Position numbers and translations under genes: made by a program
The notes under the pieces: generated by a model
Told to the model about the DNA's origin: nothing
What the model saw: only the letters and a program-made list of their open reading frames with translations
Database searches by the model: none
Source of the DNA: Butyrivibrio sp.
Lineage (GTDB): Bacteria; Bacillota; Clostridia; Lachnospirales; Lachnospiraceae
Length of the DNA: 36,233 bases
Assembly (NCBI GenBank): GCA_017615275.1
Contig: JAGAAO010000037.1
Location: 1-36,233 of the forward strand
Reading direction: 5' to 3'
Shown: in pieces, positions 1 through 36,233 of the stretch
Numbering within the stretch: position 1 is the first letter of the stretch
Layout of the letters: the number at the start of each line of letters is the position of its first letter

Positions 1-52
1 TGGAGTTTTCCAATGCAACGAGTAAGTTTATAGCTCATAAGGGCGCATATAC

Positions 53-136
53 GCGGAAGTGTCGGAATTGGCAGACGAGCAAGACTAAGGATCTTGTGAT
101 AGTTATATCGTGAGGGTTCAAGTCCCTTCTTCCGCA
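53..136 (+). tRNA. tRNA-Leu, anticodon AAG
   Basis: A class II tRNA with a long variable arm. The acceptor stem GCGGAAG (53-59) pairs with CTTCCGC (129-135), and A136 is the discriminator. The anticodon stem CAAGA/TCTTG encloses the 7-nt loop CTAAGGA, so the anticodon is AAG at 87-89. The T arm reads GAGGG-TTCAAGT-CCCTT. The 3' CCA is not encoded. An A34 Leu anticodon is unusual in bacteria, and it would read CUU, or more codons if deaminated to inosine. A terminator follows immediately. Confidence 0.93.
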
Positions 137-142
137 CGATTT

Positions 143-180
143 AAAAGGTTGTTGGTGATTATTCACCGACAACCTTTTTT
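143..180. terminator. bidirectional intrinsic terminator
   Basis: AAAAGGTTGTTGGTGA pairs with TTCACCGACAACCTTTT to form a long stem with a short loop, with T6 on the plus side and A-rich sequence on the other. It lies between the tRNA-Leu and the stop codon of the convergent arginase-fold gene, so it probably serves both. Confidence 0.85.
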
Positions 181-181
181 C

Positions 182-940
182 CTATGAAATCAATGCCTTC
201 AGGAGCTCTAGATTGAGTTCATCATTTACCGCGGTCTCTTTTGCAACATCAATGCCCTCCTGGTCCGGAGAACACTCTCCGCAGATATCTGCACCGATAA
301 CTTCAGCGGCACTTACAAGCTCTTTTATAAAAGAAATAAGCTCATCCACGGGCATTTCACCCTGATCCCAGTTTGTTACAAGTTCTTCTCTCCTGACCAC
401 GTCTTTATCTACAGATAAAAAAACCGGATATTGCGTTTTGGGGAGTTTATCACGTACATCGGAAATATCGTAGAAAGACACCTTCGCCCTGTCGCTTTCA
501 TCAAGCTTATCGATCAAAGCTCTATCCGCACCTATTATATGGACGTCCCTGACATACGGATTATCTTCAAGTACCTTTAGAACCCAGCCTCCGCAAGATA
601 ATATAGCGCCAAACATAGGCGCCTGCATATCTGGATGGTGATCGAGCACAACAAGAGAAAACGGCTCAGTTATCATCCCTGTAATAATTGCGGACATATA
701 GTGATAATTTCCTGAGTCGATAAAATGAATTCCTTGGGCAAATGCTGTGCCTGCAGCACTCTCTTCGATCCTCTTTTTAATCTCGGAAACAGCCGCATCA
801 TCGCACATGCAATTGGTTCCCGGAATTTCTCTGCAATCTATTCGCTCCGTCTTACAAAAACAAGAGCTTTTATCTTGTTGATAAAAGCTCTCTTCTTCAT
901 ATATTCCTGAAAAATTAAATACTGTAACGTTATTATTCAT
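182..940 (-). CDS. arginase/agmatinase-fold (ureohydrolase family) protein
   Basis: A 252-aa protein of the ureohydrolase fold. The visible metal-ligand motifs are DHHPD (the family's DAHxD position), SVDKD (the SxDxD position) and a late acidic CGEC segment. It is shorter than typical arginases (about 300 aa) and lacks the full SxDxDxxDP consensus, so the substrate cannot be named; arginine, agmatine, formiminoglutamate or something else are possible. The N-terminal part has a cysteine pattern CxC-x6-C-x7-CxC (about residues 27-46) that is not part of the classical arginase core. The gene begins 18 bases after mecA ends, with an AAGGAAG ribosome site, so it is probably the second gene of the HrcA-controlled mecA transcript. 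Family assignment is fairly sure; function is open. Confidence 0.75.
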   Translation of the reverse strand: MNNNVTVFNFSGIYEEESFYQQDKSSCFCKTERIDCREIPGTNCMCDDAAVSEIKKRIEESAAGTAFAQGIHFIDSGNYHYMSAIITGMITEPFSLVVLDHHPDMQAPMFGAILSCGGWVLKVLEDNPYVRDVHIIGADRALIDKLDESDRAKVSFYDISDVRDKLPKTQYPVFLSVDKDVVRREELVTNWDQGEMPVDELISFIKELVSAAEVIGADICGECSPDQEGIDVAKETAVNDELNLELLKALIS

Positions 941-958
941 GCCTTAAATTCTGCTTCC

Positions 959-1738
959 TTATCTGGAAAGATCGGTAAGATGTATGATCGCATCGGCTTT
1001 AAGAATACAATCGCCGTGTTCTCTTACATACCTCGTCTCCAAAGCGTTAACTACAAGCATATTTGAGTACTCTACTCCTGCTCTTCTCATGTCATATATA
1101 ACGCTCTCATCTGCCGACATGAGACCTACCGTCATGTAGTAGCCACCTTCAAGCTTGTAAAGGGTAGAATCAACTATAGGAAGTTTATGGACAACCTTAG
1201 AGAAACGCTTTGCCTCGTCAAAGGTATCAAATTCAACCATGTACTCCGCATATTCGGAAAGTGGCTGATAACTGCTTTCAGGAGTTGTCTCTTCGGTATG
1301 AGTAGTTTCAATAGCTTCTCTTCCATAAATCCTGTTGATTGTCTCACTGACGTTGGTTATGACCTCGTTCAGTGCAATGCCCTTATCTCTGCCGCTTTTC
1401 GCTTTAATCTCGTCAATTTTTTCCTGCGTAAGTATCCTGAGAACAGTCTCTGCTGCTCCTTTTATGCGGTCACTAGCCTTCTGAATATCATCGTTAGTCA
1501 TCTTAACCGCAAAAATTCTGATACTGCCATCCATCATCATGTTCTTGCTCATCATCATGACCTCAGTCTCGGGATTATAACCAAGCTGCTGTCCTACTTC
1601 TCTGTTGAGTTTTGCAAAAAAAGATGTGGTGTTCTCCGCACCGTTTATAACCGCTTCGGGAGTAAGTCCGATCTCATGAAGCTCAGATGCGGCAATACTG
1701 CATTCTACAGTTGTATCATTCATTTTTACTATGATCAT
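959..1738 (-). CDS. mecA: adaptor protein MecA
   Basis: A 259-aa protein matching the MecA family, the adaptor that delivers substrates to the ClpCP protease and activates the ClpC hexamer. The N-terminal substrate-binding domain (about 1-110) is followed by a Thr/Glu-rich linker (about 140-165, with the run ETTHTEETTPES) and a C-terminal ClpC-binding domain (about 165-259) containing FDTFDEAKRFS. The methionine-rich stretch MMMSKNMMM (about residues 61-69) is unusual. The start is supported by a GAGGAG ribosome site. clpC itself lies in this window at 33006-35591. The promoter is overlapped by a CIRCE-like operator, so heat-shock control by HrcA is inferred. Confidence 0.9.
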   Translation of the reverse strand: MIIVKMNDTTVECSIAASELHEIGLTPEAVINGAENTTSFFAKLNREVGQQLGYNPETEVMMMSKNMMMDGSIRIFAVKMTNDDIQKASDRIKGAAETVLRILTQEKIDEIKAKSGRDKGIALNEVITNVSETINRIYGREAIETTHTEETTPESSYQPLSEYAEYMVEFDTFDEAKRFSKVVHKLPIVDSTLYKLEGGYYMTVGLMSADESVIYDMRRAGVEYSNMLVVNALETRYVREHGDCILKADAIIHLTDLSR

Positions 1739-1777
1739 TACGCATCATCTCCTCTCCATGGGTTATTGTGTACTGTC

Positions 1778-1806
1778 ATTATATAATGTCTGTTTAGCAC
1801 TGTCCA
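1778..1806 (-). promoter_or_regulatory. sigma-A promoter of mecA
   Basis: On the minus strand TGGACA (1801-1806), a 17-base spacer, and a perfect TATAAT (1778-1783). This is close to ideal for a housekeeping promoter. The -35 lies inside the CIRCE-like inverted repeat, so operator occupancy would block polymerase. Confidence 0.85.
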
Positions 1807-1820
1807 CAACGGAGTGCTAA
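1794..1820. promoter_or_regulatory. CIRCE-like HrcA operator upstream of mecA
   Basis: TTAGCACTG (1794-1802), a 9-base spacer, then GAGTGCTAA (1812-1820). The known CIRCE consensus is TTAGCACTC-N9-GAGTGCTAA, so 17 of 18 arm positions match with the exact spacing. It normally precedes groESL and hrcA-grpE-dnaK. Here it overlaps the -35 of mecA. Confidence 0.88.
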
Positions 1821-1915
1821 AATCTTTATGAACTCTATAAAAAATAAGCTTACCTTTTGTTATATTTTTTATATCGGAGTGATGCGGAAAAAACTATAGA
1901 CGGTTTATTTTTGTT

Positions 1916-2581
1916 TTATTTACGTTTTCTAATATGTTTACTTTCTTCGGCAGCCTTGATAACATCAGGAACTTCACCAACCTGTGAAGCCTCTCCTGTG
2001 GACTCGCAGCGGATAGTTACTCTGTTGGCTCCACCTATAGTACATGTGAAAAGAGTAAGATCCCAATCTCCCGACTCCATCTTCTCGGTATCATAAGCTC
2101 CGAGAGTCTCCATATTGGAAACCTCGAAATAAAAGCTTCTTCCATTCATATCGGTAACTATAACTTTATCACCTGTATGTAATTCTTTAAGCTTTCCGAA
2201 GTGTTCAATGTAATTATGTCCGGCAACGATCAGATCGTTGTCGTATACAGATCCCATGTATCTGCAGACTGAAACCTTAGCATTGTCGTTGCTCCATTCA
2301 CTCTGAATAGGAAGTAACAGACCAAGACTGGGAATCTCTACCGTTCCGATAAAGCTCCTTCCGTCCACATCTACTATCGGCATATCACCACTTAATTCCG
2401 GCTCAAGCGTCCTTCCGGGCATCTGTTCAATAACTCCGCCTAAAAGTTCATCAGAAGCTTCTCCCGCTTCCGCATTCTCGTCAAAATTGTTCTTAATAAT
2501 GAGTACCGCGATAAAAATCAGCGCTGCACCCAAAAGCATGTAGATATAACCTGAAATCTTCTTCAATTTTTGTCCCCTCAC
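1916..2581 (-). CDS. sortase (class D-like), last gene of pilus operon
   Basis: A 221-aa sortase transpeptidase with one N-terminal membrane segment (about 11-29). The catalytic His is in AGHNYIEHFGKL (His122), the Cys in LTLFTCT (Cys180), and the Arg shortly after (Arg187 or Arg191). The TLFTCT context and the lack of a C-terminal membrane helix fit class D or a housekeeping type rather than class C. A plausible role is to attach the finished pilus or the LPQTG basal pilin to the cell wall. It follows the minor pilin after a hairpin (2599-2628) and ends the operon. The exact class is inferred from motif context. Confidence 0.85.
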   Translation of the reverse strand: MRGQKLKKISGYIYMLLGAALIFIAVLIIKNNFDENAEAGEASDELLGGVIEQMPGRTLEPELSGDMPIVDVDGRSFIGTVEIPSLGLLLPIQSEWSNDNAKVSVCRYMGSVYDNDLIVAGHNYIEHFGKLKELHTGDKVIVTDMNGRSFYFEVSNMETLGAYDTEKMESGDWDLTLFTCTIGGANRVTIRCESTGEASQVGEVPDVIKAAEESKHIRKRK

Positions 2582-2598
2582 TTATCTTATATAGTATT

Positions 2599-2628
2599 AC
2601 CCCATGAGTTTAATATTCCTCATGGGGT
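2599..2628 (-). other. intergenic mRNA hairpin between minor pilin and sortase
   Basis: ACCCCATGAG pairs perfectly with CTCATGGGGT (10 bp, 10-base loop). On the transcribed strand it is followed by AATACTATAT rather than a U tract, so it looks like an mRNA stabiliser or weak attenuator rather than a strong terminator. Confidence 0.6.
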
Positions 2629-2640
2629 ATATATAAGCCG

Positions 2641-3726
2641 TTAATTATTATGAGTCTTCCTTATTCCCTTAATGATCAGTGCAAGACCGGCAATAATGAG
2701 TATAGGAAGAGGCCACCACAACTGACCTGTCTGTGGAAGTCTTCTTGCGCCCAAAACTGCAGGAAGCTCAGCGAGCTTTCTTACTGCACCGAGTACATCC
2801 GGAACCGGAGTCTCATCAGGTGTTGTATCGCCGCCACCGGAAGGTGTTTCGTCATTGCTCGGCGGAGGTGATGAAGGAGGATTATACGTATTGGTAATTG
2901 TATAAATCTCCGAAGCAACATCTGCATTATAAATTACAGAACTTGAAACAGAAGCTGAATATCTGGAGTTCTCAGGTAATACCTCTTTAAACTCCCACTT
3001 AAATCCGGGCTTCTCCTGCCACTTATATGTCCAGTCATTGGATTTATCCAAAGTAACTGTTGCATAGTCAGCGCCGTCCTTTAAAATCTTTACATTGATG
3101 GATGAAGGACGCTTATCTGAATATCCCTCGTCATTCCATCTCTTATGAAGTTCAAGATCGACCATTCTGTCGAATCTCTCTGTCTTTGCGGTAGCGCTTC
3201 CGCTGTATACCCAGCTGTCATTATCATCAAGCTGAGGGACTGCAACTAAAAACGGAGCAAACACATATGTACTATCTGTCTCAAGATAGTTATCTGCGCA
3301 AACAAGATAAATACCAAGATCAACATTGCTAAACTGAGCCAATCCTCTGGATGACACAGCTGACTGATCCGGTTGATGCTCCTTTACAGCATAGTCCTTA
3401 ACATCTTCCAAAACCTGTTTCCACTCCTGCTGAGCAGTGGCCTCATCTGTGATGCCATTCAGATCCTTAATGGAAGATTTCTCGTCGTACCCGGGATCAA
3501 GAACGAAAGTTCCATTCTCCGTTGCACTAGCGATCTTGTAGATGTGTGAATTAACACCATCAAACAACTTGTCCTCACCGAATTTGTACGTAACAGCCAA
3601 AGATCCTTTCTTTGACGTGTCAATACTCTCTCTGGCTTGCGCTTTTACAGATGCATAACCGAAGGTCATGACTGTAGCCATGAGCGTAACCGCCAATCGG
3701 CTTAAGATATTCTTTCCCTTAATCAT
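2641..3726 (-). CDS. LPQTG-anchored minor (basal) pilin with Cna-B-type domain
   Basis: A 361-aa secreted pilin. The signal peptide (about 1-32) ends near VKAQA. An N-terminal pilin-like domain (about 40-190) is followed by a Cna-B domain (about 190-280, VDLELHKRWNDEG ... ITNTYNPP), a Pro/Ser/Thr-rich spacer (about 280-310), LPQTG (330-334), a hydrophobic segment and a basic tail. Size and position between the class C sortase and the terminal sortase suggest the basal subunit anchoring the pilus to peptidoglycan. Two VLGAxR motifs sit just before the sorting signal. It lies 23 bases after the class C sortase and is certainly cotranscribed with it. Confidence 0.85.
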   Translation of the reverse strand: MIKGKNILSRLAVTLMATVMTFGYASVKAQARESIDTSKKGSLAVTYKFGEDKLFDGVNSHIYKIASATENGTFVLDPGYDEKSSIKDLNGITDEATAQQEWKQVLEDVKDYAVKEHQPDQSAVSSRGLAQFSNVDLGIYLVCADNYLETDSTYVFAPFLVAVPQLDDNDSWVYSGSATAKTERFDRMVDLELHKRWNDEGYSDKRPSSINVKILKDGADYATVTLDKSNDWTYKWQEKPGFKWEFKEVLPENSRYSASVSSSVIYNADVASEIYTITNTYNPPSSPPPSNDETPSGGGDTTPDETPVPDVLGAVRKLAELPAVLGARRLPQTGQLWWPLPILIIAGLALIIKGIRKTHNN

Positions 3727-3749
3727 AAAACTATTCCCTCACAGAGCAA

Positions 3750-4604
3750 TTACTGTTTCTTTGCTCCCTTTGTCTTCTTAGGCTTTGAAGTCCTAACAAG
3801 AAAAACTATAAACGCTATTATAAGAATCGGTGCCCCGATGAACGGTGCCACTATCATGTTGTTGTACCTTACAGCATCTGCAGGTACTATGAGTTTTGTT
3901 TCCTCGCTATAATCAACACGTTTTGCCCTGACAAGTAACCTATGTGTATTAACTCCGTATGGAGTACAGGTAACAAGCGTGACGTATTCTTTTCCATCGA
4001 CTATTGCCAGATCATTGGTCTCCTCAGGGAGAACAATATTTATCTTATCAATCTGATATGCAAAAGTCTGATCCAAAATATGAAGTAAAAATGTGTCTCC
4101 GACGATCATCTGATCAAGATCGGAAAACAGTTTCGAGGACGGAAGTCCTCTGTGTCCCGAAAGTACCGCATGTGTACTTTTGGTACCGGTGGGAAACGAT
4201 GTTCCCTCCAAATGTCCTATACCAACCTGCAAAACAGATTCTGTAGTTCCGTGATAGATAGGAAGATTGACCCCAATATTTTCAATCTCTATATACCCCA
4301 TAATGCCGGTTCCGGTTACATCCAGAATACTGTTGTATTCTTGCAATTCTTCTTCTGAAAGATCTATATTCAGCGGCTTTTTGGCTAATTCCTCATTGTA
4401 AGCCTTTGCCTCATTCCATAGTCTTGTGTAATCCTCTTCGGAAATGTTGTTAACCATTTCCTCGTAGTTGGAAATTGCTCGACTCTGATTTCGTGAATTG
4501 ATGAAATTACTGACTGACGGATATAAAAAGATCGCTATACCTGCCACAAATATCAATCCAAATATTATGTTGGGTAATGTTTTCTTTAAGTTACGTTTCT
4601 TCAT
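3750..4604 (-). CDS. class C pilin-polymerising sortase
   Basis: A 284-aa class C sortase, which joins pilin subunits by linking the LPxTG threonine to a lysine of the next subunit. It has an N-terminal membrane segment (about 11-30), the class C signature LPIYHGT, the catalytic His151 in LSGHRGLP, Cys213 in TLVTCTPYGVNTHR, Arg222, and a C-terminal membrane helix (about 250-272) followed by a basic tail. I do not see the usual DP(F/W) lid motif that occludes the active site in many class C enzymes. It is encoded directly after the major pilin, behind a strong hairpin (4673-4706), as in known sortase pilus operons. Confidence 0.92.
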   Translation of the reverse strand: MKKRNLKKTLPNIIFGLIFVAGIAIFLYPSVSNFINSRNQSRAISNYEEMVNNISEEDYTRLWNEAKAYNEELAKKPLNIDLSEEELQEYNSILDVTGTGIMGYIEIENIGVNLPIYHGTTESVLQVGIGHLEGTSFPTGTKSTHAVLSGHRGLPSSKLFSDLDQMIVGDTFLLHILDQTFAYQIDKINIVLPEETNDLAIVDGKEYVTLVTCTPYGVNTHRLLVRAKRVDYSEETKLIVPADAVRYNNMIVAPFIGAPILIIAFIVFLVRTSKPKKTKGAKKQ

Positions 4605-4672
4605 CTGAGCAATTCTTATCTTTTCACCTTATCGGAATTTTTCCACCTAATCTTTAGTAAAATGAATATTAT

Positions 4673-4706
4673 ATTCTTCAGGGGAAGTTCCCTTCCCCCG
4701 AAGAAT
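4673..4706 (-). other. strong mRNA hairpin between major pilin and sortase C
   Basis: ATTCTTC-A-GGGGAAG pairs with CTTCCCC-C-GAAGAAT: 14 bp with one mismatch and a 4-base loop. The transcribed strand then continues into A/T-mixed sequence without a clean U run. A partial terminator or 3' stabiliser, giving more pilin than sortase mRNA, is a reasonable inference. Confidence 0.7.
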
Positions 4707-4756
4707 ACATCTTATTCTACAAGATTCAAAACTTTTTTATTTTTTCCTACCGGATC

Positions 4757-6220
4757 TTACTCTGCATCAGCTTTTCTACGAACGATGAAATATGCTACAG
4801 CAGCGATTATAAGAATTCCACCAATGATGAAGAAAATTGTTGTACCAATTCCACCTGTTGAAGGAAGTGTAAGACCTGTTCCATCTTCGATCTTAGCTAC
4901 CTGCATTGCATCAGTTGTAGAAGTTGTTGATACTGTAACCTGCTGAGCGTGCTTATACTCTGTTCCGTTTACTGTTACAGAGCTCTCAAGAAGGTTGTAT
5001 CCCTGAGGTGCCTTTGTCTCAACAAGAACATAGTTCTCTGCGTTAAGACCTAATACAGCGATAGGTGTCTCAGCAACTGTAACGATTGTATCAACAGTTC
5101 CTTCAGGATCTACCTTGTACTCAGTATCAGAAATCTTTGTGAACTTAACAGGTGAGTTGTCGAATTCTCTAACAACTGTAAACTCTGCACCGGGAAGAAC
5201 CTTCTCGGTTGTATCACCAACAGCCACCTTCTTGATCTGAAGTGGATATGTCTTTGTAATTGTTGTTACATGAGTTGTCTCTGTGTTGTTACCATAGATG
5301 AGGTAAGCTTCGTTGATGTTCTCATCTGCAGAGATAACTGCATCTTTATTTACAACTGCCTGGTATGCTACTGTTACTGTTGTGTCAGCAGCAGGCTGTC
5401 CGTCAAATGTAATCTGGAAACCTTTGTTTCCGTCTTCGCCAACATAATCGTTGTTAATTGTGTAACCGATCTTTGCATCTGTTGAGAATGAAATGTTGCT
5501 CTCCTGAACAGGTACAAGTGTAAGTCCGGGTGTCAATGTATCTACGATAACGTATCCTTCACCACCAACCTTGAGCTCAGCAGCGATTTCGAAATCTACT
5601 GTATCGCCGATCTGTGCGTCGTTTCCGGTCTGATCGCTGTAAACAGTTGAGATGTTTGTAGCACCTTTAACCTTCTTGTCGATGCTGGGAACGCTGTTCT
5701 TCTCTTTGATAGATACATTAGGTGTAGTTGTATCAACTGCTACCGCACTACCAAGTGAAGAATCTACTACATAGTAACCAAACTCATCTACGGAGATAGT
5801 AGCTACTCCATCTTCGCTAGCTAATGTTGAACCATCATTAGCAATTCCGTTTGCTTTTGCGTAAGCAAGTACTGCCTTACCAAACACTTTTACGTCTTCT
5901 TCTGTTGCAAGACCTGATGTATCAAGGATATCATTGTCTCCAACTGTAAAGAATGAGCTCATTGCTACACTGCTACCGTCATCGGTATATGTGTAAGATG
6001 TGAGTCCCGCAAACTTAGGAGCAAGCTTATAAATACCACCACTCTCTGCGTTTGCTTCATCAGCAGGTATATAATCAAATACTCTATAAGCGTCGTAAGT
6101 CTGACCTGCTATTGCATTTCCAACTGTAATTGTTCCACCAGCCGCATAGGCTGTAATTGCCATTCCAAGCACCATAGCTGATACAAGGAATCCCATTACC
6201 AGTTTCTTGATTCTGTTCAT
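4757..6220 (-). CDS. major fimbrial pilin, LPSTG, SpaA-type
   Basis: A 487-aa shaft pilin. I start it at the ATG at 6220, because AAGGAGAG lies five bases upstream and it begins a clean signal peptide (MNRIKKLVMGFLVSA, cleavage near AYAA). An in-frame ATG 30 bases further upstream lacks this spacing. Domains: N-terminal D1 (about 27-175), a central isopeptide-type domain (about 175-325), and a C-terminal SpaA/Cna-B domain with the E-box-like YVLVETKAPQGY. LPSTG (452-456) is followed by a hydrophobic helix and RRK. It is expected to be polymerised by the class C sortase immediately downstream. Confidence 0.9.
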   Translation of the reverse strand: MNRIKKLVMGFLVSAMVLGMAITAYAAGGTITVGNAIAGQTYDAYRVFDYIPADEANAESGGIYKLAPKFAGLTSYTYTDDGSSVAMSSFFTVGDNDILDTSGLATEEDVKVFGKAVLAYAKANGIANDGSTLASEDGVATISVDEFGYYVVDSSLGSAVAVDTTTPNVSIKEKNSVPSIDKKVKGATNISTVYSDQTGNDAQIGDTVDFEIAAELKVGGEGYVIVDTLTPGLTLVPVQESNISFSTDAKIGYTINNDYVGEDGNKGFQITFDGQPAADTTVTVAYQAVVNKDAVISADENINEAYLIYGNNTETTHVTTITKTYPLQIKKVAVGDTTEKVLPGAEFTVVREFDNSPVKFTKISDTEYKVDPEGTVDTIVTVAETPIAVLGLNAENYVLVETKAPQGYNLLESSVTVNGTEYKHAQQVTVSTTSTTDAMQVAKIEDGTGLTLPSTGGIGTTIFFIIGGILIIAAVAYFIVRRKADAE

Positions 6221-6349
6221 TTTTCTCTCCTTCTTTGAATCTTGTGTCACTTGTTGTCAAACACGATTAGTATATCCGGCGTTACTAGCGCCTGTTTTAA
6301 AGCATTTTTCTGCCCTAAAGCCATTCATATAACACGATCTTATTCAAAG

Positions 6350-9300
6350 TTACTCTTCAGATTCTTCTTTCTTACGTTTGATCCTGTATGCTGTTCCACC
6401 CAAAAGTGCTGATACAGCTGTTCCAAGACCTGCGATAAGAATAGGAAGTTCTCCGATTCCACCTGAGTTTGGAAGCACATTTCCGCTTCTCTCATTAGCA
6501 ACTACCAGCATTGCGTTACTACCTTCTGTAAATACGCTCTGCCAATCTGTTCCGCTCGCGATCTGAGTATCCTTACTATAGCTGAAGTATGTGATCTTAG
6601 GAGCATCACGGTATTCTGTCTCACCTGTCGAATCGCACTCTACGATGTGGTACTTACCAGCATCAGGTACTGCTACTTCTGCCGTCCACTCACCACCGTA
6701 GCTGAGTGTTATAGGTCCTTTGTAGAGTTCCATCGATCCGCCGTTTGACTTATAAAGGTTAACAAATACACTTCCGAAAGCTTCTGTATCCTTATATGCA
6801 ACTTCGCTGCCGTTTACAGTCCATACCTTCTTGATCTTAATATAAGGTGTATTTGTAAGTTCAATCTTAGCGTTTCCTTCTTCGTCGTATGATGTCTTGC
6901 TCTCTGTAAGCTTGTATCCGTTTACGGTTGATACTGCATCTTCTGCTTCAGAAGCCTGCTCAACAACATTACCTGCTGCATCGTAAACTACAAGACTTAT
7001 AGGAGTTAACTTAACGAGTTCGGAACCGTTGTTGTAATACTCTTCTGCAACGTACTCATAAGTATTTCCGTTTGCATCACAAGAGTCTACATTTTCAATG
7101 ACATGCTCTGTTGAACGAACCTGTCCGTCGTGTTCACTGCACTCGGATGCGCTTATTACGAACTGCTCGAAGTCTTCGAACTCGCCGCCTTTAACGCGTC
7201 TCTTTACCTTAACGTTTACATCCCAGATGTTATCTGTTGATGTCTGTGCCCACTTCTTAACAACAACTATCTTCATAGAAGACTTGTTGTAGAATCCGGC
7301 TTCGTTCTCAGGTATTGCATTTGCCTCTGTGCAAAGATCTGCAAGACCTACACAGCTGTCAAAGTTTTCGTGAATAGGTGCTACAGTTGCTTCATCAGCA
7401 ATTCTGTAATATGTCTTCTCAACACCGTCACCGTTTGTATAGTAGTCAACTTTCGCAACAATGAGTGCCTTATCACAGCTTATTGAAGCTGAATCTGAAG
7501 CTTTCTCACCGAATACGAAGTAATATGTATTTCCGGGCTGAAGTTCCCAAGCTGCTGCATCTACAGGATAGTTAATATTGCTTCCGTTATTGGTTACAGT
7601 ATTTACTGCTCCGTATTTGCCCTTGTCTCCGCCTACAACTGTCTTTGTTCCATCCTGAGCAACACTGATCATTCTTACCCAGAAAGTGAACTTGAGGTTG
7701 TTATCCTGGAGAGGACTTCCGTTAAGGAACTTAGTCATATTGAGGTCAAAGCTCTGTGCCTTACCGTTATTGAATGCCGGATCGCTTACAGCCTTCTTGA
7801 AGTTCTTATCACTGATTCCTTCATTGAGAGCCTTTGTTACGCCCGCTGCATCAACAACAGCATATTTAACGTTAACATTGTCGCCCTTCTTGCAATATTC
7901 AACCTTTGCAAGGATTCCTGATGCATCCTTAATATAAGGAGCCTTTGTATCATTCTCGGTAAACATGAAGTAGTAATCATTCTTTGCTTCAATTCCGAGT
8001 TCTGCGGGATCCTCTATCGCATACTTGATAGATTCGCCTATATTCTGGATATCATCTGCAACAGTCTCCCAGCCTTTATCTTTACTGTACTTTCTCAATG
8101 TGAATGAGAATATTTCCTCATCTGTAGGAGTCTGTCCGTTTACAAGCTTTCTTGCGCCAAGTTCTACAGGAATAATAGCTGCATCAGTATTTGTAATTGT
8201 CAAAGATGCCTGCATATCAAGGTGCTTTCTGATTACGATCTTGTGAATCTCACACTGCTTTGTAACCTTGTTTGCAATAATTGTTCCGCTGTAAGAACCT
8301 GTTGTTGTAATATGCGCATCAGGTGCAATAAGTGTTCCTGATAATATATCTGCTGTAATGCTTCCTGAATATGTAGAAACACCACATCCGTTTCTGTTGA
8401 TAAGGTTGATAACTATCTGATTGGCAACTTCGCTCCAATCACCTGTTCCCTTACCATTAACTTTAATTTTATCGAGCTTATAAGTTCTTGCATTTGAAAG
8501 ATCAACATTTATTACAAGAAGCTTATCTCCGATATCGATACCACTATTTACAGCAACATTCTCATCGCCGCCTAAATAATACTTACTAAGGTCATAACGA
8601 AGGCTTCTGCCGTCTGTTGCTATGATATTAGCTACTTCAACATCACCTGTTGATGCTGCATTGGCAATCTTGGATGAAGCATCTCTTGCCTGTGAGAGCA
8701 TTGCACCGATATTGATCGGGAAGTCTCCTGTATATGTATTCTCAACATACTGATTTGTCTTAACCTCTGTTACACTCTTGTATGTTGATCCTGACTTAAA
8801 GTAAACAGTGTTACCGTCAATGTGCTGAAGAATCATCTTAGGATCATGACCGTTAAGGTTCTCAACATAGTTATCTGAGTAACATGCCATACCGTCACTT
8901 ACACCGGTAAATCCGTTTCCACCGTAAGAAACAGTATATGATCCAAACTGTCCGTCATTCTTTATAGCGTTTCCGCCCTGCTTATCAAGCTCAAGAACGT
9001 ATCCTCTTGCAGCATTCTTACAAACTTTACTGAAATCAAAAGTATAAGAACCTGTTCCGTCCGCTCCTGTTGTGATACTGAAATCACTTCCGTTGATCTT
9101 GGACTTTCCTTCAGGATCTGAAAATACTGCAAAGTAGAATGTTCCTGCTTTTCTGGGACCATTTACAACCTTATTTACTGTTACTGTATATTTTCCTAAA
9201 TGCTGATATACATTTGCAGAATTACCAAGTGAATAATTGTCTACATTGTAAATATTACGTACTGCAATATTTGCTTCACTGTGGTTCTTGCATCCGTCAT

Positions 9301-10870
9301 AATCATTTCCGACAACACCAAAGTATGTCGAATCACCAAGCATTCCGATAATATCGCCTGCTGAGTATTTATCTGTACCCTTCCAAGTATGTCCGTTATC
9401 ACATTTTACATATGCATATACACAGAATGATGATGTCTGGAATGAAACAACGTCACTTGAATCTCCAAGCTTAACAGAACCGTTGTCGATCAATTCAAAA
9501 TCAATCTGGCTTGCTGTGATATTGGTTGCATCACTTGTCTTGTCATAGTTCTCTTTTACGCCTTCTGCAAGAGGAAGGTGTACGATTGAAATATCTTCTG
9601 CATTCTCTGCTTCAAGATCAGAAGAAATTCTGTTGTCATTATATTCAATAGAAACAGCTACTGTTCCTTCTGTAGGATCATACTCTACTTCATCGAGGAT
9701 GAATGCGATATCAAAGAGTACTGTGTTCTCCTGAGTGTACTCTACTGCCTCTTCTTCACCTCTCTTTTCAGCGATTGCATCAGCGTTATTATTAAGTGCA
9801 TCCAAATAAGCTGAGTAATTGTAACCACTTGTAGTAGGTTCTACATCAGTAACAGAAAGTTCGATTCCCTCGGGGAACATCTCGGGCTTTGACAAAACAG
9901 CCTTAACGGTTATTTCGCCATTCTTATATACGAACTCTTTCTGAGTATTTGCAGCATTGTATACGAATCTGAGCTCTGCATCTTCTGTGATCTCTAATTT
10001 CTTACCTTCCTTGGTTGTTGCTTCGTAATACGAATACTCTGCAACTTCGCCCTCTTTATCGGTAAGAAGTGAAGCGCTGTCTTCATTTTCTTCGTCTGCC
10101 TTAGAAACTGAAGCTTCCTTTGTCTTCTTAGCGATCTTTACGATCTCTTCATCGTCAATAAGTGCTTTGCTGAAGAAGTAACCATCAAATTCCTCGACCT
10201 CTTCTTTTTTGATCTCTAAGGATTCATTAATGGAAAGTTCTTTTGACTCAGCAATCTCCTTATCATGCGAATCTACATATAATTCTTTTATGACTACATC
10301 TTTTAAGTCTTCTATTGAAGATTCGGTAGAAGATGCTGCCGTTGATGCGTCTGTAGACATTGCTGATGAAGCCATGCTTGACGCGTCTGAAGATGCTTCT
10401 GTTGTTGCTGTTGAAGCGCTATCAGAAACTACTTCTTCTTTTTCCCCATCTTTTTTCTCTGATGTTACATCTGTAGCGGCGCTGTCATTTCCGTCAGAGC
10501 TTGCGGAGAGATTCTCGGCATTCTCATTGTTATTGCCGTCTCCGTTTTCCCCATTCTCTACGGGAGCATTTCCGCCTTCGTCAGTTACATCATCTCCACC
10601 TTCGCCGTCATTCGCTACCTCACTGACTTCTTCTTCCTTGTTGTTCATCTCTTCGATGAGCTCAGCCTCAAAGTCGTCATCCGCAGTATCGAGCACAACA
10701 CCAATGGACTGTGCGCCTTCCTCTGTCATCGCAGCAGCAGGTTTATTAAGCATGTATAATGTAATAGAACCTGTTAACATAGCGATGCACAAAACAAATG
10801 CAATCCATTTTTTGTGTCTCAAATGCTTCTTGATGTAGTTTTCTGCGCGGTTTTCATAAGCTTTGCGCAT
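6350..10870 (-). CDS. giant LPNSG-anchored adhesin, probable pilus tip subunit
   Basis: A 1506-aa surface protein. An N-terminal basic segment and hydrophobic stretch (about 22-45) form a long signal peptide. Next come a low-complexity region rich in Asp/Glu/Ser/Ala/Asn (about 60-190) and a mixed region (190-500). About 555-720 is FctA-like (YTVTVNKVVNGPRKAGTFYF). A segment around 740-870 resembles the choice-of-anchor A domain (SGTLIAPDA, SGTIIAN). Then follow further FctA/Cna-B-type repeats (about 880-1450), including MKIVVVKKW and IKIKKVWTV. LPNSG is at 1466-1470, followed by a membrane helix and RIKRKK. Size and position before the major pilin suggest a tip adhesin. The ligand is unknown. 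Confidence 0.87.
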   Translation of the reverse strand: MRKAYENRAENYIKKHLRHKKWIAFVLCIAMLTGSITLYMLNKPAAAMTEEGAQSIGVVLDTADDDFEAELIEEMNNKEEEVSEVANDGEGGDDVTDEGGNAPVENGENGDGNNNENAENLSASSDGNDSAATDVTSEKKDGEKEEVVSDSASTATTEASSDASSMASSAMSTDASTAASSTESSIEDLKDVVIKELYVDSHDKEIAESKELSINESLEIKKEEVEEFDGYFFSKALIDDEEIVKIAKKTKEASVSKADEENEDSASLLTDKEGEVAEYSYYEATTKEGKKLEITEDAELRFVYNAANTQKEFVYKNGEITVKAVLSKPEMFPEGIELSVTDVEPTTSGYNYSAYLDALNNNADAIAEKRGEEEAVEYTQENTVLFDIAFILDEVEYDPTEGTVAVSIEYNDNRISSDLEAENAEDISIVHLPLAEGVKENYDKTSDATNITASQIDFELIDNGSVKLGDSSDVVSFQTSSFCVYAYVKCDNGHTWKGTDKYSAGDIIGMLGDSTYFGVVGNDYDGCKNHSEANIAVRNIYNVDNYSLGNSANVYQHLGKYTVTVNKVVNGPRKAGTFYFAVFSDPEGKSKINGSDFSITTGADGTGSYTFDFSKVCKNAARGYVLELDKQGGNAIKNDGQFGSYTVSYGGNGFTGVSDGMACYSDNYVENLNGHDPKMILQHIDGNTVYFKSGSTYKSVTEVKTNQYVENTYTGDFPINIGAMLSQARDASSKIANAASTGDVEVANIIATDGRSLRYDLSKYYLGGDENVAVNSGIDIGDKLLVINVDLSNARTYKLDKIKVNGKGTGDWSEVANQIVINLINRNGCGVSTYSGSITADILSGTLIAPDAHITTTGSYSGTIIANKVTKQCEIHKIVIRKHLDMQASLTITNTDAAIIPVELGARKLVNGQTPTDEEIFSFTLRKYSKDKGWETVADDIQNIGESIKYAIEDPAELGIEAKNDYYFMFTENDTKAPYIKDASGILAKVEYCKKGDNVNVKYAVVDAAGVTKALNEGISDKNFKKAVSDPAFNNGKAQSFDLNMTKFLNGSPLQDNNLKFTFWVRMISVAQDGTKTVVGGDKGKYGAVNTVTNNGSNINYPVDAAAWELQPGNTYYFVFGEKASDSASISCDKALIVAKVDYYTNGDGVEKTYYRIADEATVAPIHENFDSCVGLADLCTEANAIPENEAGFYNKSSMKIVVVKKWAQTSTDNIWDVNVKVKRRVKGGEFEDFEQFVISASECSEHDGQVRSTEHVIENVDSCDANGNTYEYVAEEYYNNGSELVKLTPISLVVYDAAGNVVEQASEAEDAVSTVNGYKLTESKTSYDEEGNAKIELTNTPYIKIKKVWTVNGSEVAYKDTEAFGSVFVNLYKSNGGSMELYKGPITLSYGGEWTAEVAVPDAGKYHIVECDSTGETEYRDAPKITYFSYSKDTQIASGTDWQSVFTEGSNAMLVVANERSGNVLPNSGGIGELPILIAGLGTAVSALLGGTAYRIKRKKEESEE

Positions 10871-10923
10871 ATCTCTTTAACCTCTTACCCATAAATTGTC
10901 TGCCAGTTACTTTTTTATATTTT

Positions 10924-11541
10924 TTAAAGTCCTCCAAATTCCGCCAAGGGATAGACTCTAAAAAACACTTTACCAATAAGCTGTTCCTTGGTCACACATC
11001 CGACTACACTACTTCTTGAATCAATAGATGCGCTTCTGTGATCGCCGAGAACGAAATATCTGTTCTCAGGAACCTGATACGGAAAAGTTAGATCGGTCGG
11101 TTCAAAACTCTTTTCTGCATAAGGCTCGTCCAATATTTCCCCGTTTATTGTGACGTTACCATCTGCATCGATGTTGATCCAATCGCCAGGTGAACCAACG
11201 ACTCGCTTTACCAGTACCTTGTTGTTATAGTAGAAAGCAATCAGCTCACCCGCCTCAAAGGTTGAACTGTTCTTAGCCACTACTATGTGTCCGGTCTCAA
11301 GTGTCGGTGTCATACTGTCTCCCGTCACTCTCAATACCGTTATGAAAAAGCTGGAAATAAGAACTGCAAGTGCTGCAACCACAACGACTACTATCAATGT
11401 GTTTCTCAACACTTTCTTATATTCCGATTTGCTATTTTCCCTGTTTAATTCTTGTTTAAGCTGATCCAGAGAAGGTTTGACCTGCTCCTGTTCCTCTTTT
11501 TCTTTTTTGCCTTTTTTTTCTTTTTCCTCTTTATTACCCAT
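10924..11541 (-). CDS. lepB: type I signal peptidase
   Basis: A 205-aa membrane serine peptidase that removes signal peptides. It has a charged Lys/Glu cytosolic N-terminus (1-45), one membrane segment (about 48-69), the catalytic serine in GDSMTPTL (Ser76) and the general-base lysine in KVLVKRVVGSPGD (Lys112). The later box is FVLGDHRSASIDSRS (the GDN/DSR box; here GDHR). Signal peptidases dedicated to pilin processing occur in streptococcal pilus islands, so this copy probably serves the pilins it is encoded with. It lies between the acidic coiled-coil gene and the adhesin gene. Confidence 0.93.
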   Translation of the reverse strand: MGNKEEKEKKGKKEKEEQEQVKPSLDQLKQELNRENSKSEYKKVLRNTLIVVVVVAALAVLISSFFITVLRVTGDSMTPTLETGHIVVAKNSSTFEAGELIAFYYNNKVLVKRVVGSPGDWINIDADGNVTINGEILDEPYAEKSFEPTDLTFPYQVPENRYFVLGDHRSASIDSRSSVVGCVTKEQLIGKVFFRVYPLAEFGGL

Positions 11542-11589
11542 CCGTACTCTCAGTCTTTTCTTTGTTGTAATGCGATTCTTCGGTGCTAA

Positions 11590-12510
11590 TTACATTTCTG
11601 CAGCTCTGAAGTTGTCATAATCATCAAGGTCGTCATACTCATCTTCGTCATCGTACTCTTCCACATCGTCATATTCCTCTGCATCATCGTACTCATCTGC
11701 ATCGTCATATTCTTCTGTGTCGTCATACTCATCGGAGTCATCGTATTCTTCTTCCTCTTCCGAATATTCCTCCTCTTCAGTATCTTCTGCATACTCTTCA
11801 GCTTCAGCTTCTTGTATATAATCATCAGATTCTGCTTCCTGTTCGACTTCTGTCTCGTCGTCCGTGTAAGCTTCATCTGTATATTCCTCTGCTTCCGCAT
11901 ACTCTGCCGCATCCGCTTCTTCGTCTACATCTGTGTGAAGTTCCTCAACCGAATACCCTGTCGCTTCAGCGATTCTAGCATCTATGCTCTGCATTTGAGC
12001 TTTTTCATAAAGTGCTATTCTCTGTTTGCTCTCTTCGATATCTTTCATAAGAGCATCGTATTCGACTTCAGCGTTCTTCTTTACAGTTTCAACATAAATG
12101 TTTGCTGCTCTCTGAGCCGCTTCAAATATGCCACCAAGTTGTATGGACGCTTCGGCAAGTGATTGTGAATTCTCGATCTTCTCGAGTGAATCATCGACCT
12201 GCCGTTGCAGCTCTTCCTTCTCTCTTGAAAGTCTGGCTTTTAAACCGGAAATGTCCTTATCGAACTTTTCCTGCATCTCCGCTTTCTGTTCATTGAATTT
12301 TGCTCTCATCTGAGCTTTTTCTTCATCGAAACTCTTCAGCAGATTACTGCGCTCTTCAGCCATTTCCTTAAGGAGTTGCTGCTTTTCCCGTTCAGTTTCT
12401 TCCTTCATTTCCTTTTCATGTTGCTTAGCTGCCTCGGCTTCTTCGGAAAAGTTAATCATCATTTCCAAAAGTTCTGTTCTGCTGAGTTTTTTTAAGTTGA
12501 CCTCTGCCAT
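11590..12510 (-). CDS. acidic coiled-coil protein, first gene of the pilus operon
   Basis: A 306-aa protein of unknown function, with no signal peptide or membrane helix. Residues about 1-30 contain a short conserved-looking head (LKKLSRTELLEMMINFSEEAE). Residues 20-165 are a long Glu/Lys/Gln-rich predicted coiled coil with heptad character. Residues about 190-300 are extremely acidic, ending in seven hexapeptide repeats of the form EYDDxD/E. It is the first gene after the c-di-GMP riboswitch leader and precedes signal peptidase. It could be a cytoplasmic scaffold or regulator of pilus assembly; this is inference. Ribosome site GGGACGG is modest. Confidence 0.8.
   Translation of the reverse strand: MAEVNLKKLSRTELLEMMINFSEEAEAAKQHEKEMKEETEREKQQLLKEMAEERSNLLKSFDEEKAQMRAKFNEQKAEMQEKFDKDISGLKARLSREKEELQRQVDDSLEKIENSQSLAEASIQLGGIFEAAQRAANIYVETVKKNAEVEYDALMKDIEESKQRIALYEKAQMQSIDARIAEATGYSVEELHTDVDEEADAAEYAEAEEYTDEAYTDDETEVEQEAESDDYIQEAEAEEYAEDTEEEEYSEEEEEYDDSDEYDDTEEYDDADEYDDAEEYDDVEEYDDEDEYDDLDDYDNFRAAEM
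11623..11748 (-). repeat. 18-bp tandem repeat coding for EYDDxD/E units
   Basis: Seven consecutive 18-base units code for EYDD followed by two variable residues (SD, TE, AD, AE, VE, ED, LD). The units differ at synonymous and variable positions, so the array is somewhat diverged. Copy number could vary between strains by slippage. Confidence 0.85.
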
Positions 12511-12568
12511 TTTCCGTCCCTACATTTCTGTTGTTGAGGAATCTTATACAAGCACTTCACCAACGTAA

Positions 12569-12780
12569 TAAAAAAAAGCTATCCTGCATCCGACTCCTTG
12601 TCTTTACATGATACCTTCGTTTACACACAGGCAGTCGCAAAGCTTGAGTCAGTAGTTGATGAAATTACGCTCCCAAGTACGCACCGCGCTAATCTGCGGA
12701 GGTTCATCCATGAACAATAGCCGTACCGTAACTTGCATAAAATTAGACCGTCTGAAGAGTTTCGCAGCCCGGTCCTCATT
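12569..12780 (-). other. structured leader RNA of unknown type, between c-di-GMP aptamer and first pilus gene
   Basis: About 210 bases with nested inverted repeats on the transcribed strand. A two-part helix pairs 12727-12731 with 12665-12669 and 12722-12726 with 12677-12681. Enclosed by it are a hairpin GTTCA/TGAAC (12702-12715) and a hairpin CCGC/GCGG (12684-12699). A separate hairpin GACCG/CGGTC (12746-12774) precedes them. Downstream, AGGAGTCG (12591-12598) can pair either with CGACTgCCT (12629-12637) or, in part, with GACTC (12646-12650), and an 8-U tract follows (12570-12577). It may be an expression platform. I do not recognise the family. Confidence 0.55.
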
Positions 12781-12800
12781 TTGGCGCTATCAACTCAGCG

Positions 12801-12890
12801 CCAGCAACTGGCTGTCTGTCACGTATTTGTGATTAAGACCCTCTAGTTTTGCGTCACCGCTTTCCAGCGGCTTTGCCCCTTTATTTGCTA
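12801..12890 (-). promoter_or_regulatory. cyclic-di-GMP-I (GEMM) riboswitch
   Basis: On the minus strand the conserved blocks of the class I c-di-GMP aptamer appear in order. GGGGCAAAG opens it; then come a GC-rich stem capped by the GAAA tetraloop (GCTGGAAAGC), TGACGCAAAACTAGAGG, GGTCTTAA, a variable hairpin (CAC...GTG), and GACAGCCAGTTGCTGG. This matches the known GGCAAA / GAAA / GACGCAAAGCC / GGTCTAA / GACAGCC-GGTTGCC pattern. A perfect hairpin GGCGCT/AGCGCC (12783-12802) follows directly. The aptamer precedes the pilus operon, so c-di-GMP is expected to control pilus synthesis. Whether it is an ON or OFF switch cannot be read off. Confidence 0.9.
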
Positions 12891-12900
12891 AGTTAAACAC

Positions 12901-12928
12901 GTTATAACGAAAACGCTTACATTGAAAA
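12901..12928 (-). promoter_or_regulatory. possible promoter of the riboswitch-pilus transcript
   Basis: TTTTCA (12923-12928), a 16-base spacer and TATAAC (12901-12906) on the minus strand would start RNA about 5 bases before the aptamer. The -35 is weak, so this is tentative. Confidence 0.35.
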
Positions 12929-13018
12929 TACTATATTTCGTCATGTCGTAAAATGAATATAACGCATTGAAAATCAAAACGCAACTACTTTTTCACAGAA
13001 AAAACACAGTTTCCACAC

Positions 13019-13045
13019 AAAAAGGGCTGAACCCACGTTCAGCCC
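13019..13045 (-). terminator. intrinsic terminator of flgE
   Basis: GGGCTGAAC-GTGG-GTTCAGCCC: a perfect 9-bp stem with a 4-base loop, followed on the transcribed strand by TTTTT. It separates flgE from the pilus leader, so the pilus operon needs its own promoter. Confidence 0.92.
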
Positions 13046-13095
13046 TATGTTACAAAATTTCACTTTCGCAAAAATTTTTTAAAGTTTCCGTAATT

Positions 13096-14406
13096 TTATC
13101 GCTTCAAGCCCCTAAGGATTTGTAGCATTTCGTCAGAAGTCGTGATTACACGGCTATTTGCCTGGAAACCACGTTGTGTTGTTATCATGTCGGTAAATTC
13201 TTTTGCCAGATCGACGTTACTCGTCTCCAATACACCGGATGAAATGTAGCCTCCGTCTGCTGTAACGTCCATGATCTGTGCGGCTCCCGAGTTAAGTGAC
13301 TCGGCGTACAGATTATCTCCAACCATCTCAAGACCCATGGCATTATTGAACTCCGCCACAGCTATCTGAGCGATTTTTACCGTCTGACCGTTGGAATACT
13401 TGGCGTATATCGATCCATTGTCCGTTACCGACATTCCGGTCATACTTCCGTTCGCGTATCCCTTGTTAAGCCCGTTCGCATCTCCCTTGTAACCGTAGAT
13501 CGAAGAGCTGTGAGTTGCAGTTGTGCCTGCGTAGTTCGTAGTATTTGAAAGGTCGATATTAAGAGGACCTATCATCGATGCTTCGCCTCCGAATGTCAAA
13601 GTAACCATTCCGCTCGCATTACCACCGGCGCTTACAAGCTCGCCCGAACTCTTGCTATATACAAGATTGATATTGGTATCTGTTGTGTTTGTAAGAATTT
13701 TTCCCTCATCATTTTGAACAGTTGCAAGAGATAACCTGAAAGTATTGTCCGCGCCATCTCCGCCGTCTGTAAGATTAAATTTAAGAGTGTATGTTCTTCC
13801 GTCATTTCCGAACACTTCAACTCTGAGATTCTTGCCGTCTTGCTCTTTTAAAGAACCGTCAAGACTGTCTATATTTCCTCTGAAATACGATGCGGAAGTT
13901 GCCGTTCCGCCTATTGTCTTAGTTGCATCTGTTATAAGATCGAGTCTCGTTACGTTTGCTCCCGGTGTGATACCTCCGTCGCCCATTACACCCATAACAT
14001 AATAACCGTTGTTCTGTGTTACGAGACTTCCGTCCGAATCAATCGTGAACGCTCCGTCTCTGGTATAGTTCCTGGTCTGACTGTCGGGAGTGATCATGAA
14101 AAATGAATCTCCGGTGATCATGAAATCAAAAGCATTGCCTGTTGTCTGCATAGAGCCCGACTTTGATATATTCGTATATATCGACGCAACTTTAGATCCC
14201 AGTCCTACCTGAGACGCATTAGTCGTAGCAACGTTATCTCCCGCTCCCGTACCATTCTTTATTGTCTGGTAAAGAACATCCGAAAATCCCGCTGCCTGTG
14301 ATTTAAATGCTGTAGTATTAACATTGGCAATATTGTTACCAATGACATCCATTTCCATTTGATGGGTTGTAAGTCCGGCCACACCTGACCAAAGAGATCT
14401 CATCAT
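13096..14406 (-). CDS. flgE: flagellar hook protein FlgE
   Basis: A 436-aa axial flagellar protein. The N-terminal rod/hook signature is SGVAGLTTHQMEMDVIGNNIANVNTTAFK, read here in its core GNNIANVNTTAFK, and the C-terminal helix is FTDMITTQRGFQANSRV ... ILRGLKR. The length and large central region (about 90-340) fit the hook protein rather than the 260-aa rod proteins FlgF/FlgG. It stands alone, away from a flagellar operon, with its own promoter and terminator. The start has GGAGG nine bases upstream. Sigma-28 and possible CsrA control are described separately. It could be a second hook paralogue; other flagellar genes are outside this window. Confidence 0.85.
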   Translation of the reverse strand: MMRSLWSGVAGLTTHQMEMDVIGNNIANVNTTAFKSQAAGFSDVLYQTIKNGTGAGDNVATTNASQVGLGSKVASIYTNISKSGSMQTTGNAFDFMITGDSFFMITPDSQTRNYTRDGAFTIDSDGSLVTQNNGYYVMGVMGDGGITPGANVTRLDLITDATKTIGGTATSASYFRGNIDSLDGSLKEQDGKNLRVEVFGNDGRTYTLKFNLTDGGDGADNTFRLSLATVQNDEGKILTNTTDTNINLVYSKSSGELVSAGGNASGMVTLTFGGEASMIGPLNIDLSNTTNYAGTTATHSSSIYGYKGDANGLNKGYANGSMTGMSVTDNGSIYAKYSNGQTVKIAQIAVAEFNNAMGLEMVGDNLYAESLNSGAAQIMDVTADGGYISSGVLETSNVDLAKEFTDMITTQRGFQANSRVITTSDEMLQILRGLKR

Positions 14407-14465
14407 AGATACACACCTCCAAGCACCACTGCCTTATATGAAAGCAATGGTTCCTTTTCTCCAAT

Positions 14466-14479
14466 GTACTTCCGTGTAC
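14466..14479 (-). promoter_or_regulatory. candidate CsrA-binding hairpin 1 in flgE 5' UTR
   Basis: GTACACGGAAGTAC folds as GUAC/GUAC with GGA in the loop. It matches the SELEX-type CsrA consensus RUACARGGAUGU at 10 of 12 positions. It lies about 60 bases before the flgE start. Confidence 0.55.
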
Positions 14480-14488
14480 TATGTGAGC

Positions 14489-14504
14489 GAGCCTCTCCGT
14501 GCTC
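14489..14504 (-). promoter_or_regulatory. candidate CsrA-binding hairpin 2 in flgE 5' UTR
   Basis: GAGCACGGAGAGGCTC folds as GAGC/GCUC with ACGGAGAG in the loop, again presenting CGGA. It is ten bases from hairpin 1, the kind of spacing that allows one CsrA dimer to bridge two sites. Confidence 0.5.
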
Positions 14505-14545
14505 CAAAGAAGAAAAGTAATCCGATAGACTACCTGCTATTACCT

Positions 14546-14573
14546 TTATCGGACACTTTCCTCATTTCCTTTA
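14546..14573 (-). promoter_or_regulatory. sigma-28 (SigD/FliA) type promoter of flgE
   Basis: TAAA (14570-14573), a 16-base spacer and TCCGATAA (14546-14553) on the minus strand. The consensus is TAAA-N15-GCCGATAA, so only one -10 base and one spacer base differ. It would start a leader of about 130 bases. Confidence 0.8.
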
Positions 14574-14867
14574 GAGCAATAATAAAAAAATTAAAAAAGT
14601 AAAAAATTTTCGACATTGACGTTTTTTGTAACTCAAATTTGCTTATATTCTGTTTTATCCCCCCTTTCGACACGACACTAACATAATATTTCCAAATATT
14701 TTATTAACATCTATTAACATACTAACATGTTCTTTGTAACCTTTCAAGATGTCAATGCATAAAAAATAAGATCTTCATTCTCATGATCGCGGCTTTTTCT
14801 CACCATTTTGACCACAGAACAAAAATCTTATTTCGCAATGTCGTACTATTAACAATTCTCTCAAACG
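14574..14867. other. AT-rich intergenic region, flgE promoter to serine acetyltransferase stop
   Basis: No open frame. AAATAAGAT (near 14820) and ATCTTATTT (near 14768) form a 9-bp inverted repeat with about 50 bases between them and a U-rich tail on the minus strand, a possible terminator for the serine acetyltransferase gene. Beyond that I see only AT-rich sequence. Confidence 0.4.
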
Positions 14868-15767
14868 TCAGGAATTCTTCATGCTTATCCTGCTTTTAGC
14901 CGGCACGGATGCAGTAATAAAGGCATTTGCGCCTATAACACTTCCTTCTCCTATCACGGTTTCTCCACCAAGTATCGACGCTCCGGCATAGATAGTGACA
15001 TCATTTTCGATAGTGGGATGTCTTTTCACCCCTTTGAGTGCCTGTCCGCCTCTTGTTGACAATCCACCGATAGTCACTCCCTGATACATCTTGACGTGTT
15101 CTCCGATGATAGACGTCTCACCGATAACAATTCCCGTACCGTGATCTATCATGAAGTACTTGCCTATCGTTGCACCGGGATGGATGTCGATTCCCGTCTT
15201 GGAGTGCGCATACTCCGTCATCATTCTGGGAATAAGCGGCACCCTGAGAAGATAGAGCTCATGTGCGATCCTGTTTACCGTCGTGGCAAAAAGTCCCGGA
15301 TAAGAAAGGATTATCTCCTCCTTGCTGTACGCAGCAGGGTCTCCCGCGTAGCATGCCTGCACATCAGTATCAAGATACTCACGTATCTTGGGAATTCTCT
15401 TAAAGAACTCATGTGTGATCTTCCTTGCTCCGCAATCAAGCGTCTCGTCGCTTGAAGGCGTGAACTCATCACTGTGCCTGAAAGCTATAGCTATCTGCTT
15501 GTTCATGTTGTATATGACATCCTCGATGACGATGGAAATTCTGTTTCCGTCACTGTAGCTCTTATAAACCTTGTCCCTGTAATATCCGGGAAATATGATT
15601 CTGATAAGCTTGATGACGATGTCTTTTACAGCATCTCTGTCAGGCTGATTGTAGATATCCATATTGTCGATATCCCTGCCGTTCTCATAATCACTCAGGA
15701 TCAGCCCGACTATCTCTTCTATCTCGTTCTTCAAACTGCCTTTGTCATACTTGTAGTTGTAATCCAT
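14868..15767 (-). CDS. serine O-acetyltransferase (CysE/EpsC type)
   Basis: A 299-aa enzyme that makes O-acetylserine from serine and acetyl-CoA, the first step of cysteine synthesis. The N-terminal helical domain (about 1-150) precedes a left-handed beta-helix with hexapeptide repeats (about 190-285): GIDIHPGATIGKYFMIDHGTGIVIGE, of which IDHGTG and the His/Asp pair are typical of the active site, then GVTIGG and VTIYAGASILGGETVIG. The length fits the longer form found in Clostridia. It is transcribed alone, divergent from the dihydrouridine synthase. No cysK lies nearby. Confidence 0.88.
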   Translation of the reverse strand: MDYNYKYDKGSLKNEIEEIVGLILSDYENGRDIDNMDIYNQPDRDAVKDIVIKLIRIIFPGYYRDKVYKSYSDGNRISIVIEDVIYNMNKQIAIAFRHSDEFTPSSDETLDCGARKITHEFFKRIPKIREYLDTDVQACYAGDPAAYSKEEIILSYPGLFATTVNRIAHELYLLRVPLIPRMMTEYAHSKTGIDIHPGATIGKYFMIDHGTGIVIGETSIIGEHVKMYQGVTIGGLSTRGGQALKGVKRHPTIENDVTIYAGASILGGETVIGEGSVIGANAFITASVPAKSRISMKNS

Positions 15768-15803
15768 AGCATTCTCCGATTTAAATTATTTTTTGCGTTT
15801 TGC

Positions 15804-15832
15804 TTGACGCTCATACCATATAATACCATAAT
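15804..15832 (+). promoter_or_regulatory. sigma-A promoter of the dihydrouridine synthase gene
   Basis: TTGACG (15804-15809), a 17-base spacer and CATAAT (15827-15832), giving a leader of about 30 bases. It lies in the 103-base divergent intergenic region. Confidence 0.65.
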
Positions 15833-15870
15833 AATCGGGAAATGTAGGATATTTTAGGAGAAAACCACAG

Positions 15871-16872
15871 ATGAATTTGTATTTTGCACCCATGGAGAGT
15901 ATAACAATGTACCCTCTCAGAAACATCCACAAAGAAATGTTCGGAGACGGCATCTCCAAGTACTACTCGCCGTTTGTGACAGCCGCCAAAAGTAAGCACT
16001 TTAAGAACAGGGAAAAAAATGACATTCTCCCGATCCACAACACCGCGTTTGAACAAGAGGGCGCAGAGCTCGTGATCCAGATAATGTCAGGGAACTCCGA
16101 GACCTTCCTCTGGGCAGCTAAAGAGATAGTCGCACTCGGCTACAAAGAAATAAACTTAAATCTCGGCTGCCCCGCTGCAACTGTAGTAAACAGACATAAG
16201 GGCGCAGGGCTTTTGGCAGATCCGGATTATCTTGACTCAATGCTGGAAGAAATCTTCGAGGGTAAAAAAAATGAGCTTGCGGATACAGACATCTCAATCA
16301 AGACCCGTCTTGGCATCACAGATGAAAACGAAGCAATAAAGCTCATGGAGATATATGCCAAATACCCCATAAGTGAGATAACCGTTCACGCAAGAGTAAA
16401 GGATGATTTCTACAAGAACTCACCAAGACTTGATGCTTTCTGCAACAGTGTAAAAAGATACAGAGAATGCGGAGGCAAAGCTCTTATAGGCTACAACGGC
16501 AATATCTTTTCAAAAGACGACTACGAAAAGACAATGGATATTCTTGATAGTTCAAACATCGAAGATGAGATCAGCTCTGTCATGCTGGGAAGAGGCCTTC
16601 TTGAAAATCCCGCACTCGCAAGAGAAATAAAGGGCGGCGATAAGCTCTCCGCATCAGAACTCAAAGAGTATCTAACCAGACTCTACGCAGGCTATGAAGA
16701 ATTTATCCCCGAGGACAGAAACGTCATCTTCAAGCTTCTTGAGCACTGGGCATTTATACATACGCACTTTAAAAACTGCGACAAATATTTAAAGGCAATA
16801 AGAAAAGCCCGCAGCAAGGGTGAGTACCTCGCTGCGGTCCGAAATATTTTTGCAAGCTGTGAGTTTAATTAA
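15871..16872 (+). CDS. dus: tRNA-dihydrouridine synthase
   Basis: A 333-aa flavin enzyme that reduces uridines in tRNA D loops. It starts with the FMN-barrel motif YFAPMESIT (the family's APMxGxT position). The key motif NLNLGCPA (about 95-102) contains the catalytic Cys. IKTRLGI and ITVHARVK (the family's xxHxR position) follow, and IGYNGNIFS and VMLGRGLLENP close the FMN site. AGGAGA lies nine bases upstream of the ATG. It is a single-gene transcript divergent from the serine acetyltransferase. Confidence 0.92.
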   Translation: MNLYFAPMESITMYPLRNIHKEMFGDGISKYYSPFVTAAKSKHFKNREKNDILPIHNTAFEQEGAELVIQIMSGNSETFLWAAKEIVALGYKEINLNLGCPAATVVNRHKGAGLLADPDYLDSMLEEIFEGKKNELADTDISIKTRLGITDENEAIKLMEIYAKYPISEITVHARVKDDFYKNSPRLDAFCNSVKRYRECGGKALIGYNGNIFSKDDYEKTMDILDSSNIEDEISSVMLGRGLLENPALAREIKGGDKLSASELKEYLTRLYAGYEEFIPEDRNVIFKLLEHWAFIHTHFKNCDKYLKAIRKARSKGEYLAAVRNIFASCEFN

Positions 16873-16922
16873 TATAGAAGAAACTACTAATATTAATTAT
16901 ATAAAGAAGAAACTCTAACCAA

Positions 16923-18599
16923 TTATGCTTCTTTATATTTATTCTCAAAAGTTTCCACTGTCATGGGTCTGTCGAAATAATACCCCTGGAACATTTCGCA
17001 GCCCATGCCTTTAAGGAATTCAAGCTGTTCCGAAGTCTCAACACCTTCGGTAATAACTCCCATTCCAAGTTCGTGCGCCATATCAACCGTATAGTTGAGG
17101 ATAACCTGCGCCCTCTTAGGATTCTCTGTTTTTCTCAAAAATCCCATATCAATCTTGAGAATATTGGCATTTATATCTTTAAGCATGTTAAGAGATGAAT
17201 ATCCGCTGCCGAAATCATCGATCTCAACCAAAAATCCATCCTGCTGAAGCCCAAGTATAAGCTTCGCGCATTTTGAAACATCAGTCGTTACCGCAGTCTC
17301 AGTTATTTCTATGTTGAGATGACGCGGATTGATGCAATATTTCTTTACAAGGTTATTGAACTCTTCTCTGATATCGAGATAATAAAGATCTTTTGGCGAT
17401 ACATTCACCGATATGGAAATACCCTCTCTCGGAGTACCTCTCCACAGAGCAAGCTGCTTTGCCGCAAGTTCCCAGATATATCTGTCGAGCTTATAGATAA
17501 GGTCTGCCTTCTCGAGAACGTCGATAAATACTCCCGGCTGAATTATTCCGTTTTCAGGATGTATCCATCTTGCCAGCGCTTCCGCTCCAAACACCTTACC
17601 GTCGGCATAAACCTGCGGCTGAAGGTAGATTCCGAACTGCCTGTTGATGATGGCAAAGTCAAAGCTGGATAGGATTTCTTTTTCCAAAAGAGCGTTGATA
17701 AGCATATCATCACTGTACCACGCAATCTCACAGACTCCGTCTTTGGTTATGGACTTGCACGCCATATATGCCCTGTCGCACATAAGCGAAATGTCCATAT
17801 CTCTGTCCTTAATTTCATATACGCCAAGCTGAATATGTATGGAATATGAAGCACTGGTAAGGCGCCTTGTTGTCTCCCTTATAGCCTGTTTGAAAACTTT
17901 ATCGTCAAATCGCGACTTAGGCATGCAGAGGGCAAACTGGTCGCCGTTTATTCTTCCGTACACATCATTTTCTTTGACCCCCTGAGAAAGAGAATCCGCG
18001 ATATTTACAAGGATATCGTTTCCCTTATCAATGCCAAAGAGCTGATTTATCAATTTAAAATCTTTAATATTGGAATATACGATCACGTATTCCTGATCGT
18101 CATTTGAATTTTGCAAAAGATTTCTGACTGCACCAAAGAAACCTTCTTTGTTATAGAGCTGAGTCAGACTGTCGTGTGTGAGCCTGTATTGTTCGCCAAA
18201 CTCTCCGCCAAGCGAATCCGACACATTTTGAATAGAATATACATTTCCTATGATCCTGCCGATTTCATCATGAACCCTCTTGTATCTCACACGATAAAGG
18301 CGCTCTTTGCCCGCCGAAACAAAGATCCTGCACCAAGATGTCGCATCCTCTTCTATGCCCAGTCCCGTTCTCCAGGAATCAAACGTCTCATAGAGAAGAT
18401 TCAGATCATCCATGATATAGAACATGCTGAAAGCTCTCCTGTTCGCATAGACGCACCTTCCATCCAGGTTCACAAAAATATATCCGTTCTCGTCCTGCTG
18501 AACACCGAATGAAATGAGCTTTAGAAGCGCTTCGGGATCATATTCTTTATCATAAAAATATGCATTTTTACCAAATATATTTTCAGTATTCATACTCAA
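16923..18599 (-). CDS. PAS-GGDEF-EAL protein, probable c-di-GMP phosphodiesterase
   Basis: A 558-aa cytoplasmic signalling protein. The N-terminal PAS-like sensor covers about 30-128, with FVNLDGRCVYANRRAF. The GGDEF domain (about 138-295) is degenerate: the signature is NGDQF (218-222) and the metal-binding DxDxFK region reads SNIKDFK, so cyclase activity is unlikely. The EAL domain (about 310-555) keeps its catalytic set: EALARW, NVSP, IEITETA, IDDFGSG, LKID, ITEGVET and QGYYFDRP. It should hydrolyse c-di-GMP to pGpG, possibly stimulated by GTP bound at the GGDEF domain. It lies 4 kb from the c-di-GMP riboswitch of the pilus operon. No transmembrane segment is visible. Confidence 0.9.
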   Translation of the reverse strand: MSMNTENIFGKNAYFYDKEYDPEALLKLISFGVQQDENGYIFVNLDGRCVYANRRAFSMFYIMDDLNLLYETFDSWRTGLGIEEDATSWCRIFVSAGKERLYRVRYKRVHDEIGRIIGNVYSIQNVSDSLGGEFGEQYRLTHDSLTQLYNKEGFFGAVRNLLQNSNDDQEYVIVYSNIKDFKLINQLFGIDKGNDILVNIADSLSQGVKENDVYGRINGDQFALCMPKSRFDDKVFKQAIRETTRRLTSASYSIHIQLGVYEIKDRDMDISLMCDRAYMACKSITKDGVCEIAWYSDDMLINALLEKEILSSFDFAIINRQFGIYLQPQVYADGKVFGAEALARWIHPENGIIQPGVFIDVLEKADLIYKLDRYIWELAAKQLALWRGTPREGISISVNVSPKDLYYLDIREEFNNLVKKYCINPRHLNIEITETAVTTDVSKCAKLILGLQQDGFLVEIDDFGSGYSSLNMLKDINANILKIDMGFLRKTENPKRAQVILNYTVDMAHELGMGVITEGVETSEQLEFLKGMGCEMFQGYYFDRPMTVETFENKYKEA

Positions 18600-18683
18600 A
18601 TTTTATAATACTTTAGCTTTTTATTCCAGCAAAATGATAAATAATAAACCTAATTTTGTAAAAAAATTAAGCAGATATAAACT

Positions 18684-19418
18684 TTAAATATTTCCTACGT
18701 TCTGAACCGTTCCGACAGAAACATAGTTATCAAGCACCGCTCTGTAATCGGTCCCCTCTTCCGCTTCAGGAGTAAAAACTCCGTCGACCATATATCTTGA
18801 GCCTCCGTTTTCAAGCTTTTCAACTTCTTTATAGCCGTCTTTGTAGACCATTCCGCGGGAAACTTCCCTATCATAAAGAATGCCTTTGCATTCAGCAAGC
18901 GGACAGAACGGGAAGTTTACATTGTATATCCCGCCCGGCATAAACTCAGTATCTATGAGCTTTTCCAAAATCTCAAAGAGATATTTATCCGAAACCTCAT
19001 GACACTTTCCTGCACCTTCCGAGAACGCTATCGCAGGAATTCCTTGAAATTCAGCTTCAAAAGCCGATCCGCATGTGGCTGAATACTGAATATCCGATGC
19101 CACATTGTACCCGAAATTGATTCCGCAAAGAACTACCGTCGGTTTGTTCGGGACAATCGTCGTACACCCCAGTCTTACGCAGTCTCCCGGAGTTCCGCTG
19201 CAAGAATACGCATGAACACCGTACTCACTTTCAACATCATATTCCACCGGAAATATATCTATCTCATGCCTTAATGTAATGCTGTGTGACGCGGCACTTC
19301 TCTCGCTTTCAGGAGCAACCACCCAAACTTCTCCGAATTTCACCGCTTCTTTTACAAGTCTTAAAAGTCCCTCGGACTTTATTCCATCATCGTTTGTTAT
19401 GAGAATTCTTCTTGTCAT
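18684..19418 (-). CDS. surE: 5'/3'-nucleotidase SurE
   Basis: A 244-aa metal-dependent nucleoside monophosphate phosphatase. The N-terminal ILITNDDGI supplies the two metal-binding aspartates (10 and 11). VVAPESERSAASHSIT carries the conserved serine, and GINFGYN (the family's SGINxGxN) is at about 99-105. GTPGDCV is also present. It starts 12 bases after the upstream rsmH-type gene, with its ribosome site GGAGAA in the gap, so the two form an operon. Confidence 0.92.
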   Translation of the reverse strand: MTRRILITNDDGIKSEGLLRLVKEAVKFGEVWVVAPESERSAASHSITLRHEIDIFPVEYDVESEYGVHAYSCSGTPGDCVRLGCTTIVPNKPTVVLCGINFGYNVASDIQYSATCGSAFEAEFQGIPAIAFSEGAGKCHEVSDKYLFEILEKLIDTEFMPGGIYNVNFPFCPLAECKGILYDREVSRGMVYKDGYKEVEKLENGGSRYMVDGVFTPEAEEGTDYRAVLDNYVSVGTVQNVGNI

Positions 19419-19430
19419 CCGTTTTCTCCG

Positions 19431-20477
19431 TCACTGATTCTTTATTGCCCATCTCATCTTGGTCGATCTGCTTCTTGGATTTATTCTGCACTCCTCCGCA
19501 GAGGGTCTTATAACATCTTCCGCTATCTCGCTGTAGACTCCTGCTTTTTTCAGCTCTTTAAAAGACTTCTTTACAAGTCTGTCTTCTCCCGAATGGAATG
19601 TAAGTACCGCCACTCTTCCACCCGGCTTAAGTATTCCGGGGAGTTTGTCCAGAAAGGCATACAGCACCTCAAATTCACTGTTTACGTCTATTCTCAGTGC
19701 CTGAAATACTCTTGCGCAGCTCTTTTTCACAGCCGCAGCCTTCTCTTCTTTCGGAACCTTCCAGAGCGCTGATTCAACAGCTTCTCTAAGCGCCGTCGTA
19801 GTGTCCATGGGATTTCCTTTTTTCATCAGATTGAATACTTTTTCCGCGATCTCTTTTGCATAAGGTTCATCGGAGTTTTCTATAAGCATCCCCATAAACT
19901 CTTCTTTGGTTATATTATGCAGGCGCTCCGCCGCTGATTCTCCGCTGTTCGGATCAAGCCTTAAGTCCAAAGGCCCGTCTATCTTGTAAGAAAAACCTCT
20001 TTCCGGATTGTCGATCTGCATGGAAGAAACTCCGAGATCCGCCAGAACAAAGTCGAATCTGCCTGCTTCCTCACACACCTTATCTATATTCTCAAAGTTG
20101 ATGCGTCTAAACTTGAATATCTCTTCATCATAACCTGCATTCCTGAGTCTTTCCACAGTCTTAGCAGATTCTATGGGATCAATATCAAGCCCGTAGATAC
20201 ACCCGCTTCCATTAAGCTTCTTGAGCATCTGCGAGGTGTGGCCTCCGTAACCCAAGGTACAGTCAAGCCCCTGCTGCCCGGGCTGTATATTCAGAAAATC
20301 CAGAATCTCTTTTACCATAATGGAAATATGCATACCCGCAGGCGTAGAGCCTTTAGCTATGACATGTTCAACCACATCCCCATATTTATCGGGATTGTGC
20401 TCTTTATATTTTTCTTCGAATTTCTTGGGATATTTTCCGGAATAATGAATTCTTCTCTTGTGCTGTTTTTCTTCCAC
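19431..20477 (-). CDS. RsmH-type 16S rRNA (C1402-N4) methyltransferase
   Basis: A 348-aa SAM-dependent methyltransferase of the MraW/RsmH family. It has the SAM-binding motif LDCTLGYGGHTSQML, YGLDIDP, ADLGVSSMQIDNPERGFSY, DLRLDP, the RVFQALRI segment and the C-terminal LTFHSGEDRLVKK. Classical RsmH has about 310 aa and starts near HxPV; here there is a basic extension of about 45 residues and the motif TPAGMHISIMVKEIL. The usual location is the mraZ-rsmH-ftsL cell-wall cluster. This one is with surE and may be a second, divergent copy, so I leave the gene symbol blank. Confidence 0.85.
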   Translation of the reverse strand: MEEKQHKRRIHYSGKYPKKFEEKYKEHNPDKYGDVVEHVIAKGSTPAGMHISIMVKEILDFLNIQPGQQGLDCTLGYGGHTSQMLKKLNGSGCIYGLDIDPIESAKTVERLRNAGYDEEIFKFRRINFENIDKVCEEAGRFDFVLADLGVSSMQIDNPERGFSYKIDGPLDLRLDPNSGESAAERLHNITKEEFMGMLIENSDEPYAKEIAEKVFNLMKKGNPMDTTTALREAVESALWKVPKEEKAAAVKKSCARVFQALRIDVNSEFEVLYAFLDKLPGILKPGGRVAVLTFHSGEDRLVKKSFKELKKAGVYSEIAEDVIRPSAEECRINPRSRSTKMRWAIKNQ

Positions 20478-20585
20478 GACTTCTCCGCCCCCGTAACTTT
20501 CTTTTCACCAGTCAAGTTTATCATAACAACAAGCAACTTGCCGAGTGAAAAAAATAACGATGACGGTTTAATAGTTTTTTTAGCA

Positions 20586-20614
20586 TTGATTTAGGTCGTT
20601 TATAGTATTATATA
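20586..20614 (+). promoter_or_regulatory. sigma-A promoter of the 20650 gene
   Basis: TTGATT (20586-20591), a 17-base spacer and TATATA (20609-20614). A 7-bp hairpin TACCCCT/AGGGGTA (20617-20635) lies at the predicted 5' end of the mRNA, just before the ribosome site GGAGG. Confidence 0.65.
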
Positions 20615-20649
20615 AGTACCCCTAATCGAGGGGTAAGGATGGAGGTTTT

Positions 20650-21309
20650 ATGCACGAAACGACTCAGATATCTTATGGGCTGGGAACAGTGGATATCATC
20701 CTGAATTCAGAAAGTTCGACCGGTATATCCGACCCGCACTTTCGCTTTACCGACTATGATCAAGTGCTGTGTTCCTGCTTTACTCCAAAAGAATTAGAGC
20801 AGATTTCAGAGGGTGAGCACGCCGGTATCACCTTTAATTTAGTATTGACCGACGCACCCGACAGCGAACTCGAAAGCTCACTGTTCAGATTTGAAGAGAT
20901 TTCGGGCAAATTCTATGCCGACCTGGAAGAAGGTCTGTTTATCAATCTTGAGGCATATAAAACGCTTGGAGACAGCGAGCCCAGAAAACTTGAAATGTTC
21001 TCGGAAAAAACAGAGTTTCGTCTTAACATTCCCGACAATCTCAAAGAAAATGACAGAGAATATTTTCTCTACACGACTTCACTCGGCGGCTCCGAATTAT
21101 ACGAAGACACAGACAGAGACGCCGACACGATATCTATAAACGCCGGTACTATAGGCAACAGTATCCTTCTCTACAGAGAAATTTCATTCATGTCCTCATC
21201 CGCAAAGCAGCCTCTCGCAATTCTCAACCCACAATATATCTGCGTGGTTGGGATAGTTTTGCTACTATTGTTGTGGAAGAGAATTGATTTTTTGCATAAG
21301 AAGGAATAA
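20650..21309 (+). CDS. unrecognised protein with C-terminal membrane anchor
   Basis: A 219-aa protein I do not recognise. It has no signal peptide. The body (1-180) is Ser/Glu/Asp-rich and predicted beta-rich. One hydrophobic helix (about 193-210, YICVVGIVLLLLLW) lies near the C-terminus and is followed by a basic tail (KRIDFLHKKE). The tail layout resembles a sorting signal without the LPxTG motif. The region DADTISINAGTIGN resembles the end of repeats seen in large secreted Lachnospiraceae proteins, so it may be the remnant of a larger surface protein. A strong GGAGG site five bases before the ATG, a good promoter and a 5' hairpin suggest that it is expressed. Confidence 0.7.
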   Translation: MHETTQISYGLGTVDIILNSESSTGISDPHFRFTDYDQVLCSCFTPKELEQISEGEHAGITFNLVLTDAPDSELESSLFRFEEISGKFYADLEEGLFINLEAYKTLGDSEPRKLEMFSEKTEFRLNIPDNLKENDREYFLYTTSLGGSELYEDTDRDADTISINAGTIGNSILLYREISFMSSSAKQPLAILNPQYICVVGIVLLLLLWKRIDFLHKKE

Positions 21310-21322
21310 TTTGCAATCCATT

Positions 21323-22156
21323 TTATCTCAATATCTCATCGATGGTAGACACTGTACTAAAACTTCCTGAATGTACTGAAATTATCTCTTTCATGAGTGG
21401 AAGTTCAAAATAACTGATATAGCAGATCAATGTGTTATTCTCACCTGCGATTGCTCCGCGGGAATCCATGATAGTACATGTCTTATTCAACTTATCCTTA
21501 ATGTCTTTTATAATTCCATCAGGATCCTGAGTAATTATCGTAACCTGTTTGATTGATTCAAAGTGATCGGTATAGTGGTCTATTACCGCTGTAGCAACCA
21601 CGTAAACAAGCAAACTCATCAGTGCCGCTGTGGCATCGATCACAGCAAAACAAGTAATATAGACTAGAGCATTAAACGCAAGCAATATCGGCGTAAGACT
21701 ATAGTTTCGTCCTGTCTTATCAGACAGCTTTTTAACCACAATATTGGCAAGAATTTCCGATCCATCGATGCAGCCGCCATTACGAAGTATAAGCGCCAAA
21801 CCTGCCCCAAGGATTGCGCCTCCGAACGCTACCGCCAAGAAGTGTTCTGTGTTAAGCTCAAACGGGATATTCTCAAAATAGTCAAGGCCGACCATATAAA
21901 CAACAGAACCCACAGCAGCTTTTACCGTCAATCTTTTTCCCAGGAATATGTAACCGGCAACCACAAACGGCAAAAAGACAGCCAGCACACAAAGAGATAA
22001 TTGGAATCCGGTAAGCTTGCTTATAATAATAGCAACGCCTGCAGTCCCGTAATCTATTGCATCATTTGGAAGCAATATAAGCGCAACAGAAAAGCTCGCC
22101 ATCAGCGCTCCCAATATGATCCATACGTAAGATAAGATTTCTTTTTCCTTCTTCAT
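21323..22156 (-). CDS. YitT family membrane protein
   Basis: A 277-aa integral membrane protein. Five to six hydrophobic helices occupy about residues 8-195. These are followed by a cytoplasmic C-terminal domain (about 200-277, DUF2179-like: KQVTIITQDPDGIIKDI ... HSGSFSTVSTIDEIL). The NGGCIDGSEIL motif after the fourth helix is typical of the family (usually GGSTGGTDI). Its function is not established; transport is inferred only from topology. It converges on the 20650 gene, with 13 bases between the stops. Confidence 0.88.
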   Translation of the reverse strand: MKKEKEILSYVWIILGALMASFSVALILLPNDAIDYGTAGVAIIISKLTGFQLSLCVLAVFLPFVVAGYIFLGKRLTVKAAVGSVVYMVGLDYFENIPFELNTEHFLAVAFGGAILGAGLALILRNGGCIDGSEILANIVVKKLSDKTGRNYSLTPILLAFNALVYITCFAVIDATAALMSLLVYVVATAVIDHYTDHFESIKQVTIITQDPDGIIKDIKDKLNKTCTIMDSRGAIAGENNTLICYISYFELPLMKEIISVHSGSFSTVSTIDEILR

Positions 22157-22258
22157 TCACACCTGCCTTAAACATCTATAAACCGCCTCACGCATGCGCA
22201 AGACCGTCATCATATGCAACTTACTCTTATTTTATCAAACCGACATAAAAATGAGCAA

Positions 22259-22288
22259 AGAAAAACCGCTCAAACTGAGCGGTTTTAA
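22259..22288 (-). terminator. intrinsic terminator of tRNA-Pro
   Basis: AACCGCTCA-GTT-TGAGCGGTT with a following TTTTT on the minus strand, placed four bases after the mature 3' end. Confidence 0.88.
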
Positions 22289-22291
22289 TAG

Positions 22292-22364
22292 TCGGAGTGA
22301 CGTGATTCGAACACGCGGCCCCTACCTCCCTAAGATAGTGCTCTACCAACTGAGCCACACCCCG
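22292..22364 (-). tRNA. tRNA-Pro, anticodon AGG
   Basis: A 73-base tRNA on the minus strand. The acceptor CGGGGTG pairs with CACTCCG (one G-U), and the discriminator is A. The D arm is GGCTCAGTTGGTAGAGC. The anticodon stem CTATC/GGTAG encloses TTAGGGA, giving anticodon AGG at 22329-22331. The T arm is GCGTG-TTCGAAT-CACGT. CCA is not encoded. As with the tRNA-Leu in this window, the wobble base is A34. Confidence 0.92.
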
Positions 22365-22376
22365 ACGACGTTTTCC

Positions 22377-22405
22377 ATTATATAACGTTGTTTTGAGAAA
22401 AGCAA
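22377..22405 (-). promoter_or_regulatory. promoter of tRNA-Pro
   Basis: TTGCTT (22400-22405), 17 bases and a perfect TATAAT (22377-22382) on the minus strand, ending 12 bases before the mature tRNA. Confidence 0.75.
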
Positions 22406-22469
22406 CAGGTTTTTTCTTTTTTTATGCAAAAAAACAATTATCATCCGCCATTGAGCAGTTACGATCAAG

Positions 22470-23543
22470 TCAATCCCGCATAAATACTGAATTTTCGAGC
22501 GCAACCTGTGCTTTTACAAATTCATTAAATCTCGGAAGTTTAACTGCGATCACACCTCTTGTGCGAACATCTATTATGCCTTTCTCGCTTAGACGTGCTC
22601 TGGGTATTGACCATTCACTATGCTTCTTCTTAGTTATTTCAAGCAATTCATTCGCTGACATTTTATCTTTTTTTACAAGAAAACTCATGAACCATTTATC
22701 ATTGGGCGCAAGTTCACTCCAGATCTTCTTGTATACTTTTTCTGCGAGTACATCATCAAATTTCATGAGAATATCATCGGTAAGCTCTTTCTTTCCGGAA
22801 TCCCACATATATTTTCCAAGAACCTGATATGCAAAAGCATACCCTTTTGTTATGAATGCCAGCTTTTCGGCTTCTTCGCGTGATAAGCCAAGAGTCTTCT
22901 GATAATCACCTGTGATATATGTAATATTAAGCGGTGTCATCTCATATTTGGTCGCGCGCAGGAAAAAAGTCAATCCGTCAGTATTCTCTATACTCTCTAT
23001 ATCTTCATAAAGTCCTGCAAAAATAACGTTGATGGGAAGCTCTTCTCTTATCAAAATCTGAAATTCCTGTATGAAATCCGTTACTCCCTTTGTCTTTCGC
23101 GCTTCATCAATAGTGACAAGAAGCCTTTTTCCATCCGAGGCAAGCTCTCTTAACAGAACCTTCAACACATAATCCATGCTTGTTGCAGGACTTTTTTTGG
23201 ACACATTAAGTCCTATACCAAACGCCGAAAGATTAAGATTTGCATCAACGAATTTAGTAATAGCAGGAACAGTACTGTATAGATTTGAAACAAGATCTGA
23301 CATCACATCAGAATCCGGACGCAGTCCTATTACAATCCAGTCTTTTCTTTCTCTGAAATAGCGCTCTATCGCTGTCAAAGTTACCGTCTTGCCTGTACCT
23401 CTTATTCCGGTAAGCTTAAAAGCCTGTTCATCGGGCACATCACTGTCAAGAGCCTCTGTAATACTGTCAATTATGCTGTTTCTGTTTATAAACTGTGTTG
23501 GAATCTTACCAAAGCTTATTGTATACGGATTCTTTTTAGCCAT
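22470..23543 (-). CDS. AAA+ ATPase with C-terminal winged helix
   Basis: A 357-aa P-loop ATPase. Walker A is GIRGTGKT (46-53) and Walker B is LLVTIDEA (about 140-147). A four-helix lid region (about 215-260, LSREEAEKLAFITKGYAFAYQVLGKYMW) and a C-terminal winged helix (about 290-345, MSANELLEITKKKHSEWSIPRARLSEKGII) follow. The layout resembles ORC/Cdc6- or STAND-type ATPases that bind DNA. No partner gene is visible. The ATG has AAAGGA seven bases upstream, and a 10-bp-phased CTATATAA array begins ten bases before the start. It sits beside tRNA-Pro, a common place for acquired genes. Self-regulation or another DNA-linked function is inferred. Confidence 0.8.
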   Translation of the reverse strand: MAKKNPYTISFGKIPTQFINRNSIIDSITEALDSDVPDEQAFKLTGIRGTGKTVTLTAIERYFRERKDWIVIGLRPDSDVMSDLVSNLYSTVPAITKFVDANLNLSAFGIGLNVSKKSPATSMDYVLKVLLRELASDGKRLLVTIDEARKTKGVTDFIQEFQILIREELPINVIFAGLYEDIESIENTDGLTFFLRATKYEMTPLNITYITGDYQKTLGLSREEAEKLAFITKGYAFAYQVLGKYMWDSGKKELTDDILMKFDDVLAEKVYKKIWSELAPNDKWFMSFLVKKDKMSANELLEITKKKHSEWSIPRARLSEKGIIDVRTRGVIAVKLPRFNEFVKAQVALENSVFMRD

Positions 23544-23552
23544 ACTCTCATC

Positions 23553-23668
23553 CTTTATAAAACTATATAATTCAGATACATCTATATAATACTATATAAA
23601 ACTATATAATTCCATATAATCTATATAATCCTATATAATTCAACCCAAACTATATAAAACGATATAAA
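23553..23668. repeat. 10-bp-phased CTATATAA array
   Basis: CTATATAA or near copies start at 23553 (CTTTATAA), 23563, 23582, 23592, 23602, 23612 (CCATATAA), 23621, 23631, 23650 and 23660 (CGATATAA). The steps are 9-10 bp or 19 bp, i.e. one or two helical turns. Every exact copy would be on the same face of the helix. It covers the promoter and leader of the AAA+ ATPase gene. Confidence 0.85.
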
Positions 23669-23686
23669 TTCTCCCCAAAACATGAT

Positions 23687-23718
23687 AAGACCCAAAGAGT
23701 GTAATCCCTTTGGGTCTT
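23687..23718 (-). terminator. probable terminator of the lipoprotein gene at 23831
   Basis: AAGACCCAAAG pairs perfectly with CTTTGGGTCTT (11 bp, 10-base loop). There is no long U tract, so efficiency is uncertain. Confidence 0.55.
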
Positions 23719-23830
23719 AGAATCTATATACACAAGCAGAATTCATGGATAATTCATCCATCTGTTATACGAATGCTGCCTGGAGCAATAAGTGGAGGTA
23801 TTGCTCACTATATGTATATCACTTTATTTC

Positions 23831-24502
23831 TCAGGCAATCTTAGCTTCAACATTCTTGTTAATGTACGTCAATGACGCCACATGATCGTCTTCCATCTCA
23901 AAAGTAAGCACACATCCGTCGAACTCATATTTTATGAATTGTCCGGACAGTGTATCTCCGTTACTTATATCTGCTTCGCCCGAAGCAAGATCCTGGGAAT
24001 CCGCAGTAAATCCTTCAACGGTATCATTGGGCGTTCCGTACGCTGCAACAACATCATTTCTGGAATCTCCGATTCCGACGTTGCGCGAAGTCTTTACTTT
24101 AGAATATGAACCTATACTGATCATAAGCGGAGACTCAACACCGTCTACCATACAGGTATTATATGTAAGATCTCCATCACCGTAACCGTAAACTGCCACA
24201 TCGGCACTTTTAACGCTTTGATCGGCGTTGGGAGTACCAAGCTTCTCAAGCGTATTAGGAACATCGCTAAGTACCGATATTTCCTTTCCGTTATATGTAA
24301 AGCACGCATCTTTGTTGATTCCCTCCATATCGGCTGAATCATCGGAAGATGCGCCCAAGTTATCCGTTTTAGTGCTTACGTCAGTCTCCTTATCAGTTGC
24401 TAAACTGTTTTCGGAAGCTGCCTCTTCTCTGTCTGACTTAACACATCCTACAAGTGCAATGACAAGTACAGATGTGATTATTGCTGTTGATAGTTTTTTC
24501 AT
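23831..24502 (-). CDS. secreted lipoprotein, paralogue of the 24555 gene
   Basis: A 223-aa lipoprotein. I start it at 24502, because AGGAGG lies six bases upstream and it opens with a lipoprotein signal MKKLSTAIITSVLVIALVGC (lipobox LVGC). An upstream in-frame ATG would overlap the neighbouring gene. After a Ser/Asp-rich linker come two related blocks: DACFTYNGKEISVLSDVP ... LGTP, and NVGIGDSRNDVVAAYGTP. The second resembles the GxxxxDVxxxYGxP signature of BamE/SmpA-like folds; the function is unknown. It follows the paralogue on the same strand, so a tandem duplication is likely. Confidence 0.8.
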   Translation of the reverse strand: MKKLSTAIITSVLVIALVGCVKSDREEAASENSLATDKETDVSTKTDNLGASSDDSADMEGINKDACFTYNGKEISVLSDVPNTLEKLGTPNADQSVKSADVAVYGYGDGDLTYNTCMVDGVESPLMISIGSYSKVKTSRNVGIGDSRNDVVAAYGTPNDTVEGFTADSQDLASGEADISNGDTLSGQFIKYEFDGCVLTFEMEDDHVASLTYINKNVEAKIA

Positions 24503-24554
24503 TTTTTCCTCCTCTTGTATAAATGGAACTATAAGCGGAGGTATTGCGCAAAAA

Positions 24555-25217
24555 TTATTCGTCCCCGAGTCCTTCGATCTCGGTTTCTGCTTTCTTTTCA
24601 AGTATTGCGCGAACTTTAGCGTTCATATATGTTATATCCGAAACTTTATCATCTTCAATTTGGAAATCCACCATGAAGTCTCCAAAGTCATATTCATAAA
24701 CCTTTATTCCCCACTCCTCGGTTTCCTCAGAGTCGGAAAGTTCTTTGGGTTCTCCATAAGCCGCGATAACATCACCTGCCGGATCCCCTACACCGATATT
24801 ACGTGATGTCTTAACATCTGCACTATGTATAGACAACATGTTAGGTGACTCAACACCGTCAACGATATAGGTGTTAAAATATATATCGCCACCCGAATAG
24901 CCGTAATATCCTCCTTCATCATATTTACCTGTAAGCTCTGAATCGGCTTCGCCCAGTGCTTCAAGTATCGCAGGAACATCGTCTACGATAGATACCTCTT
25001 TTCCGTTGTACACAAAGAACGCATCTTCGCCGGTACTTGCAGAGTCTGTTGCAACCTCAGAAGCTTCAGAATCCTCATTAGATGATTCTTTTTCTTCCGC
25101 ATCCACATCGGTCACCTGACTGTCTTCGGCAATTACCTCTGTTTCTGTCCGTCCACATCCCATAAGTGCGAGCACCAATGCAGATGAGACAATGATGGTT
25201 GAAATACTTTTTTTCAT
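24555..25217 (-). CDS. secreted lipoprotein, paralogue of the 23831 gene
   Basis: A 220-aa lipoprotein with signal MKKSISTIIVSSALVLALMGC (lipobox ALMGC, acylated Cys about 21), an acidic Ser-rich linker (about 25-65) and the same two blocks as its neighbour: DAFFVYNGKEVSIVDDVP ... and RNIGVGDPAGDVIAAYGEP. VDGVES and ITYMNAK are also shared. The C-terminus is longer and charged (EKKAETEIEGLGDE). Function unknown; a BamE-like fold is inferred from the DV..AYG.P signature. Decayed copies of the same family lie immediately upstream (25230-25640). Confidence 0.82.
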   Translation of the reverse strand: MKKSISTIIVSSALVLALMGCGRTETEVIAEDSQVTDVDAEEKESSNEDSEASEVATDSASTGEDAFFVYNGKEVSIVDDVPAILEALGEADSELTGKYDEGGYYGYSGGDIYFNTYIVDGVESPNMLSIHSADVKTSRNIGVGDPAGDVIAAYGEPKELSDSEETEEWGIKVYEYDFGDFMVDFQIEDDKVSDITYMNAKVRAILEKKAETEIEGLGDE

Positions 25218-25229
25218 AACTTTTCCTCA

Positions 25230-25317
25230 AAAGCCGCATACCAATTTGCAGCTCACGTAGTGTCACCGGCTTCAACAATACGGGAAGTCTATATATTGAA
25301 GTCGGAGAACTACGCAT
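25230..25317 (-). pseudogene. short remnant of the lipoprotein family
   Basis: The minus strand reads ATATAGACTTCCCGTAT, nearly the same as ATATATTGACTTCCCGTAA in the larger remnant, then codes for a weak RIVEAGDTT-stop-AANWYAAF, alignable to RNIGVGDxxxDVxAAYG. It is probably another decayed copy of the DV..AYG block. Confidence 0.45.
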
Positions 25318-25323
25318 AAAACA

Positions 25324-25640
25324 TTAGTGTCCCGATTCTAATAATGTCATATTGATCTTGTCGTCCGCCAAGGAGGTTACGTACAATATGTCAATAACCC
25401 TGATGTCTGTAATCGTAAATTAAGTAAAACCGTAAAACTCATAGCACAGCTCAACTCCAAAGCCGGCAAGACCTTTTCTGCGTATGCCTAAAGAACAACA
25501 TCCGCAGGATCTCCAATACCAATATTACGGGAAGTCAATATATCGGGAATGTAATATATACCAAAGTAATTGGAGACTCAACATTAAAAATATCCAAAAG
25601 CAGCATCGACTAAGATTGTGTGTTGTATCCCGTTGTGAGT
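25324..25640 (-). pseudogene. decayed third copy of the lipoprotein gene
   Basis: No intact frame, but the minus strand still codes, in pieces, for NVESP (VDGVESP in the paralogues), RNIGIGDPADVV (RNIGVGDPAGDV), and a tail VIDILYVTSLADDKINMTL ending in TAA near 25324. The DNA similarity continues across the frame breaks (e.g. CGTAATATTGGTATTGGAGA against CGTAATATCGGTGTAGGGGA). There is no start codon or signal peptide. The 25218-25783 gap has no other gene. Confidence 0.65.
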
Positions 25641-25720
25641 AATAGATGCTTCAACGTGTATTAATAATGTTAATACAGTTATATCACAGTCCAAAGCCAG
25701 TGTCAAACTCTATTATTTAA

Positions 25721-25764
25721 TAAAAAAACTCCGAAAATTAGTATATTCCACTAACTTTCGGAGT
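25721..25764 (-). terminator. intrinsic terminator of the secreted-protein operon
   Basis: ACTCCGAAAGTTAGT pairs with ACTAATTTTCGGAGT (one mismatch, 7-base loop), followed by T7 on the minus strand. It lies 20 bases after the sugar-binding protein stop. Confidence 0.92.
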
Positions 25765-25783
25765 ACCATTTAAATGTATTCCA

Positions 25784-26857
25784 CTATTCGTCAAAACTTC
25801 TGATATCTTCCAAAATCGAAGCCGCATTTTCACTTGTAACTTTTACATATTCACTTCCGTTAAAATAGGGTACGCTCTCTCCGTTTGCATACGCACGTGC
25901 CGCCGATGCGGTAAGATGTGCCTGTACAAAAAGATTGTTAAGCACCGTTCCTGCCATCTCTCCGTTCATTACGCTTTCAACAGCTTCTTCAACGGCGTCG
26001 ACACCTACGATATACACGTCTTTTCCGGGCTCCAGACCATTCTTTTTGACAGCATCTATTGCCCCCAAAGCCATCGAATCATTGTTGCACAAAATAACTT
26101 CTATATCCTGACGCTCCGCATATAATCTCGAAACAATAAATTCAGAAACATTCCTGTCCCAGTTCCCGATCCTGTTTGCCACACATTCAAGTGTCCAGCC
26201 GGCTTCATTCATTGCCTCAACGGAATATCTGCTTCGATAATATGAATCGATATTCTTTTTATCGCCTCTTATTACCACGTATTGAATGACACCGTCCTTA
26301 TTCTTATCAAGCTTCTCTTTGCCGATGTCTACAACGATATTCCCCTGTAAGATTCCGGACTGCCTTGCATCACAACCCACATAAGTGACTTTCCAATTAT
26401 TTTTTTCCCATCTCGACTCTTCAACGCCATCAGGCTCGCGATTTATATATATCAGAGGTATATGTGATTCCACCGCGAGATCTGTTATGTTTCCCAAACC
26501 GGAAGTATCAACAGGATTAATGATAAGGATATCAACACCTTGTTCAATAAACTTCTTTACCTGAATATTCTGATATCCCTGACTTCCACCGGAATCGACT
26601 ATTTCTATGTTTTCTGCGCTAAATCCTGCTTCCACAAGCTTTTTTGCAATCTCATCCTTGTACAAAGACATGAATTGATCCGAAAACTGATATATACAAA
26701 CCCCGATCTTCATGTCAGCAGGTTCGACATATTCCTCCTCTTCGGTAGTTGCAGCGGTCGCCTTAAATGTCTCTTCGTGTTCGCCTTTGTATAAACCCGC
26801 GCATATCGCTGTTATCAGCAAAGAAATTACCACAACAGCGATCAATTTCTCCTTCAT
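25784..26857 (-). CDS. periplasmic-type sugar-binding protein (MglB-like)
   Basis: A 357-aa type I solute-binding protein. One hydrophobic N-terminal segment (about 5-24) is followed by an acidic linker and the two-lobed domain starting at KIGVCIYQFSDQFMS. DKNKDGVIQYV matches the calcium loop of galactose/glucose-binding proteins. CNNDSMALGAIDAVKKNG and VGVDAVEEAVESV fit the family. The cysteine of ITAIC is not in a good lipobox, so the segment may be an uncleaved anchor. No ABC permease or ATPase gene is nearby, so it may serve as a sensor partner or share a distant transporter. It is the last gene of its operon, 22 bases after the small membrane protein gene. Confidence 0.85.
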   Translation of the reverse strand: MKEKLIAVVVISLLITAICAGLYKGEHEETFKATAATTEEEEYVEPADMKIGVCIYQFSDQFMSLYKDEIAKKLVEAGFSAENIEIVDSGGSQGYQNIQVKKFIEQGVDILIINPVDTSGLGNITDLAVESHIPLIYINREPDGVEESRWEKNNWKVTYVGCDARQSGILQGNIVVDIGKEKLDKNKDGVIQYVVIRGDKKNIDSYYRSRYSVEAMNEAGWTLECVANRIGNWDRNVSEFIVSRLYAERQDIEVILCNNDSMALGAIDAVKKNGLEPGKDVYIVGVDAVEEAVESVMNGEMAGTVLNNLFVQAHLTASAARAYANGESVPYFNGSEYVKVTSENAASILEDIRSFDE

Positions 26858-26879
26858 TTATTTTTTGTCCTCCAAATAA

Positions 26880-27260
26880 TCACTCAACCGCAGTACTTCC
26901 GTCTGAATAAGTGATTACCCAGTAACCGTTTCCGGTTCCGCAATCCTCGTAATAAGTCTTATCAACGATCGTAAGCTCTGCCCTTTCCTCACACGCTTCT
27001 TCTGTACATTCCATACAGGAAACATCATATTTCTTCTTAAGTTCTTCAAGCGTCATCTTATTTTCTTCAACAGGCGCTTTTTTGTCAACTACCGGTTCAG
27101 ATGCCGCTATAACAGGCACTGAAGAATCCCCCGAGATCGCCTCACGCAAAAAGTTCCTGTATCCGGGAACCACCGCGTATAAAAACATATTGAAAAAAAA
27201 GACACAAACGATGAATCCCATGAAAATTAATGATGTTGCTACTACTGCTTCCCTTCTCAT
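26880..27260 (-). CDS. small single-pass membrane protein, function unknown
   Basis: A 126-aa protein with one membrane helix (about 8-32, VATSLIFMGFIVCVFFFNMFLY) and an extracellular C-terminal part. That part includes a cysteine cluster (CMECTEEACEE, then C near DCGTGNGYW) likely to form disulfides or bind metal. I recognise no family. It lies 16 bases after the transglutaminase gene and 22 bases before the sugar-binding protein gene, in one operon. Confidence 0.7.
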   Translation of the reverse strand: MRREAVVATSLIFMGFIVCVFFFNMFLYAVVPGYRNFLREAISGDSSVPVIAASEPVVDKKAPVEENKMTLEELKKKYDVSCMECTEEACEERAELTIVDKTYYEDCGTGNGYWVITYSDGSTAVE

Positions 27261-27276
27261 AAAAAACCTCTTTCCT

Positions 27277-28266
27277 TTAATAATGAATTGTCCAAACAGC
27301 CATCTTTTCTATAGGGCCCGCAGGATATTTGTCATACGTCTGCTTGTAATAGCCGTTCCCCTTTGCATCCTGCATTTCCGTATCAAATATGTACCATTTG
27401 TCTTTTATCTTAACTTCCGTCCACGCATGTGGCGTTGTCCCGCCCTTAGCTGACGCAACCGTTCCGCAACACACCTTGGTATCAAAGCCAAGTCCCCTCG
27501 CTATGTATCCAAAAGCCGCTGCGTACTTGTAACAGTTCCCCTTTCCCGAAAGAAGGATCTGACGCGCATAATCACTTGTCCAATCTCCTCTTGGGACATC
27601 CGTTTCTCTTTCATAAGAAACTTCGTTTATAAAGTAATTAAAGCACCGCTCAAGCTGCTTATTCTGAGTCATCGTTCCGTCTGTACACGCTTCAACCACC
27701 GAAGCGGTAAGCCTCATTATATCACTGTACGGTTCAACAATATTGCCCTTGGAATCCTTCCACTTGACGCCGTACTGTGTATGAACGAAGTGTTCTCCCG
27801 GTATCTTGTCCTCTGTAAGGCTTCCGCCCGCCTGTGATTCGATTACACTTTTTATCTGTGCCTTAAGCTCAGGTCCCACTCCGCAAAGAGCGTTTTCTCC
27901 TATCGAAGTAACCGATGCGGGTATCTCCGCTCCCGAAAGTGCCGGCGGAAAGCATAAAAGCTCAGTTTTATTCTTGTTGTACAAGCAATCACTGAAAGAT
28001 GAATAAAAAGGATTCTTTTCGCTTACAGTTATCGACCTTAATTTAAACAGCCCTTTGAACGCATCTGATGTAATGGATGTCACGTCACTTCCTATATGAA
28101 CAGTCGTTACATCCGGATCTTTTCTGAATGTCATCGCATTTATCTCAGTAAGCCCCGTAGCTTCTGCATCGACGGTCACTGAAGCTGCCAGTGCAAAAGA
28201 AATCAGAACTGCCGCGATCTTAGCGCCTTTATGTATTCTGTTTTTATTCCTTGCAGATAAAATCAT
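27277..28266 (-). CDS. secreted LRR-transglutaminase-like protein
   Basis: A 329-aa secreted protein. The signal peptide (about 1-36) ends around DAEA. BspA-type leucine-rich repeats (LRR_5) cover about 45-130 (VTSITSDAFKGLFKLRSITV, AEIPASVTSIGENAL). A transglutaminase-like core (about 230-325) has the Cys in GKGNCYKYAAAFGYIARGLG, the His in TTPHAWTEVKI and the Asp in WYIFDTEM, so the catalytic triad is complete. Such proteins act on the cell wall or on surface proteins. It is cotranscribed with the related 28287 gene (20-base gap). Confidence 0.85.
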   Translation of the reverse strand: MILSARNKNRIHKGAKIAAVLISFALAASVTVDAEATGLTEINAMTFRKDPDVTTVHIGSDVTSITSDAFKGLFKLRSITVSEKNPFYSSFSDCLYNKNKTELLCFPPALSGAEIPASVTSIGENALCGVGPELKAQIKSVIESQAGGSLTEDKIPGEHFVHTQYGVKWKDSKGNIVEPYSDIMRLTASVVEACTDGTMTQNKQLERCFNYFINEVSYERETDVPRGDWTSDYARQILLSGKGNCYKYAAAFGYIARGLGFDTKVCCGTVASAKGGTTPHAWTEVKIKDKWYIFDTEMQDAKGNGYYKQTYDKYPAGPIEKMAVWTIHY

Positions 28267-28286
28267 AGTCCTTTCCCCGGGATGTG

Positions 28287-29177
28287 TTATCTTGTCAGTT
28301 TTGGCTTTTCCGTCGCCACATCAAATTTATATCTTATCTTGGCATAAGATACGGCGTCTTTTTCCTCTCCGCCTTCATTCGGATGCTTCCCATATCCAGC
28401 CATGGCGTAGATACCGTCTCCGTAGCCTTCTTTGCCGTCAACGATAACCTGACACCACTGGTCTTCCCACGAATTTATATTCTTGTGAACCCATGAGATT
28501 CCAAGATAATCAAGTATAAGTCCAAGCGCCCTTGTTGCACCGGCACATGAATATTCGCCGCCTATAAACACACCGTAAGCTGTGCGGTAGATCTTGCCCT
28601 TAGTCGTGTATGTTCCCTGGTCGCAGTACGCCTTTACTATTCCTGCAGCGTATGCAACTTTCTCTACATCCTTAATGTTCTTCTTTTTGCTTGATTTCTT
28701 GGAAGAGCCCGATGTATTTCCTGCATCTGCCGCATTATCAATAGCTTCCGCTATCTGTTTTGCGATATTTCTTGCCTGAATCTCCTGGTCGTATGTCATT
28801 CCTCCGTTGTCATGCTTGGTCTTTGGAATAATTATTACATCCTTCTCACCTGTGGGAACAATCGATTCGGTGCTGTCTCCGATAAGCCTGTCTGCCACTC
28901 GCTTTTCTTTCTTTCCGAAAGTAGCATAATGTTCAACAAGTTTATTGGGATCTGCTCCGAACGCAGCCCTGAGATCCGCATAATTTAAATAATAATACAG
29001 AGGATTGTATTCCGCCTTGTAATCTACGCCGTTATAAACCGTAGTAGCCTTCGAAAGAGCCGTATACGGATCATCGGCAGCATAAATTCGTACAGATGTA
29101 ACTTCCGTAAAAAAAATACATATCGGCAAAACAATCGCCATAATAGCCGAAAGCACCTTGGTTGACGCATTTCTCAT
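28287..29177 (-). CDS. secreted transglutaminase-like protein with altered active site
   Basis: A 296-aa secreted protein. The signal peptide (about 1-34) ends at IYAA. Residues about 56-100 (YNPLYYYLNYADLRAAFG ... HYATFGKKEKRVA) match a repeat common in secreted Firmicute proteins. A Ser/Lys-rich linker (about 150-165, SGSSKKSSKKK) precedes a transglutaminase-like core: YSCAGATRALGLILDYLGI carries the Cys, and DGKEGYGDG the Asp. The position of the catalytic His (HAW in relatives) reads DQW, so activity is doubtful. It heads the operon, divergent from the 29321 gene. Confidence 0.75.
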   Translation of the reverse strand: MRNASTKVLSAIMAIVLPICIFFTEVTSVRIYAADDPYTALSKATTVYNGVDYKAEYNPLYYYLNYADLRAAFGADPNKLVEHYATFGKKEKRVADRLIGDSTESIVPTGEKDVIIIPKTKHDNGGMTYDQEIQARNIAKQIAEAIDNAADAGNTSGSSKKSSKKKNIKDVEKVAYAAGIVKAYCDQGTYTTKGKIYRTAYGVFIGGEYSCAGATRALGLILDYLGISWVHKNINSWEDQWCQVIVDGKEGYGDGIYAMAGYGKHPNEGGEEKDAVSYAKIRYKFDVATEKPKLTR

Positions 29178-29320
29178 ATATCAATACCCCCGAATAGGAA
29201 AAATTTATAATTCTACATAAAATTTATCGACATATTTTACAAAAAGTTTAGTTTTTATGATATCATAGTCGGGTATATTTTGCATTTTGAACATTTTAAA
29301 TATATTACAGGAGTATTTTT

Positions 29321-31012
29321 ATGCATAAAAGAGGTATATCCGCGATAGTCTCAACGATGCTCATCACAGCACTTACAATCGCGGAATGTTTCTGTTTTTC
29401 GATTCCTTCTCACGCTGAGAATGCTGCGGAAGAATCTATAGATGATACTAAAATAGATGAAGATATCTTGAGAATTGATATTCTTCCGAAAGTTGAAGAT
29501 ATGCCGGAACCGGTTGTTCTGCCGGAACTTGCCCCCCCGGTTAAAGACCTGATCGAAATACCGCTTGATGTCCCATCGGACGATCCATCCAACGGCTCAA
29601 CGAGTGATAATACCGAGGAAGAAGACGATGACAGAGAAAAAGTCGACGAAGAAACCGCCACCATGTATTCCGTTTCTTTCAGGCTCCACATGAGCTACGA
29701 AGAAAACGAAGATTCAGCCAATTCAGGTTCAACAGGCGATCTGTATTTCGATGAGATAATAATAGACGATGCCACAGATTCAACCGAAGAACGTACTGCC
29801 GGATATGAAGACCGTGATGACTCCAAATTGGAAGGCGACGAATTTACAGTCAAAAACAATGTATCCGATTCAATGTCAGCGCTCCCCGGTATAAAAGAGA
29901 TAGCAACCGTTTATCCTTCTTTTAATCCAATCAGGCAGTACATTGTATGGTACTACGTTTCAAGCGATGACTCGGGCGTATATGCTGAGGGCGAAGTCAA
30001 AACAAGATCTAAAAAAATAGAAAATCAGGATGCAGGAGTTAAACAAGATGAGCCGAAACCTGTGACTTTTACCCCCGATGTTACCATCGATATTCAAGCA
30101 ACCTGTGACACTTCAAAATTTATAGATAACGGTGAAGTTCAGACGCTTGGTGGATTTTCTATCACTGTTAACGACAACAATCCGATTGTCAACGTAATCA
30201 CCAGTTTCTTTTACGATGCATTCGGTAAGTTTATTGAAATGAAGGAAGTACATGCAGGCGAAAACGGACAGGGAACATTTTTTGATCACAACGGTGTACA
30301 TTACTGGGTAAATATCGATGCAGCTTATGTTAGAACCAATACTTTAGACAATCTCAGAATTCCTTTTATCTTTGATAATAAAGAAATCGAGCCGAAAGAC
30401 ATCAAAGTATCCGTAATTGACGACAATGGTAACATAATATCATCCGTTAACAACCTGGTCATCAACAACGAACCACAGCTCTTCGCTCCAACGAATAAAA
30501 GAGTAGTAAAGCGAGATATCACTCTTGAAGCCGGCTCAACTGTCCAGAATTACGACGGAGAGACAATAACAAACGACGATATTAAAGTCATTAAGGGTTC
30601 TCTTCTTGAAGGGCACGAACTTGTAGATGTCGTAATAAACGGAAGCCAGAGCAGCATAGGTTCATCTTCAAACGAGATCACAAGCTACAGGATAGTAGAT
30701 GAAGAAGGTAACGATGTGACCGATTACTACAACGTAAAATGCGTAAAAGGAAAACTGATCCTTGTAGACGGAAATAACGGCAATCCTCCGACAACAGTTT
30801 CGGAAGAGCTGAAAAAAGATAAAAAAGACATTTTAGAAGATAAGAAAGCTCTTAAAAAATACGGTGCAGCCAACACAGTCCTAGGCGACAACCGTGTAGC
30901 AAGAATATCAAAGACCTCAGATACTACCTTTATCGGTCTGAGACTTATGATTATTCTGATAGCAGCAACCATCGGCACTTACCTTCTAAAAACAAACAAA
31001 ACCGAATTTTAA
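29321..31012 (+). CDS. surface protein with MBG-type domain and degenerate sorting signal
   Basis: A 563-aa secreted protein. The signal peptide (1-30) ends at SHAE. Residues 30-120 are acidic and Pro-rich (VLPELAPPVKDL). A central beta-rich region follows (about 115-390). An MBG/YDG-like domain (about 395-495) carries VKRDITLEAGS and QNYDGETITNDD, then VVINGSQSSIGSSSN and NDVTDYYNVKC. The C-terminal end reads VLGDNRVARISKTSD, then a membrane helix (about 540-557) and NKTEF. ISKTSDT stands where LPxTG is expected, so it may be held by the helix or by a divergent sortase. AGGAG precedes the ATG. Confidence 0.8.
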   Translation: MHKRGISAIVSTMLITALTIAECFCFSIPSHAENAAEESIDDTKIDEDILRIDILPKVEDMPEPVVLPELAPPVKDLIEIPLDVPSDDPSNGSTSDNTEEEDDDREKVDEETATMYSVSFRLHMSYEENEDSANSGSTGDLYFDEIIIDDATDSTEERTAGYEDRDDSKLEGDEFTVKNNVSDSMSALPGIKEIATVYPSFNPIRQYIVWYYVSSDDSGVYAEGEVKTRSKKIENQDAGVKQDEPKPVTFTPDVTIDIQATCDTSKFIDNGEVQTLGGFSITVNDNNPIVNVITSFFYDAFGKFIEMKEVHAGENGQGTFFDHNGVHYWVNIDAAYVRTNTLDNLRIPFIFDNKEIEPKDIKVSVIDDNGNIISSVNNLVINNEPQLFAPTNKRVVKRDITLEAGSTVQNYDGETITNDDIKVIKGSLLEGHELVDVVINGSQSSIGSSSNEITSYRIVDEEGNDVTDYYNVKCVKGKLILVDGNNGNPPTTVSEELKKDKKDILEDKKALKKYGAANTVLGDNRVARISKTSDTTFIGLRLMIILIAATIGTYLLKTNKTEF

Positions 31013-31016
31013 TATC

Positions 31017-31056
31017 AAAACGGCGCGAAGCAAGTAAATTGCTCCGCGCCGTTTTT
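31017..31056. terminator. bidirectional intrinsic terminator
   Basis: AAAACGGCGCG-a-AGCAA pairs with TTGCT-c-CGCGCCGTTTT, a very strong stem with one mismatch, T-rich on both sides. It serves the 29321 gene and the convergent radA. Confidence 0.93.
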
Positions 31057-31059
31057 AAA

Positions 31060-32436
31060 TCATATATAATTCATAGCGTCAGCCACAGATGCGACGCCAA
31101 CAATATTTATTTTTGTATGACTCTTTTTAAGCTTACTCTCAAGTGCTTTCGGCACTATACATGTCTTAAACCCAAGCTTCTCCGCCTCCTGAACTCTCGA
31201 ATCCGCCATATTCACGGAACGAACTTCACCGGAAAGTCCCACTTCGCCAAATGCTATCACATCATCCCCTATAGGCTTATTCTTAAAACTCGAAATAAGC
31301 GCCATACAGATTCCCAAATCCAGTGAAGGCTCTGCAAGCTTCATTCCTCCCGCAAGATTTACATAGGCGTCAAATTCTCCCATCTGAAGCCCTATCCTCT
31401 TTTCAAGAACCGCCATAAGCAGATTTACTCTGTTATAATCCGTGCCGTTCGCCTGTCGCCTTGGAAAACCGAAATTACTCCTGCATACAAGTGCCTGTAT
31501 CTCAATAAGTATAGGTCTTGTTCCTTCCACAGAACATGTAACGATAGATCCACTGGCATTTTCGGGCTTGCCTTCCAGCATAAACTCGGAAGGATTGGTA
31601 ACTTCCGCAAGTCCCTTGTCCTGCATCTCAAAAACACCTATCTCATTTGTAGATCCAAAACGGTTCTTTACGGCGCGAAGTATCCTGTAAGATGCATGTC
31701 TGTCTCCCTCAAAATAAAGAACCGTATCAACCATGTGCTCAAGCACTCTGGGACCCGCAACCTGTCCCTCCTTGGTAACATGTCCCACTATAAATACTGT
31801 GATGTTAAGACTCTTTGCTATTCTCAGAAGAACCGCGGTGGACTCCCTCACCTGAGAAACGCTTCCCGGCGCCGATGTCACGGCATCGCTGAACATTGTC
31901 TGTATGGAATCGATTATGACAACTTCAGGTTTTGCCTTATTTATTGTATCTTCTATGATCTCAAGGTTGGTCTCACACATGAACTTAAGTGTTTCGGAAA
32001 AATCACCTATCCTGTTTGCTCGGAGCTTTATCTGCCTTAAAGATTCCTCACCGGATATATAGAGGACATCCTTTTTATCTCCTGAGAGATTTCCCGCAAC
32101 CTGCAAAAGAAGCGTCGACTTACCTATTCCGGGATCTCCTCCCACCAATATAAGTGAGCCTCTTACAAGCCCTCCGCCGAGCACTCTGTTAAGTTCATTG
32201 ATGTGAGTATCCGCTCTCTCCTCATCTTTCATTTCAATCTCAGAAAGTGACTGTGGCTTATTACGTTCACCTTTTGCAGCCCCCGCAGATGTAAGTCCCT
32301 GTTTAGTCGATACCGGTTTTACGGTCTCTTCAACAAAAGTATTCCACTCCTTGCATCCGGGACACTGCCCCATCCATTTCGATGATTCGTAGCCACATTT
32401 TTGGCAATAAAATACTGTCTTTATCTTGGTTGCCAT
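31060..32436 (-). CDS. radA: DNA repair protein RadA
   Basis: A 458-aa RecA-related helicase for branch migration in recombination. A four-cysteine zinc finger (YCQKCG, CPGC; Cys 11, 14, 25 and 28) precedes a Walker A GGDPGIGKST. The RadA-specific KNRFGSTNEIGVF motif is followed by a Lon-protease-like C-terminal domain (about 280-458) with GGMKLAEPSLDLGI. The order and length fit RadA exactly. Ribosome site GGGGAG lies upstream. It ends at the shared terminator with the 29321 gene. Confidence 0.96.
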   Translation of the reverse strand: MATKIKTVFYCQKCGYESSKWMGQCPGCKEWNTFVEETVKPVSTKQGLTSAGAAKGERNKPQSLSEIEMKDEERADTHINELNRVLGGGLVRGSLILVGGDPGIGKSTLLLQVAGNLSGDKKDVLYISGEESLRQIKLRANRIGDFSETLKFMCETNLEIIEDTINKAKPEVVIIDSIQTMFSDAVTSAPGSVSQVRESTAVLLRIAKSLNITVFIVGHVTKEGQVAGPRVLEHMVDTVLYFEGDRHASYRILRAVKNRFGSTNEIGVFEMQDKGLAEVTNPSEFMLEGKPENASGSIVTCSVEGTRPILIEIQALVCRSNFGFPRRQANGTDYNRVNLLMAVLEKRIGLQMGEFDAYVNLAGGMKLAEPSLDLGICMALISSFKNKPIGDDVIAFGEVGLSGEVRSVNMADSRVQEAEKLGFKTCIVPKALESKLKKSHTKINIVGVASVADAMNYI

Positions 32437-32472
32437 TTTTTCTCCCCTTACTCAAAAAAATTCCCTAAGATA

Positions 32473-32502
32473 TAAAAAGAGGGCTCTTCATCGAAAGCCC
32501 TC
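32473..32502 (-). terminator. intrinsic terminator after the 32513 gene
   Basis: GAGGGCT-N10-AGCCCTC-type stem (7 bp) followed by TTTTTA on the minus strand. Confidence 0.85.
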
Positions 32503-32512
32503 AGCTTATAAT

Positions 32513-32923
32513 TTACTTCTCAACTTTAACGTTCACAACGCCGTTTCCGGACAACTCAACACTAAGGTTAAGCTTTCCACCAAGATTGGTACTCATTTTA
32601 CCGATGCTGTTACCGTTCACATAAACACTGTACTCTGTATTCTCGAGAAGTCCGAGTGTAATCTGCGCATCCTGTGTACCTTCCACGCTGAACTCGACTC
32701 CTCCTTCTGTCTCCTTAAAACCGGTAACCGCAGTTCCGGGAACGGATTCATATACGAAATTGTCATTACACTCGAGCTTTGTAATGTCCTTAAAGGTCTT
32801 TACTTTAAATACATCACCGTTGTGTTCAAAATTTTCAAGTTTCTTTTTTTCTTTAAGCTCATAGTTACCGAAACTGATGCTACCATCCTGCTCGGCACGT
32901 ATCAACTGCTCTACGACAGCCAT
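32513..32923 (-). CDS. small conserved Clostridia protein of unknown function
   Basis: A 136-aa soluble protein. The conserved-looking part includes IRAEQDGSISFGNYELKEK, VFKVKTFKDITKLECND and NFVYESVPGTAV; the C-terminal half (about 70-136) is predicted beta-strand-rich. I recall similar proteins in Lachnospiraceae sometimes carrying the label endosialidase, but nothing here supports such an activity. It lies between clpC and radA, 82 bases after the clpC stop without an obvious terminator, so it may be read from the clpC transcript. It has its own terminator. Confidence 0.8.
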   Translation of the reverse strand: MAVVEQLIRAEQDGSISFGNYELKEKKKLENFEHNGDVFKVKTFKDITKLECNDNFVYESVPGTAVTGFKETEGGVEFSVEGTQDAQITLGLLENTEYSVYVNGNSIGKMSTNLGGKLNLSVELSGNGVVNVKVEK

Positions 32924-33005
32924 AATAACCCTCCTGAGAATTGGTGATAATAATAGTTATTATTATTATAATTCAAATCCGTCCAATTATAAACTAAAAA
33001 TTCAC

Positions 33006-35591
33006 TTATTTTTCAGTCTTCTTTTTGGCACTTTTTTTGGTCGTCTTTGAGGCGGGTTTCTTAGTTGTAACTGTAGTTTTTGTCTTAAGTGCTTTCTTAG
33101 GTTTTGTAGTCTTTACGGCAACCTTTTTTACAGACGTTTTCTTTCCGTCAGCAGAAACAAATACGATCTTGTTGTCCTTCAAAGACACCGTAACGTCCTG
33201 TCCTGCCTTTATATTGCCCTTTAAAAGCTCTTCTGCCATTGCATCTTCAATCGCCGACTGAATAGCCCTCTTAAGAGGTCTGGCACCCATTTTGGCATCA
33301 GAATGCTTCGTGATAAGGAACTTCTTCACCGCAGGAGTGATGGTGAGATTGATCTTCATCTGCTCCTTGCATCTCTTACTGAGATTACGTGAAAGAAGAG
33401 TGACGATATCCATCATTTCCTTCTCTGTGAGTGTATGGAATACCTGTATCTCATCGATACGGTTGATAAACTCAGGTTTAAAGAGCCTCTTTACTTCCTC
33501 CATAACTCCCGACTTCATATCCTCATAGTCCTTCTTCGCATCGTCTCCGGCTCCGAATCCGAGCTTCTTGGGATCCACGATCTTCTGAGCACCTACGTTG
33601 GAAGTCATGATAAGGATCGTATTCTTAAAGCTTACCTTACGTCCCTTTGCATCCGTGATATGACCGTCATCAAGTACCTGTAGAAGTACATTAAAGATAT
33701 CCGGATGTGCCTTCTCTATCTCATCGAAAAGAATAACAGAATAAGGATGTCTTCTTACTTTCTCGCTGAGCTGTCCACCCTCATCGTATCCGACATATCC
33801 CGGAGGTGATCCGATCATCTTTGATACCGAGTGACCTTCCATGTATTCGGACATATCAATCCTGATAAGAGCATTCTCATCTCCGAACATAGCCTCCGCA
33901 AGAGCCTTGGAAAGCTCCGTCTTACCTACACCCGTAGGACCGAGGAACAAGAATGAACCTATAGGTCTGTTAGGATCCTGAAGTCCGACTCTTCCTCTTC
34001 TGATAGCCTTGGATACCGCCTTAACGGCATCTTCCTGTCCGATAACTCTCTTGTGGAGTACCGATTCAAGTTTAAGAAGCTTTTCCGATTCCTTCTCAGC
34101 TATCTTCTTAACGGGAATTCTTGTCCACTGGGCAACAACCTCCGCTATATCATTCTCATTGACGATAAGACCTGTTGTAATATCTCTCTTCTTATCGGCG
34201 TTCTTTGCTCTGTTAAACTTGGTGATGAGCTTCTTCTGCTCTTTGTTGAGCTCACCTGCAAGGACAAAATCTTCGTTTCTGAGAGCATCTTCGATCTTGC
34301 CGTCATAGGCATTGATCTCGCTCTCGAGCTCAATTATCCTTGGAGATCCTCCCACACTGCGAAGTCTTACCGCAGATGCAGCCTCGTCTATAAGATCGAT
34401 AGCCTTATCGGGAAGATTTCTGTCATTTATATATCTCTCAGACAATTCAACCGCAGCCTTAAGTGCTTCAGGCGTAATGGTTACTTTGTGATGTTCCTCG
34501 TACTTGCCGACAACGCCCTTAAGAATATCTTCCGCCTCTTCCTTGGTGGGTTCGTCCACATTAACAGGCTGGAAACGTCTTTCAAGAGCCGCATCCTTCT
34601 CAACATACTTGCGATATTCCGTGATGGTGGTCGCACCGATCATCTGAATCTCTCCTCTTGCAAGAGAAGGCTTAAGAATATTGGAAGCATCGATTGCTCC
34701 CTCTGCTCCGCCGGCTCCTATAAGAGTATGCATCTCATCAACAAACAAAATAATATTTCCGTCATCAGAAACTTCCTTGATGACTTTCTTTATTCTCTCT
34801 TCAAATTCTCCTCTGTACTTTGAACCTGCGATCATTCCCGAAAGGTCCAAAGTTACAAGCCTCTTATCCTGCACCGTAAAAGGCACATTGCCTGCGGCTA
34901 TTCTCTGAGCAAGTCCCTCTACTACCGCAGTCTTACCTACACCGGGCTCACCTATAAGGCAGGGATTGTTCTTGGTCCTGCGACTAAGGATCTGAATAAC
35001 TCTCTTTATTTCTCTTTCTCTTCCGACAACGGGATCAAGCTTATTCTCTCTTGCAAGTGCAGTCATATCACGGCTGTACTGAGCAAGTATCGAACCCTTC
35101 TTGCCTCCCTTCGGATTCATCTTTTTGCCGAGGTCTTCTTTGACCAGATTGGGATCCTCTCCCATTGCCGCCAAAGTCTCCGCATATATTTTCTGTGCAG
35201 GCACATTAAGCGTGCTGATAAGTCTTACAGCTACATTCTCGCCCTCTTTGATAAGAGCCAAAAGAATGTGCTCCGTTCCGGTCTTATCTGCTTTAAAACG
35301 CTCTGCCATCTTATGAGAATCTTCAAGAACCTTCTCCGCTCTCGGGGAAAAACCGTCTCTGTCAAGAGTTCTGACATTGCTTCCCGGAACGATAAGGTCT
35401 TTTATCATATCCATCATTCTGGCTTCGTCTATTCCGTTATCGATAAGGATCCTGGAAGCCACACTTCCGTCCTCAAGGATAAGTCCCATAAGAATATGCT
35501 CTGTTCCAACGTAGTTAAGTTTCAAATTTCTTGCTGTTTTCTTGGCGAGTCTGAGTGCATCATTCGCCATAACCGTGAACTGATCATTCAT
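33006..35591 (-). CDS. clpC: Clp protease ATP-binding subunit ClpC, with long basic C-tail
   Basis: An 861-aa AAA+ unfoldase that works with ClpP and the adaptor MecA. The N domain (about 1-150) has two Clp repeats. AAA-1 has Walker A GEPGVGKT (about 213). The mid domain includes a UVR-like helical segment (about 420-460), and AAA-2 has GPTGVGKT (about 545). The ClpP-binding loop region is near 670. The last 45 or so residues (TSVKKVAVKTTKPKKALK and on) are a Lys/Thr/Ala tail that standard ClpC (about 810-820 aa) lacks. The start overlaps the gntR stop (ATGA). No ctsR, mcsA or mcsB lies next to it. Confidence 0.95.
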   Translation of the reverse strand: MNDQFTVMANDALRLAKKTARNLKLNYVGTEHILMGLILEDGSVASRILIDNGIDEARMMDMIKDLIVPGSNVRTLDRDGFSPRAEKVLEDSHKMAERFKADKTGTEHILLALIKEGENVAVRLISTLNVPAQKIYAETLAAMGEDPNLVKEDLGKKMNPKGGKKGSILAQYSRDMTALARENKLDPVVGREREIKRVIQILSRRTKNNPCLIGEPGVGKTAVVEGLAQRIAAGNVPFTVQDKRLVTLDLSGMIAGSKYRGEFEERIKKVIKEVSDDGNIILFVDEMHTLIGAGGAEGAIDASNILKPSLARGEIQMIGATTITEYRKYVEKDAALERRFQPVNVDEPTKEEAEDILKGVVGKYEEHHKVTITPEALKAAVELSERYINDRNLPDKAIDLIDEAASAVRLRSVGGSPRIIELESEINAYDGKIEDALRNEDFVLAGELNKEQKKLITKFNRAKNADKKRDITTGLIVNENDIAEVVAQWTRIPVKKIAEKESEKLLKLESVLHKRVIGQEDAVKAVSKAIRRGRVGLQDPNRPIGSFLFLGPTGVGKTELSKALAEAMFGDENALIRIDMSEYMEGHSVSKMIGSPPGYVGYDEGGQLSEKVRRHPYSVILFDEIEKAHPDIFNVLLQVLDDGHITDAKGRKVSFKNTILIMTSNVGAQKIVDPKKLGFGAGDDAKKDYEDMKSGVMEEVKRLFKPEFINRIDEIQVFHTLTEKEMMDIVTLLSRNLSKRCKEQMKINLTITPAVKKFLITKHSDAKMGARPLKRAIQSAIEDAMAEELLKGNIKAGQDVTVSLKDNKIVFVSADGKKTSVKKVAVKTTKPKKALKTKTTVTTKKPASKTTKKSAKKKTEK

Positions 35592-35971
35592 ATCCTGTCT
35601 ATCCTTTCATAATTGTCGTACAGCTTATCAACAAGTTCGTGTATCTCGTCGCGACCTATTCCCTTGCATATTGCTCGCGCAAGCACGACGGCCAATTCCG
35701 TTTGAGCCTCCTGAAGTGCCTGAAGCCTATTGATATCAATGGCGATTATGGCTCCTCGCCTTCTGTCAATCTTAACAAAGCCCTCCTGCTGAAGAATGGA
35801 GTATGCCTTGTTGACCGTATGCATATTGATCCCGATGGTATCTGCAAGCTGCCTCACACTCGGAAGCTGTTCACCCTCTCGGAATTGAGACGTAGCTATG
35901 CCCAAAATGATCTGATTGCAAAGCTGTACATAGATAGCTTCATCACTGTTAAAATCAATTTCTATGATCAT
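35588..35971 (-). CDS. GntR-family regulator (YtrA type), first gene of the clpC operon
   Basis: A 127-aa transcription factor. A winged helix (about 10-75, IYVQLCNQIILGIATSQF, then LPSVRQLADTIGINMHTVNKAY) precedes a short dimerisation helix (about 80-127). The lack of a large effector domain and the EGFVKIDRRRGAIIAI wing fit the YtrA subfamily. It overlaps clpC by four bases (ATGA), so the two are translationally coupled. In most Firmicutes clpC is under CtsR; here this regulator probably controls the operon. Promoter 36025-36052 contains a palindrome. Confidence 0.88.
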   Translation of the reverse strand: MIIEIDFNSDEAIYVQLCNQIILGIATSQFREGEQLPSVRQLADTIGINMHTVNKAYSILQQEGFVKIDRRRGAIIAIDINRLQALQEAQTELAVVLARAICKGIGRDEIHELVDKLYDNYERIDRI

Positions 35972-36024
35972 CTCCGCCTCCGTTTAAAATACTTGTTACA
36001 CTGTTGCATACTTGTGATATATTT

Positions 36025-36052
36025 AGTATAACACGTGATACAGATACGTCAA
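36025..36052 (-). promoter_or_regulatory. sigma-A promoter of gntR-clpC with an internal palindrome
   Basis: TTGACG (36047-36052), 16 bases and TATACT (36025-36030) on the minus strand. Between the two lies TAACACGTGATA on the plus strand, palindromic at 10 of 12 positions around CACGTG. That placement suits a repressor operator. Two direct copies of TACTTGT (35990-35996 and 36009-36015), 19 bp apart, lie downstream in the leader. Confidence 0.7.
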
Positions 36053-36098
36053 TCAAACGAATATGAAAAAAGACGAAAAAACACCTATCTCTCTGATA

Positions 36099-36233
36099 TG
36101 TACCCAGAATTCTGGACACATATTTATGAACTAGGCTGAACACATGGATGCTATCCTGTATTGTACAGGTGGCATCCATTTTGTTTTTGCCTGAATTCTT
36201 TTATTATTATAGTAATCTATATATTCTTCAACA
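36099..36233 (-). mobile_element. right end of an IS3-family (IS150-like) element, cut by the window edge
   Basis: The outer end reads TGTACCCAGAATTCTGGACA (36099-36118), a typical IS3-type terminal inverted repeat beginning with TG. The transposase stop lies 13 bases inside it. The rest of the element is outside the window, so its completeness cannot be judged. It lies about 50 bases upstream of the -35 of the gntR-clpC promoter. Confidence 0.8.
36131..36233 (-). CDS. IS3-family transposase (OrfB), C-terminal fragment
   Basis: The minus-strand frame entering the window reads EEYIDYYNNKRIQAKTKW, then MPPVQYRIASMCSA-stop. This is the classic IS150/IS3-group integrase C-terminus (YIxYYNxxRIQxKxxxxxPxxYR). 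The catalytic DDE core lies beyond the window. Only the last 34 codons are visible. Confidence 0.9.
   Translation of the reverse strand, partial: VEEYIDYYNNKRIQAKTKWMPPVQYRIASMCSA

Follow-up and report, generated by a model that had tools for sequence, protein, structure and literature searches.

The leader of a sortase-assembled pilus operon in Butyrivibrio sp. is likely to be a two-stage transcription attenuator that takes c-di-GMP and, probably, the RNA-binding protein CsrA as its inputs. It lies on the minus strand of a 36,233-nt contig (JAGAAO010000037.1, assembly GCA_017615275.1), analysed over its whole length and called the window below. Judged by sequence, this looks like a known riboswitch class that serves a new kind of target from within an apparent two-stage attenuator. 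Between the aptamer and the start codon are ~290 nt with a P1/anti-P1 switch, a first intrinsic terminator (T1), a GGA element, an antiterminator (AT2) and a second intrinsic terminator (T2). Because T1, the second conserved element and T2 lie between aptamer and gene, c-di-GMP is probably not the only input. The preliminary description of this DNA had proposed a riboswitch at the head of a pilus operon; the gene order and the aptamer motif, both conserved across Butyrivibrio contigs, bear this out, but the description was incomplete and missed the ~290-nt leader. The features are collected in Table 1.

Table 1. Predicted elements of the pilus operon and its leader, in transcription order (positions in the window; bit scores with model cut-offs).
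Feature	Position	Strand	Evidence or remark
Promoter candidate TTGCGT-N17-TATATT	12956..12984	-	~70 nt 5' of aptamer; loose pattern
P1 extension, 5' strand (UUUAACUUAGC)	12887..12897	-	pairs with 12799-12790, duplex -12.4 kcal/mol
c-di-GMP-I (GEMM-I) aptamer	12800..12887	-	RF01051 62.9 bits, gathering score 35
P1 extension, 3' strand	12790..12799	-	overlaps anti-P1 hairpin
Anti-P1 hairpin GGCGC..GCGCC	12783..12802	-	mutually exclusive with P1
First intrinsic terminator T1, GACCG..CUG..CAG.CGGUC then UAAUUUU	12739..12774	-	
GGA domain: outer GUUAC/GUAAU and GUACG/CGUAC pairings around H1	12664..12732	-	pairings by eye
H1 hairpin GUUCA-UGGA-UGAAC	12702..12715	-	CsrA-type NGGA loop
Second GGA site, UUGGGAGC	12664..12681	-	ANGGA in many relatives
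Antiterminator AT2: 12643-12629 (GCUUUGC..UGCCU) pairs with 12617-12602	12602..12643	-	duplex -11.5 kcal/mol
Second intrinsic terminator T2, ending in U8	12570..12617	-	mismatched in window, stronger in many relatives
Ribosome-binding region, two further GGA motifs, then ATG	12508..12522	-	by eye
Coiled-coil protein, first gene, 306 aa	11590..12510	-	coiled coil by eye
Signal peptidase I	10924..11541	-	TIGR02227 122.8 bits, cut-off 47
Adhesin candidate, 1506 aa	6350..10870	-	C-terminal LPNSG sorting-like signal by eye
Major pilin, SpaH/EbpB family	4757..6250	-	NF033902 107 bits, cut-off 95; LPSTG by eye
Class C pilin sortase (SrtC)	3750..4604	-	NF033745 273 bits, cut-off 160
Minor pilin, Cna_B domain	2641..3726	-	PF05738 40.2 bits, cut-off 22.3; LPQTG by eye
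Second sortase	1916..2581	-	PF04203 56.6 bits, cut-off 26.6

A cmscan search of the whole window placed RF01051 (c-di-GMP-I) at 12887-12800 of the minus strand with 62.9 bits (E = 3.5e-10) versus a gathering score of 35 bits, as a full-length match (model positions 1-87 of 87). The proposed c-di-GMP-I aptamer is thus real and passes the threshold of the Rfam covariance model on the expected strand. Its blocks GGCAAA, GACGCAAA, GGTCTTAA and GACAGCC occur in the order given in the preliminary description, but the P2 loop is GGAA in the covariance alignment, a GNRA loop, and not the GAAA named there. The first G of GGCAAA (G20 of Vc2) marks the c-di-GMP type and not the cGAMP type of aptamer; GGCAAA is present in the window and, by the consensus line, in at least 33 of 34 aligned leaders. 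No minus-strand ORF of 80 aa or more occurs from the aptamer up to the ATG at 12510, in agreement with the earlier statement that no gene separates the two. Of the 48 leaders scanned, 45 have a loose promoter pattern (TTGN3-N16-18-TANNWT) in the 140 nt preceding the aptamer; a stricter promoter scan did not list the candidate of the window. The second messenger itself is very likely made in the same genome, since the genome carries six RF01051 matches, five of them besides that of the window, and 27 GGDEF matches (two of which are pieces of one frame). The window also holds a 558-aa ORF with a GGDEF domain upstream of the riboswitch (16923-18599, minus strand).

By its predicted gene content, the operon is of the sortase-assembled pilus type. 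The seven pilus genes reported downstream of the riboswitch are all present, although for two of them, the coiled-coil gene and signal peptidase I, position is the sole tie to the pilus. The sortase-pilus output is supported by the class C sortase (273 vs. 160 bits) and by the SpaH/EbpB major pilin (107 vs. 95 bits), which carries a sorting signal (TIGR01167, 26.8 bits vs. a cut-off of 15.9) and matches solved pilins. The 1506-aa adhesin candidate had no match in Pfam, NCBIfam or PDB. The coiled-coil gene was found in 60 of 79 genus genomes. Beyond the second sortase follow MecA and then an arginase-like gene; upstream of the leader is a flagellar hook-type (FlgE-type) gene with its own terminator-like hairpin at 13046-13023.

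Gene order was compared in 22 contigs with a gene for a relative of the sortase; the name Butyrivibrio is borne by 19 of them and by the nearest named relatives. Seventeen keep the series FlgE-type gene, coiled coil, signal peptidase, adhesin, major pilin, SrtC, minor pilin, second sortase, MecA and arginase-like gene, the adhesin or FlgE-type gene being a partial match in several of the 17. Contig L064 ends early and has the same order up to its end, and L066 is too short for the comparison. The three contigs L068-L070, not named Butyrivibrio, encode signal peptidase, major pilin and SrtC together with a weak coiled-coil match. No Rfam match at cut-off was obtained for L066 or for L068-L070. 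Since L068-L070 have pilus genes without such a match, the riboswitch looks like an addition to an older operon, as judged from these three contigs only.

Eighteen of the 22 fetched contigs gave a coiled-coil match, and in all 18 the aptamer motif is located 297-364 nt upstream of the start codon. Covariance-model searches found a c-di-GMP-I clan match in 19 of 20 relatives' loci, three of which (L036, L045 and L049) were listed under the variant RF03167 below the cut-off of that model; the remaining locus, L047, had no clan match. From the 78 leaders collected, 60 were distinct in the last 300 nt; the aptamer was positioned >280 nt upstream of the start codon in 43, at 170-220 nt in five, and was absent in 12, counts that rest on a loose motif, with the covariance-model check covering the window and 20 loci. 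Divergent coiled-coil homologues (L088, L101, L102, L104 and L105) have a shorter leader that by eye consists of the aptamer and one terminator. Leaders L082 and L084, also before coiled-coil homologues, are devoid of the c-di-GMP-I motif; by eye they contain a terminator resembling T2 and, upstream, a structured stretch of a different kind, and may hold another sensor.

In a sample of the family, the leader DNA matched 11 of 200 genomes with its own genome counted, many of the searched genomes being drafts; the matches outside the own genome, among those listed, all fell within query positions 1-97 (aptamer and 5' flank). The c-di-GMP-I class is widespread in the family, with matches in 110 of 299 genomes. 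With our own profile (E<=1e-4), no sortase ORF was detected in 60 fetched stretches around other c-di-GMP-I riboswitches, a set made up mostly of best-scoring matches and leader-DNA search hits that is biased to high scores and is not a census (36 of ~12 kb and 24 shorter, three <1 kb; five come from the own genome's other riboswitches). After the profile was rebuilt without the three distant contigs, their sortases were still recovered. One of the 60 stretches, L231 from another genome of the family, encodes a 1161-aa LPXTG wall protein with a thioester domain directly behind a c-di-GMP-I riboswitch (8479-11964, minus strand). Two or three c-di-GMP-I aptamers in tandem were seen in other family genomes (G339:C26:727-987, G338:C7:89151-89391 and G082:C10:55501-55750).

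Next to the aptamer is the first stage. In the alignment of 34 distinct leaders, a GGYGC..GCRCC hairpin (anti-P1) and then T1 follow 3' of the aptamer; the alternative helix, P1, joins the 5' half of anti-P1 to the 5' flank of the aptamer. The two helices exclude each other, as expected of a switch. P1 strength is -11.5 to -12.4 kcal/mol in the clade of the window; in the other leaders P1 is weak or missing. Helix arms were evaluated by a swap test, in which cognate arms were compared with arms exchanged between leaders in 5000 permutations; T1 and T2 sites were located from alignment slices. With 25 representative leaders thinned by shared 7-mers, none of the 5000 permutations matched the cognate arms of anti-P1, and cognate arms were better for T1 (p = 0.0018) and P1 (p = 0.0016), with the proviso that swaps and shuffles leave shared ancestry in. 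The T1-pattern script found no T1 in six of 43 leaders (L049, L063, L080, L091, L096 and L100), and these were left out of the AT1 and swap tests. The AT1 (anti-T1) helix, formed by the 3' arm of anti-P1 on the 5' arm of T1, was considered as the link from P1 to T1; it looked promising in individual leaders and, in 24 of 37, occupies 2 nt or more of the T1 5' arm. It failed the swap test (p = 0.28 with 37 leaders and 0.12 with the 25 representatives) and was not predicted in the clade of the window itself. The partners of the T1 5' arm were scattered in folds of partial transcripts. In the proposed first stage, binding of c-di-GMP to the GEMM-I aptamer would shift the RNA from the anti-P1 hairpin to P1, and the choice of P1 or anti-P1 would decide whether RNA polymerase passes T1.

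The sign of this control was sought in equilibrium folding, and thermodynamics was rejected as a guide: in 26 of 34 leaders, T1 had a probability of >=0.8 whether or not the aptamer was enforced. With enforcement, T1 clearly rose in four of the 34 (L029, L030, L038 and L061) and fell slightly in two (L044 and L055); this modelled response, if anything, points to OFF, for which the rise in the four leaders speaks. If the AT1 helix were formed, c-di-GMP would turn the operon ON. We lean slightly toward c-di-GMP as an activator of the pilus operon because of the AT1 helix and because in B. thuringiensis the LPXTG adhesin gene cbpA follows a class I riboswitch that is reported to be an ON switch (PMC7423583, in part). 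That the same architecture switches the operon OFF has a chance only a little short of even: the two C. difficile class I examples, Cdi-1-3 (flgB) and Cdi-1-12 (ZmpI), both act negatively (PMC6200980, in part), in line with the four leaders above, whereas the cbpA switch and the freed anti-P1 arm, which could reach into the T1 5' arm in the 24 leaders mentioned, argue against an OFF switch.

Behind T1 is the GGA domain, followed by AT2 and T2. The second GGA site of the relatives aligns as ANGGA flanked by GUAC and GUAA, and the antiterminator as CUUUGC..GCC : GGUAUxUUGC..AAAG. Hairpins with an NGGA tetraloop (at least four pairs) numbered 38 in 43 leaders vs. 5.2 +/- 2.3 in shuffles, and 31 of the 43 leaders had at least one, compared with 4.9 expected from shuffles; a wider search with loops of 4 to 6 found a GGA hairpin in 36 of 43. 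An H1-like GGA hairpin was missing in seven of the 43 by script and in six by eye. Both strands of the H1 stem change together around a fixed GGA loop (GUUCA/UGAAC, GCUCA/UGAGC and ACUCA/UGAGU). GTTCANGGATGAAC was found in 34 of 79 genus genomes and the same letters reversed in 0 of 79. Locus L049 carries five NGGA hairpins between aptamer and start codon (880-1520). The AT2 duplex of the window ranks at 0.05 among shuffles; across 31 leaders the mean z is -1.92 vs. shuffled upstream sequence, with a rank <0.05 in 14 and >0.1 in nine (L035, L036 and L042 of the 34 aligned were left out, their segment being too short). Cognate AT2 arms were better in the swap test (p = 0.0016, 19 leaders), and for T2 none of the 5000 permutations matched the cognate arms (21 leaders). 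We propose that in the second stage the GGA-hairpin domain, probably bound by a CsrA dimer, would decide between antiterminator and T2, and that translation may be controlled as well, through the GGA motifs at the ribosome-binding site.

Known RNA families did not account for this region. No Rfam family was listed over 12739-12570 of the window, even at E<=5. In L049, Clostridiales-1 (32.9 bits, cut-off 48), TD-2 (23.0 bits, cut-off 48.7) and mir-2831 were all below cut-off and not listed in the other 19 loci, and an ARRPOF match in L029 (26 bits against a cut-off of 127.2) was likewise not accepted. A ribozyme such as a group I intron was at first considered downstream of the aptamer and then dropped, since no such Rfam family was listed in the window or the relatives' loci and since the parts of the leader resolve into two terminators.

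CsrA is probably the ligand of the second element. We infer this from the GGA hairpins in excess of shuffles, the presence of csrA and fliW in the genome, and the likeness to hairpins in flagellin leaders. FliW antagonises CsrA and senses flagellin. The own genome has two csrA matches, one of them adjoined by fliW; csrA was detected in 55 of 61 genus genomes, and all 35 genomes with completeness >=90% and contamination <=5% have it. GUUCAUGGAUGAAC in the window fits the CsrA SELEX consensus RUACARGGAUGU, with GGA in a hairpin loop (PMC7652899, in part). As a comparison, 30 flagellin loci were fetched, of which 28 were readable (L147 had no start and the start of L145 was clearly wrong). In five of the 28 (L136, L139, L157, L163 and L165), an NGGA hairpin lies 34-37 nt upstream of the start codon with AAGGAGG behind it, and these five resemble the CsrA sites of B. 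subtilis hag and those proposed for C. difficile fliC (PMC7652899 and PMC8523840, both in part). The flagellin comparison supports the CsrA reading but does not prove it, because in the remaining flagellin leaders GGA hairpins are located at other places or are missing. The predicted CsrA-binding RNA of Clostridia, TwoAYGGAY (RF01731; PMC4333381, in part), likewise has hairpins with an AYGGAY-type loop, whereas the hairpins here are in an mRNA leader; no match to it was listed in the window, nor in the 20 relatives' loci at E<=0.5.

GTTCATGGATGAAC belongs to an interspersed repeat with a 57-nt period in G240 and G258, and several of its single copies elsewhere fall in seemingly coding regions; owing to these repeats and apparent coding-region copies, its raw count is unusable as a count of leader sites. 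The repeat of ~57 nt (L166-L169, L172 and L106) carries two GGA hairpins, CUACAGGAUGUAG and GUUCAUGGAUGAAC, with 24 and 11 exact copies of the second hairpin in G240 and G258, respectively, and is mostly intergenic by eye. It could be a CsrA-titrating repeat.

Two other explanations of the second element were weighed. Regulation by the c-di-GMP-I aptamer and T1 only, with the stretch up to T2 as a long, stable leader in which the GGA hairpins have a role in mRNA stability or structure, is improbable in our estimate. One stage may suffice in the five divergent leaders with aptamer and one terminator by eye, and T2 is mismatched in the window, but the arms of AT2 and of T2 vary together between leaders, and the GGA loops stay fixed while the H1 stem changes. 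More doubtful again is that the element is an aptamer for a small ligand that drives AT2/T2 and is no CsrA target. An antiterminator/terminator pair behind a compact structured domain is the classic riboswitch layout; against this, the domain is variable by eye outside the two ANGGA sites and closing helices, which fits protein recognition better, and the Rfam search noted above listed no family over the element in the window, the relatives' matches being far below cut-off. For the two-stage attenuator with CsrA, we tentatively put forward, at somewhat below an even chance, a specific form: a natural two-input leader with two intrinsic terminators in series, on which first a c-di-GMP riboswitch and then an antiterminator responsive to CsrA would act, such that the pilus operon would be transcribed only when the second messenger and free CsrA are in a particular combination. 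Because FliW, which senses flagellin, antagonises CsrA, the pilus would be read out against both the second-messenger level and the state of flagellar assembly.

To our knowledge, there is no described case in which CsrA acts on an intrinsic terminator that follows directly after a separate riboswitch. In the open-access literature (titles and beginnings of abstracts among the matches listed, with most subscription journals outside), we found neither a riboswitch before a sortase pilus operon nor this leader. One of the closest known systems is Bc2 before cbpA in the Bacillus cereus group, which has the same aptamer class and a sortase-anchored adhesin downstream; there the output is one wall protein and the cited part of the source mentions no second element, whereas here it is a class C sortase pilus operon (PMC7423583). 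In C. difficile, class II riboswitches precede sortase substrates (Cdi-2-1 and Cdi-2-3) and type IV pili (Cdi-2-4), likewise placing wall-anchored proteins and pili under c-di-GMP, but with another aptamer class and with pili that are not sortase-assembled (PMC6200980, in part). A link between CsrA and riboswitches has precedent, although not in this form, in transcript elongation through the pgaABCD leader and in the molybdenum-cofactor aptamer of E. coli (PMC7652899, in part). In pgaABCD, CsrA acts on elongation in an adhesin operon leader, as would be the case here, but termination is Rho-dependent and no riboswitch is mentioned for that leader in the cited part of PMC7652899. At moaA, CsrA and the molybdenum-cofactor riboswitch share one leader, as they would here, but CsrA acts inside the aptamer and on translation, whereas the present GGA domain is separate and lies between two terminators (PMC7652899, in part). 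The FliW-CsrA-flagellin system of B. subtilis hag has two CsrA sites, one of them at the ribosome site, and a fliW-csrA pair is found here too; its translational repression of flagellin differs from the attenuator proposed here (PMC7652899 and PMC8523840, both in part).

In Butyrivibrio, this arrangement would put a Gram-positive pilus of the covalently assembled kind under the control of a c-di-GMP riboswitch. Butyrivibrio are rumen fibre degraders, and sheep rumen appears in the title of one contig. The leader is short and occurs in dozens of genomes. Two motility signals may jointly bear on adhesion in these bacteria, and one RNA leader may integrate the two in deciding between swimming and sticking.
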